From: Candidatus Saccharibacteria bacterium RIFCSPHIGHO2_12_FULL_44_22
Lineage (GTDB): Bacteria > Patescibacteriota > Saccharimonadia > Saccharimonadales > Saccharimonadaceae
Direction of reading: 5' to 3'
NCBI GenBank assembly: GCA_001790515.1
Contig: MGCS01000002.1
Location: forward strand, 1,784 to 48,233
DNA length: 46,450 bases
In this document: piece after piece, positions 1 to 46,450 of the stretch
Layout: each line of letters begins with the position of its first letter
How positions within the stretch are numbered: position 1 is the first letter of the stretch
The notes under the pieces: model-generated
Told to the model about the DNA's origin: nothing
Seen by the model: only the letters and a program-made list of their open reading frames with translations
The model's database searches: none
Position numbers and translations under genes: made by a program

Positions 1-861
<861 letters not shown>

Positions 862-920
862 AAGATGTATCAATAAATTGACCATCTAAACTCATATAAA
901 CTGACGTTGATATTACACAA

Positions 921-937
921 CTAAATTGTCAAAGTAC
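921..937 (-). promoter_or_regulatory. boxA-like antitermination motif in the rRNA leader
   Basis: The minus strand reads TACTTTGACAATTTAG about 65 nt upstream of the 16S 5' end. This resembles the boxA element (TGCTCTTTAACAATTTA in E. coli), which recruits NusB/S10 to stop premature termination in rRNA operons. The position in the rRNA leader fits; no boxB or boxC was identified. Confidence 0.5.
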
Positions 938-1030
938 CAAATCATCTGTTCAACTCGCATTTCCACTCAATCGTTGTGTATCGCTCTGCTGTACTTCATT
1001 TCTGTTGTACTGGCGACCAGACTGTTCATA

Positions 1031-1060
1031 ATCATAGCGCACATTCAGGGGTTAGGTCAA
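1031..1060 (-). promoter_or_regulatory. rRNA operon promoter
   Basis: The minus strand has TTGACC (1055-1060), an 18-nt spacer and TATGAT (1031-1036). Transcription would start near 1024, about 160 nt before the 16S. The -35 lies only 14 nt beyond the stop of the upstream DUF212 gene, so rRNA synthesis has its own promoter right after a protein operon. No FIS-type upstream sites were recognised. Confidence 0.75.
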
Positions 1061-1073
1061 TACTATTTTTCTA

Positions 1074-1505
1074 TTATGTTGTAGCTAAAAAGACAACTGT
1101 ACCAATAAGCACTCCTAGAAGGGCGCCTACAAGTACTTCTAGTGGCTCGTGCCCCTTTGCGGCACGAGGTAATTTCACCTTACTACCCTGTTCCTTGATC
1201 AGCTGCTGGATAGCTCGCCCTTGTTCACCAGAGGATCGACGAACCATCATGGCATCATACATAACGATTGTCGCAAACAGAGTTGCAAGCGCAAACAATC
1301 CCGAGCCAACGCCATCTCGAAACCCGATAAGCGTCAGCAGCGCAATTACCGTTGCAGTATGCGCACTAGGCATATTTCCCGATAAATAAAGATGACGGAG
1401 CCCACTAGGGGTTCCGTCCTTTATTGAAGTAATAATATATTTTATACCTTGTGCAACAATCCATCCAAGGACTATTGCAATTATATAAGGAGATATATGA
1501 TTCAC
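1074..1505 (-). CDS. Divergent PAP2 / DUF212 family membrane protein (YuiD-like)
   Basis: A 143-residue hydrophobic protein. It shows the hallmarks of the DUF212 (YuiD, acid phosphatase/vanadium haloperoxidase-related) family: SGNMPSAHTA near residues 42-51, a DAMMVRRSSGEQ segment near 84-95, and GHEPLEVLVGALLGVLIG at the C-terminus. It has about four membrane segments. DUF212 proteins are thought to be distant PAP2-type phosphatases; the substrate is unknown. The start is GTG at 1505, 5 nt after the gyrA stop, so the gene is probably translated from the gyrB-gyrA transcript. An upstream ATG would lie inside gyrA. The family call is secure; enzymatic activity is not established for it. Confidence 0.88.
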   Translation of the reverse strand: MNHISPYIIAIVLGWIVAQGIKYIITSIKDGTPSGLRHLYLSGNMPSAHTATVIALLTLIGFRDGVGSGLFALATLFATIVMYDAMMVRRSSGEQGRAIQQLIKEQGSKVKLPRAAKGHEPLEVLVGALLGVLIGTVVFLATT

Positions 1506-1510
1506 GGTAT

Positions 1511-4045
1511 TTACGCTTCAACCGAATCAGTTTCTTCCAACTCCCCGTCAGGTTGCTGCTCCGGCATAAGACCAAGCGACGAAACTTTATCACCTTCGCT
1601 CATACGCATAATACGAACACCCTGCGTCGTACGTCCTAGGGTTGGAATATCCTTCAACGCGACGCGGATCGCTTGACCTTTATTGGATATCATCAATACT
1701 TCACTCGCACTTTCTTCTAATGTCTGTACTGCGATAATCGGTCCAGTCTTTGCTGTCACGACAGCGGCTTTAATTCCGACGCCACCACGCTTATGACTCG
1801 GGAAGTTACTCACCTTTGTTGCTTTTCCGTAGCCATTTTGACTGATAACGAGAAGTTTTCTGTTGTCATCATCAACAATATCCATTCCAACCACCTGATC
1901 ATTAGGTCGCAATCGGACACCACGAACACCGCGGGCGGTTCGTCCCATCGGACGTGCATCCTTCTCATTGAACCGGATTGCCTGCCCTGCAGAGGTCGAA
2001 ATGATAACATCATGCTCACCGGTCGTCTTTTGAATCCATCGCAGCTCGTCGCCGTCATCGAGCTTAATCGCAATTAATCCATTCGTACGGATATTTGCGT
2101 AGTCTTTTAACGGGGTCTTTTTAATTGTTCCTTTTGTTGTCGCCATAAAGAGGAATCCGTCGTCTTTTGCGTCTTTTTCATGTCGAATAATCGATGTAAT
2201 CTTCTCTTCCGGTTGCAATTGTAGTAAGTTAACTGCGGCAACACCCTTTGCTGCGAGACTGGCTGCAGGTACTTCATATGCTTTTAGGCGGAAAATCCTA
2301 CCTTTATTCGTGAAGAATAGTAGATAATCATGAGTACTCGAAGGAACAAGCTGATCAATGATATCCTCCTCCTTCGTCGTCATACCACGCTTACCCTTGC
2401 CGCCACGATGCTGACGTCGATACTCGCTTAGTAGTGTTCTTTTAATATAGTTTTCAGTTGTTAATAAGATAACGCTATCTTCCTCTGGTATCAGTTCTTC
2501 ATCGCTAAATTTACCGAGTTCATGATTAATAATTTGGCTACGACGAGGGTCATCGTATTTATCTTTCATCTCAATTAACTCACCTTTGATAATTCGAAGG
2601 ATCTCTTTCTCGTCGGCAAGAATCGCCTCGAGTTTACCAATCAATGTCAACAACTCGGCAAGTTCACTTTCGATCTTATCGCGTTCAAGCCCCGTTAGGC
2701 GTCGAAGTTGCATTGCGAGAATCGCCTGCGCTTGGATCTCCGAAAGACCAAACTTCTCAATTAAGCTCGTTTGCGCCTCTTCGCTTGTTTTACTTGCACG
2801 AATGATACGGATAACTTCGTCGATATGATCAAGGGCGATTTTATAGCCCTCTAGAATGTGAGCTCGAGCCTTTGCGGCACGAAGTTCAAATTCAGTTCGT
2901 CGGCGTACAACAACTTGGCGATGTTTGATAAACTCCTTAAGAATTTCTTGTAAACCAAGGATTCGAGGCTGAATACCATCAATAAGTGCCAGCATATTGA
3001 AGTGAAAACTCGTCTGTAATGAAGTAAGTTTATATAGCTGATTCAGTACTTTCTTTGGATAGGCATCTTTTTTTAGTTCAATGACGACACGAATTTTACC
3101 CCGCGCACTTTCGTCGCGTAAGTCGCTAATAGTCGTCAACTTCTTGTCCTTGACAAGCTCTGCGATCTTTTCAATAAGCGTAGCCTTATTAACAGCAAAA
3201 GGCATTTCGGTTACGATAATCTGATGACGACCTTTTTTAGTCTCTTCGATATTAGCAACTGCGCGAATAGTAACACTACCACGCCCCGTTTGATATGCCT
3301 GCTTCATTGACGCACCACCGTAAACAACTGCCCCTGTCGGAAAATCTGGTCCTTTTACATATTGCAGTAAATCGTCAAGTGTCGTCGTATCCGGGTTGTC
3401 AATTTGATGAATCGTTGCATCGACTAATTCACCAAGATTATGAGGCGGGATATTCGTCGCCATACCGACGGCAATACCCACCTGTCCATTTAGTAACAAA
3501 TTTGGAAGTTTTGCAGGAAGAACTGAAGGCTCTTGATACGAACCGTCATAGTTATCACGAAAGTCAACCGTATCTTTATCAAGATCAACAAGTAGCTCGT
3601 TACCAGCTCGCCCAAGACGAGCCTCTGTGTATCGGTTGGCTGCCGCAGGATCACCATCCATTGAACCAAAGTTACCTTGTCCATCAACTAACTTGTAGCG
3701 CATTACCCAATCCTGCGCTAGACGAACCATCGCTTCGTAAATAGAGCTATCTCCATGAGGATGATATTTACCCATCACATCACCGACAATACGTGCACTT
3801 TTATTTGTCTTTGTTCCGGGACGAAGGCCTTGTTCGCCCATTGTATAAAGAATGCGACGATGAACCGGCTTTAAACCATCACGAACATCTGGCAGCGCCC
3901 TATCAATGATCACGCTCATGGAGTAACGCAAGAAGCTCTCTTCCATATAATCTTCAACGGTTCGGTTTTCAAGTGTTTTTGAATGAGTTTGCACAATCGG
4001 TACTACGATCTCGCCTTCAAGTGGTGTTGTATTTTCGTCATCCAT
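1511..4045 (-). CDS. gyrA: DNA gyrase subunit A
   Basis: An 844-residue type IIA topoisomerase subunit that breaks and reseals DNA during negative supercoiling, acting as an A2B2 tetramer with GyrB. The catalytic tyrosine is Y139 in [10 protein letters not shown]. The N-terminal winged-helix core (about 30-500) is followed by a beta-pinwheel domain that starts after the GyrA box (QHRGGKG). The box supports gyrase rather than topoisomerase IV. In the quinolone-resistance region the sequence is [12 protein letters not shown]: the serine equivalent to E. coli Ser83 is kept (S100), while the Asp87 equivalent is Glu (E104). The acidic tail after about residue 820 is typical. It begins 2 nt after the gyrB stop, so the two subunits are co-translated. 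Confidence 0.98.
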
Positions 4046-4047
4046 AT

Positions 4048-6057
<2,010 letters not shown>

Positions 6058-6074
6058 CTATTTACATTTCCCTC

Positions 6075-6103
6075 ATTATACCGGAAAACTGGTATTCACT
6101 CAA
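6075..6103 (-). promoter_or_regulatory. gyrB promoter
   Basis: Minus-strand TTGAGT (6098-6103), a 17-nt spacer and a consensus TATAAT (6075-6080). The start would be near 6068, giving a leader of about 35 nt before gyrB. Confidence 0.75.
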
Positions 6104-6108
6104 GCCAC

Positions 6109-6138
6109 TTGCACTGAACACAATTCTTATGCTAATCT
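6109..6138 (+). promoter_or_regulatory. Candidate promoter for the 6169-7954 gene pair
   Basis: Plus-strand TTGCAC (6109-6114), 18-nt spacer and TAATCT (6133-6138) with TGC just upstream, giving an extended -10. It is back to back with the gyrB promoter; the two -35 elements are separated by only 5 nt. Confidence 0.5.
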
Positions 6139-6168
6139 ATTACTTAAGAGGCATATAAAAATCAAAAA

Positions 6169-7356
6169 ATGTTTAGAAAACTAGTATCGAACTTATCGTT
6201 CAGCCCTGCACTTATCACACAGGTTAGTTTTTATGCTCATCGTCTACGCCAAGAAGAAGTAACTCGACGCATGACTGTTGTTTTTGTCGTGCTGGCTCTT
6301 GTCATGCAGTCGTTAGCCGTTTTTTCTCCACCAGATTCAGCCAATGCTGCTAGCGAACAGGATCTCATTAGGGGTGGCGTCCAAGACCTAGATGACCTTC
6401 TTGTACGATATGACAATAATACTGACGACATTAAGGATATATACACAACCCTTGGAGTAGATCGCTCAGAGATAGCAGCAGCAAAATCTGGTTCGTTTAA
6501 CTCAAAAAATAATATTTACAACATCAGTCGATATGGACAGTACAGTGCAGAGCAGGGCGAGACAAGCTTTAGCTATAAGAGAAGTACAGGAGGCGTCGGT
6601 GTTCGATTTATCAGCCCGCTTCATTTGTCAGATACGAGTTCATCAAAAAAACGCAACGGAACAACCTACGAAGCTTGGGTTGGCAACTCTTCTCAAATAG
6701 GCTGGTTCGCAATTATGAAATCATCCGCCAGTCTTGCGACAAAAGGCTATCCAACAACAATAACACCAGATAGCACTTCAGCTACTTCCGCAGTCGTCAG
6801 ATCTCTCAAGTCAGTTAATACATCACAATCTGTAGATGCAACAAGTGCAGTGGCGAAACCTTTCGATAAGATAAGCAATACATTAACGCTCCATAATACT
6901 GGTACAAAAACTGCCCAGCTACCTCTTTCAATCAATCTATCAGATATGCTAGAATACTCCACTCTTATTGACGACGGAGGCGGAACGTTCAACACAACGA
7001 CAAAGACGCTCGCCTGGGATCCAATCACAGTTGCAGCAGGTGTAAGTCAAGAGCGAACATTTGCCATACAACTCGCTTCAACGATTCCCGCAACGCCAGT
7101 GGGTCAGAGTAATGGTAATTCCTACGATTGCATTATGTCGACAACGTATGGCAGTAACATTCAAATCCCTGTCAACTGCCCTGTCGTTAAAGGTATTGAA
7201 AACATAATTGGAGATCTGCCAGGTACGGGGATTCTCATCAATGTCATCTTCTCTCTAGTTGTTACGACAGCTGCTGTATTCTTTTATGCACGTACGAGGC
7301 AGATGAAAAAAGAAATTAAGCTTATACGTCATAACCTTAATTCTGGTACAATCTAA
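6169..7356 (+). CDS. Membrane-anchored extracellular protein with DUF11-like domain
   Basis: A 395-residue protein of unknown function. The N-terminal cytoplasmic stretch ends in RR and is followed by a membrane segment (about 35-53) and a possible signal cleavage site at ANA-AS near residue 60. The long extracellular part is rich in Ser/Thr/Asn; residues about 235-305 (NTLTLHNTGTKTAQLPLSIN and on) read like a DUF11/conserved-repeat beta-sandwich. A second membrane helix (about 354-373) is followed by a short basic cytoplasmic tail. It is the first gene of a two-gene operon with 7379 and is divergent from gyrB. I recall similar proteins from Saccharibacteria but know no described role. An envelope or adhesion function is inferred only from topology. 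Confidence 0.8.
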   Translation: MFRKLVSNLSFSPALITQVSFYAHRLRQEEVTRRMTVVFVVLALVMQSLAVFSPPDSANAASEQDLIRGGVQDLDDLLVRYDNNTDDIKDIYTTLGVDRSEIAAAKSGSFNSKNNIYNISRYGQYSAEQGETSFSYKRSTGGVGVRFISPLHLSDTSSSKKRNGTTYEAWVGNSSQIGWFAIMKSSASLATKGYPTTITPDSTSATSAVVRSLKSVNTSQSVDATSAVAKPFDKISNTLTLHNTGTKTAQLPLSINLSDMLEYSTLIDDGGGTFNTTTKTLAWDPITVAAGVSQERTFAIQLASTIPATPVGQSNGNSYDCIMSTTYGSNIQIPVNCPVVKGIENIIGDLPGTGILINVIFSLVVTTAAVFFYARTRQMKKEIKLIRHNLNSGTI

Positions 7357-7378
7357 GTAACGAACTAAAAGGTGGGAA

Positions 7379-7954
7379 ATGAGCGCTCCAGAAAAAATAC
7401 AATCATCAACCGAGCATACTTCGAACAACGAAGCTCTTGATAGACTCGCCTCAGAGCGCCACAATCAGCTCCGTGATGCCCTTGAGAAGAAGGCCGATGT
7501 GGCGCTTTCTAGTGAACAAACCTCACTAGAAAGCGCCACACGTCATGCCCTTGATACAGCACCAAGCATTGCCGACGCTAAAGGCAACGACACAATGCCA
7601 GCACAAAAGCGCCGACTCATTACACAACAACAAAGGACAATTGCGTTTAACAAGCAAATGGAAAGCGTTCAGCATGAAATGAGCAGCCATGAACGACAGT
7701 TCAGTAAATTTATTCATAATAAACCAGTCGAAAAAACTAGTGATACCCTCGCGGCAACAATTGCGCGCCCAAACGCACTCCTCGCTGGTAGTATATGCGC
7801 CTTCATCCTTGTTACAATACTGTATTTCATTGCAAAGCAGTACGGATATCGTCTATCGGGGTTTGAAACAATCGCTGCATTCGCATTTGGATGGGTGCTC
7901 GGCATTATTTACGACTATCTCCACACCCTGATTTCCGGTAAACGGCATCGTTAG
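7379..7954 (+). CDS. Small membrane protein of unknown function
   Basis: A 191-residue protein. Residues 1-130 are hydrophilic, charged and Gln/Ser/Ala-rich, probably helical (for example the run around residues 75-115). Two membrane helices follow at about 131-152 and 161-180, ending in a basic SGKRHR tail. The start ATG follows AGGTGGGAA, a usable ribosome binding site. It lies 22 nt after the gene at 6169 and is probably in its operon, so the two may act together at the membrane. Codons 40-54 contain an 18-bp perfect inverted repeat (separate entry). I do not recognise a family. Confidence 0.75.
   Translation: MSAPEKIQSSTEHTSNNEALDRLASERHNQLRDALEKKADVALSSEQTSLESATRHALDTAPSIADAKGNDTMPAQKRRLITQQQRTIAFNKQMESVQHEMSSHERQFSKFIHNKPVEKTSDTLAATIARPNALLAGSICAFILVTILYFIAKQYGYRLSGFETIAAFAFGWVLGIIYDYLHTLISGKRHR
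7498..7540. repeat. 18-bp perfect inverted repeat inside a coding sequence
   Basis: The arms TGTGGCGCTTTCTAGTGA (7498-7515) and TCACTAGAAAGCGCCACA (7523-7540) are perfectly complementary around a 7-nt loop. It lies in frame in the gene at 7379. It has no T-tract and would form a very stable mRNA hairpin or a DNA cruciform. Confidence 0.9.
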
Positions 7955-8025
7955 TCAAGTATGTCCTCTCGCTATAATTAATAAGACACTCTAGATAGCG
8001 ACATATATTGACTCTAAGCTCAAGA

Positions 8026-11000
8026 CTATCTCAAACTGACAGATACCTCATGCGAATCAGTCGTTGTTATATCTACTTTTGATGAGACTGCCGGATCGGC
8101 AGGGGGCTGCATAGGCTGCTGCTCTAGCGATTGTGACTGCGATACCGCTAAGGGCGGTGACACATTGACAGCAGGGGATGGCGAGGCGGCCGGAGGTGAA
8201 GGTGGAATTTGTGTAAATGACGACGTAGTTAAAGGCTCATCTGCGTTATTTTGCATGCGTGGTGTGGGAGTAGCATTCTGTGAAGAATTTGTAGTCATGG
8301 GAACAGGCGGCGTCAATTGCTGGACGTTCCCTATTGGTGTTCCTTGAGAAAATGACGTAGCCGTACCTTGCTGCTGCGTAAGGACGGTATTGGTTGGCGT
8401 CGGGACTGGCGCATGGCTGAGAGGTTGCTGTGTAGGTCTTGCCGTATTTGCAGGCTGAACTCCGTTCGCCATCGATGGAGGTTGACTTTGTAACGTCGAG
8501 CTATCCGCCACTTTAGATCCACCCCCCATCTTTTGGCGTTTCGCTAGCCAATCATCAAGAAATGATCCGCCGCCAGCTCCAACCGGTTTTGGCGTGCCCA
8601 GCTGGGGTCCCGTTGGTCGTGGCGGCAAGGCACTTTGTGGCTTTGGTGGCTCTAACCGAGAGAATATCTCTTTCTCGACTACGGCTCGTGTGAATCCATA
8701 CTTCGTAGACGATAATCTCTTCATTGCATCGGCAAGCTGCGCGTTTTTCTGACCCATTGGAGGGAGAAGAAGCATACTGAATGGAGCTGACGGTACATTA
8801 TTAATCATGACCGAGGTAATCGCCTGATAGTTCGGGAGCTTCGTAAGATCTTCTGCATCAAATACAGGAGAAAACTTTTTCACCATCAATTCGGCATCGG
8901 TAACACCAATACGGCCGCTAATCACGGTACCAACGTTACCAATAATCGCCTCCCGAATCTTATCTGTTAACTGTGTCATAAACTGGTTTCCAAGAACAAG
9001 ATTTAATCGGTATTTACGTGCCTCAGAGAGAATTGACTCAAAACTCTCAGTCGCAAAGTTTTGAAACTCATCTACGTACAAACAGAAGTCAATTCGATCC
9101 TGCTCTGGCATATCTGCACGCGCCATCGCAGCAGCTTGAAACTTCATCACAAATATCATACCGATCAATTTCGAGTTTAATTCCCCCATCTTACCCTTTG
9201 AGAGATTAACTAGTAGTATCTTTTTATTATCCATGATATCTCGAATATTAAATCCGCTTTTCGTCTGCCCCATAATATTACGCATCATAGTATTGCTTAA
9301 AAATGGACCAAACTTACTCACAACCCAACTCGTCACCTCACCGGACTCATTGGAACGTTGAGACGCTGGATATTCTTTTGTCCAAAAATCTAGTACGTTA
9401 CGATCCGTTACATACTTCAGCTTCGACTTCATGAATTCGTTATCAACAAGCAACTTTGGTATATCAATAAATGTACCGCCAGCTGGATCAGACATTAATA
9501 ATAGTGCGCAGTTTCTGAATATGTGTTCCATACGTGGTCCAACAATTCCTGTATGACCTGGATCATATAGGCTATACAGCATATTAATCGACTCCTGCAC
9601 TAAAAAGTCTTTCTGATCTTCCGTCTCCCACTCAAACAAATTCAATCCGATCGGATTCTCTAAATCGCCTGGATTAAAGTAGATGACGTCTTCAACGCGT
9701 TCTTTTGGAATATTTGATAGTAGCGCCTCTGCGGAATCTCCATGTGGATCAATAAACGCAAAACCCTTTCCACTATGCATATCTTGGTACGCCAGGTTTT
9801 CCAGAAAGATAGACTTACCGACACCCGTCTGCCCGATGACATACGTATGTCGACGACGATCATTATCACTCAAGCGAATTTCTTTTTTAATTCCACGAAA
9901 TTCATTAACCCCCAACAGCAGTCCGTTATCCATAATGTCAGTCGGACCATCAACTTGCTTACTCATCTGACGTTGCACTTTGGATGTCGGAATACTACTT
10001 TGATCAGGTAAGTGAAATATCGTTGCTAATTCAACACTATTTAAAATGTTGTAATTAACGGTTTGTGGAAAGAATCGAAATATAAACGATGTGACCAACT
10101 CCTCGATATCTCGCGATAAAGTAAATTTGAAACCATTCTTACCTGGTGAATCAAAGAGTGAGAATGCTGCGACGATGTTTTTCAACAAACCTTGAGAGTG
10201 TTCTGTCGTGTTTGACGAGACAACAACACGTACTAGCACTTCGTATCCAGGATAACGTGTCTTCTCCTCGATTGCCTTGATCAATTCTTCCTCGAGCGCC
10301 GTCAGCTGTTTATCTTCGGGCTTTTTATCGTCCTTTGCTTCCGGTGGTTTCCATAGCAGCTCAACTGCACCTTTTGCGTCTTTTACTCCAAGTCCCTTTG
10401 ATCCACCTTTATTGTCACGAATCTTCTTCACTGCATCAACAGAGGTACGTACCCATCCTTCCTGGGCAGGACGCATAAGAAACTGAATCGCAACACCATC
10501 TTCACGCGATGCAGCAGACAAAGCATTCAAAAGGGCTCGCGCAGCATCGCGCTTTGACTCTTGGTACGTAGCGATCGGATAAGTAAATTTCTTTTTAAGC
10601 GTAAACTCTCCGCCGATTACACCGCTCATCTTACCTGCTTGATTAAAAATATTGTGCTCGCTCACCTCTTCAAGCCGTGCGGCAGGATATGCCGCAGCAA
10701 TTGCCTGCTTAATAACATCAATAAGCACTATTGGAACTACTGCATAGTAATGCACCAACCCCCCCTTGGCGACAATCTCAAACGATATATGCCGCTGTCC
10801 GTATATTCGATTCTTGAATCCCTTTGTGGCTGTACTCGCTATAATGTTATACATTACTTGCGCTTCAGAAAGCACCTCTTCGGTGAAGTCTCGCTCATCA
10901 CGACTACCCTTCTCAAGATCTTCGCTGGCCGGCGGAAGATGAATAAACATTGGCACCATCTTTAATCCACGTTCGTAGTTCTTTGCCTCTCGTAATGTCT

Positions 11001-11082
11001 TTTTGTACTGACTGAATACAAAAAAGAGCGCTGCCGCACCGACAAATACTAGGATGAATAAAGTTACAAAAAGTGTTGCCAT
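8026..11082 (-). CDS. TraG/VirD4-like (DUF87) DNA-transfer-type ATPase
   Basis: A 1018-residue FtsK/HerA-superfamily ATPase of the type IV secretion coupling or VirB4 kind. It has one N-terminal membrane helix (about 4-24) and an N-terminal domain to about residue 400. The motor domain has Walker A GQTGVGKS (about 415-422) and Walker B LYVDEFQNF (about 667-675), followed by a conserved Gln in LVLGNQF. The last 180 residues are a disordered Pro/Gln/Ser/Thr tail. Such proteins are common in Saccharibacteria, often without a full conjugation system. A role in DNA or protein movement across the envelope is inferred from the family; the substrate is unknown. It sits 18 nt after the small acidic gene 11101-11520 and is probably co-transcribed with it. 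Confidence 0.88.
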   Translation of the reverse strand: MATLFVTLFILVFVGAAALFFVFSQYKKTLREAKNYERGLKMVPMFIHLPPASEDLEKGSRDERDFTEEVLSEAQVMYNIIASTATKGFKNRIYGQRHISFEIVAKGGLVHYYAVVPIVLIDVIKQAIAAAYPAARLEEVSEHNIFNQAGKMSGVIGGEFTLKKKFTYPIATYQESKRDAARALLNALSAASREDGVAIQFLMRPAQEGWVRTSVDAVKKIRDNKGGSKGLGVKDAKGAVELLWKPPEAKDDKKPEDKQLTALEEELIKAIEEKTRYPGYEVLVRVVVSSNTTEHSQGLLKNIVAAFSLFDSPGKNGFKFTLSRDIEELVTSFIFRFFPQTVNYNILNSVELATIFHLPDQSSIPTSKVQRQMSKQVDGPTDIMDNGLLLGVNEFRGIKKEIRLSDNDRRRHTYVIGQTGVGKSIFLENLAYQDMHSGKGFAFIDPHGDSAEALLSNIPKERVEDVIYFNPGDLENPIGLNLFEWETEDQKDFLVQESINMLYSLYDPGHTGIVGPRMEHIFRNCALLLMSDPAGGTFIDIPKLLVDNEFMKSKLKYVTDRNVLDFWTKEYPASQRSNESGEVTSWVVSKFGPFLSNTMMRNIMGQTKSGFNIRDIMDNKKILLVNLSKGKMGELNSKLIGMIFVMKFQAAAMARADMPEQDRIDFCLYVDEFQNFATESFESILSEARKYRLNLVLGNQFMTQLTDKIREAIIGNVGTVISGRIGVTDAELMVKKFSPVFDAEDLTKLPNYQAITSVMINNVPSAPFSMLLLPPMGQKNAQLADAMKRLSSTKYGFTRAVVEKEIFSRLEPPKPQSALPPRPTGPQLGTPKPVGAGGGSFLDDWLAKRQKMGGGSKVADSSTLQSQPPSMANGVQPANTARPTQQPLSHAPVPTPTNTVLTQQQGTATSFSQGTPIGNVQQLTPPVPMTTNSSQNATPTPRMQNNADEPLTTSSFTQIPPSPPAASPSPAVNVSPPLAVSQSQSLEQQPMQPPADPAVSSKVDITTTDSHEVSVSLR

Positions 11083-11100
11083 GGTAGTTTGCGTATCATC

Positions 11101-11520
11101 CTAATCAGATGACCCCAGCTCCTTCCCATATCTTTTTTGTAGATAGTCAGCCTGTAACTTATTCACCTCACGTTCACGAGCATACGGATCGTCTCTCGTT
11201 TCGGTGATAATCTTCTTCGCCTTATCGACCCACTCCTTCTCTATCAGATCATCATCACCCGCCAACACTGGATTTCCATCATCAACAACAACAGTCTGAG
11301 CTGGCTGCTGTACGGGAGTTTGCGGAATCGGAATGGGAAATACAGGCGGCGGCAAGGGAGTAGAATTCCTATCAATCGAGCGCATGTTTTGCTCACGTTC
11401 AGGAGTTCTTTCGCCAGCACGTTCAGGATTGGCAAGATTCTGTCCAAGCTCGCCCCCCTGCTCGTAATTAGTAGCCGGCTGTTCAGGATTAAATTGTGGA
11501 GATGGCAGCTCTGGATTCAT
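11101..11520 (-). CDS. Small acidic, proline-rich conserved CPR protein
   Basis: A 139-residue soluble protein of unknown function. The first 80 residues are a disordered Asn/Pro/Glu/Gln-rich stretch with a proline run (PLPPPVFPIPIPQTP). The C-terminal 50 residues form the conserved part, DDDLIEKEWVDKAKKIITET followed by DDPYAREREVNKLQADYLQKRYGK, which looks like a helical hairpin. It lies directly upstream of the TraG-like ATPase on the same strand with an 18-nt gap. I recall this C-terminal motif from other Patescibacteria; I infer, without proof, that it is a partner or regulator of the ATPase. Confidence 0.8.
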   Translation of the reverse strand: MNPELPSPQFNPEQPATNYEQGGELGQNLANPERAGERTPEREQNMRSIDRNSTPLPPPVFPIPIPQTPVQQPAQTVVVDDGNPVLAGDDDLIEKEWVDKAKKIITETRDDPYAREREVNKLQADYLQKRYGKELGSSD

Positions 11521-11558
11521 ATCTGTAATTATACCATAAACATCTTAATTAAAACCGC

Positions 11559-11948
11559 CTAACGTACAGTTCTTTTCGACACATAGAGACACCCTATTAC
11601 AACAAATAGACCTATGAGGGCAAGCTCGTACGGACCAGCGCCGCCAATCGATTGCATACTGATAGTAATGATGGGGGCTAGTGCAATAATGGTCGCATAA
11701 TAGTATGCCTTTTGAAGACTCAGCCGTCCTGATGACTGCTTTATACCAATCATCTTTGATCCTGCTGCGATAGACATTGAAACACCATAGACAAGAAACG
11801 TCATTAACGAAAGCAGAATAAGATATGCAAGAATAAATACCGCTAAAATGCCAAAAGCGCCAACGCTGGCTGGTGTCGTTGTGTTTAGTATAACGGCTAT
11901 TATTACCCCTGATACGATTGCGATAATAATAAGAAATCGAGCTAGCAT
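11559..11948 (-). CDS. Small polytopic membrane protein of unknown function
   Basis: A 129-residue protein with about four membrane helices (starting MLARFLIIIAIVSGV) and a short basic end. The frame stays open to an ATG at 12020, but that longer start would place an intrinsic terminator hairpin (11973-11998) inside the gene. The ATG at 11948 is therefore chosen. A TATAGT hexamer ends 6 nt before this ATG, so the mRNA could be leaderless; alternatively the gene is reached by read-through of the terminator from the promoter at 12431-12459. No family recognised. Confidence 0.65.
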   Translation of the reverse strand: MLARFLIIIAIVSGVIIAVILNTTTPASVGAFGILAVFILAYLILLSLMTFLVYGVSMSIAAGSKMIGIKQSSGRLSLQKAYYYATIIALAPIITISMQSIGGAGPYELALIGLFVVIGCLYVSKRTVR

Positions 11949-11972
11949 ATCCTCACTATACCTTTGAAAATT

Positions 11973-11998
11973 AAAAAGAGCTATACTTTCGTATAGCT
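11973..11998 (-). terminator. Intrinsic terminator or attenuator upstream of the 11559-11948 gene
   Basis: The minus-strand hairpin AGCTATAC-GAAA-GTATAGCT (8 bp, GNRA-type tetraloop) is followed by CTTTTTAATTTT. It ends about 25 nt before the membrane-protein start. It can end the transcript from 12424, or act as an attenuator. Confidence 0.75.
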
Positions 11999-12424
11999 TG
12001 GTGTCAGAGTGACAAGCCATAATGTTCTGGTTGCTACAACCGCCGCTAAAAAATAATTAATTGGCGCGTGCTCCAATGAACAGCTTGTCACTCGTGACGT
12101 TCTGACCGCTCCTTTACAGGAGCATAGTCGCTTTCGATATATTTCCACGACACATCTAGAATTGACACTACTAGAGATTAGCAAGGTTTGTTCTAGATGC
12201 ATCGGTACTCATATCGAGCACTCAATACTACCCAAATGAATAGTAGAGCATCGATAGCGTCAACATACTAACAATAATAAAAGAGCGATTGCTACAGGAT
12301 GTAACTATTTTTCTTATTGCCAACTGCCGCTATCGGTTTTCCACTAAAAATGAATAGTTCCGATTAGTCAGATTTTAAATTGTGAAAGGTACAGTTTTGC
12401 TTTTTTGTCTTTGTCTAAAAGCTT
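11973..12424 (-). ncRNA. Candidate structured RNA or long regulatory leader
   Basis: This stretch has no convincing ORF on either strand, but it is bounded by a strong minus-strand promoter (12431-12459) and an intrinsic terminator (11973-11998). Near its 3' end, GAGTGACAAGC (12083-12093) pairs with GCTTGTCACTC (12007-12017), and the next bases TGTTC/GAACA (12078-12082 with 12023-12027) extend the helix. A GCTCCT-GTAA-AGGAGC tetraloop hairpin lies at 12108-12123, and CATCTAGAA/TTCTAGATG form a further 9-bp pairing (about 12152-12160 and 12191-12199). I could not match it to SRP RNA (no GGAAG/AGCAGC core), to 6S RNA or to a known riboswitch. It may be a stand-alone RNA of about 450 nt or a leader controlling the membrane protein downstream. 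Confidence 0.5.
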
Positions 12425-12430
12425 GTTTGA

Positions 12431-12459
12431 ATAATAGCATAAGAACTACTCATGGTCAA
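12431..12459 (-). promoter_or_regulatory. Strong minus-strand promoter before the candidate RNA
   Basis: TTGACC (12454-12459), 17-nt spacer, TATTAT (12431-12436) with TGC immediately upstream. This is one of the best promoters in the window, yet no gene follows for over 470 nt. Confidence 0.7.
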
Positions 12460-12560
12460 TAGTTCAATGATGTATTGTATGAATTTCATTTTTACAACTA
12501 TTCCCTAACAGATGAATAATGCAGTTTTATAATTATTTACAACGTTGTAAATAAAATATT

Positions 12561-13337
12561 CTATTGCTGTTTATCGTTGCCGATCTCTAACAATGTCTCA
12601 ATTAAATCCTGCTTCGATAAGTGTGCAGTATCTATCTTGTTATGCTGTGCAATAACATATCCTTGAATAACGCGTTTCATGTAAATAGCATCATTTCGCC
12701 AGAAGTGTCGGATTTGAAAATGATCAATCGTACTCATAACACGGCTAGCAATCGTCAGCGATCCGAACAATGGACCAACGGTCGCCGATACATTGAGCAC
12801 ATCTTCAATTCGAATACTCATCGTGTCCGATGACCAAAAAAAGTCCCGTCGAATAATCGTTACTTTAGTTCGGTCGACGAATACCGTGTCCGGAAAGAGC
12901 GTTATAGGGAACACAGTATTAGCAGAAGCCAGTGTCTCGTGCGACTGCTTAATTACCTTATGCAGATCGCCACTACTATCAACTTCCGTCTCACCCTCCT
13001 CCACTGCACGCTCTTTTTCAGCTAAACCCTGCAACGAACCTCCATCAATAGCCCTCTCTCCGTAATCAGAATGGTCAATTTTATGGCCATCAACATCATT
13101 ATTTCTCTGTTTTTGTGATCGTATCTTAGACATCCCATTTAAGAACCGCTCCGAAGGACTAAACGTCACTTCGTGGTTTAAAAATTGTCGAACTTCAACG
13201 AATGATTTTGTAGCAACAGCACCTAGTCGCTTACTCATATTGACAAGAAAAGTATAAGAGCGTGGATTCGACTCAGTGACACGAGATGACGGTGGTACAT
13301 TATCTACTACTTGTTCATCGTCATTCATAGTCTTCAC
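12561..13337 (-). CDS. Conserved hypothetical protein with C-terminal PH-like domain
   Basis: A 258-residue soluble protein. The N-terminal 120 residues are charged and low in complexity. From about residue 130 there is a compact conserved part: SHETLASANTVFPITLFPDT, then VFVDRTKVTIIRRDFFWSSD, SIRIEDVLNVSATVGPLFGS and a helix near the end. Alternating short beta strands followed by a helix suggest a PH-like fold. I recall relatives in Saccharibacteria but no known function. The start is GTG at 13337 or ATG at 13328; the ATG has GAAG a few bases before it. A consensus promoter lies upstream and the gene is monocistronic, followed by the promoter of the candidate RNA. Confidence 0.75.
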   Translation of the reverse strand: MKTMNDDEQVVDNVPPSSRVTESNPRSYTFLVNMSKRLGAVATKSFVEVRQFLNHEVTFSPSERFLNGMSKIRSQKQRNNDVDGHKIDHSDYGERAIDGGSLQGLAEKERAVEEGETEVDSSGDLHKVIKQSHETLASANTVFPITLFPDTVFVDRTKVTIIRRDFFWSSDTMSIRIEDVLNVSATVGPLFGSLTIASRVMSTIDHFQIRHFWRNDAIYMKRVIQGYVIAQHNKIDTAHLSKQDLIETLLEIGNDKQQ

Positions 13338-13361
13338 GAATCCCCTATTTAGGTTATATTC

Positions 13362-13391
13362 ATTATACTACTTTTCGCTTCTTGACACCAA
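13362..13391 (-). promoter_or_regulatory. Promoter for the 12561-13337 gene
   Basis: Minus-strand TTGGTG (13386-13391), 18-nt spacer and perfect TATAAT (13362-13367); start near 13355, leader about 20 nt. Confidence 0.65.
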
Positions 13392-13472
13392 TATACATCA
13401 CGCCGCATCAAAGATATGACACATAGAATAATCCTATGGTTAGTCTTGTAACAAAAGCCACCATATATAGTC

Positions 13473-13481
13473 TTATCCACA
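13473..13481 (+). promoter_or_regulatory. Perfect DnaA-box sequence, isolated
   Basis: TTATCCACA, the consensus DnaA box, lies 38 nt upstream of the candidate sRNA promoter. It is alone, so it is not an origin; it may be chance or a DnaA-controlled promoter. Confidence 0.3.
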
Positions 13482-13518
13482 CGTAGTATTTTTTACCAAA
13501 AGAAATAGTATGTTTTTG

Positions 13519-13547
13519 TTGACACAAGCGCTTTGTCGTCATATTAT
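13519..13547 (+). promoter_or_regulatory. Consensus promoter for a candidate small RNA
   Basis: TTGACA (13519-13524), 17-nt spacer, TATTAT (13542-13547). The predicted start at about 13554 coincides with the first base of a hairpin. Confidence 0.75.
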
Positions 13548-13553
13548 AGGGGT

Positions 13554-13655
13554 AGCTTCTGAATAAAAAACTTATACAGAAGCCAAAAATAAACAACGAC
13601 TCCAAAAACTCCACATGTAAAACAACCACTACTCGCAGGTGGTTGTTTTCTTTTG
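13554..13655 (+). ncRNA. Candidate small RNA (about 100 nt) with twin ACUCC motifs
   Basis: A consensus promoter and an intrinsic terminator enclose about 100 nt that has no usable ORF; its only ATG is followed directly by TAA. The RNA would begin with a 7-bp hairpin (GCTTCTG 13555-13561 with CAGAAGC 13577-13583, A-rich loop). It continues with an unpaired A-rich linker holding two copies of ACTCC (13599-13603 and 13608-13612), and ends in the terminator stem. ACUCC is complementary to GGAGU, so the twin motifs could bind Shine-Dalgarno sequences, as C-rich loops do in some Gram-positive sRNAs. Function is inferred. It converges on tmRNA. Confidence 0.6.
13619..13655 (+). terminator. Intrinsic terminator of the candidate sRNA
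   Basis: AAAACAACCAC (13619-13629) pairs with GTGGTTGTTTT (13639-13649) over 11 bp, followed by CTTTTG. U-rich 3' arm and tail make a typical terminator. Confidence 0.85.
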
Positions 13656-13673
13656 TCGATAACTCGACGAAAC

Positions 13674-13705
13674 AAAAAAATACCCCCTATAGTTTAGGTG
13701 GTATT
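13674..13705 (-). terminator. Terminator of tmRNA
   Basis: On the minus strand AATACCACC pairs with GGGGGTATT (one mismatch) and is followed by TTTTT. It starts 13 nt after the tmRNA CCA end. Confidence 0.7.
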
Positions 13706-13717
13706 TAATAATATTAT

Positions 13718-14118
13718 TGGTGGAGCTGCGGGGAATCGCACCCCGGTCCGAGAAGTAACTGATCATTTATCTACAAGTTTATTTTATCTTTATTCTTTAC
13801 GACATTTTGTTCTATAAGATAAACAGAAACGAATAGAATGTCACGCGGCAAAGTGTCCTCCAGAACCGCCGCTGCGCAACGCTGGAGTAAGCGACATAAA
13901 TATAACATTCGAGATCAGTATGTCGCCTGTTGATATCGAATGGACGCAGCCTAGGCTGCTAATGCGTAACTTGATTGAGCAGGAGTTGTTACTCGTGCAA
14001 TCGCGTTAGCGAGTCGTTCTTTAGTTGTTTTAGCAATTAAAAAAGTGTACGTAACGTGTACGATCGACTTGCAAAATGATCTGTTAAATTCCTCTCGTCG
14101 AAAGCTATAGTCAGCCCC
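13718..14118 (-). ncRNA. ssrA: Transfer-messenger RNA (tmRNA)
   Basis: The RNA rescues stalled ribosomes and tags the incomplete protein for proteolysis. The 5' end GGGGCTGACTATAGC (14118 down) pairs with the 3' end CAGCTCC-A-CCA (to 13718) in an alanine-type acceptor stem with the G3-U pair. The T arm reads GGACCGGGGTGCGATTCCCC. The tag reading frame ends in SSYALAA followed by TAG (stop about 13950). Extending the open frame back to the likely resume codon GCT gives a tag of about 27 residues starting AKTTKERLAN, longer than the 10 residues of E. coli but similar in length to mycoplasma tags. The stop lies within the palindrome GCAGCCTAGGCTGC. One-piece form, 401 nt, CCA encoded. Confidence 0.96.
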
Positions 14119-14131
14119 AACCAGTACTTTC

Positions 14132-14140
14132 ATTATAGCA
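14132..14140 (-). promoter_or_regulatory. tmRNA promoter (extended -10)
   Basis: TGC-TATAAT on the minus strand (TATAAT 14132-14137). No convincing -35. Start near 14125, so about 7 nt would be removed by RNase P. Confidence 0.6.
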
Positions 14141-14144
14141 CGCA

Positions 14145-14173
14145 TTGCATCAAAAATATAGTTATGCTTAAAT
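14145..14173 (+). promoter_or_regulatory. Promoter of the comM-like gene
   Basis: TTGCAT (14145-14150), 17-nt spacer, TTAAAT (14168-14173) with TGC upstream. Start near 14180, only about 6 nt before the ATG, so there is no room for a Shine-Dalgarno site. Confidence 0.6.
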
Positions 14174-14185
14174 ATAAATTAAATT

Positions 14186-15706
14186 ATGGTAGCACACATT
14201 ATCTCAGTTGCCCCTATCGGTTTTGATGGATCAATCATTGAAGTTGAAAGTGATGCCAAAAAAGGATTGCCAACAATTCAGATCGTTGGCATGGGCAACA
14301 AAGCAATCGATGAGGCCAAAGAGCGCGTTCGAAGTGCAATAAGCAATTCGCTGCTCGAGTTTCCATCCAAGAAAATTACGATCAACCTCGCACCCGCGGA
14401 ACTACCGAAAGATGGTGCTCATTTCGACCTTCCTATCGCATTATCCATTCTCGTCAGCAGTGGACAATTACACCAAGAAGAGGTCAATAAGGCCGTCTAT
14501 GCCGGTGAGTTAGCGCTAGATGGTGCACTACGACCCATAAGAGGTTCAATAAATATAGCAGAGACAGCTAAGAATGCCGGATATGAGCGCGTTTACCTGC
14601 CAAAACAGAATGCCGAACAGGCGTGCTTAATCGAGGATATAGAAGTCATTGGTATTTCAACACTCAAAGAGTTATTTCTTCATCTTAAAAAAGAAACCAT
14701 CGCTCACCCCCATTCAGTTTCTAATATCCGAGAAATTCATGCAGATCACGCAGGACCAAAACTCGACGATATCCACGGTCAAGACACAGCTAAACGTGCA
14801 TTGACGATCGCAACAGCTGGACGACATAATATTCTTCTCAATGGTCCTCCTGGTGCTGGCAAAACAATGCTCGCAAAAACGCTTGTCGGGCTCCTGCCGG
14901 ATCTTACTGCTTCTGAAAAAATAGCAACGACCAAGCTTCATAGTATCGCAGGTGAAGTAGACGGCGAGATCATCACCCGTCGCCCATTCAGATCCCCTCA
15001 CCACACTTCAAGTCGTATTGCTTTAACGGGCGGAGGCACTAAACCGAAACCAGGAGAAATTAGTTTAGCTCATCTCGGAGTGCTCTTCCTTGATGAACTT
15101 CCGGAGTACGCACGCGGTACACTAGAGGCTTTAAGGCAACCTTTAGAAGACAAAGAGATATCAATCGCAAGAGCTGGCGGACGTATTACCTACCCAGCCG
15201 ACTTTATGTTAGTAGCGACAATGAACCCTTGTCCTTGTGGTCATTACGGCGACCCTACGAAAGAATGTTCTTGCACTAGCACCCAGCTGTTATCCTATCA
15301 AAAAAGATTGTCTGGCCCACTCCTTGACCGCATTGATATGATACTCAATGTATCACGGATCTCTAACGATTCATTAATAAACACAAACATATTGAATTAT
15401 TCACAACATCATGACGCTATTAGGGATATCAGTTCTGCGACTAAGTCTCAATTTAATAGATATAGTAGAAGTGACAAATACAACAGCTCACTATCAAGTA
15501 ACGAAGTTTCAAGGCACCTGAGCCTATCCAATGAAGTCCGTACATTGCTACTGGCAGCCACAGAAAAACTTAATTTAAGCGCACGAAGTTACTTCAAGAT
15601 AATCAAAGTTGCTCGTACCATTGCTGATCTAGACGGTGACGCGGACATACTACCGAGACACGTCAGTGAAGCACTGCAGTATCGAGCAAATATAAGTCAG
15701 TCGTAG
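14186..15706 (+). CDS. comM: YifB/ComM family Mg-chelatase-like AAA+ ATPase
   Basis: A 506-residue hexameric AAA+ helicase-like protein. In naturally competent bacteria ComM drives branch migration when transformed DNA is integrated. It has an N-terminal Lon-protease-like domain (about 1-180), then the ATPase with Walker A GPPGAGKT (about 217-224), RPFRSPHHTSS, Walker B VLFLDELPE and the zinc-finger-like MNPCPCGHYGDPTKECSC segment, and the C-terminal Mg-chelatase domain. Full length for the family. The mRNA appears nearly leaderless. Since the window also holds type IV pilus genes, ComM supports a natural-transformation capacity; this is inference. It is transcribed away from tmRNA. Confidence 0.93.
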   Translation: MVAHIISVAPIGFDGSIIEVESDAKKGLPTIQIVGMGNKAIDEAKERVRSAISNSLLEFPSKKITINLAPAELPKDGAHFDLPIALSILVSSGQLHQEEVNKAVYAGELALDGALRPIRGSINIAETAKNAGYERVYLPKQNAEQACLIEDIEVIGISTLKELFLHLKKETIAHPHSVSNIREIHADHAGPKLDDIHGQDTAKRALTIATAGRHNILLNGPPGAGKTMLAKTLVGLLPDLTASEKIATTKLHSIAGEVDGEIITRRPFRSPHHTSSRIALTGGGTKPKPGEISLAHLGVLFLDELPEYARGTLEALRQPLEDKEISIARAGGRITYPADFMLVATMNPCPCGHYGDPTKECSCTSTQLLSYQKRLSGPLLDRIDMILNVSRISNDSLINTNILNYSQHHDAIRDISSATKSQFNRYSRSDKYNSSLSSNEVSRHLSLSNEVRTLLLAATEKLNLSARSYFKIIKVARTIADLDGDADILPRHVSEALQYRANISQS

Positions 15707-15722
15707 AACACCATACTCACCC

Positions 15723-15751
15723 TTGTATTACCGGTGTATATTTGTTATGAT
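15723..15751 (+). promoter_or_regulatory. Promoter of infC-rpmI-rplT
   Basis: TTGTAT (15723-15728), 17-nt spacer, TATGAT (15746-15751). Start near 15758. This shows that the ATG at 15734 lies inside the promoter and cannot be the infC start. Confidence 0.7.
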
Positions 15752-15802
15752 AGTTATCGAGTAACGCTCAAAATAATTGCACTTCAAAAAGGAGACTTCG
15801 CA

Positions 15803-16309
15803 ATCAATCAATCAATTCGCATCAACCAAGCAATTAAAGCACAGGAATTACGTGTCATTGGTGCCGACGGTGAACAACTAGGAGTAATGTCACGAAGTGA
15901 TGCGCTCAAAGCAGCCGAAGAAGCTGGATTAGACCTAGTCGAAATATCACCAACTGCAAATCCACCTGTCGTTAAGATTGTCGACTGGGGTAAATTCCAG
16001 TATCAGAAGATGAAGGAACAGCAGAAAAATCGCAAAAGCAACAAGCAAGGAGAGCTGAAGCAGATGCGATTTGGTCTGAAGATTGGTTCGGGAGATCTTG
16101 ACATAAAACTACGTAAGATTCGTGGCTTCCTGTCAGAAGGTAACAAAGTACGTATCCAAATATTTTATCGTGGCCGCGAAATGGCTCATAAAGAACTTGG
16201 CTACGAAATGATCGACAAGATCATAGCGCTCCTCGAAGAAGACGCAATATTAGAGCAAAAGCCTCAGATGGCTGGTCGCAATCTGAGCATAGTAGTAAGG
16301 AGTAAATAA
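15803..16309 (+). CDS. infC: Translation initiation factor IF-3, AUC start codon
   Basis: A 168-residue IF-3, which keeps 30S subunits free and checks start-codon pairing. The N domain (INQAIKAQELRVIG, then SRSDALKAAEEAGLDLVEISP) and the C domain (RFGLKIGSGDLDIKLRKIRGF and RGREMAHKELG) are both complete. The frame is open upstream to an ATG at 15734, but that lies within the promoter. A clear ribosome binding site AAAAAGGAG (ending 15794) is 8 nt from an ATC codon at 15803, which matches the family N-terminus, so translation most likely starts at AUC. Non-AUG infC starts (AUU in E. coli) allow autoregulation, because IF-3 rejects them. First gene of infC-rpmI-rplT; its stop overlaps the rpmI start by one base (TAATG). 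Confidence 0.93.
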   Translation: MNQSIRINQAIKAQELRVIGADGEQLGVMSRSDALKAAEEAGLDLVEISPTANPPVVKIVDWGKFQYQKMKEQQKNRKSNKQGELKQMRFGLKIGSGDLDIKLRKIRGFLSEGNKVRIQIFYRGREMAHKELGYEMIDKIIALLEEDAILEQKPQMAGRNLSIVVRSK

Positions 16310-16503
16310 TGCCTAAAATGAAGACCCACAAAGGTACTGCAAAGCGCATCAAGATTACCAGTACAGGTAAATTGACTCGACGCCGAGCATTCGGTACGCA
16401 CTTGCTTGCAAAAAAAAGCAAGAGCCGTAAGCGTGCCATCAATACAAGCGCTACTGTCACCGGCAGTATGGCTAAAAACGTTAAACGAGCGTTAGGAGTT
16501 TAA
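16309..16503 (+). CDS. rpmI: 50S ribosomal protein L35
   Basis: A 64-residue basic protein of the large subunit. It has the family pattern [20 protein letters not shown] and a C-terminal stretch rich in Lys/Arg. The AAGGAG site ends 8 nt before the ATG, and the ATG overlaps the infC stop. It stands in the conserved infC-rpmI-rplT order. Confidence 0.97.
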
Positions 16504-16505
16504 TT

Positions 16506-16847
16506 ATGCGAGTCAAACGAGGAGTTACTGCACGTGCCAAGCACAAAAAGATACTAAAAGCTGCAAAAGGCATGCAACATAACCGTACTAGGTCATTTCG
16601 TCTTGCTAAGCAAGCCGTTATCCGCGCGCTTCAATATGCATATCGTGATCGTCGCAATAAGAAACGTGATATTCGTGGACTCTGGATCACTCGTATCAAT
16701 GCCGCCGCTCGCCAGAACGGTACGACATACGGAAAACTGATCGCTGGATTGAAAACTGCGAATATCGAGCTTGACCGCAAAGTCCTTGCAGAACTTGCCG
16801 TCAATGAACCTGCGGCATTTACAACTGTCATCAAAAGTGTGAAATAA
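16506..16847 (+). CDS. rplT: 50S ribosomal protein L20
   Basis: A 113-residue RNA-binding protein needed early in 50S assembly. It has the family signature [18 protein letters not shown] and [20 protein letters not shown]. It starts 2 nt after the rpmI stop. In other bacteria L20 represses this operon by binding the leader; the leader here is only about 45 nt, and no L20-binding pseudoknot is visible in it. A long bidirectional terminator follows. Confidence 0.97.
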
Positions 16848-16864
16848 GACTGTGTTTCACTGTC

Positions 16865-16907
16865 GCCAACTAAAACAACTCGCTAAATGCGAGTTGTTTT
16901 AGTTGGC
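16865..16907. terminator. Bidirectional terminator between rplT and rnpB
   Basis: A perfect 19-bp inverted repeat (16865-16883 with 16889-16907, loop TAAAT). The core AACTCGC/GCGAGTT is followed in either direction by GTTTTAGTT, so it can end both rplT and RNase P RNA transcripts. Confidence 0.8.
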
Positions 16908-17237
16908 AGCCTATCTATAAGCCGGGTTCTGTCGTGAACGATCATCTATCTAGCCCGTCAGTTGCCTGACGGATCAAGCGGGTGTCGGCCTGCGGACGAG
17001 CCGCCCTTTTATACAGACCTCCTTGCAGCTAACAGGGTTTACCTTCACGCCGTGTCACCACGGAATGCTGTGGGCTCTTACCCCACTCGTTTCACCTTTT
17101 CCTCATGCGAGGTAGTTTCGTTTCTGTGGCACTTTCCCTAGGGTCGCCCCCGGTTGTCGTTAACAACTGTCATGCCCTATGCTGCCCGGACTTTCCTCTC
17201 GTATATTACTATACCAGCGATCGCTCAACAGACTGCC
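16905..17237 (-). ncRNA. rnpB: RNase P RNA, type A
   Basis: The catalytic RNA that trims tRNA and tmRNA 5' ends. On the minus strand the conserved blocks GAGGAAAGTCCGGGC (CR I), GTGAAACGAGTGGGGTAAGAG and ACAGAACCCGGCTTAT (CR V) are in order. The ends pair in helix P1 (GGCAGTCTGT at 17237 with ATAGGCTGCC ending at 16905), which sets the limits. Length is about 333 nt. The promoter start (about 17238) agrees with the P1 end, so the RNA probably needs little 5' processing. The promoter overlaps the 3' end of the NUDIX-RNase H gene. Confidence 0.96.
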
Positions 17238-17244
17238 TATGTGT

Positions 17245-17253
17245 ATTATAGCA
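17245..17253 (-). promoter_or_regulatory. rnpB promoter (extended -10)
   Basis: TGC-TATAAT on the minus strand (TATAAT 17245-17250). The start falls at about 17238, the first base of RNase P helix P1. No good -35. Confidence 0.7.
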
Positions 17254-17255
17254 AA

Positions 17256-18128
17256 CTAGTCTTCATTCGAGTGTGCATCAAGTGTTCGATTCACCATTCC
17301 ATCAGCCAATTGATTAAATTCACGTCGAACATGCGAAAAAGACACCTTATCAAACTCCATCAGCAATGTTCTAATTCGCTCATGGATCGGCCATAGTTCT
17401 CTATTTTTTATTTTATATATCCCCTTCATCTGATTAACAACTAGCATGCTGTCTAATCGAAAATCAATGTTCTTATAGCCAAGCTCGATTGCTTTTTCGA
17501 GTCCTAATCGCAAACCATGATACTCAGCCTGATTATTAGTAGTAACTCCTAAATATTCACCACCCTGGCTCACAACTTCCTGAGAAGCATCAATGATTAC
17601 ATAACCTGCAGCTGATGGCCCTGGATTCCCTCTTGATCCACCGTCTGAATAGATGATAACAGATTTAGATGTATTTTTATCATCATTGTTGCTTACAATG
17701 TTAGCGCTTATATCTGTTACGTATTCTTGATGCACGATCCCCAAGAGAAGATTAGTCAAATCGGTTATGTTTTCATGTTGTATTTCCGACTCTATCTTCC
17801 AGAAATAGGCATCGTAGTTTTGACTTAACCTCAAATCATGATGGCCTGATGCTAAAACCACTTCGTAGACAATGACTGCATATTGTATATCCCGATCATC
17901 GCGATCAATATAAGTAACAGCATCGAATAGCTCAGCAGTCTGTATATGCAGTCCTGCGTCCTCGTGGAGATAACGACGGAGCGTATCCTCAGGTTGTTCA
18001 CCATATGCAAGCTTTCCGCCCGGTAATTCATATTTTCCAAGAATACTATCTCGTCCATTGGCTCGACGAAGCAACAGTATCTTATTGTCGGATTTGATTA
18101 ATGCTCGCACGGATATACGCTGCTTCAT
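17256..18128 (-). CDS. NUDIX-RNase H fusion protein
   Basis: A 290-residue protein with two domains. Residues 1-140 are a NUDIX hydrolase fold; the NUDIX box at 38-60 (GKLAYGEQPEDTLRRYLHED) deviates from GX5EX7REUXEEXGU: the first Glu of REU is Tyr53 and the second Glu of EE is Asp57. Residues 155-285 form a type 1 RNase H domain with all four acidic residues: D162 (YSDGGSRGNPGP), E202 (NNQAEYHG), D226 (RLDSMLVV) and D276 (QLADGMVN). The RNase H half should cut RNA in RNA-DNA hybrids. The NUDIX half may be weak, altered or only binding. It is monocistronic and lies between the candidate RNA at 18180 and rnpB. The pairing suggests nucleotide or hybrid clean-up, but that is inference. Confidence 0.88.
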   Translation of the reverse strand: MKQRISVRALIKSDNKILLLRRANGRDSILGKYELPGGKLAYGEQPEDTLRRYLHEDAGLHIQTAELFDAVTYIDRDDRDIQYAVIVYEVVLASGHHDLRLSQNYDAYFWKIESEIQHENITDLTNLLLGIVHQEYVTDISANIVSNNDDKNTSKSVIIYSDGGSRGNPGPSAAGYVIIDASQEVVSQGGEYLGVTTNNQAEYHGLRLGLEKAIELGYKNIDFRLDSMLVVNQMKGIYKIKNRELWPIHERIRTLLMEFDKVSFSHVRREFNQLADGMVNRTLDAHSNED

Positions 18129-18179
18129 ACTACTCTTTCTGTTTTTCTATAATCTCGTTCTCTTCACAGTGTAGCACAC

Positions 18180-18201
18180 AAAAACACGTCTTATGACGTG
18201 T
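18180..18201 (-). terminator. Intrinsic terminator of the 18180-18363 candidate RNA
   Basis: Minus-strand ACACGTC-ATAA-GACGTGT (7 bp) followed by TTTTG. It lies 52 nt before the NUDIX-RNase H start. Confidence 0.8.
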
Positions 18202-18363
18202 AAAAATAAGCATAAATATGCCCCAAAAACCGCTCCTGACACTTGATATTCCCCGCTTTAATGCAAGGTGGTTATCCTCAAATCGTTTCCACAGAAACGA
18301 ATCATTCGGGTTCCCGATCATATGATATTAGGAAAATCATACGTATCAAGATGGCTTTGGGAC
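18180..18363 (-). ncRNA. Candidate rod-shaped structured RNA (6S-like size)
   Basis: A minus-strand promoter predicts a start at 18363 and a strong terminator ends at 18180, giving about 184 nt. The ends close on each other: GTCCCAAA (18363-18356) with TTTGGGGC (18227-18220), then CTTGATA (18350-18344) with TATCAAG (18248-18242), then TTTTCC with GGGGAA. Inside is a CGTTTC-TGTG-GAAACG hairpin (18285-18300). A 63-codon ORF crosses the terminator and has no ribosome binding site, so I reject it. Size, long-range rod pairing and independent promoter resemble 6S RNA, but no conserved 6S sequence can be claimed. SRP RNA is excluded by the missing core. Confidence 0.55.
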
Positions 18364-18369
18364 TCTTTA

Positions 18370-18399
18370 ATTATAGCAGCGTTCGCTAGGACACGCCAA
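18370..18399 (-). promoter_or_regulatory. Promoter of the 18180-18363 candidate RNA
   Basis: TTGGCG (18394-18399), 18-nt spacer, TGC-TATAAT (TATAAT 18370-18375), overlapping the end of the M50 protease gene. Start predicted at 18363. Confidence 0.65.
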
Positions 18400-19027
18400 A
18401 TATTTGCCCAAAAATACCCAGGAAGAATTGAATAGCGCTCATCATCAACTGCCCGATAAATGTACTTGCAAGCAAGACTATAGCAAATACAAAGAAGATG
18501 CCGAATTGTTCTATTACCTCCATACCTCGACGAACAAATTCTGGAGCAAGTGCATATAGGACTCTCGACCCGTCAAGGGGCGGTATCGGTATCATATTAA
18601 AGATGAAAAAGCCAAGATTTACGGACACGGCCGTACCGAGTATACGCGCCGCAAGCCCCGTTGGATCTGGCTGAGCAACAGCATACACACCAAAGAATAT
18701 AAAAGCGAGTAAAAGGTTGGTTAGCGGCCCTGCCACTGCAACAAGCGCAGCCCCCCATTCATCGTAACGAACCCTATCAGGGTTAAACGGAACAGGTTTA
18801 GCACCACCAAATATTGGGCCGCCCGCTATCGCTAAAACCGTTGGTAGCAGTATAGTTAAAAATGGATCAATATGCTTTATAGGATTAAGCGTTAGTCGTC
18901 CTTGGAGTTTTGCCGTATCATCACCCAAAAAATTAGCGACAAAGCCGTGCATAGCTTCGTGAAGCGTCATAGAGAACAAAATGACACCAAGTGCGATAAC
19001 AACAGTAAGTATAATCGATTCGTCCAT
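18386..19027 (-). CDS. Site-2 protease family (M50) membrane metalloprotease
   Basis: A 213-residue polytopic protein. The zinc site is HEAMH (H23, E24, H27), and the second motif is NMIPIPPLDGSRVL with the third ligand D152. About five membrane helices are visible. The length is that of the minimal YwhC/rhomboid-sized S2P group without PDZ or CBS domains. Such proteases cut membrane proteins within the bilayer, for example anti-sigma factors or signal peptides; the substrate here is unknown. The start ATG is at 19027. Gene 19064 ends 36 nt upstream on the same strand, so co-transcription is likely. Confidence 0.92.
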   Translation of the reverse strand: MDESIILTVVIALGVILFSMTLHEAMHGFVANFLGDDTAKLQGRLTLNPIKHIDPFLTILLPTVLAIAGGPIFGGAKPVPFNPDRVRYDEWGAALVAVAGPLTNLLLAFIFFGVYAVAQPDPTGLAARILGTAVSVNLGFFIFNMIPIPPLDGSRVLYALAPEFVRRGMEVIEQFGIFFVFAIVLLASTFIGQLMMSAIQFFLGIFGQIFGVS

Positions 19028-19063
19028 TACTGTTCATTATACAGCACTTGTCCGTAAGCCCAC

Positions 19064-19774
19064 CTAATATTCAATCTCATCGTAATAGAATTCTCGCTCA
19101 GCAAACGGCACTCCGTCATCCATTAGTTGCTTAAATTCATCAACACTCGTAAAGCGCTTCGGCTGTAGCTGAAATTCTTCGTGCGTCATCCATCGATTAA
19201 CCCCGCCTTCAAACGATTCAATCATTTTACCGGTGAACTTATTCGCATAAACACAAAGAAATATTTTGTCCTCCAAAAGTTTACCCGTGTTTTTATCGAA
19301 GTCACGTTTGTGATATAACAGCCTATACTCAAGCTCAGCCTCTAGCCCCGTCTCTTCCTTCAATTCCCTCCGAGCGGCCTCAATGACAGTCTCACCCCAG
19401 CGCATTTTTCCTCCAACTCGCCCCCAAAAATCATAGTATGGATTCTTCTTCCGCTGCTGAAACAAAAATTCTCTAGTGCCATCTACCCCATTGCGCTCAA
19501 TAGTAATTGCCACCGAGACTTTTGGTTGCCGCTCGATTTCATTCTCGTCAGTATCCATTCGGTTAGCATACTCTTTACCTTTTCGCGTCAACTGATAACC
19601 GCTAGCCTTTTTTTCGACAAATCCCTCGTCAACCAGTTTCCTGATGTGAAAGCTGAAATGATCACTTGTTACCTCCGATCCTTTTTGCAGCTCTGAAAAC
19701 GTTGCATTCTTTACAAACAATAACTTTCTAAGAATAACTGCCTGCAATGGATGAGTCTCTGGCTCATAACTCAT
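19064..19774 (-). CDS. Winged-helix NUDIX protein (possible transcription regulator)
   Basis: A 236-residue protein. Residues 10-75 form an ArsR-like winged helix (LRKLLFVKNATFSELQKGSE ending in KLVDEGFVEKK). Residues 85-225 are a NUDIX domain with a perfect box at 122-144 (GKMRWGETVIEAARRELKEE). This architecture recalls NUDIX-related transcription regulators (NrtR-like), which sense nucleotide metabolites, although here the winged helix is N-terminal and the catalytic box is intact, so it may also hydrolyse its ligand. AAAGGAG precedes the ATG. A perfect 7-2-7 inverted repeat lies 73 nt upstream, between this gene and rpmB, and is a plausible operator. Confidence 0.88.
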   Translation of the reverse strand: MSYEPETHPLQAVILRKLLFVKNATFSELQKGSEVTSDHFSFHIRKLVDEGFVEKKASGYQLTRKGKEYANRMDTDENEIERQPKVSVAITIERNGVDGTREFLFQQRKKNPYYDFWGRVGGKMRWGETVIEAARRELKEETGLEAELEYRLLYHKRDFDKNTGKLLEDKIFLCVYANKFTGKMIESFEGGVNRWMTHEEFQLQPKRFTSVDEFKQLMDDGVPFAEREFYYDEIEY

Positions 19775-19847
19775 AAAATCGCTCCTTTACTATCGCTCTT
19801 CGTACGAACAATATATCAAGCATATATTGCGCCCATCACTAAATCCA

Positions 19848-19863
19848 GTGAAGTCCACTTCAC
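19848..19863. promoter_or_regulatory. Operator-like inverted repeat between wHTH-NUDIX gene and rpmB
   Basis: GTGAAGT-CC-ACTTCAC, a perfect 7-bp inverted repeat with 2-nt spacing. It ends 1 nt before the -35 of the rpmB promoter, where a bound protein would interfere with RNA polymerase. Candidate target of the divergently encoded winged-helix protein. Confidence 0.45.
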
Positions 19864-19864
19864 C

Positions 19865-19893
19865 TTGACGTTTTATACCAGAGAGGTTATACT
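19865..19893 (+). promoter_or_regulatory. rpmB promoter
   Basis: TTGACG (19865-19870), 17-nt spacer, TATACT (19888-19893); start near 19900. Confidence 0.7.
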
Positions 19894-19929
19894 GGTACAG
19901 ATTGTAAAAAATAAGTGGATATAATAATT

Positions 19930-20133
19930 ATGGCAGCACGATGTGAACTCACCGGTAAAGGCAAGCAATTCGGACATAATGTCAGCTTTTCTTTGCGTCG
20001 CACAAAGCGTGTCTTCAAACCTAATCTGCAAAAGAAAACTTTTGTAGTTGATGGTCAAAAAGTCACGATGACCCTGAGTACTCAGGCAATCCGCACGCTC
20101 AAGAAAAAAGGGATCCTAGTCCCAGCAAAATAG
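19930..20133 (+). CDS. rpmB: 50S ribosomal protein L28
   Basis: A 67-residue basic protein of the large subunit. MAARCELTGKGKQFGHNVSF and RRTKRVFKPNLQKKTF match the family. An in-frame GTG at 19915 would add five residues, but the family N-terminus begins at the ATG at 19930. Only a weak purine stretch (AAGTGGA) precedes it. Single gene with its own promoter and a strong terminator. Confidence 0.95.
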   Translation: MAARCELTGKGKQFGHNVSFSLRRTKRVFKPNLQKKTFVVDGQKVTMTLSTQAIRTLKKKGILVPAK

Positions 20134-20142
20134 AATTGCAAT

Positions 20143-20188
20143 GCTTATAAAAATAACCTCCCTAAACAGGGAGGTTATTTTTATAAGC
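20143..20188. terminator. Bidirectional terminator between rpmB and the thrS operon end
   Basis: A perfect 21-bp inverted repeat (20143-20163 with 20168-20188, loop AAAC). The core AACCTCCCT/AGGGAGGTT is followed by ATTTTTATAAGC in both directions. Confidence 0.9.
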
Positions 20189-20195
20189 AAATATG

Positions 20196-20834
20196 CTAAC
20201 TACGAGAGATTTCGCAAACAGTGAGCACTTGAGGGATGGATGAAGATGCTTTCACTTTATACTTAGCACCTACTACCTCAACAGGGGCGGCCAGTTCTTT
20301 CGTAAATGTCTCTAACGTATCCTGAGGCACCTCGTATTTCAATGTACTGTCCGCATAATGAACAGGTATTACAACCTTTGGGTCAATCTGGCGAACAATA
20401 GCTGTTGCGGATGTTGCATCAAGAGTATAACCACTACCACCAACTGGTATGGCCAGAATATCAATAACTCCCAATTCCTCTAATTGATCTTCGAGTAGTT
20501 TTGGTGCAATATTACCGACAACGGCAATGCGGACATCACCCACTTCAATACGATACATCGTACTGATAGGCTCATCAGATTCCGTATCTAAATGACGAGT
20601 AGCGCGAACACCCTTGATAGAGAATTCCCCGAGTTCATACTCACCCGGTCCTTCGATAAGAATTTTTGCATCAGGATTTTTCGTCGCAAAGCGAGCCTCT
20701 GTTGCGATCTCAACGCTGTCTTTTGTCGAAATATCCTTTAAACCGACAACCGACAACTTCGGATCAATAACTACCGAGGCCTTTTTGGTTGAAATAACGA
20801 TTCCATTTCCACCCTTATATTCAATATCAAACAT
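20196..20834 (-). CDS. Metallo-beta-lactamase-fold protein without the usual metal site
   Basis: A 212-residue protein of the MBL-fold/UlaG-like group: MFDIEYKGGNGIVISTKKAS, VVIDPK, GPGEYELGEFSIKGVRATRH, VVGNIAP, IPVGGSGYTLDATSA and VVIPVHYAD. The HxHxDH motif that binds zinc in active members is absent; only two histidines remain (RATRH and PVHY). It may use fewer metals or be a binding protein. Related proteins occur widely in CPR genomes. It is the last gene of the thrS-led operon, 10 nt after the HTH gene; the terminator at 20143-20188 follows. Function unknown. Confidence 0.8.
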   Translation of the reverse strand: MFDIEYKGGNGIVISTKKASVVIDPKLSVVGLKDISTKDSVEIATEARFATKNPDAKILIEGPGEYELGEFSIKGVRATRHLDTESDEPISTMYRIEVGDVRIAVVGNIAPKLLEDQLEELGVIDILAIPVGGSGYTLDATSATAIVRQIDPKVVIPVHYADSTLKYEVPQDTLETFTKELAAPVEVVGAKYKVKASSSIPQVLTVCEISRS

Positions 20835-20844
20835 ATCATTTCTC

Positions 20845-21477
20845 CTATTTGTGACTATTCAGCATATTATCGGTATCCACCAGAATCGAGTATTTGCCAT
20901 TTAATATCTCTGTTATAAATTTATCACGAACACTCAACCTATAGTAGAACTCGTCATAACTAAGCACGCTATAATTTAATTCGCGGCCTTCTGCCTTCTC
21001 GATATCTTTCATCATTTTATTTAATCTTGTTGGTGATACATCGCCTACAATAAGTATATCAACAGCACTGGCAGAACCCGTCACAAGTACACCTGCAGTT
21101 AATACTAGACGAACCCCCGGTATTTGCGTTAGTGCATCATGCCAACTAGTATTACCACTAACAACTTCTACAACCGCTTCAACGTGCTGATCCGCAAATA
21201 TTGCACGAAGTGGTACGTAATGCTCATACCGCTGATTAACTTCATAATAGAGCTTATTGTCGGTTGTTTCGCTACTGACAATACCTACATTCATCATATT
21301 TGCTAATTCTCTTCGTACAGAATTTATTTGCTCATCGATCAATCTAGTAATCTCTCGTACGTAAAACGACTTACCTGGATTATTCAGGAATAGATGGAGT
21401 AATTTTATTCGTGTTTTTGAACCAAATAGTGCGTCAATCATTATGTCTCTAGTCAGTAACTTTCTTATTCTCATCAT
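20845..21477 (-). CDS. Winged-helix protein fused to a nucleotidyltransferase-like domain
   Basis: A 210-residue protein. Residues about 13-85 are a winged helix (DALFGSKTRIKLLHLFLNNP, then SFYVREITRLI and RRELANMMNVGI). Residues about 110-205 resemble a minimal nucleotidyltransferase domain: GVLVTGSASAVDILIVGD corresponds to the GSxxxxxxxxDxDLLVVG motif, but only one of the usual acidic pair is clear, so catalysis is doubtful. The tail has the conserved ELNYSVLSYDEFYYRL motif. ATG at 21477 lies 1 nt beyond the miaA stop (TGATATG), suggesting coupling; ATG at 21441 is an alternative start that matches the usual family N-terminus. Probably a regulator; target unknown. Confidence 0.75.
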   Translation of the reverse strand: MMRIRKLLTRDIMIDALFGSKTRIKLLHLFLNNPGKSFYVREITRLIDEQINSVRRELANMMNVGIVSSETTDNKLYYEVNQRYEHYVPLRAIFADQHVEAVVEVVSGNTSWHDALTQIPGVRLVLTAGVLVTGSASAVDILIVGDVSPTRLNKMMKDIEKAEGRELNYSVLSYDEFYYRLSVRDKFITEILNGKYSILVDTDNMLNSHK

Positions 21478-21478
21478 A

Positions 21479-22357
21479 TCATGATTTATGTGTTGCTACG
21501 AGTATGTTTGACAAATAGTGTTCAGCTTCATCGAGAGGCATCCATTGGATGTACGGATTTCGTCTCATCCAAGTCAACTGTCGCTTCGCTAAACGCCAAT
21601 CAAGCGTTGTGTTTTTCTCTTTTATTTCCGCCAACGTCTGCTCATCGTCCAAATACGATTTAACTAAACGATATATATTTCCTGTCATTGCCTCATTGTC
21701 CCAACCATACATTTCGCCCAACTTTATTGATTCTTCAACAACATTACATTCAAATAATTGTTCAGTCCGCTGCTGTATTCTTTCTCGCAGATTATCTTTC
21801 TCTGTTGCGATTCCTACTATAATACTCGAGTCTATCGGGACGCTGCTAACGGATAGAGGTTCGCTTTTTTGTTCAATGGCGCGTATCAAATAGCGTTTAT
21901 TGTTTTTGTTTTCTGGAATATCTATGTTGTTTTTTATACAATAATTCTGCAACTCCTCGATGGAGTACGTATCAAACTCTTTGCGAAGTACATCGTTGGC
22001 GTTTGAGCCAAAAGTGTAATTGAACACCACTCCATCGATATACAACCCTGTTCCACCAACAAGAAACGGAACATGCTCTCGCGCTCTTATTTCCTGAATC
22101 TTTGTCACTGCATATTCCTTGAAGTCTGCAGCAGTAAAGCGAGTGCCCGGTTCGACTATGTCTAACCCCCAATGAGGCACTATCTTGCGCTCCAAAGGTG
22201 TTGGTTTTGCCGTGCCAATATCCATATACTTATAGACTGTCCTACTGTCGGCGCAAATGATCTCCCCGTTAAATCGTTTTGCTAATTCAATGGCTAATCT
22301 TGTCTTTCCACTTGCCGTTGGGCCCTGGATAACAATTAATGGCAACAGTCCACTCAT
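21479..22357 (-). CDS. miaA: tRNA dimethylallyltransferase
   Basis: A 292-residue enzyme that adds a dimethylallyl group to A37 of tRNAs reading codons that begin with U. P-loop GPTASGKT, CADSRTVYKYMDIGTAKP and LVGGTGLYIDGV are the family motifs, and the C-terminal QLTWMRRNPYIQWM segment is the tRNA-binding part. The chosen ATG (22357) overlaps the stop of the ATL gene as ATGA; an upstream ATG at 22372 adds five residues. It lies in an operon with thrS and other nucleic-acid-related genes. Confidence 0.95.
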   Translation of the reverse strand: MSGLLPLIVIQGPTASGKTRLAIELAKRFNGEIICADSRTVYKYMDIGTAKPTPLERKIVPHWGLDIVEPGTRFTAADFKEYAVTKIQEIRAREHVPFLVGGTGLYIDGVVFNYTFGSNANDVLRKEFDTYSIEELQNYCIKNNIDIPENKNNKRYLIRAIEQKSEPLSVSSVPIDSSIIVGIATEKDNLRERIQQRTEQLFECNVVEESIKLGEMYGWDNEAMTGNIYRLVKSYLDDEQTLAEIKEKNTTLDWRLAKRQLTWMRRNPYIQWMPLDEAEHYLSNILVATHKS

Positions 22358-22674
22358 AGATCCGACTTCCATCGTAACTTTTCCAAATCATCAACAATAA
22401 ACTCCGTACAGTGCACCCCTTCTTGCTCAAGTAACTGCGCTTGCACTTCACGACCACCATGAAACCCTGACGCTAAACCGCCAAATCGATTCACTAACCT
22501 GTGCCATGGCAGATTTTGATTTCCATAGTGAGCAATACCACCCACAACTCTACTTGCCGTTGCATGGCCAGCTAATGCAGCCAGATCACCGTATGTCGTT
22601 ACATGGCCATAAGGCACGCTAGCTATTAGCTCCTCCACCTTCATCCGAAAATGTGCGTCAGGCTCGCTTGGCAT
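22354..22674 (-). CDS. Alkyltransferase-like protein (ATL), DNA damage recognition
   Basis: A 106-residue protein similar to the C-terminal domain of O6-alkylguanine-DNA alkyltransferase. It has SVPYGHVTTYGDLAALAG, the Arg finger region ASRVVGGIAH and the active-site motif, which reads PWHRLV. Tryptophan replaces the catalytic cysteine of PCHRV, the mark of ATL proteins. These bind O6-alkylguanine without repairing it and hand the lesion to nucleotide excision repair. ATG at 22674 is chosen because the family starts here; the frame is open further upstream, inside the neighbouring nucleotidase gene, with which it overlaps by 17 nt. Operon member between nucleotidase and miaA. Confidence 0.9.
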   Translation of the reverse strand: MPSEPDAHFRMKVEELIASVPYGHVTTYGDLAALAGHATASRVVGGIAHYGNQNLPWHRLVNRFGGLASGFHGGREVQAQLLEQEGVHCTEFIVDDLEKLRWKSDL

Positions 22675-23251
22675 CAAAATACTCCTGGATAACCTGCCAA
22701 TCAGATACACGAGTGATACCCCGAGGCAGCGCGTCATGCTTATTCCAGTTATAGTCGCCAAACAATAAGCACTCGATACCTACCTCGGCGGCCGAAATAC
22801 AATGACGAAGCATATCGTCAATCAAATATGAGGCTCCGACCTCTTGACATATTGCCGCTTTCGTAACAGTGTTGTCTTTTTCCCATATAGGGACAAATCG
22901 AACATCCTGAAAAATATCTGGATAGTATTTTGACAGCCACTCTTTTGAGTCATTGATAATGCTCTCGCGTCGTGCGGTCACAACTACCAAATCATACTCC
23001 TTTTGCAGCTGCTTTAGTACTGGCAAAGCACTAGATTTGTTCACAAAATGACGATGATGGCGTTCTTTATGAAAAAGTATGGCGCGCTCTTCAGCCTGGT
23101 CATGACTTATAGACCATAGTTCTGGCCAATAATCCACATATGAATCAACTGTAAAATCTGTGCCATATTTGTCATTGCTCCACGCAACAAATGCTTCGAC
23201 ATGATCTGCTAATACATCATCGACATCAACCGCAATAGTCTGGCGTGCCAT
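22658..23251 (-). CDS. HAD-superfamily 5'(3')-deoxyribonucleotidase-like protein
   Basis: A 197-residue protein. The HAD motif I is VDVDDVLADH (D9, D11), followed by a helical cap domain, motif II VVVTARR, and motif III/IV near SYLIDDMLRHC. This is the 5' nucleotidase NT5C/YorS-like group, which dephosphorylates (deoxy)nucleoside monophosphates; the exact substrate cannot be read. It starts 1 nt before the thrS stop region (thrS ends at 23253), so translation is probably coupled. Confidence 0.8.
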   Translation of the reverse strand: MARQTIAVDVDDVLADHVEAFVAWSNDKYGTDFTVDSYVDYWPELWSISHDQAEERAILFHKERHHRHFVNKSSALPVLKQLQKEYDLVVVTARRESIINDSKEWLSKYYPDIFQDVRFVPIWEKDNTVTKAAICQEVGASYLIDDMLRHCISAAEVGIECLLFGDYNWNKHDALPRGITRVSDWQVIQEYFDAKRA

Positions 23252-23252
23252 A

Positions 23253-25061
23253 CTATAATGCTTTCAGGTACTCTACCAAGGTATCAATAGTTACTTTTTC
23301 TTCACCAGCCTGAGTCCGCACGCTTACTTCACGGGACTCTTTATCTTTCGGTCCAACTATCAGCTGAACGGGAATTTTCCAGCTTGTTGCCTCACGGATC
23401 TTTTTGCCAAGGCTTTCGTTTCGATCATCGCGAGTGAATCGCAGTTCGTTGTATTTTACTGGATTCATTAATACAACACTTCGAAGTGTCTCCTCGATTT
23501 CTTCAACATAGTCGATAACTGTATCGTTTATCGTAAGAATGCGCACCTGTTCAGGTGCAAGCCATAACGGGAACCAACCAGCCGTATGCTCGATATAGAC
23601 CGACAGAAAACGTTCAAATGAGCCTAGCAGTGCTTTATGGATCATGACTGGACGCTGGCTTGTCCCGTCATCGGCAGTGTAGGTGAGATCAAAACGCTCT
23701 GGCTGTACAAAGTCAAGCTGCTGAGTTGCAAGCTGCCACTCTCGACCCAATGCATCCGTCGCCATAATATCTATCTTTGGCCCATAGAATGCAGCCTCGC
23801 CCTCTCCGATAAAATAGTCGAGATTCAGTTCTTTTGCTACCCGTTCGATCGTGTTTTGAGCATTCTCCCAAAGCTTCGGATCTCCAAGATACTTATCAGA
23901 GTCGTCCCGAAAGCTGAGCCGTGCACGCCATGTTAATCCGAACTCTTGGTAGAGCGTACGAATCATCTGCATAATTAATGTAAATTCTTGCTCTATCTGA
24001 TCAGTGCGGCAAAACACGTGCGCGTCATCCTGCGTTGCACCTCTTACGCGACTCAAACCATGCAGCTCACCCGCCTTCTCATCTCTATAGACAACCGTGT
24101 TTTCCATGTATCTCACCGGTAAGTCACGATAGCTTCGAGGTCGTGACGCATATATCTGCGTATGGTGCGGGCAATTCATAGGCTTCATCATAAACAAATC
24201 GTCACTTTCCACGCTCGTCACATCGAAACGTTCGGGATATTTATCATAGTGACCCGAAGCCTTGTATAGATCCACTTTTGTAATATGCGGGATAGACACA
24301 CGATCATACCCGGCCGATCCCTGAAGACGCTGAGAGAATGCCCCAATTAATTCGCGAAGAACCGTACCACGAGGTGTGAATAGTGGTAAGCCGCCGCCTA
24401 CGAGCGGCGAGAATGTGAACAAATCAAGCTCTTTTCCTAATTTGCGATGGTCACGAAGCTTTGCTTGTTCTAGCATGTACAGATGCGCATCTAGTTCCTC
24501 TTGAGTAGCAAATGCGACGCCATAAAGACGTTGCATCTGAGGATTACCTTCTTTACCGCGCCAATACGCACCAGCGACTCGCAATAATTTAAAGACACCG
24601 ACATTCTTCGTATTTGCAACATGAGGCCCTCTACAAAGGTCAGTAAAATTTCCATTCTTATAAAAAGACACGCTATCGACTACTGCATCACCGTTAGTAA
24701 TCGTACCCAACTCATCACGATCAAGATCTTTAGCGACAGTCGTTCCGCTTCGCTTTAAATCATTAAGTAACTCTTCTTTATACGGCTGACCACTTTTCTT
24801 TGCCCATTCAATTGCCTCGTCTATCGGCATCTCAGACTTAACAAAGTCATCTCCATAATCAATAATCCCGCGCATTGTTTTCTCAATTTTAGCAAAATTC
24901 GCATCAGATATCTTTTTATCTCCAAGGTCTATATCGTAGTAAAATCCATTCTCGACGACCGGCCCCACGCCAAACTTAGCTTCTGGCCATAGTCGCTGCA
25001 CGGCAGCGGCCGTAATATGCGCCAAACTGTGCCTCATTGCGTGTAGTTGTTCGTCGTTCAT
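23253..25061 (-). CDS. thrS: Threonine-tRNA ligase, without the N-terminal TGS domain
   Basis: A 602-residue class II synthetase that charges tRNA-Thr. The editing domain is at the very N-terminus, with HSLAH (H11, H15) and DLCRGPH as the metal and editing motifs. The catalytic core has the zinc ligands in MNCPHH, motif 2 YRDEKAGELHGLSRVRGATQ, DDAHVFC, and motif 3 GSFERFLSVYIEH. A C-terminal anticodon-binding domain (about 500-602) is complete. The roughly 60-residue TGS (N1) domain of E. coli ThrRS is missing. AAAAGGAG precedes the ATG by 8 nt. It heads a six-gene operon and lies behind a 220-nt structured leader, so its expression is probably controlled by attenuation. Confidence 0.97.
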   Translation of the reverse strand: MNDEQLHAMRHSLAHITAAAVQRLWPEAKFGVGPVVENGFYYDIDLGDKKISDANFAKIEKTMRGIIDYGDDFVKSEMPIDEAIEWAKKSGQPYKEELLNDLKRSGTTVAKDLDRDELGTITNGDAVVDSVSFYKNGNFTDLCRGPHVANTKNVGVFKLLRVAGAYWRGKEGNPQMQRLYGVAFATQEELDAHLYMLEQAKLRDHRKLGKELDLFTFSPLVGGGLPLFTPRGTVLRELIGAFSQRLQGSAGYDRVSIPHITKVDLYKASGHYDKYPERFDVTSVESDDLFMMKPMNCPHHTQIYASRPRSYRDLPVRYMENTVVYRDEKAGELHGLSRVRGATQDDAHVFCRTDQIEQEFTLIMQMIRTLYQEFGLTWRARLSFRDDSDKYLGDPKLWENAQNTIERVAKELNLDYFIGEGEAAFYGPKIDIMATDALGREWQLATQQLDFVQPERFDLTYTADDGTSQRPVMIHKALLGSFERFLSVYIEHTAGWFPLWLAPEQVRILTINDTVIDYVEEIEETLRSVVLMNPVKYNELRFTRDDRNESLGKKIREATSWKIPVQLIVGPKDKESREVSVRTQAGEEKVTIDTLVEYLKAL

Positions 25062-25080
25062 TGTGTTCTCCTTTTAAATA

Positions 25081-25285
25081 AAATAAAAACATGCAATGTA
25101 TAGACTCATTTAGAAATAAATCCATTGATCGCATGTCTCGGACCCTTAGGCATTAGCTTCGGGCGGTTCCACCGGACTTCTCTTTAGGCATCAACTATAG
25201 CCGCAAGAGCACTTATTGAAATACCGTTATCGCACAGTATGACATCCCACGGAGCTCGACGGATAGTTACCCCGTGTCAATGCTC
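25081..25285 (-). promoter_or_regulatory. Structured thrS leader, T-box-like candidate
   Basis: The predicted transcript (start near 25285) begins with a long stem closed by GAGCATT / AAGTGCTC. Further along it has CCGGTGGAACCGC (25163-25175), close to the T-box core AGGGTGGNACCGCG. It ends in a terminator-like hairpin (ACATGC...GCATGT, 25089-25136) followed by TTTTATTTTATTT (to 25078). The base after UGG in the motif is A, complementary to the discriminator U73 of the tRNA-Thr gene in this window. An 8-bp direct repeat (minus ATGCCTAA, 25146-25153 and 25184-25191) flanks the core. A Thr codon ACG occurs near the 3' side of the first stem (25225-25227), but a specifier loop is not certain. 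The core can also form a simple CGGT-GGA-ACCG hairpin, so T-box identity is tentative. Confidence 0.5.
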
Positions 25286-25291
25286 ATTTTT

Positions 25292-25343
25292 ATAATACCT
25301 GCTCACCCCAGTTATTGCAACATTTGTCTTGATTTGATACTAT
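25292..25343. promoter_or_regulatory. Divergent promoters sharing one palindromic -35 (thrS and tRNA-Val)
   Basis: TTGCAA at 25315-25320 is its own reverse complement. To the left, 17 nt lead to TATTAT (minus, 25292-25297) for thrS. To the right, 17 nt lead to TACTAT (plus, 25338-25343) for tRNA-Val. Only one polymerase could use the shared -35 at a time. Confidence 0.65.
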
Positions 25344-25374
25344 TAAACAGCTACTGAGTAGTTATTCAAAACGA

Positions 25375-25451
25375 GGGCGATTAGCTCATTTGGCTAGAGC
25401 GCGTCATTGACGTTGACGAGGTGGCAGGTTCGAATCCTGCATTGCCCACCA
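25375..25451 (+). tRNA. tRNA-Val (anticodon GAC)
   Basis: Full cloverleaf: acceptor GGGCGAT/ATTGCCC, D arm GCTC-GAGC, anticodon arm CGTCA-TTGACGT-TGACG with GAC at 34-36, T arm with GGTTCGAATCC, discriminator A and encoded CCA. 77 nt. Confidence 0.96.
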
Positions 25452-25460
25452 CGATATTAT

Positions 25461-25493
25461 AAATAGAGATCGCACCAGCGATCTCTATTTTTT
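25461..25493 (+). terminator. Terminator after tRNA-Val
   Basis: 13-bp perfect stem (25461-25473 with 25478-25490, loop ACCA), the 3' arm ending in TTT and followed by TTT. Confidence 0.9.
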
Positions 25494-25504
25494 GTCTATA
25501 TTAT

Positions 25505-25539
25505 ATTGATAAATAACTTAAAATTAGGTATTTATCAAT
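25505..25539 (+). promoter_or_regulatory. Promoter whose -35 and -10 lie in an 11-bp inverted repeat
   Basis: ATTGATAAATA (25505-25515) is the exact reverse complement of TATTTATCAAT (25529-25539). The -35 TTGATA (25506-25511) and -10 TATTTA (25529-25534), 17 nt apart, sit inside the arms. The repeat could be an operator or chance in AT-rich DNA. Confidence 0.5.
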
Positions 25540-25565
25540 AGAGGGAGCATACTAGGAGATAACAT

Positions 25566-25829
25566 ATGCACAATCTCCGTGCAAGAAAGATCATGATGAG
25601 CTCAATAACCTCAACCTATATCAATCTCGATGAAGCACGAGAAAAGCTACTATTGATGCAGGATAATCCACATATGGTCACCAAATCAATGTATAGTCCG
25701 ACTGCAACGGCGTACCCCGAAGGCCAGCTACCATTCGTAGAAGTCCATCTTGCATATCTCCGAAAAAACAAGCTTGTCGATCCGGCGAAATACATATCGA
25801 ATCTTGCCATTATGATCACACAACGATAG
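25566..25829 (+). CDS. Small protein of unknown function
   Basis: An 87-residue protein with no membrane segment. The N-terminus is basic, the middle reads TYINLDEAREKLLLMQDNP, followed by a Pro/Tyr-containing loop and a C-terminal helix with HLAYLRKNKLVDPAKYISNL. It is supported as a real gene by a good ribosome binding site (AGGAGA, 8 nt before the ATG), a promoter 25 nt upstream and a terminator 20 nt downstream. I do not recognise a family. It stands alone between tRNA-Val and the NrdR-like region. Confidence 0.75.
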   Translation: MHNLRARKIMMSSITSTYINLDEAREKLLLMQDNPHMVTKSMYSPTATAYPEGQLPFVEVHLAYLRKNKLVDPAKYISNLAIMITQR

Positions 25830-25849
25830 ATGACACGATAATCCATTAC

Positions 25850-25878
25850 AGTAGCAGCCCTGGGGGCTGCTACTTTTT
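25850..25878 (+). terminator. Terminator of the 25566-25829 gene
   Basis: AGTAGCAGCC pairs with GGCTGCTACT (25850-25859 with 25865-25874), followed by TTTT. Confidence 0.9.
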
Positions 25879-25906
25879 ACCCACACATCATTACTATTTT
25901 TCCACA
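25877..25906 (+). promoter_or_regulatory. Paired 9-mers (DnaA-box-like), first copy
   Basis: TTACCCACA (25877-25885) and TTTTCCACA (25898-25906), each one mismatch from TTATCCACA, start 21 nt apart. The first sits in a 14-bp sequence (TTTTACCCACACAT, 25875-25888) repeated exactly at 26208-26221. This copy lies 65 nt upstream of the promoter of the 44-codon ORF. Confidence 0.5.
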
Positions 25907-25970
25907 TCGATTTACATGATTATTTTCATACAAAATACCTTCTATGATATGTCCCATTGATTTATACTAC

Positions 25971-25999
25971 TTGACATATTATAACGCTTGTGCTATTAT
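25971..25999 (+). promoter_or_regulatory. Consensus promoter of a leaderless ORF
   Basis: TTGACA (25971-25976), 17-nt spacer, TGC-TATTAT (25994-25999). The -10 ends 6 nt before ATG 26006, so the start falls at or next to that ATG. Confidence 0.8.
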
Positions 26000-26005
26000 A
26001 ATTTC

Positions 26006-26140
26006 ATGGCTAATCAACACAAACAAACAGCTATTACAAAAAAACCATCAGCACTCGAAAAATTCACCATAGGATTCGAGTACGATCGTACGTGGAACGA
26101 AGCAAAAGCATCAGTCCAATTACGACCCGGCAAAAAGTAA
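26006..26140 (+). CDS. Leaderless 44-residue small protein
   Basis: A short ORF beginning MANQHKQTAITKKPSALEKF and ending VQLRPGKK, rich in Lys, Ala and Thr, with one Trp and no membrane segment. There is no Shine-Dalgarno site. Instead a near-perfect promoter places the first transcribed base at or next to the ATG. A terminator follows 33 nt after the stop, so this is a complete transcription unit dedicated to a 44-codon ORF. It is on the same strand as, and directly before, the NrdR-like gene, and both are preceded by the same paired 9-mers. I know no family; the transcript could also act as RNA. Confidence 0.65.
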   Translation: MANQHKQTAITKKPSALEKFTIGFEYDRTWNEAKASVQLRPGKK

Positions 26141-26173
26141 TATAAAGCAAACACCTTAAACAGCCTACATCTC

Positions 26174-26211
26174 ATACCTCTATCAACGCATGATGGAGGT
26201 ATATTTGTTTT
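26174..26211 (+). terminator. Terminator of the 44-codon transcription unit
   Basis: ATACCTCTATCA pairs with TGATGGAGGTAT (26174-26185 with 26191-26202, one G-U), followed by ATTTGTTTT. Confidence 0.85.
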
Positions 26212-26238
26212 ACCCACACATTAACATACTTATCCACT
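26210..26238 (+). promoter_or_regulatory. Paired 9-mers (DnaA-box-like), second copy
   Basis: TTACCCACA (26210-26218) and TTATCCACT (26230-26238) start 20 nt apart, about two helical turns as in the first copy, and lie just before the NrdR-like gene. Candidate operator or DnaA site pair. Confidence 0.5.
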
Positions 26239-26272
26239 AGCATTTTATATAGCTGTATGACAATATATAGTC

Positions 26273-26716
26273 ATGATATGTATTAATTCACCGAACGAAC
26301 CGACAAAAGTAATTAATTCGCGGTCAAGCAAAACCGCTCCTATCGTTTGGAGGCGTCGACAAGGTCTTAAAAGTGGAGTTGTCTTCACAACCTACGAACG
26401 TCCGGCGCTGGCTGAAAATAAGAAAATTCAACTAATCGATGGATCTACCTCGACCTTCAATCTAGGGAAACTACTGCTTAGTATCGCTCGTTCTTTCAGC
26501 CACAGTCCGAATGCGGCTCAATACGATAGCCTGTGGCTAGCCCAGACAGTCGAAGATGCATTATCAATGAATGACCAAAAACTTACCCCATCTATAATCA
26601 CTGAAAAAACATATCAAACTCTAAAGCGTTTTGACGAATTAGCAGCAATCCAATACGCAGCCAAACACCACCTTATAACAACCGTTAGAAAACGCGGACG
26701 CCCTTCTTTCAATTGA
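26273..26716 (+). CDS. NrdR-like regulator with degenerate zinc ribbon
   Basis: A 147-residue protein that aligns along its length with NrdR, the ATP/dATP-sensing repressor of ribonucleotide reductase genes. The N-terminal part keeps the NrdR spacing and signature (VINSR, WRRRQ, FTTYERP), but of the four zinc-binding cysteines only C3 remains; the others are S6, G31 and S34. The ATP-cone follows (IQLIDGSTSTFNLGKLLLSI to about residue 135) and looks intact, ending RFDELAAIQYAAKHHLI. The start is set by the NrdR N-terminus and has no good ribosome binding site. Without zinc it may bind DNA differently, work through a partner, or have lost DNA binding. The paired motif just upstream suggests autoregulation. 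nrd genes are not in the window. Confidence 0.8.
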   Translation: MICINSPNEPTKVINSRSSKTAPIVWRRRQGLKSGVVFTTYERPALAENKKIQLIDGSTSTFNLGKLLLSIARSFSHSPNAAQYDSLWLAQTVEDALSMNDQKLTPSIITEKTYQTLKRFDELAAIQYAAKHHLITTVRKRGRPSFN

Positions 26717-26724
26717 AAAGGCAA

Positions 26725-28374
26725 TCAATGCTTTTTGTGTGACTTTGGTGCGATTGCGCTAACAGTTGCCTTCTCGGTAACGTCAAATTTATCATAATAA
26801 CGACCGAGTAGAAGTGCAGTCTGCGCCGTGTATGCAGATGCCGCGCTATATAAAATACCGGTCACCGGCATGAGAAACCATTGCAATACCATCCATATAT
26901 TACGACGCTTCTTGTAGCGAGCCGGGCGAGGCGGAAGCATCTTAAATGTCAAAAATACCATAATGAAAATTCCGATCATTGCAACGCGCTGCACCCCACT
27001 AATAACCTCGGGCAACTGATGTGCAGCAATGCTACGTGCCGCCTCGCTATTGATCAGCAACGGAATCCAGCCCCCTACGGCTACAAGTATTGCAACACTC
27101 GCAAGAGTAACGTGGCTATCAATAAGACGAATCAGGCGCGCAAGACCCCCAAAAAGCGGAACAGTTCGACGGCTTGAGAGCACTCTCGTTGCCACGTACG
27201 GGACATCGGAGGCGCCATACGCCCATCTACGCAATTGAATAAATTGTGCCTTAAGCGTTCTCCTGTACGTATCTGAAAGTACCGCATCTTGATAAATTGG
27301 CACCATAATTGGAGTGACAGCATAGTCGCCTCTGAAATGAAAATAACTCCTCCAATACTGATGTCCGTCCTCAACGATCGTTCGGGTACTCCAAAAATCC
27401 ATCTCAACGAGCGCATCCATCGGCTGGGAGTGAGACGCAAAGTTTCGTAACGTATGCGGGCGCATTGAACTGATAATATTCCAAAACGAATTGCCCGTTG
27501 CAAGTACTCGCATTGGCGCTGGAGCATCCCAAATGTTGTTAAGAAAAAGTGAAATAGGCTGATATGATAAACGCTTACGATCTAAATGGACAATATATTC
27601 ATACGTAACATAGTCAAAATACTCCTTATGGGGTCTGTTGTCACTGTCAAGTGTTGTTATTATGACATCTTTATATGCAATACGTTGTTTTTCAAACCAC
27701 GCTTGTAAAAATTTGCCCGCATACGTTATATTCCCACCTTTGCCGACGACCTCACCCGCTATATCCTTAGGGTGTTTGACAAGATGAAACGCCTTAAAGG
27801 ATTTTTCATATCTACGTTTTAAAAGTTGAGCTGTGTCTTCCATCTGCTTTCCGCCACGCTCTTCGTAGGCAATTACTACTATCATTTGTTGATTATTATA
27901 GGCTGTAGTAGCTACAGACTGCAATGTCGGCTCGAGAACATCAATCGACTCATTATATGCGGCAATAATGACTGCATTATAGAGTGACGATGGTCGTGGA
28001 TAGAGTTCCGGCTGCTTTAAAATAGACTTGATATTCTCTACATGCTCTACACGACCAAATGACCCTCCATGACTAAGTTGGGATGACTCCATGCCATCAA
28101 TTGCATGTTCAAGATCTACAAGGCGTGCGTGCCAATCGACCTTCTGGGCAGCAACTAGGTTACGGTGTCCCTTGATTGTATGAAACGCTATGCCTATAGC
28201 CTTAATAAGAGTAGTGATGATAACCAACATCAGATACACGGCGGCGTAGAGTGGATCTATAAGTGACAACACCAATAACAAAATGATCGCACCGTAGCTC
28301 AGGAGCGCCGGAACCATTTCAAAAAATCTATACAAAAATGATCGTTTGCCGAGCGGTATATCAAGCGTTTGCAT
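26725..28374 (-). CDS. Membrane glycosyltransferase family 2 protein
   Basis: A 549-residue protein with two N-terminal membrane helices (about 18-60), a cytoplasmic GT-A domain (VIIAAYNESIDVLEPTLQSV, then TTLDSDNRP as the DXD-like site, and QLRRWAYGASD as the QxxRW motif), and four or more C-terminal helices. This is the processive or cellulose-synthase-like GT2 layout. It probably builds or exports a surface polysaccharide; the sugar is unknown. The frame is open to 28452, but ATG 28374 lies 2 nt after the stop of the upstream gene and gives the normal N-terminus. The C-terminus faces the NrdR-like gene 9 nt away with no visible terminator between them. Confidence 0.88.
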   Translation of the reverse strand: MQTLDIPLGKRSFLYRFFEMVPALLSYGAIILLLVLSLIDPLYAAVYLMLVIITTLIKAIGIAFHTIKGHRNLVAAQKVDWHARLVDLEHAIDGMESSQLSHGGSFGRVEHVENIKSILKQPELYPRPSSLYNAVIIAAYNESIDVLEPTLQSVATTAYNNQQMIVVIAYEERGGKQMEDTAQLLKRRYEKSFKAFHLVKHPKDIAGEVVGKGGNITYAGKFLQAWFEKQRIAYKDVIITTLDSDNRPHKEYFDYVTYEYIVHLDRKRLSYQPISLFLNNIWDAPAPMRVLATGNSFWNIISSMRPHTLRNFASHSQPMDALVEMDFWSTRTIVEDGHQYWRSYFHFRGDYAVTPIMVPIYQDAVLSDTYRRTLKAQFIQLRRWAYGASDVPYVATRVLSSRRTVPLFGGLARLIRLIDSHVTLASVAILVAVGGWIPLLINSEAARSIAAHQLPEVISGVQRVAMIGIFIMVFLTFKMLPPRPARYKKRRNIWMVLQWFLMPVTGILYSAASAYTAQTALLLGRYYDKFDVTEKATVSAIAPKSHKKH

Positions 28375-28376
28375 GA

Positions 28377-28754
28377 TTATGTAAGTGATGCGACTTTCAG
28401 AACTTGGTACAAGACAGAAATAGCGACGAACATCACAACTACTCCCATCCACGCAAATGGAATTGCAAGCGCGCGACCTTTGTGCATAAATATTTTACAT
28501 GCGAGTGCACCATACACAATTGCATTCACCAGACCAAATACAACAAATCCTACGAGATAAAACCACTTATCTCGATAGAAGTTAGTCGTACCGAAGGCGG
28601 AATAGTGTGTCACCACCTGAAGTTCACTTGGCCTTAGGCTGACTGTAATATAAATGCAGAATATGATGCTTATCGTAACGAGACAAGCTAGTACAACCAT
28701 AAGATGGCGATCACTCGTTATGTCTTTGATGAGTTGGTTGAATGTTAATTTCAT
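28377..28754 (-). CDS. Small three-helix membrane protein
   Basis: A 125-residue protein with three membrane helices (about 18-38, 65-87 and 96-118). It has no recognised domain. It lies 2 nt upstream of the glycosyltransferase, so the two are translated together and may form one complex. I recall similar small proteins in Saccharibacteria but no function. Confidence 0.75.
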   Translation of the reverse strand: MKLTFNQLIKDITSDRHLMVVLACLVTISIIFCIYITVSLRPSELQVVTHYSAFGTTNFYRDKWFYLVGFVVFGLVNAIVYGALACKIFMHKGRALAIPFAWMGVVVMFVAISVLYQVLKVASLT

Positions 28755-28816
28755 AATGAATGTACGGGATGCGTCCCTTCTATTTATTGCTAAATCACAG
28801 ATACGATACTTCGTCG

Positions 28817-28892
28817 TGGAGCCGCTGACCGGATTTGAACCGGTGGCCTACGCTTTACGAAAGCGCCGCTCTACCAGCTGAGCTACAGCGGC
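28817..28892 (-). tRNA. tRNA-Thr (anticodon CGU)
   Basis: Acceptor GCCGCTG/CAGCGGC, D arm GCTC-GAGC, anticodon arm GCGCT-TTCGTAA-AGCGT with CGT at 34-36, T arm ACCGG-TTCAAAT-CCGGT, discriminator T and encoded CCA. 76 nt. It lies upstream of the membrane-protein and glycosyltransferase genes on the same strand. Confidence 0.96.
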
Positions 28893-28951
28893 ACATGTGC
28901 TTGTGAATAATTATATCAGTATGGATTAGAAAAGGAAACGATTTCAACCTG

Positions 28952-28980
28952 TTGCACAGAGGATATAAAACTGCTATCAT
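28952..28980 (+). promoter_or_regulatory. tRNA-Asp promoter
   Basis: TTGCAC (28952-28957), 17-nt spacer, TGC-TATCAT (28975-28980). Confidence 0.7.
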
Positions 28981-29002
28981 ACATAAAGCTTTATTAGCAT
29001 AC

Positions 29003-29080
29003 GGGCTCGTAGTGAAGTTGGCCTATCACGCCTCCCTGTCACGGAGGAGATCGCCGGTTCGAATCCGGTCGGGCCCGCCA
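29003..29080 (+). tRNA. tRNA-Asp (anticodon GUC)
   Basis: Acceptor GGGCTCG/CGGGCCC, anticodon arm CCTCC-CTGTCAC-GGAGG with GTC at 34-36, T arm GCCGG-TTCGAAT-CCGGT, discriminator G and encoded CCA. 78 nt. Confidence 0.96.
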
Positions 29081-29095
29081 AGAAAGTGTTTATAT

Positions 29096-29125
29096 AATAA
29101 AAAAGACCGTACGGTCTTTTTTATT
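29096..29125 (+). terminator. Terminator after tRNA-Asp
   Basis: A 30-bp perfect palindrome centred on GACCGTACGGTC, whose 3' arm ends in TTTTTTATT. Confidence 0.9.
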
Positions 29126-29193
29126 TACTCTCAGTGGATATACGTGGTACAATATCGTTATCAGTACATCTGTAAACAAACAACAAAAATAGC

Positions 29194-31077
29194 ATGACAA
29201 AACCAAAACAATTCTTATCGCTTATATTCACCTTTATGTTGGTGTTTTCTTTGGTGTCTACTCATCAGGTTTCAGCAGCCACTTCAAGCATTTCGCTCTC
29301 TCCCAGCTCACAACAGCTTACTAAAGGTGCTAGCTTTAGTATCCAAGTTAGAGCTAGCTCCGATTATATCGGATTCGTAACCTCTACCACGTCAGGCACA
29401 CTTAATTTCCCCGCTACACTCCTAAGGGCAACAGCTACATCGGTTAGCGGCAGCGCATATCCAAATATGACCGCAACTGTCAACAATACAAATGGTACAA
29501 TAACATTTAATGGCTCAAAAGCACCGTCTCCATCTGGCGAATTTCTACTGTTTACTATTACGTTTTTGACACTTAACGGCGGATCCGCAAAACCCTCCTT
29601 CTCATCAAACACAGTCGTGAACTATAGCAACTACAATCAAGTGGCGCCCACTAAGTCAGGAGGCACTTATACTATTACCGTTCCAACTTGCCCTGCAGGG
29701 CAAGTTGGAACGCCCCCTAACTGCACCACTCCGACCCCGACTCCTACGCCCACTCCAACGCCGACCCCGACTCCTACGCCCACTCCAACGCCGACACAGC
29801 CTCAGTCGAGCACTCCACAAGCGAGCGAGTCTACCTCAATACCCGAAGACATAACACCACCAATTATAGAGACAGATGATACAACGCCTACTCAAATAGA
29901 TGCAGGAGACCTGTCAATTAAGGATGTCTCCGCGACGACAACTCGCAATGAGAACTCACTCACATGGAAGACATCCTTACCGAATGTAGTGTCGGAACTG
30001 TTCTATGGAACATCGCGTGCTAAAAAAGACACCTTTAGCACAGTAACGAAGAAAGATGACACGACTTCGGCAACTAATTTTGAAAATTTATCACCGGGAA
30101 CTCGCTATTATTACACAATAACATCCTACGAGGCCGCAACACCGGATAAAAAAGCAAGCTACGAAGGCGCCTTTACCACTCGTGGATATCCGGTAATTGT
30201 TTACATTACAAGTAATAAAAAAGAAAGTGCAAATGCCCAGCTTGCAGTTGACGGCCAAACCTATAAAGCCAATAACAATGGCATGGTGAAATTAGAGTTG
30301 TCGGATAAAACATACGATGCAACTATCACACTATTAGATGCAACAATTAAAAAAGTGTCGATTCCGGTCATGAAAAAAACTATTCCTACAAACAATACCG
30401 AGCCAGAGAGTCAAGTTTTTCGCTTTGATGTCGCCAGTGCCCAAACAGGCTCGTCCACCACCAATCTTAGTTCATTGATCGGGCCACTAGTTATCGGTGC
30501 TGTCGCTGTTGCTTTAATAGGTGGAGGTGGCATATTTTTTCTTATATATCGAAGGAGAAAACTAGAACAAACGGTCAGTCCCTTGCCTGTCAGTACAGAC
30601 TACTTGTGGCAAACAAAACCGAGTGTTCATGATTCCTATACCGAAACACCTGCTAGCCAATTTGAGCAACCTATACCAGCGAAAATGAACCCTGACGAAC
30701 AAGAGTATACTGCAGTTACATCAGTTGAACAAAAACCTGTATCAGACGAAACAGGTCAAGAATATAACGATGATTTAAATACAACTGATGGAATAAAAGG
30801 TGTTAATAATACTACAAATATATCAGAACCAGAGATGCCTGATATGTGGGACGCCCCTCAGCAGCAGATTGAAGTTAATACAGTCACTCCTCAAATTTTA
30901 CAGACGCCTAACGCCTTACCTCAATTAACAGAAAACAATACAACTTCGACCACCCTGTCAGCGGAGAGTGTGCCTAATGGGAATTACCAATATGATTCTG
31001 ATCAGGCAGAGATTAGCATCGCGCATCCTCTTAAAACACAGTCAACAGAAGATGGAATTGAGGGCAAGCTCGCATGA
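29194..31077 (+). CDS. Stalked surface protein: cohesin-like head, Pro-Thr linker, FN3, TM
   Basis: A 627-residue secreted protein anchored in the membrane. Signal peptide 1-28 (cleavage near VSA-AT). Cohesin-like beta sandwich about 30-165 (ISLSPSSQQLTKGASFSIQV; LNFPATLLRA; GTITFNGSKAP). Then CPAGQVGTPPNC and a (Pro-Thr)n stalk, an FN3-like domain about 245-330, a carboxypeptidase-regulatory-like domain about 330-390, a membrane helix about 430-452 and an acidic cytoplasmic tail of about 170 residues. Cohesin domains bind proteins or carbohydrates, so an adhesion or host-contact role is plausible but inferred. The long cytoplasmic tail is unusual for an adhesin and hints at signalling or anchoring. 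Its stop overlaps the next start (ATGA). Start ATG lies 41 nt after a weak TACAAT box. Confidence 0.85.
   Translation: MTKPKQFLSLIFTFMLVFSLVSTHQVSAATSSISLSPSSQQLTKGASFSIQVRASSDYIGFVTSTTSGTLNFPATLLRATATSVSGSAYPNMTATVNNTNGTITFNGSKAPSPSGEFLLFTITFLTLNGGSAKPSFSSNTVVNYSNYNQVAPTKSGGTYTITVPTCPAGQVGTPPNCTTPTPTPTPTPTPTPTPTPTPTPTQPQSSTPQASESTSIPEDITPPIIETDDTTPTQIDAGDLSIKDVSATTTRNENSLTWKTSLPNVVSELFYGTSRAKKDTFSTVTKKDDTTSATNFENLSPGTRYYYTITSYEAATPDKKASYEGAFTTRGYPVIVYITSNKKESANAQLAVDGQTYKANNNGMVKLELSDKTYDATITLLDATIKKVSIPVMKKTIPTNNTEPESQVFRFDVASAQTGSSTTNLSSLIGPLVIGAVAVALIGGGGIFFLIYRRRKLEQTVSPLPVSTDYLWQTKPSVHDSYTETPASQFEQPIPAKMNPDEQEYTAVTSVEQKPVSDETGQEYNDDLNTTDGIKGVNNTTNISEPEMPDMWDAPQQQIEVNTVTPQILQTPNALPQLTENNTTSTTLSAESVPNGNYQYDSDQAEISIAHPLKTQSTEDGIEGKLA
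29679..29712. repeat. 34-bp perfect palindrome inside a coding sequence
   Basis: The left arm CGTTCCAACTTGCCCTG (29679-29695) is followed at once by its exact reverse complement, centred on CTGCAG. It encodes VPTCPAGQVGT at the border between head domain and stalk, and has no loop. Confidence 0.92.
29731..29790 (+). repeat. Pro-Thr stalk minisatellite, two identical 30-bp units
   Basis: Two exact 30-bp units starting CCGACCCCGACTCCTACGCC, followed by a partial unit. The same unit, differing at one base, recurs in the neighbouring paralog at 31561-31650. Confidence 0.92.
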
Positions 31078-32666
31078 AGTTCTTCTCGCTCATAAATAAA
31101 CACCTCACTTCATTGCTATGCGTGTTTGTGTTAGTATGCTCGCTTATCACAATTCATACTACTTATGCCGCAGGCAATACCCTCTACATAACGCCAAACT
31201 CCTCACAGGTCACAACTGGAGGAACATTCAGCGTAAATGTACGAGGCTACGTCGAGGCAGCGTCCGGCAGCACAGGTAACGTATCAGGCGCGCTCACATA
31301 TCCTCAAAATCTTTTAACAGTACTTGATACATCGACAAACGGAAGCAATTATAATAATCCGACTATATCTCGGAATGCAGGCGCAATTGGTTTTAGCGGC
31401 ACACAGAACCCAGGGCCAACAGGTCAAGTTCAAATATTCTCTGTAACTTTTAGAGCAACCGCAGCCGGGACGGCAACACTTGGCTTTGGAAGCAACAGCA
31501 CAATCAATCAGTCAGCCACTAATCGAAACACTGCCACATACACTATTACTAGTCCGACTCCTACGCCCACTCCAACACCGACCCCGACTCCTACGCCCAC
31601 TCCAACACCGACCCCGACTCCTACGCCCACTCCAACACCGACCCCGACTCCTACGCCCACCGAACCTACCGAACCAACTACAGAGGATAGCGTAACAACG
31701 GTTGACCCAACTGGCCTCGTAAACTCCGTAACCATCGAACCATCCTATACTACAGCGATAATCACCTGGAAGCTAAAGGCGACTGGCGGATCTGCAGAGC
31801 TGTTATATGGTACATCGAGTGACGAAATAACGACAAAAACAGAAACTAAAAAGGGAGAAGATGGCGTCTACACGAGTACACTCAAAGATCTACTACCCGG
31901 GGCACGATACTATTTTGTCGTCAACGGAACCGGAGATGATGGAAAAACAAGCTCATATAGCGCAGTAATAGTAACCCGTGGATACCCTGTTAGACTGATC
32001 GTCACCGAAGGTGGAGTCCCGTCGTCAAGTGCAAAGATAAAGATCGGACAACAAAGTTATGCAACAAGTAAGGATGGTACTGTTAACCTCTCACTCGGTG
32101 AAGGAAAATATACAGGAACCGTCACAACAACAAGTTCATCACAATCAGTTACTTTTGAGGTAAAAAAGAAAGAGATCCCTGCCAATGGTGATGCTCCTGA
32201 ACTGCAAACATATCCGTTTGAATTACCGGCTGCAGCCGCACTCGTACCAGGAACGTCATTCTCTTGGCTGGGATTCATCGGTGTTCTAGCTGGTGGTGTC
32301 GCTATTGTGGTCATAGGACTCCTCGTGTTTTTTGCGATCAGAAGGCGTCAATATGAATCAATTAATAGTTTTGGAAATAGCCAGACAGTCGTTATTGAAG
32401 ATGGCTACAACTGGAGAGAGCACATAGCCGAACCGTCGATGCCTTCGGCAGACACAAACACGCAAACAGACAATCCCCCGACATACTTCCCGCCGGCTCC
32501 ACCCGTACCCCCAATGCCCCTAAGTAGTCAACCCTACACATCGACGACGCCTCACTCATCTATGTATCTTGATGATGAAGAACCTAAGGATATGTTCGAA
32601 ATAGCAAAAGAGCGGGAAACTAACCCCACTCCCAGTGATTCCTCGCAATCTCCGTACCCTCGCTAG
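31074..32666 (+). CDS. Second stalked cohesin-like surface protein (paralog)
   Basis: A 530-residue paralog of the preceding gene with the same order: signal peptide 1-32 (TYA-AG), cohesin-like head about 33-160 (LYITPNSSQVTTGGTFSVNV; GALTYPQNLL; AGAIGFSG), a longer (Pro-Thr)n stalk about 162-200, an FN3-like domain about 215-300, a regulatory-like beta domain, a membrane helix about 400-423 and a Pro-rich cytoplasmic tail. The heads differ clearly while the stalk DNA is almost identical, as expected after tandem duplication with stalk repeats exchanging. The start overlaps the previous stop as ATGA, so both are made together. The last 4 nt overlap the convergent sod gene, without a visible terminator. 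Confidence 0.85.
   Translation: MKFFSLINKHLTSLLCVFVLVCSLITIHTTYAAGNTLYITPNSSQVTTGGTFSVNVRGYVEAASGSTGNVSGALTYPQNLLTVLDTSTNGSNYNNPTISRNAGAIGFSGTQNPGPTGQVQIFSVTFRATAAGTATLGFGSNSTINQSATNRNTATYTITSPTPTPTPTPTPTPTPTPTPTPTPTPTPTPTPTPTPTEPTEPTTEDSVTTVDPTGLVNSVTIEPSYTTAIITWKLKATGGSAELLYGTSSDEITTKTETKKGEDGVYTSTLKDLLPGARYYFVVNGTGDDGKTSSYSAVIVTRGYPVRLIVTEGGVPSSSAKIKIGQQSYATSKDGTVNLSLGEGKYTGTVTTTSSSQSVTFEVKKKEIPANGDAPELQTYPFELPAAAALVPGTSFSWLGFIGVLAGGVAIVVIGLLVFFAIRRRQYESINSFGNSQTVVIEDGYNWREHIAEPSMPSADTNTQTDNPPTYFPPAPPVPPMPLSSQPYTSTTPHSSMYLDDEEPKDMFEIAKERETNPTPSDSSQSPYPR
31561..31650 (+). repeat. Pro-Thr stalk minisatellite, three identical 30-bp units
   Basis: Three exact 30-bp units starting CTACGCCCACTCCAACACCG, flanked by partial units from 31554 to about 31660. 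Copy number can change in frame by slippage, adding or removing ten residues per unit. Confidence 0.93.
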
Positions 32667-33256
32667 ATATCTCTACGCCCAGCTACGAAGTTCCAATCCA
32701 CAACATTCCACCATGCTTGCACATAATCATCTCGCTTGTTTTTATAGTCGAGATAGTAAGCATGCTCCCATACATCCAAACCGAGTAACGGTGCATCACC
32801 GCCACTCATAAGTGGATTATCTTGATTAGCCGTCGTGATAATATCAAGATTAGGCTGTAGCCATACCCAGCCACTCCCAAAGACACTAAGTGACTTAGCG
32901 CTAAATGCGTCCACAAATTGCTGGAATGAACCGTATTTATCCTCAATGTCTTTTGCTAGCGCACCCGTTGGCTCGCCCCCGCCATCTGGAGACATCCACT
33001 GCCAAAACAGTGTATGATTCAAATGACCGCCTCCATTATTGCGAACCGCTTGCTGCACCGTATCAGGTAGGCTATCGAGCTCGGCAAGAAGACTCTCAAG
33101 AGGTCGTTCACGCAATGCCGGAGCATCATCAATGGCTTTATTTAACTTATCAACATATGTTTGATGATGCTTATCGTGGTGCAGTTTCATAATATCGGCA
33201 CTGATATAGCTTCCAAGAGCATCATATCCATACTTTAACTCAGGTACTGTATACAT
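32663..33256 (-). CDS. sodA: Superoxide dismutase, Mn/Fe type
   Basis: A 197-residue cytoplasmic enzyme (no signal peptide) that converts superoxide to peroxide and oxygen. Metal ligands are H26 (KLHHDKHH), H81 (GGGHLNHTLFW), D161 and H165 (DVWEHAYY). GGGHLNH and NQDNPLM favour the Mn-type over the Fe-type. AAAAGGAGG precedes the ATG, one of the strongest ribosome sites in the window, so high expression is likely. It is the last gene of a tRNA-Arg, PH-domain, SurA, sod run. For an oxygen-exposed, probably fermentative epibiont this gives protection against host or environmental oxidants. Confidence 0.96.
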   Translation of the reverse strand: MYTVPELKYGYDALGSYISADIMKLHHDKHHQTYVDKLNKAIDDAPALRERPLESLLAELDSLPDTVQQAVRNNGGGHLNHTLFWQWMSPDGGGEPTGALAKDIEDKYGSFQQFVDAFSAKSLSVFGSGWVWLQPNLDIITTANQDNPLMSGGDAPLLGLDVWEHAYYLDYKNKRDDYVQAWWNVVDWNFVAGRRDI

Positions 33257-33275
33257 GTAACCTCCTTTTAATTGA

Positions 33276-34343
33276 CTACTGCGACGGAATTGACTGCGCT
33301 TGAATCTCGGGAATCGTTATATATTCTTTTATTTTGCCCTGAGCGTGTAATTGCTTTACCTTTGAATCAAATGCCGTAAGGGAAATTTTTATATACGCGT
33401 AGCTGACACGGGAGTCATTGTCGACATCTAGTAGCTTGACGATATAGTACCCATCGCCAGTCGTTGACTTAAATGGCTGCGACATCTCTCCTTTTTGTAA
33501 TTTCGCGGCAGTAGCAGCACGCCCACCATCCCTATTTGTCCTAGGAACAAAGGGCTCCACTCCTGACAGTATCTTGCTCGCGCCATCACTCTCTATAGCA
33601 GCAGCTGCCTTGTCAAAATCTTTATCTTTGTCAGCGGCAAGCGCAGCTACAACTTTATCGCGCTGCGCTGTTGCAAGTGAATCAATCTTATATGCCACCT
33701 CCTGCTTCAAGAGCTGGCGTTCAGTTATACCCCTCACCTCTTGTGAGTTCAAGTTAAATAGATCGAGTGTAGTTGCATCGTACGTTTCTTTTGACGCAAC
33801 TCCATCGCGTGATTGGCGCTGCTGATTTAATGCGTCGTCAACCTGTTTTGTCGTAATGGAAATATTTTGCTCTCGCGCGACCTTGGCCGCATATGCATCT
33901 GAGATAGCGTTGTCGATCGATCGCCTCTGCTGATACTCCAGTTGCTTCTTGCTGTCGGCATTGTCTGTATTCAAACCTTCCTTTACCTGCAAGTAATGTA
34001 TCTGCGAGCGGTATGCAACAAGATAATTGCTATATGCAACAGACTCACCGTCCACTACCGCAACTGGAAGCGGTACAACCTTGGTAATTCTATAAAAAAA
34101 TGTAGAACTGTTTTGCTGAGGATACAACTGCCACCAAACAAATAATACAATTAATACAAGCGCACCTATGCTAATCAAAATCGTATTAAACACAAGTCGA
34201 TGACGCGCATATTGTACAGGATATTTAAAGCGTCGCCCACCAGCGAGAATCCGCTCACGGTGCTCTGCGACTGTTTCGTTCGTAATACGAGCCGGCTTTT
34301 GATCCGCTTGTTTCTTGCGTTTTAAGCGTGGAAGTTTTTTCAT
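33276..34343 (-). CDS. SurA/PrsA-like membrane-anchored peptidyl-prolyl isomerase
   Basis: A 355-residue protein. A basic cytoplasmic N-terminus is followed by one membrane helix (about 53-72), a SurA_N-like chaperone domain (about 95-225, with NYLVAYRSQI and DNAISDAYAAKVAREQNI) and a parvulin-type PpiC domain (about 240-330, with KGEMSQPFKSTTGDGYYIVKLLD). It should help fold proteins outside the membrane, such as pilins or the stalked surface proteins; the clients are inferred. The start overlaps the stop of the PH-domain gene as ATGA. Confidence 0.85.
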   Translation of the reverse strand: MKKLPRLKRKKQADQKPARITNETVAEHRERILAGGRRFKYPVQYARHRLVFNTILISIGALVLIVLFVWWQLYPQQNSSTFFYRITKVVPLPVAVVDGESVAYSNYLVAYRSQIHYLQVKEGLNTDNADSKKQLEYQQRRSIDNAISDAYAAKVAREQNISITTKQVDDALNQQRQSRDGVASKETYDATTLDLFNLNSQEVRGITERQLLKQEVAYKIDSLATAQRDKVVAALAADKDKDFDKAAAAIESDGASKILSGVEPFVPRTNRDGGRAATAAKLQKGEMSQPFKSTTGDGYYIVKLLDVDNDSRVSYAYIKISLTAFDSKVKQLHAQGKIKEYITIPEIQAQSIPSQ

Positions 34344-34855
34344 TCTACCTCTTGCTCGACCAATGCAGCGCTTACTGCATCTTGGAGTTTATTATATATT
34401 TTATCGGGATGCTCGACTTTATGGATCACCAGATCGCCAACAAATGTCTGAATAACAATCGTACCAAAGCCAAATATCTCTCCGCTGAATCCAGGTATAT
34501 TATAGCTTATGTTTTGAATTTTTGACAGTCGCAATTCGACAACGTCTTTACCGAAAAACCCTTTCTGAGTGACCTGTCGTAACCGTTGATCAGTTACAAT
34601 ATAAATCGTAAAATACCACATAATAAAATGATAGAGGAACAATAACGAGCCGATAATCAGTCCCGCTATAGGCAAAAGAAAAAGTTCTAATATATTTGGC
34701 CATATGAGTGCAGGTAATGAACCAACAGCAAGCGGAATAAGAAGCATGTAATAACCTTTTCGCATCGCTATAGGATGGCGACGAAAGATAAACAGCAGCT
34801 GCTCTCCATCGCGCTGTCCTTCAAAATCAAGATTGTCTTCTATTTTTTCTGTCAT
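34340..34855 (-). CDS. PH-domain (bPH2/YdbS-like) membrane protein
   Basis: A 171-residue protein. Two adjacent membrane helices (about 36-82) are followed by a bacterial PH-like domain (YIVTDQRLRQVTQKGFFGKD; ELRLSKIQNISYNIPG; GFGTIVIQT). This is the bPH2/YdbS layout; function in CPR is unknown. The gene starts 9 nt after the tRNA-Arg 3' end, so the tRNA and mRNA probably come from one transcript that is cut by tRNA processing. Confidence 0.85.
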   Translation of the reverse strand: MTEKIEDNLDFEGQRDGEQLLFIFRRHPIAMRKGYYMLLIPLAVGSLPALIWPNILELFLLPIAGLIIGSLLFLYHFIMWYFTIYIVTDQRLRQVTQKGFFGKDVVELRLSKIQNISYNIPGFSGEIFGFGTIVIQTFVGDLVIHKVEHPDKIYNKLQDAVSAALVEQEVE

Positions 34856-34863
34856 GACATTTT

Positions 34864-34940
34864 TGGTACCCCGGGAAGGACTTGAACCTACAACCTTATC
34901 CTTAGGACGGATCTGCTCTATCCAGTTGAGCTACCGAGGC
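34864..34940 (-). tRNA. tRNA-Arg (anticodon CCU)
   Basis: Acceptor GCCTCGG/CCGGGGT (G1-U72), D arm GCTC-GAGC, anticodon loop GTCCTAA with CCT at 34-36, T arm with GGTTCAAGTCC, discriminator A and encoded CCA. The anticodon stem has an unpaired G27-A43. 77 nt. Confidence 0.93.
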
Positions 34941-34957
34941 ATATTGCATCATTATTG

Positions 34958-35000
34958 TAACATAAACGACAGAGGAATAACCCCTCTGTCGTTTATGTTA
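34958..35000 (-). terminator. Terminator hairpin after ndk
   Basis: Perfect 18-bp inverted repeat (34958-34975 with 34983-35000, loop of 7). The 3' arm on either strand is moderately U-rich, but there is no long U tail. Confidence 0.7.
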
Positions 35001-35009
35001 CGGCAGCAA

Positions 35010-35519
35010 TTAACGAGTAAATTTCTCGTGAGCGGTCTTGTATTCGTAAATTTCATTGTCGGCAAACCAATGTGCGATTTCTTTCTCCGCCTCATCTGGA
35101 TCACCACTTGCATGGATAAGGTTTGGAATGCCCTTATCCTCAGAATCAGCGTGGCCAAAGCTCATGTGTGAGTAATCGCCTCGTATCGTACCAGGTAAGG
35201 CAGACTTTGGTTCGGTTGTCCCAACAAGTTTACGGACAAGCGATACAGCCTCTACGCCTTCAAATACCATAGCAATGACCGGTCCTTGCACCATTAGGTC
35301 AAGTGTGATGTCGAACGTATGTTCGCCTCGACGAGTAATCATTTGACCAATTTCTTCATAATGCTTATGGTAATGCGCTTTGTTTGGCGCAATCATCTTG
35401 GTAGCGACAATTTTTAGACCAACTCGCTCAAAACGTGTCAAAATCTCACCTACGATTCCACGCTGAACGGCATCCGGCTTGAATAAAATCAATGTTCTCT
35501 CGATATTATCTGAACTCAT
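35010..35519 (-). CDS. ndk: Nucleoside diphosphate kinase
   Basis: A 169-residue enzyme that moves phosphate from ATP to other nucleoside diphosphates through a phosphohistidine, H136 in NLIHASGDPDEAEKEI. TLILFKPDAVQRG and GTIRGDY are further family motifs. It is about 25 residues longer than most bacterial Ndk, owing mainly to an insertion around residues 58-78 (GQMITRRGEHTFDITLDLMV) and a longer C-terminus. It starts 14 nt after the uppP stop, so probably shares its transcript. For a cell that likely imports nucleotides, this enzyme would balance the NTP pools. Confidence 0.95.
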   Translation of the reverse strand: MSSDNIERTLILFKPDAVQRGIVGEILTRFERVGLKIVATKMIAPNKAHYHKHYEEIGQMITRRGEHTFDITLDLMVQGPVIAMVFEGVEAVSLVRKLVGTTEPKSALPGTIRGDYSHMSFGHADSEDKGIPNLIHASGDPDEAEKEIAHWFADNEIYEYKTAHEKFTR

Positions 35520-35532
35520 ACTTTCTCCTTTA

Positions 35533-36336
35533 TTACTTGATCGATTGTACCAGAAGTAAGCATCCTAGCACAGCAGCTAGCGCAAGACGATACCATCCAA
35601 ATAAGCTCAGTCCATGCTTTGCGAGATATTTCATCAAGAAACCTACAGCAAGTAAGCCAGATATAAATGCGATGCCATTGCCAATAACAAGCGGCACGGC
35701 GTTATCAATAAAGTATTGCCTATCCGAACTACTCAGCACCAACTTTAGTGTCACACCCATCATTATCGGTAGTGACGCCAAAAAGCTGTATTCTGCTGCC
35801 ATATCAGATTTTAGTCCAACCAACCGTCCTGCGATTATAGTCGAGCCCGAGCGTGACACTCCGGGAATTAGTGCCAACACTTGAACTAGCCCTACGATAA
35901 GTGCACGTGCAGGACTTAGATCACGCAAATGAAAAACAGGAGTTAACCTAGGAAGTCTATCAATATTAATCATGATGACACCAACAACAGCGAGCGTTAC
36001 CATGACCGTCACAACACTGCCAAAAAAGGAAGCGGTACCAATAAAATCGGCCAACATGTATCCGATGCCACCAGCTGGCACTGCTGTAATAAAAATATTC
36101 CTCAGTAGTTTATATTCTTTATGGATAAAGACGTCTTTTACTATACAAGTAATCCGTATGCGAAAATATACTAGTAGGGCTAAAAGTGTTCCGATATTGA
36201 TCCACTCAAGAAAAAGATGCTCTGATTGACCAAAAAATAACTCCTGCCCAATGACAAGGTGACCTGAGCTGCTTACAGGGATAAACTCTGTCAAACCTTG
36301 AATAAGGCCAAGAACGATCGTGTGAGCTATATCCAT
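35533..36336 (-). CDS. uppP: Undecaprenyl-diphosphate phosphatase
   Basis: A 267-residue polytopic BacA/UppP enzyme that recycles the lipid carrier for peptidoglycan and glycan synthesis. The active-site motifs are LTEFIPVSSSGHL and PGVSRSGSTI. About eight membrane helices. The ATG at 36336 matches the family start. An upstream ATG at 36363 adds nine residues and lies 8 nt after a minus-strand TATCAT box, so the longer, leaderless form is a real alternative. UppP supports a peptidoglycan-containing wall. Confidence 0.94.
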   Translation of the reverse strand: MDIAHTIVLGLIQGLTEFIPVSSSGHLVIGQELFFGQSEHLFLEWINIGTLLALLVYFRIRITCIVKDVFIHKEYKLLRNIFITAVPAGGIGYMLADFIGTASFFGSVVTVMVTLAVVGVIMINIDRLPRLTPVFHLRDLSPARALIVGLVQVLALIPGVSRSGSTIIAGRLVGLKSDMAAEYSFLASLPIMMGVTLKLVLSSSDRQYFIDNAVPLVIGNGIAFISGLLAVGFLMKYLAKHGLSLFGWYRLALAAVLGCLLLVQSIK

Positions 36337-36387
36337 GTGACCCATTCTACCGATATTACCCATTTTACGCTATGATAAATACAGCAT

Positions 36388-37305
36388 ATGTATACATCAG
36401 AACTCATACTTGAATATATCGAACACCTTGAAGTTGAGGGGGGTAGATCAGCAAAGACTGCCGAAAACTACCGCCTCTATCTTGAACGTTTTGTTGAATT
36501 CACCAATGATATTATCGTTGATAAAATAACATCGGAGATTATTCGTAAGTATCGACTATGGCTTAATAGATATAAAAATTACAACAATAATGAACTTCTG
36601 ACAATTACACAGAGCTATCACCTTATCGCTCTCCGTGGCTTTCTTGGCTATCTTTCAGGCCGTGACATACAAAGCCTCAGTCCAGATAAGATAATATTAC
36701 CAAAAGTAAATCGAAAACAAGTGACATTTCTACATTATGACGAAGTCGAGCGACTACTTTTACAGATACCCCTTCAGACGGAAAGCGGCCTTCGTGATCG
36801 GGCAATCATAGAACTCTTGTTCTCGAGTGGGCTCCGTGTTTCAGAACTCGTTAACCTAAATAGAGACCATATCAACGTGCAGCGCCGCGAATTCATGGTG
36901 CGAGGCAAGGGTCAGAAAGACAGACCTATTTTCATAGGTGAAGCAGCTGCGCAACGAGTAACAGACTACCTCGATAGACGGTCTGATAGCCTACCCGCCC
37001 TGTTCATTAGTTATAGTCGTAATGCACAAGAGACAAACTCTGGAGATTACCGGCGACTTACCGCGCGCAGCATACAACGCATGCTTAGTCACTATGCTCG
37101 TCTGGCAGGTATCACAAAACATGTCAGTCCACATACAATGCGACATAGTTATGCCACAGATTTATTAATGAATGGAGCCGACATACGTAGTGTCCAAAGC
37201 ATGCTAGGTCATAGTAATATCAGTACCACGCAAGTCTATACCCATATCACCGATCAGCATCTTCGTGAAGTTTACGAGAAGTTTCATAGCGATACAAGTT
37301 TGTAG
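36388..37305 (+). CDS. Tyrosine recombinase, XerC/XerD/XerA type
   Basis: A 305-residue site-specific recombinase. A SAM-like N-terminal core-binding domain (about 1-95) is followed by the catalytic domain with all active-site residues: R150 (SSGLRVSE), K174 (GKGQKD), H249 and R252 (SPHTMRHSY), H275 (LGHSNI) and nucleophile Y284 (TQVYTHI). Length and lack of mobile neighbours suggest the chromosomal dimer-resolving Xer rather than an integrase. I found no dif site in the window. A TATGAT box (36371-36376) lies 11 nt before the ATG and overlaps a minus-strand TATCAT for uppP. Confidence 0.93.
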   Translation: MYTSELILEYIEHLEVEGGRSAKTAENYRLYLERFVEFTNDIIVDKITSEIIRKYRLWLNRYKNYNNNELLTITQSYHLIALRGFLGYLSGRDIQSLSPDKIILPKVNRKQVTFLHYDEVERLLLQIPLQTESGLRDRAIIELLFSSGLRVSELVNLNRDHINVQRREFMVRGKGQKDRPIFIGEAAAQRVTDYLDRRSDSLPALFISYSRNAQETNSGDYRRLTARSIQRMLSHYARLAGITKHVSPHTMRHSYATDLLMNGADIRSVQSMLGHSNISTTQVYTHITDQHLREVYEKFHSDTSL

Positions 37306-37321
37306 CGAATGGATACTTATT

Positions 37322-38530
37322 TTATTCAGAACTACACTCACCGGCTTCATACTCTGTATCTGTTACACGAAATGTCTTACAGAGATTTGAACTAACGCTA
37401 AGTGCTGATTGTGGAAAAGGGAATGTACTATTATCAATCTCTATACGACTTTGTACTCTACGAAACAGATCATTTGCACGACCGGTCGAATCAACAATTG
37501 GCTGGACACTGCTAAAGGTCACTGGCGTTGAACCATTAGCCATTTGAATACGATAGCTCGTATTGTCATTATAGAGACTATCAACGTGCAAATATGCCGT
37601 CCTGCGAAGATCGCTTGAACCTATAGCAGGGGGGAGGAGAATCGTTGCTTTACATGCATACTGGCGATCAACTGTTGCACTCGTAAAGTTAGAGTCGCAT
37701 GCAACTTGTTGCAACGAACCTGATGTGCGTGAACCTCGTACATCATCACTAAAATTCATTGAGTTTCGTCCTGCTATGCTTGGGTTCAAAAAAAGTGTTC
37801 GAGAGTTTGATGTACTGTCGTCTTTCTTGTCAAAGTCAGATAATTGAAATGTATCACCAAACTGTATAAGCTGCAGCCGTAACATCGCCGGACGATTCGC
37901 CTGCCAATCTGCTAGTTTCGGTAGTTCGGTATCACCAGAAAGCATAATCTGCTGAATAGTGTCGTCAGCATCGCCGCCTGAGTCTTTCAAATCTGCTTGC
38001 GAGTACCATTCAATATCAATACGATCAAAATCCGCTGTCCCTTTCAAGGGTATCATTTTCGAATCTGAAGTCGACAGCGAACCAACATAGTCAGTTGTGT
38101 CTAACTGAATCTTCACGCATGTATAGGCCTGTTCCAACAATTCATCGGCTGCATTACCTGTCTGCTGCAGTCTCACCTCGTCGCCCGATTCTTCACCAGC
38201 TATGCCCGATTTTTGAATCGTATTACATGACGCGTTTTCTGATAGTGCACGACTCAGCCGTACACACTCAGCAGTCGAGCTTGCTGCCGTTGAACCCTGA
38301 CAGTAATCACCATACCGAACGAGTAGTCGTTTCGCATCTTCTACACCTGCATTTGCCGAGTCTAGTGCGCTTTGTGAGAGATCGGTATTTGTAGCCTGTT
38401 GTTGCTCCTGAATCATAATTCTTATAAAACCAACAGCAATCGTTGTAATAAGAAGCGCACTGAATATTACTACAAATATTGATACTGCTCCACGCATTCG
38501 TTCTTTTTTGGACTGATACACCTGTTCCAT
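37322..38530 (-). CDS. PilX-like pilus assembly protein
   Basis: A 402-residue protein. One N-terminal hydrophobic helix (about 14-36, GAVSIFVVIFSALLITTIAV) resembles the PilX/GspK N-terminus rather than a classical prepilin: the cleavage motif with Glu at +5 is absent. The long extracellular part is Ser/Asp-rich and has several cysteines (for example near 77, 89, 102 and 137) that may form disulphides. It is the last of four minor-pilin-like genes in order after pilD. Minor pilins prime pilus assembly and can sit at the tip; a tip or adhesion role is inferred from size and position. Confidence 0.75.
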   Translation of the reverse strand: MEQVYQSKKERMRGAVSIFVVIFSALLITTIAVGFIRIMIQEQQQATNTDLSQSALDSANAGVEDAKRLLVRYGDYCQGSTAASSTAECVRLSRALSENASCNTIQKSGIAGEESGDEVRLQQTGNAADELLEQAYTCVKIQLDTTDYVGSLSTSDSKMIPLKGTADFDRIDIEWYSQADLKDSGGDADDTIQQIMLSGDTELPKLADWQANRPAMLRLQLIQFGDTFQLSDFDKKDDSTSNSRTLFLNPSIAGRNSMNFSDDVRGSRTSGSLQQVACDSNFTSATVDRQYACKATILLPPAIGSSDLRRTAYLHVDSLYNDNTSYRIQMANGSTPVTFSSVQPIVDSTGRANDLFRRVQSRIEIDNSTFPFPQSALSVSSNLCKTFRVTDTEYEAGECSSE

Positions 38531-38535
38531 ATCGC

Positions 38536-39267
38536 CTAATTCCCCCTATTTCCAGTTCGAGCACTAAACTCAAACTTACTTACCGCACAATAATCTCGCT
38601 GTGATGCATCATCACTTGGTGGCTTACAGTTGGTGTCAATTGTTGCGACAGTAGCGTCACGATTCAAAGCATTTTCGTCGCTCGTTCCTAGTTCAAGCGT
38701 CACTTTATAGAGTGCCTGCTGCATGATAGGGTCGGCTGCGGCCGTAATAATCTTAAAACTCTGCACGGCAAGTTGTCGATCTTCTGATCCTAGCAGCTCT
38801 GATGCGCCCTCACGCTGCACCTGAGGTGTCAAGACAACATTACAATATGCCTTACTATTGTCGCGAATCTTGACTAGTCTAATAACATCATCGCCAGTTG
38901 CAAATCGGTTAATCGGATTACTCAAGCCTTTACCAGTATTCCAGATATAACTATACGAACCAGTGCAAAGGCGGCCGCCGTCGGGGTTATTTATGACGCC
39001 ACCAAGTTGAATTTGCGGAACAAAATCAACCCCGCCTTCGCCAGCTGCACCAACATCAAGGATTTGAGATGAGGCAAGAGTATACCGTATATCCTGGCTC
39101 ACGCTACGGCCAGCTTGATCGACAGAGCGTAGTGTCATGCCTTTATTGTACGCATTCATTATCTGAATGACTGTCATCGCGATTGCCACCATAAGCACTG
39201 ATATAAATGCCATCGCAAGCATCAACTCAACAATCGTAAAACCTTTACTATTACCCACGTGGCTCAT
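38536..39267 (-). CDS. Prepilin-like minor pilin (PilW/GspJ-like)
   Basis: A 243-residue protein with the type IV prepilin signal: MSHVGNSKG followed by FTIVELMLAMAFISVLMVAI, with Glu at +5 of the mature protein. The extracellular part (about 35-243) has cysteine pairs near 97, 142 and 220-232. Prepilin peptidase should cut after G9. It overlaps the preceding minor pilin gene by 17 nt and is followed 5 nt later by the PilX-like gene, so all are co-translated. Confidence 0.85.
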   Translation of the reverse strand: MSHVGNSKGFTIVELMLAMAFISVLMVAIAMTVIQIMNAYNKGMTLRSVDQAGRSVSQDIRYTLASSQILDVGAAGEGGVDFVPQIQLGGVINNPDGGRLCTGSYSYIWNTGKGLSNPINRFATGDDVIRLVKIRDNSKAYCNVVLTPQVQREGASELLGSEDRQLAVQSFKIITAAADPIMQQALYKVTLELGTSDENALNRDATVATIDTNCKPPSDDASQRDYCAVSKFEFSARTGNRGN

Positions 39268-39877
39268 ACAGCCTCACTATCGTGCCTAGTGTTAATGGCA
39301 TTACCTGCCCAGGCGATCGCCAACATGCTCGGATATGAAAATCATAAAATCCTGGCCTATCTTCGGAAGAAGGTGATTTGACCGCCTGAATCCATAGCCC
39401 CTCACCTACTGCAACACCTTCGTCTAGTGTCCGAACTTGGGCATATGTTGCAGCATCACCCGTCACAGCCGCCCCTGGCGAGGACGACAGCTTACTGATA
39501 TCTAATACAAAGGGGCTTCCGTCAGATCCGACAATCGTCACCGCACCGCTCGTTGACGGGAGTTGACATTTTTCATCGTTAATCATTGCCGAGTAATCTT
39601 GCGCTTTATTGACAGCATGAGCAGCGATAGTCTGTTGCCACATTTCAGTCGGCGCACCTCTTTTACCATAGTCAGAGACGTATGCATGATTAAGATAACG
39701 GAGTGCGTCTGCCTGCATATCAATTTGCTGACGTACAAGCCCAATCTCGAGTGAACGCTGTGCCATACCAAGTCCTTGGTTCATAATCGACAAGCCACTC
39801 ACAGCGACTAAGCTAAATATGGTTACAGCGAACAGTACCTCGACGATAGTATCACCGGACTCCCTTCGCCTTAACAT
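39251..39877 (-). CDS. Prepilin-like minor pilin (PilV/GspI-like)
   Basis: A 208-residue protein. The prepilin signal MLRRRESG-DTIVEVLFAVTIF has Asp rather than Phe at +1, as seen in some minor pilins, and keeps Glu at +5. The globular part follows after about residue 40. The start overlaps the previous gene by 7 nt and the end overlaps the next by 17 nt. Confidence 0.82.
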   Translation of the reverse strand: MLRRRESGDTIVEVLFAVTIFSLVAVSGLSIMNQGLGMAQRSLEIGLVRQQIDMQADALRYLNHAYVSDYGKRGAPTEMWQQTIAAHAVNKAQDYSAMINDEKCQLPSTSGAVTIVGSDGSPFVLDISKLSSSPGAAVTGDAATYAQVRTLDEGVAVGEGLWIQAVKSPSSEDRPGFYDFHIRACWRSPGQVMPLTLGTIVRLYEPRG

Positions 39878-40599
39878 GTAGTATCACCTCCATTAACCTG
39901 GATTCCACTAGGACTTGCAATCTTTGCATTCACCGTTACTGATTGAGTTGGCAATCCGATACTCGCAGCATTACGGACACAGGCCTTGATCGATGAACCT
40001 GCCGCACCTACTGTTATCATGTCTGACAAAACCGTAGGGAGCGGCTCATCTTGCCCAAACGCACGCACAAGGCCACTCACCGGTGAGCGTATAATCAAAA
40101 ACGACGCACTCGATGTTGCTTGACTGGCGCTGTATAACGATGACTGCCATTCAACATCATATTCCTGTATGTTTATCGGTGATTTGCGGGGCGCATAGGC
40201 GGCAATCGCGTCTACATCACTAATACCATTACTAGCAGCGGCCGGCTCCACACCTATCACATCACCAGTTTCTATTTTCATACCATCATTCTTAATTTGG
40301 ACATAACGGCCTAACAGGACACATCCTGAGGTACCTCGAGCCTGGCCTGAATCAGTAACACTTTCAACACCGCCCTCTGCAGTGCATGTTTCATTGCCTT
40401 GCCTACTATTTTGGGGATTATACACGCGAGAATATTGCTGTTCTAATAACCCTTGATAAGAAACGACGCTTTCTTTGTACCGCTGCTGATTAATATTCGT
40501 ATTCACACCAACCAGTAATCCAGCAAAAAGCGCACCCGTAATGCCAAGAAAGAGCATGAGCTCTATAATTGTAAATCCCCACTGCTTTTGACTAGTCAT
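39871..40599 (-). CDS. Prepilin-like minor pilin (GspH/FimT-like)
   Basis: A 242-residue protein with prepilin signal MTSQKQWG-FTIIELMLFLGITGALFAG and Glu at +5. The extracellular part contains a cysteine pair near residues 76 and 92 and ends in a cysteine. The start is ATG 40599; the frame is open to 40620, but a TATAAT box lies at 40609-40614, so the upstream codons would not be transcribed. The mRNA would begin about 3 nt before the ATG. First gene of the minor-pilin operon. Confidence 0.82.
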   Translation of the reverse strand: MTSQKQWGFTIIELMLFLGITGALFAGLLVGVNTNINQQRYKESVVSYQGLLEQQYSRVYNPQNSRQGNETCTAEGGVESVTDSGQARGTSGCVLLGRYVQIKNDGMKIETGDVIGVEPAAASNGISDVDAIAAYAPRKSPINIQEYDVEWQSSLYSASQATSSASFLIIRSPVSGLVRAFGQDEPLPTVLSDMITVGAAGSSIKACVRNAASIGLPTQSVTVNAKIASPSGIQVNGGDTTC

Positions 40600-40608
40600 C
40601 TGGCATAA

Positions 40609-40637
40609 ATTATACCACAAGCGTTATACATCACTAA
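40609..40637 (-). promoter_or_regulatory. Promoter of the minor-pilin operon
   Basis: TTAGTG (40632-40637), 17-nt spacer, TATAAT (40609-40614) on the minus strand. Start about 40602, within 3 nt of the ATG. Confidence 0.65.
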
Positions 40638-40640
40638 TAG

Positions 40641-41525
40641 CTATGTCATAAATGACACGGACATATACCACGTAATAGCAGCACCGCCCCACATAGTAGC
40701 AATCCACCACGCACCGATCAGCATTGGACCAAACGGAACGCGTGAGTAGCGACCGATCTTCTTAACTAGCATTGCTGGAAGCACGATACTACATCCTATC
40801 ACATTGGCAAGAAACAGTGTTAATAGCGCAAGTGGCCATTCACCCAAGAGTAGCGCCAAGGCTAGTCCCAACTTTATATCACCAAATCCAACCCATGCGC
40901 CCTTTGAGACAAAATACAGTACATAATATAAGCCACTGAGTACACCTATAGCAAAACAGAGTGACGTGAAAGCTGCTAGAGGAGACGGTGAACTGACCGT
41001 TACCAGCAAAGCATAAATGCTGGCGATTCCCATAACGGGAAACATGATTTTATCGGGAAGCAAATACCACCGTAAATCATAGCAGAATAGAATGATCAGA
41101 CCGACAAGCGCACAAAGCCATACACAAAACTGCGCGATAGCCATTGGATCAGCAAGCTCATGGGGCCATGCCAGATAAGAAACAACGAATACAGTGGCTG
41201 TCGCCAACTCTATGGCTGGCTCAAACCATCCTATTCGCACGTGACAGTATCGACATTTTCCACCTAGCTGCAACCAACTAAAGAGCGGCAGCAAGTCATA
41301 CCACTCCAAGTGATGCCCACAACGCAAGCATCGAGATCGATCGTCTTTTAGGCTGGTAGCCGTTAGTGGCTTTAGCATTTTTAGCTCTTTTTTGTCGACT
41401 ACTTCGCCTTCTGCTACATCTTCAACTAATTGCCTAGCTCGAAGTCTCCAAACAGTTGCGCCAGCAAAACTCCCGAAAAGCAAACCAAACACGCCGACAG
41501 CAGCCACAATAAACCCTTGTTCCAT
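40641..41525 (-). CDS. pilD: Prepilin peptidase (A24 family)
   Basis: A 294-residue integral membrane aspartic protease that removes prepilin leaders and methylates the new N-terminus. The cytoplasmic loop has both zinc CxxC pairs (RCLRCGHH and KCRYCHVR). The catalytic aspartates are in the CYDLRWYLLPD segment and in GFGDIKLG. Seven to eight membrane helices. Before the zinc motif there is an extra charged stretch (about 28-60, rich in Glu/Lys). A TATCAT box ends 7 nt before the ATG, so the mRNA may be leaderless. It lies between the pilin gene and the minor pilins it should process. Confidence 0.94.
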   Translation of the reverse strand: MEQGFIVAAVGVFGLLFGSFAGATVWRLRARQLVEDVAEGEVVDKKELKMLKPLTATSLKDDRSRCLRCGHHLEWYDLLPLFSWLQLGGKCRYCHVRIGWFEPAIELATATVFVVSYLAWPHELADPMAIAQFCVWLCALVGLIILFCYDLRWYLLPDKIMFPVMGIASIYALLVTVSSPSPLAAFTSLCFAIGVLSGLYYVLYFVSKGAWVGFGDIKLGLALALLLGEWPLALLTLFLANVIGCSIVLPAMLVKKIGRYSRVPFGPMLIGAWWIATMWGGAAITWYMSVSFMT

Positions 41526-41532
41526 TCCACTT

Positions 41533-41538
41533 ATGATA
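41533..41538 (-). promoter_or_regulatory. -10 box of pilD
   Basis: TATCAT on the minus strand, 7 nt before the pilD ATG. No convincing -35. Confidence 0.4.
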
Positions 41539-41555
41539 CCAGGTCATTATCAAAA

Positions 41556-41589
41556 GCAAAACCTCTCTTATATATAAGAGAGGTTTTGC
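41556..41589. terminator. Terminator of the pilin gene
   Basis: 34-bp perfect palindrome (arm GCAAAACCTCTCTTATA, 41556-41572), followed on the minus strand by TTTTG. It separates the abundant pilin transcript from pilD. Confidence 0.88.
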
Positions 41590-41604
41590 AGAGCTGGCAC
41601 CGTA

Positions 41605-42099
41605 TTAAGATTTATTATCAATACAATAAGGAGCAGTCTGGTTTTCTAGTTTAATTAACAAGGCAAAATCACGGTTTGCGTCTGTCGAATCAACATCACC
41701 AGTACCATCAGTCTTACAGGCACTCTTGTTGTAGTAGCCAATGGTATTCTTGTCCTGCTCATTTAGCGGAGTGCCAAACTTGAATACGTAGTTATTTCCA
41801 TTTGGATCTTTGTACTCATCTCCAGCAGTTAAATTCGACGAAGTTCCCTTTAGGTATCCTTCGACAAAGCCACCCAGGCTATCGCGATCATCAGGTACCG
41901 ATCCACGAGTAGACGTCAGATAATTAGTCATCTGCACTTGAACTCGAGATATGTCATTCTTTCGCTGTGTGTCACGCTGACCTCGCTGGAGTGACGGTAG
42001 TGCAACAAATACCATCAAGAAGATAAGTCCTGCAATTGCAAGCACCAAAACAACCTCTATGATTGTAAATCCATTTTGTTTTTTGTTTGCTGTGTTCAT
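41605..42099 (-). CDS. pilA: Type IV pilin, probable major subunit
   Basis: A 164-residue prepilin. Leader MNTANKKQNG, then FTIIEVVLVLAIAGLIFLMV with Glu at +5. The mature domain is small, acidic and has two cysteines, near residues 131 and 159, which could form the C-terminal disulphide loop. It is set apart from the minor pilins by its own promoter (42154-42182), a Shine-Dalgarno-like AGGGTGG and a strong terminator, which fits a highly expressed major subunit. Position directly after pilB-pilT-pilC supports this. Confidence 0.88.
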   Translation of the reverse strand: MNTANKKQNGFTIIEVVLVLAIAGLIFLMVFVALPSLQRGQRDTQRKNDISRVQVQMTNYLTSTRGSVPDDRDSLGGFVEGYLKGTSSNLTAGDEYKDPNGNNYVFKFGTPLNEQDKNTIGYYNKSACKTDGTGDVDSTDANRDFALLIKLENQTAPYCIDNKS

Positions 42100-42153
42100 G
42101 AAATTTCCACCCTTTCTATGAACTTGTTTAATTTGCGTTTTACGCTTACGCTT

Positions 42154-42182
42154 ATAGTACAGTAAGCCTTCTTATTTGTCTA
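42154..42182 (-). promoter_or_regulatory. pilA promoter
   Basis: TAGACA (42177-42182), 17-nt spacer, TACTAT (42154-42159) on the minus strand; it overlaps the pilC stop. Leader about 48 nt. Confidence 0.6.
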
Positions 42183-43391
42183 TATACTCATAGTATCAAC
42201 AAGACCATAGATTGGTAGCAATATAGCTGCGACCATACCACCAGCCATCAAGGCCAAAACTACCATCAAGACTGGCTCAATAGCTGTAGAGATACCTTGA
42301 ATTTCTTGATCAAGTTCATCTTCGTAGATCTTAGCAGTCTTGCCAAGCATTTCATCAATACGGCCTGACTGCTCGCCGATACGCACCATTTGCGGAAGCA
42401 GTTCTGGAATATATGTCTGTGTCGCAAGTGAGACTGACAACGCCTTTCCACCCTTTACCTGCTCAGAGGCACGATCAATGTTGTCGCTAATGACCGTATT
42501 ACTTACCGCTTCGCTACTTATACGCAGCGCATCGAGCATTGCTACACCCGTCACAAGCAACGTTTGCGTCGTACGTGCAAACCTCGCCATATAGAGCTTC
42601 CTAAACATTCCATTAAATCCAGGAACGTTGAGCTTTAACTGATCAGCCATACGGATGCCTGACTCAGTCTTAAGATATTGCGCACCGAAGTAACCAGCAA
42701 GACCAATCACAATAATAACAAGCCACCAAAAATTCAAAAGAAATTGTGATAATGTCACCATCGTAGAGGTTAGGAATGGCAGATCCTGATTCAGATCTTT
42801 ATATAGCTTTTCAACTTGAGGAACAACCGTCAATAGCATGAATGCCATCACTCCAAATATCACCACAAGGACGATTAGTGGATATATCATTGCACCCCTA
42901 ATTTTACCGACAATCGCTGCATCTTTTTCCTGTTGGTTGGCTACGCGCTGCAATGCATCATCGAGCGTGCCAGACGCCTCGCCCGACGCAACAAGCGCCA
43001 AGAATAGCTTGTCAAACACCGCCGGATGTTTAGAGAACGACTCGTGCAATGAACGCCCACCCTCAACCGAAACAATCACCTCTTGTGTCACAGCCTTAAG
43101 CCGTTTATTCGGCGTCTGATCTAGCACGGTACGTAAGCTCTGAGAAAATGGTAAACCTGCAGCAATCAGTGTCGACAGCTGGCGAGTAAAGACAACCCTA
43201 TCCTTAGTCGTAATACGATTACTGAGACGATCGAAAAATCCCTCACCATCTTTTTGTTCTTTGATGGTTATCGGAGCAAACCCCTGATCAATCAACAGCT
43301 TTGCAGCAGATCGTTCGGAGTCAGCTTGAACAGTAGCCTTGACGACCTTATCCGTAGAGCTATCTTTTGCCTCGTAGGTGAATTTGCGCAC
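42180..43391 (-). CDS. pilC: Type IV pilus inner-membrane platform protein
   Basis: A 403-residue T2SSF/PilC-family protein that couples the ATPases to pilin insertion and removal. Two repeated cytoplasmic helical domains (about 65-190 and 265-375; FTRQLSTLIAAGLPFSQSLR and RFARTTQTLLVTGVAMLDAL) are separated by membrane helices (about 165-190 and 220-240), with a last helix near the C-terminus. Full length. It begins 2 nt after the pilT stop, so it is co-translated. Confidence 0.95.
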   Translation of the reverse strand: MRKFTYEAKDSSTDKVVKATVQADSERSAAKLLIDQGFAPITIKEQKDGEGFFDRLSNRITTKDRVVFTRQLSTLIAAGLPFSQSLRTVLDQTPNKRLKAVTQEVIVSVEGGRSLHESFSKHPAVFDKLFLALVASGEASGTLDDALQRVANQQEKDAAIVGKIRGAMIYPLIVLVVIFGVMAFMLLTVVPQVEKLYKDLNQDLPFLTSTMVTLSQFLLNFWWLVIIVIGLAGYFGAQYLKTESGIRMADQLKLNVPGFNGMFRKLYMARFARTTQTLLVTGVAMLDALRISSEAVSNTVISDNIDRASEQVKGGKALSVSLATQTYIPELLPQMVRIGEQSGRIDEMLGKTAKIYEDELDQEIQGISTAIEPVLMVVLALMAGGMVAAILLPIYGLVDTMSI

Positions 43392-43393
43392 AC

Positions 43394-44464
43394 TTAGCCC
43401 CGCATTAGCCTTTCGAACTCAGACAAGTCAACCGCAAAACTGCGAGCATCATCATATGTGACCGTACCGTTCTGCACAAGACTAACAAGCGTCCTATCCA
43501 TTGTCTGCATACCTGAATCTGCACCAGTCTGGATGACGGCATCCAGCTGGTGACTTTTACCCTCGCGAATAATATTGCGTACAGCTGGGTTAGCAATTAA
43601 TACTTCAGCTGCTACTACTCGGCCACCGCCAATTGCAGGCACAAGTCGCTGAGAACAGATCGCCATCAAAATATTAGCAAGCTGTGCACGAATTTGCGGC
43701 TGTTGATGAGGAGGGAAAACATCAATCATACGATCAATTGATTGAGCTGCACTGTTCGTGTGAAGTGAACCTAGCACCAGATGTCCAGTTTCTGCGATTG
43801 TAATCGCAGCACTGATCGTTTCAAGGTCGCGCATCTCTCCGATCAATACAACATCTGGATCTTGACGGAGACTCGAGCGGAGTGCGGCAGAAAAGCTATA
43901 CGTATCATAATGAACTTCGCGCTGAACAACGACTGACTTCTTGGACTTATGTGTAAATTCAATCGGATCTTCAATGGTAATAATATGCTGAGAAGTCTCT
44001 TCGTTGATCTTGTCAATTAGTGATGACAGGGTTGTTGATTTACCAGAACCAGTTGGCCCAGTGACAAGCACAAGTCCTCGAGGAAAATTAGCAAAATTTG
44101 ACACAACAGACGGAACGCCAAGCTCGGCAATTGTCTTAATTTCATTTGGGATCAGGCGGAATGCGGCGGCAATATTACCACGCTCATGATATGCATTCAC
44201 ACGGAAGCGACCTAGCGTCCCAAATGCAAAGCTGAAATCAAACTCTTTATCTTTTTCAAGGATTTGTTGTTGATCCGTGTCCAGAATTGCAAAAACAAGC
44301 ATTTCGACAGCCGGCTCATCAAGCGCGTTAAACCCCGCAACCGGAATAAGATCACCATCGACACGAATCATCGGAGGAAGGCCTACCTGCAAGTGAAGGT
44401 CAGAAGCTCTGCGGCGAACAACTTCTTCTAGTAATATTTCAATTCTTAGTTCTTGGTTTGTCAT
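43394..44464 (-). CDS. pilT: Type IV pilus retraction ATPase
   Basis: A 356-residue hexameric secretion ATPase. N-terminal PAS-like domain (SDLHLQVGLPPMIRVDGDL), Walker A TGPTGSGKST, Asp box ITIEDPIEFTH, Walker B VLIGEMRDLETI and His box GHLVLGSLHTNSA. The retraction-type C-terminus is present in the usual short form. ATG 44464 has GGGTGG 6 nt upstream; a GTG at 44473 would overlap that site. PilT means the pili can retract, which allows twitching, pulling on a host cell or DNA uptake. Confidence 0.95.
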   Translation of the reverse strand: MTNQELRIEILLEEVVRRRASDLHLQVGLPPMIRVDGDLIPVAGFNALDEPAVEMLVFAILDTDQQQILEKDKEFDFSFAFGTLGRFRVNAYHERGNIAAAFRLIPNEIKTIAELGVPSVVSNFANFPRGLVLVTGPTGSGKSTTLSSLIDKINEETSQHIITIEDPIEFTHKSKKSVVVQREVHYDTYSFSAALRSSLRQDPDVVLIGEMRDLETISAAITIAETGHLVLGSLHTNSAAQSIDRMIDVFPPHQQPQIRAQLANILMAICSQRLVPAIGGGRVVAAEVLIANPAVRNIIREGKSHQLDAVIQTGADSGMQTMDRTLVSLVQNGTVTYDDARSFAVDLSEFERLMRG

Positions 44465-44483
44465 TTTTTCCACCCTGTCTTTA

Positions 44484-46247
44484 TTATGCTGTGTCTGCTG
44501 TTACGCGATTGACCTCTTCTATGGTCGTAATACCCTGCAACGCCTTTAAATATCCGTCTTGTCTCATGGTAATCATACCCTGTGCTACTGCCAAATTTTG
44601 GATCTGCGTTGTTGTTGCGTGAGTGACAATAAGTTGTTGAATATCCTCGGTCACATCCATAACTTCATACAGTCCTGCACGACCACTATACCCCCTTGGG
44701 GTTGCGGGGGTATCTTTACCCTTGACTAGAGTATAAGCGTTTTGCCCGGCAAGTGGCAAGTCTTTATAACCTAAATCTTCTGAAACACGTGCAACATCCG
44801 CCTGTGTCTTTGGTAGCAGATGCCCAACGGTGGTTAATATATTCTGTGTTTCAATCGGTGTTGACTGGTATGCATCCCTTTTCGCAGACACTCTACGAAC
44901 AAGTCGTTGGCCAATAATAGTGTTCACCGTACTCGCTATCAAAAAAGGCTCAATTTTCATATCAAGTAGACGAGGTAGCACACCAGCGGCGCTATTTGTA
45001 TGAAGTGTACTAAACACCAAGTGACCCGTCAGTGCGGCCTGCACAGCTAGATTTGCTGTTTCGTCATCACGAATCTCACCAACCATCACTACGTCTGGAT
45101 CTTGACGTAAGATAGATCGTAATCCACTCGCAAAAGTGAGTCCAACATCACCATTTACTTGTATCTGATTCACCCCATCCATCTTGTACTCAACCGGATC
45201 TTCTAGTGTGACGATATTCACACTGTCATCCTTAATCTGCTTGATCAATGCATACAGACTGGTTGATTTACCTGAACCCGTTGGCCCCGATGTTAACACC
45301 ATTCCATTTGGACGCTTAATACCCTTTTCTACTGTACGTAATGCGCGCCCAGCATAGCCCATCTCACGGATATCAAATGAGTTACCTGATTTATCAAGAA
45401 GACGAATTACTACCTGTTCACCCCAGACAACGGGACTAATAGCAATACGAAGATCGACTTCTTTATTAGCAATTTTCACAGCGAACTGACCGTCTTGCGG
45501 AACTCGGTGCTCATCGATCTTTAAGTTAGATAATATCTTTATACGGCTGACGAGTGCGGGCTCAATCGTCTTTGGTAGCTGCATGATTTCACGCAAGACA
45601 CCATCGACACGACAGCGTATCTTCAGCGCGCCTTCCAATGGTTCTATATGGACATCACTTGCACGAGACTTAACGGCATATTCTAAAATAGTACTGAGCG
45701 CACGACTGATCGGCGAGTCTTGGACGATTGTCTTGATAGTATCACTCTCTTCGTGTTCAGCTTCTTTTTCAGAAGCTTCAGCAGCGGCGTCAATTGTTGA
45801 AAGATCCGTTCTATATTGGTCGAGTACATGACGAATGCCCGCCTCAGAAGCCATGAATACCTTTATTGGCTTTTCGATGCGATTCGAGAGATAATCAACC
45901 GCCTGCACATTACTAGCGTCAACCATAGCAACGGCCAGTCTATTTTGCACCTCGGCAAGTGGCACTGCCATGAAACGCTCAGCTACATCCTCGGGTAAAA
46001 GATCGAGCACAGGTTGAGATATCAAACTATTCGTTAGATTTACATACGGAACACCCGATAACACAGCTATTGCATGAGTAAGCATTTCGTCATCAATAAT
46101 TCGCTGTTCGGTAAGGAGCGCAAAAAGCGGCCGCTTTGAGGTCGCTGACTCTGCAAGCGCGGCCTGAAGCGTATCATGATTAACAAGCCCCTCATCAGAT
46201 AGGAGCTTGACGAGTTTCTCTTGCATATCTGTCGTCAGTAAAGCCAT
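44484..46247 (-). CDS. pilB: Type IV pilus extension ATPase
   Basis: A 587-residue GspE/PilB ATPase that powers pilus assembly. N-terminal MshEN/T2SSE-N domain (about 1-150, MQEKLVKLLSDEGLVNHDTL), then SRASDVHIEP, Walker A SGPTGSGKST, VTLEDPVEYK, Walker B VMVGEIRDDETA and GHLVFSTLHTNSA. The usual zinc tetracysteine near the C-terminus (between about 480 and 530) is not present; the region lacks cysteines. ATG 46247 is preceded by GAGGA; the open frame to 46376 overlaps the upstream gene and is not needed. First clear gene of pilB-pilT-pilC. Confidence 0.95.
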   Translation of the reverse strand: MALLTTDMQEKLVKLLSDEGLVNHDTLQAALAESATSKRPLFALLTEQRIIDDEMLTHAIAVLSGVPYVNLTNSLISQPVLDLLPEDVAERFMAVPLAEVQNRLAVAMVDASNVQAVDYLSNRIEKPIKVFMASEAGIRHVLDQYRTDLSTIDAAAEASEKEAEHEESDTIKTIVQDSPISRALSTILEYAVKSRASDVHIEPLEGALKIRCRVDGVLREIMQLPKTIEPALVSRIKILSNLKIDEHRVPQDGQFAVKIANKEVDLRIAISPVVWGEQVVIRLLDKSGNSFDIREMGYAGRALRTVEKGIKRPNGMVLTSGPTGSGKSTSLYALIKQIKDDSVNIVTLEDPVEYKMDGVNQIQVNGDVGLTFASGLRSILRQDPDVVMVGEIRDDETANLAVQAALTGHLVFSTLHTNSAAGVLPRLLDMKIEPFLIASTVNTIIGQRLVRRVSAKRDAYQSTPIETQNILTTVGHLLPKTQADVARVSEDLGYKDLPLAGQNAYTLVKGKDTPATPRGYSGRAGLYEVMDVTEDIQQLIVTHATTTQIQNLAVAQGMITMRQDGYLKALQGITTIEEVNRVTADTA

Positions 46248-46257
46248 ATATCCTCTA

Positions 46258-46450
46258 TTAATTCGCCGAGCTTGGTTGAGCCGCACTGCTACTTGCAGCC
46301 TGATCTCCGATGATAACCTCAACCGTAGGGTTGATGGCGTCTTCGTTAAAAACAGTACTATCAGGAGCGACGACACTCGGAGAAATAGCGTCTACGGTCT
46401 TCACTTTAACGCTCTCAGAACTTGGTTTACCAATTACAGCATCAGCCACG
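46258..46450 (-). CDS. C-terminal end of an unidentified protein (runs off the right edge)
   Basis: The last 63-64 residues of a frame that is open to the window edge. It is Ser/Val/Ala-rich (VKTVDAISPSVVAPDSTVFN and on) and ends 10 nt before pilB on the same strand. No domain is visible. It is likely the previous gene of the pilus operon, and its low complexity suggests a disordered tail. A start within the window (ATG 46449) is possible but would be incidental. Confidence 0.5.
   Translation of the reverse strand, partial: VADAVIGKPSSESVKVKTVDAISPSVVAPDSTVFNEDAINPTVEVIIGDQAASSSAAQPSSAN

Follow-up and report, generated by a model that had tools for sequence, protein, structure and literature searches.

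Can an NrdR homolog that has lost its zinc ligands still act on DNA? Descriptions of NrdR present it as a universal zinc-ribbon repressor of reductases in bacteria and also as a target for antibiotics, and the window analyzed here, a stretch of 46,450 nucleotides from Candidatus Saccharibacteria bacterium RIFCSPHIGHO2_12_FULL_44_22, encodes a homolog (paralog A; Table 1) that lacks three of the four zinc cysteines. The original prediction reasoned that such a protein could no longer bind DNA, and saw in it a nucleotide sensor with a new output or the partner of a normal NrdR encoded elsewhere. The reading that we favor, with a probability of about 0.62, is that A is the zinc-independent form of a second NrdR-derived putative DNA-binding protein, in a genome whose true NrdR (paralog B) would likewise repress reductase genes without zinc.

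Table 1. Location of the two NrdR paralogs and of the DNA sites associated with them (window coordinates unless a contig or locus is given; G000 is the window genome).
Feature	Position	Strand	Remarks
Conserved element TTATCCACTAGC	26230..26241	+	Precedes the A operator by ~30 bp (centre to centre), or ~three helical turns
Rest of the conserved A promoter TATATAGCTGTATGACAATATATA	26246..26269	+	Possible extended -10 element; conserved, putative promoter role
Palindromic NrdR-like putative operator ATGACAATATATAGTCAT	26257..26274	.	Overlaps the A start codon; conserved across A orthologs
Paralog A, NrdR-like, 147 aa	26273..26716	+	Zinc-less ribbon domain, residues 1-43; eroded ATP-cone, ~50-131
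Paralog B, true NrdR	G000:C11:152855-153292 (L001 1450-1893)		Directly after ftsZ
Two NrdR box pairs upstream of nrdA	L002 1930-2090 (nrdA promoter near G000:C2:150,566)		Centres 32 bp apart in each pair; genome without zinc-type NrdR

The window protein and its missing zinc ligands

The A gene is an open reading frame without an internal stop. Residues 1-42 align over the full length of the NrdR ribbon domain (Pfam Zn_ribbon_NrdR, PF22811; 31.9 bits, cut-off 27.2), and a search of the PDB with an A profile returned NrdR as the sole type of match (E 1e-16). Profile comparison shows A to be an NrdR homolog over both the ribbon and the ATP-cone, as had been predicted, and rules out an unrelated ATP-cone protein. 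A phage or defence origin was also considered and rejected, as PADLOC returned nothing and PHROGs a single weak match of unknown function. A nevertheless scores 40.9 bits with TIGR00244, below the curated equivalog cut-off of 124.65.

Residue positions are given in E. coli NrdR numbering, and those of the inner nucleotide site also in S. coelicolor (Sco) numbering. The published zinc ligands of NrdR are C3, C6, C31 and C34 (PMC12176259). In the alignment, A has C3 together with S6, G31 and S34, so the three predicted losses stand, and they are common to three sister genera, whose proteins begin MLCINS, MISLNY and MISINS. The one cysteine said to remain is indeed there in the window, but it is not a conserved remnant, being Cys in two of these four zinc-less proteins and Ser in the other two. 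No plausible replacement ligand is found at positions 6, 31 and 34 of the zinc-less A proteins.

In S. coelicolor NrdR, D15 and R17 provide specificity while R12, R26-R29 and R37 contact the phosphate backbone, and R17 and the Arg cluster have been shown to be important for DNA binding (PMC9110341). Within the contact set D15, R17, R26-R29 and R37, A keeps R17 and R27-R29 and has N15, W26 and V37 instead of the others; F38-T-T-Y-E42 is also kept. Without R37 and R26, and with N15 for D15, A may hold DNA less tightly or in a different manner.

The ATP-cone, which had been taken to be intact, is not: PF03477 gives 13.1 bits against a cut-off of 25.8, and the inner-site Lys, Arg and Glu (Sco K50, R51 and E56) are replaced. 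K50, R51, E56 and K62 bind the nucleotide in S. coelicolor NrdR, and mutating the equivalent residues V48, K50, E56 or K62 impairs nucleotide binding (PMC9110341). Most of the 50 aligned family A proteins have other residues in place of the inner-site Lys and Glu, and 48 have His at position 131, a Tyr in NrdR; the outer-site Lys (E. coli 65) is often retained. Because of the lost inner-site Lys, Arg and Glu and the Tyr-to-His change, A is probably blind to the ATP/dATP ratio.

The two-domain NrdR fold is present in the predicted model of A. The models of A and B (pLDDT 82.6 and 83.0, the first ten residues being low-confidence in both) each show a three-strand ribbon and an ATP-cone, and their best PDB matches are NrdR; these models show the fold and say nothing on the stability of the metal-free domain. 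Against 7p37, the A model gives Z 12.6 and an rmsd of 10.7 over 138 residues, and the B model Z 15.7 and 8.4 over 142 residues, the high rmsd in both cases being due to flexible domain orientation.

The ftsZ-linked NrdR and its boxes

The suggestion of a partnership with a normal NrdR fails for this genome. The assembly (1.23 Mb, 16 contigs, 99% complete) contains only two matches to PF22811, A and B, and both are zinc-less; no NrdR with four cysteines was found with this profile. The second nrdR that the original prediction proposed to look for does exist, beside ftsZ, but its product, which reads MTKQYKIGDSRVIESREGSDGVSIRRRRESPDGRRFTTYER, has none of the four zinc cysteines. By profile score B is a true NrdR, passing TIGR00244 (130.4 against 124.65) and the ATP-cone profile PF03477 (66.5 against 25.8). 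Two other ATP-cones are found in the window genome, in NrdA and in a stand-alone protein of 102 aa (L003 1468-1776; G000:C4:18013-18246) whose gene adjoins a flavoprotein disulfide reductase-like gene.

The loss in B is widespread. Within the family, 58 of the 73 B proteins read, from 33 genera, are zinc-less. An alignment of 99 B proteins divides into these 58, all from the window's family and without any zinc cysteine, and 41 that have all four, 15 of which come from a further 14 genera of this family and the rest from other families; no genus is mixed. No cysteine whatsoever is left in 54 of the 58, and all 58 keep E15, S16, R17, R26-R29, R37, E42, K53, K65, F127 and V130. The same zinc-less B sequence occurs in 34 named Saccharibacteria-type assemblies from separate studies. 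Cysteine loss was absent from the other NrdRs inspected at those 80 loci and from the readable ribbons of low-scoring matches in the rest of the phylum. In a tree built without the zinc columns, 47 of 48 zinc-less B proteins form one supported clade. The exception (G033, L118) sits on a long branch outside it, and therefore one or two zinc losses in B are possible.

Of the NrdR box pattern ACRCWATATATWGYGT, the 1.23-Mb window genome contains a single exact site, which lies upstream of nrdA and has a partner 32 bp away (centre to centre) and a second 32-bp pair nearer the gene. This distance corresponds to a 16-bp spacer and matches known NrdR box pairs, for which spacers of 15-16 bp are published (PMC12051234). 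No box site with 0-1 mismatch appeared in 3000 simulated upstream regions. In 13 genomes with a zinc-less B and no A (the B protein was read in each and is zinc-less in all), 31 boxes with at most one mismatch were counted, compared with 3 for a reversed control. Box pairs lie directly upstream of the anaerobic reductase gene nrdD in two of the 13 (L320 and L321; G195 and G060); a search for class I NrdA found none in several genomes, among them the two with boxed nrdD. As boxes are kept in genomes that have only a zinc-less B, the zinc-less NrdR is the sole candidate reader of conserved NrdR boxes. This conservation is strong, though indirect, support for metal-free DNA binding by zinc-less NrdR, and we consider it quite likely, judging from sequence, that B is a zinc-free repressor of reductase genes in the manner of NrdR.

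The lineage and operator of paralog A

Comparison across genomes indicates that A is a separate, older NrdR-derived paralog and not the family's true NrdR. A clear ortholog is present in 53 of 198 family genomes, the window genome included, and A also occurs in other families of the class and in one family of another class of the phylum (f69). Among the 50 aligned family members, 46 have four cysteines and four are zinc-less (the window, G312, G111 and G310); the A protein of L099, with CxxxxC spacing, has its cysteines and does not belong to the zinc-less set. The four form one supported clade nested among four-Cys orthologs (SH-aLRT 98) and all sit in genomes with a zinc-less B, from which it follows that the loss of zinc in B preceded that in A. 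R17, W26, R27, R28 and E42 are found in 50/50 of the aligned proteins and N15 in 49/50, compared with R37 in 2/50. By these residues the whole A lineage, four-Cys members included, is altered in specificity and at the nucleotide site. A changed output, as originally proposed, is therefore possible, for a reason other than the loss of zinc. Members from the class and f69 have a more normal ATP-cone (VIKKSGRKERY), so the erosion of nucleotide sensing took place inside the family, independently of the zinc loss and ahead of it. The f69 proteins (L312, L313, L314) are A-type by N15 and W26, have four cysteines and an ATP-cone that looks intact, and come with a palindromic operator of similar form. 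An in-frame TAA lies within the matched region of one A gene (L097, G360) and one B gene (L135, G309); contig ends are near, and these may be assembly faults.

The DNA in front of A is conserved as well. The putative operator has the core of the NrdR box, CWATATATWG, with flanks TGAC/GTCA rather than ACAC/GTGT. Its exact palindrome has a single match in the window genome, at A, and no site within one mismatch of it occurs in five A-less genomes having B. The palindrome also stands in front of A in other families of the class and, slightly varied, in f69, and it is unchanged in kind in the zinc-less A genes, being common to zinc-bearing and zinc-less members. Conservation reaches 1.3-1.7 bits per base over the ~45 bp that precede A, compared with ~0.1-0.35 farther upstream; the consensus is TTWTCCACTAGCnTTTTnnATAGCnnTATGnCAATATATAGA followed by ATG, and both operator and promoter are conserved in all four zinc-less A genes. 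We suspect that A starts leaderless. The strongest argument for zinc-less A still acting on DNA is that the operator persists, and the simplest reading of a site at its own start codon would be self-repression; B could read it instead.

Inspection by eye of the DNA three turns upstream of the operator revealed no second NrdR-type box, and a DnaA-box-like element, written TTWTCCACTAGC across A promoters (L036-L064), lies there instead. The first 8 bases of TTATCCACTAGC match TTWTNCACA, which we take to be the DnaA box. Further TTTCCCAC/TTATCCCC-like motifs are seen upstream of A in many genomes. A replication origin in the window, which such motifs might suggest, was rejected since the cumulative GC skew declines steadily without a turning point. 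With respect to a regulon beyond A itself, no second operator site recurs across genomes; one genome has a second exact copy away from A (G055:C1:382080-382097).

Several other explanations must be weighed against DNA binding by A. It could be a decaying remnant that no longer binds DNA, heading for loss after B took over, as in many genera. Its absence from many genera, its vanished nucleotide-site residues and the sub-threshold ATP-cone would agree with this. We nevertheless judge decay unlikely, given that all four zinc-less orthologs are open, the sister proteins are 62-71% identical to the window protein, N15, R17, W26-R-R-R and FTTYER are kept, and the operator, promoter and gene neighbourhood are conserved. 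Amino-acid change among them is also well below silent change, though silent sites are saturated and dN/dS is poorly estimable.

We assign just as low a likelihood to an A that works by protein contact, as a nucleotide-blind subunit which poisons or locks the B tetramer while B reads A's operator. The shared box core and the interface residues R27, R29 and E42, kept in both paralogs, fit this idea. Against it, the palindrome (≤1 mismatch) is absent from the five genomes that have B and no A, the flanks at A (TGAC/GTCA) differ from the ACAC/GTGT type of B boxes, and A retains R17 and R27-R29. A nucleotide sensor with a new output, the original proposal, is very improbable: its ATP-cone fold is predicted and the outer-site Lys often persists, but the inner-site Lys, Arg and Glu and Tyr131 are changed in most family A proteins, and mutation of the equivalent residues V48, K50, E56 or K62 impairs nucleotide binding (PMC9110341). 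Finally, a sequencing or assembly error, for which we found no support, can be dismissed, since the losses in A are common to three separate sister genomes and those in B to 58 proteins and to the 34 assemblies of separate studies.

A probable metal-free circuit and its relation to known systems

With zinc cysteines gone from both NrdR copies and the target DNA sites kept, the data suggest that the circuit runs without zinc. The three-stranded ribbon sheet would fold without metal. B, loaded with ATP and dATP, would sit as a tetramer on the nrdA box pair and repress nrdA, while binding of A to the operator overlapping its start codon would make A its own repressor. Any action of A beyond itself would most likely come through mixed dimers or tetramers with B that tune reductase repression. 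This is the least certain step: A-B mixed oligomers are a guess from the shared interface residues, and the partnership is possible. That a clade of Saccharibacteria runs reductase control with a metal-free NrdR, and that part of it also made the self-regulated paralog A metal-free, seems to us fairly likely. For A taken singly, we lean, somewhat less firmly, towards a paralog that represses itself, is probably nucleotide-blind and, like B, binds DNA in zinc-free form.

The notion that A has lost DNA binding finds no support in its conserved operator, predicted fold and mostly conserved DNA-facing residues, and it is further countered by the clade's true NrdR, which lost zinc and kept its boxes and every DNA contact tested. 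On the other hand, zinc is reported to enhance DNA binding by E. coli NrdR (PMC4898720), and A has one clear operator where known NrdRs require two boxes (PMC12051234).

The reference family is NrdR itself (TIGR00244), with solved structures from S. coelicolor (7P37/7P3F) and E. coli (9FXK/9FVR). A shares with it the N-terminal ribbon followed by an ATP-cone, the predicted fold, R17 with the Arg cluster and a palindrome with the CWATATATWG core; it differs in its incomplete zinc-ligand set, N15, W26, the missing R37, the lost inner ATP-site residues, its failure with TIGR00244 and a single operator with other flanks. B has the same two-domain layout as A and is also cysteine-less, but unlike A it retains every DNA and nucleotide contact tested and scores above the TIGR00244 cut-off, and it probably reads the nrdA boxes.

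A zinc-binding fold that is kept after cysteine loss has precedents in the zinc-free paralogs DksA2 and the alternative ribosomal proteins (PMC9213440, PMC5912738). Those are extra copies for zinc starvation, whereas the window genome has only zinc-less NrdRs and no four-Cys copy. A search of the openly accessible journal literature found no NrdR paper mentioning Saccharibacteria or Patescibacteria. A zinc-less lineage with intact DNA contacts and boxes is a natural test of whether zinc serves DNA recognition or the fold only, and its NrdRs are ready metal-free proteins for testing the zinc requirement.

The class-wide distribution of A, with its own operator, also shows a change of NrdR specificity (N15/W26, paired with flanks TGAC/GTCA) open to testing one residue at a time. 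The four-Cys orthologs from the class and f69 resemble window A in N15/W26 and in an operator at the start codon, and the neighbourhood is the same in the family genomes compared; they differ in retaining CxxC...CxxC and, at the class level and in f69, a more normal ATP-cone. Near A, at 29194-32666 of the window, two exported proteins encoded in tandem carry long Thr-Pro repeats, and similar exported proteins are found near A in G111 and G310.
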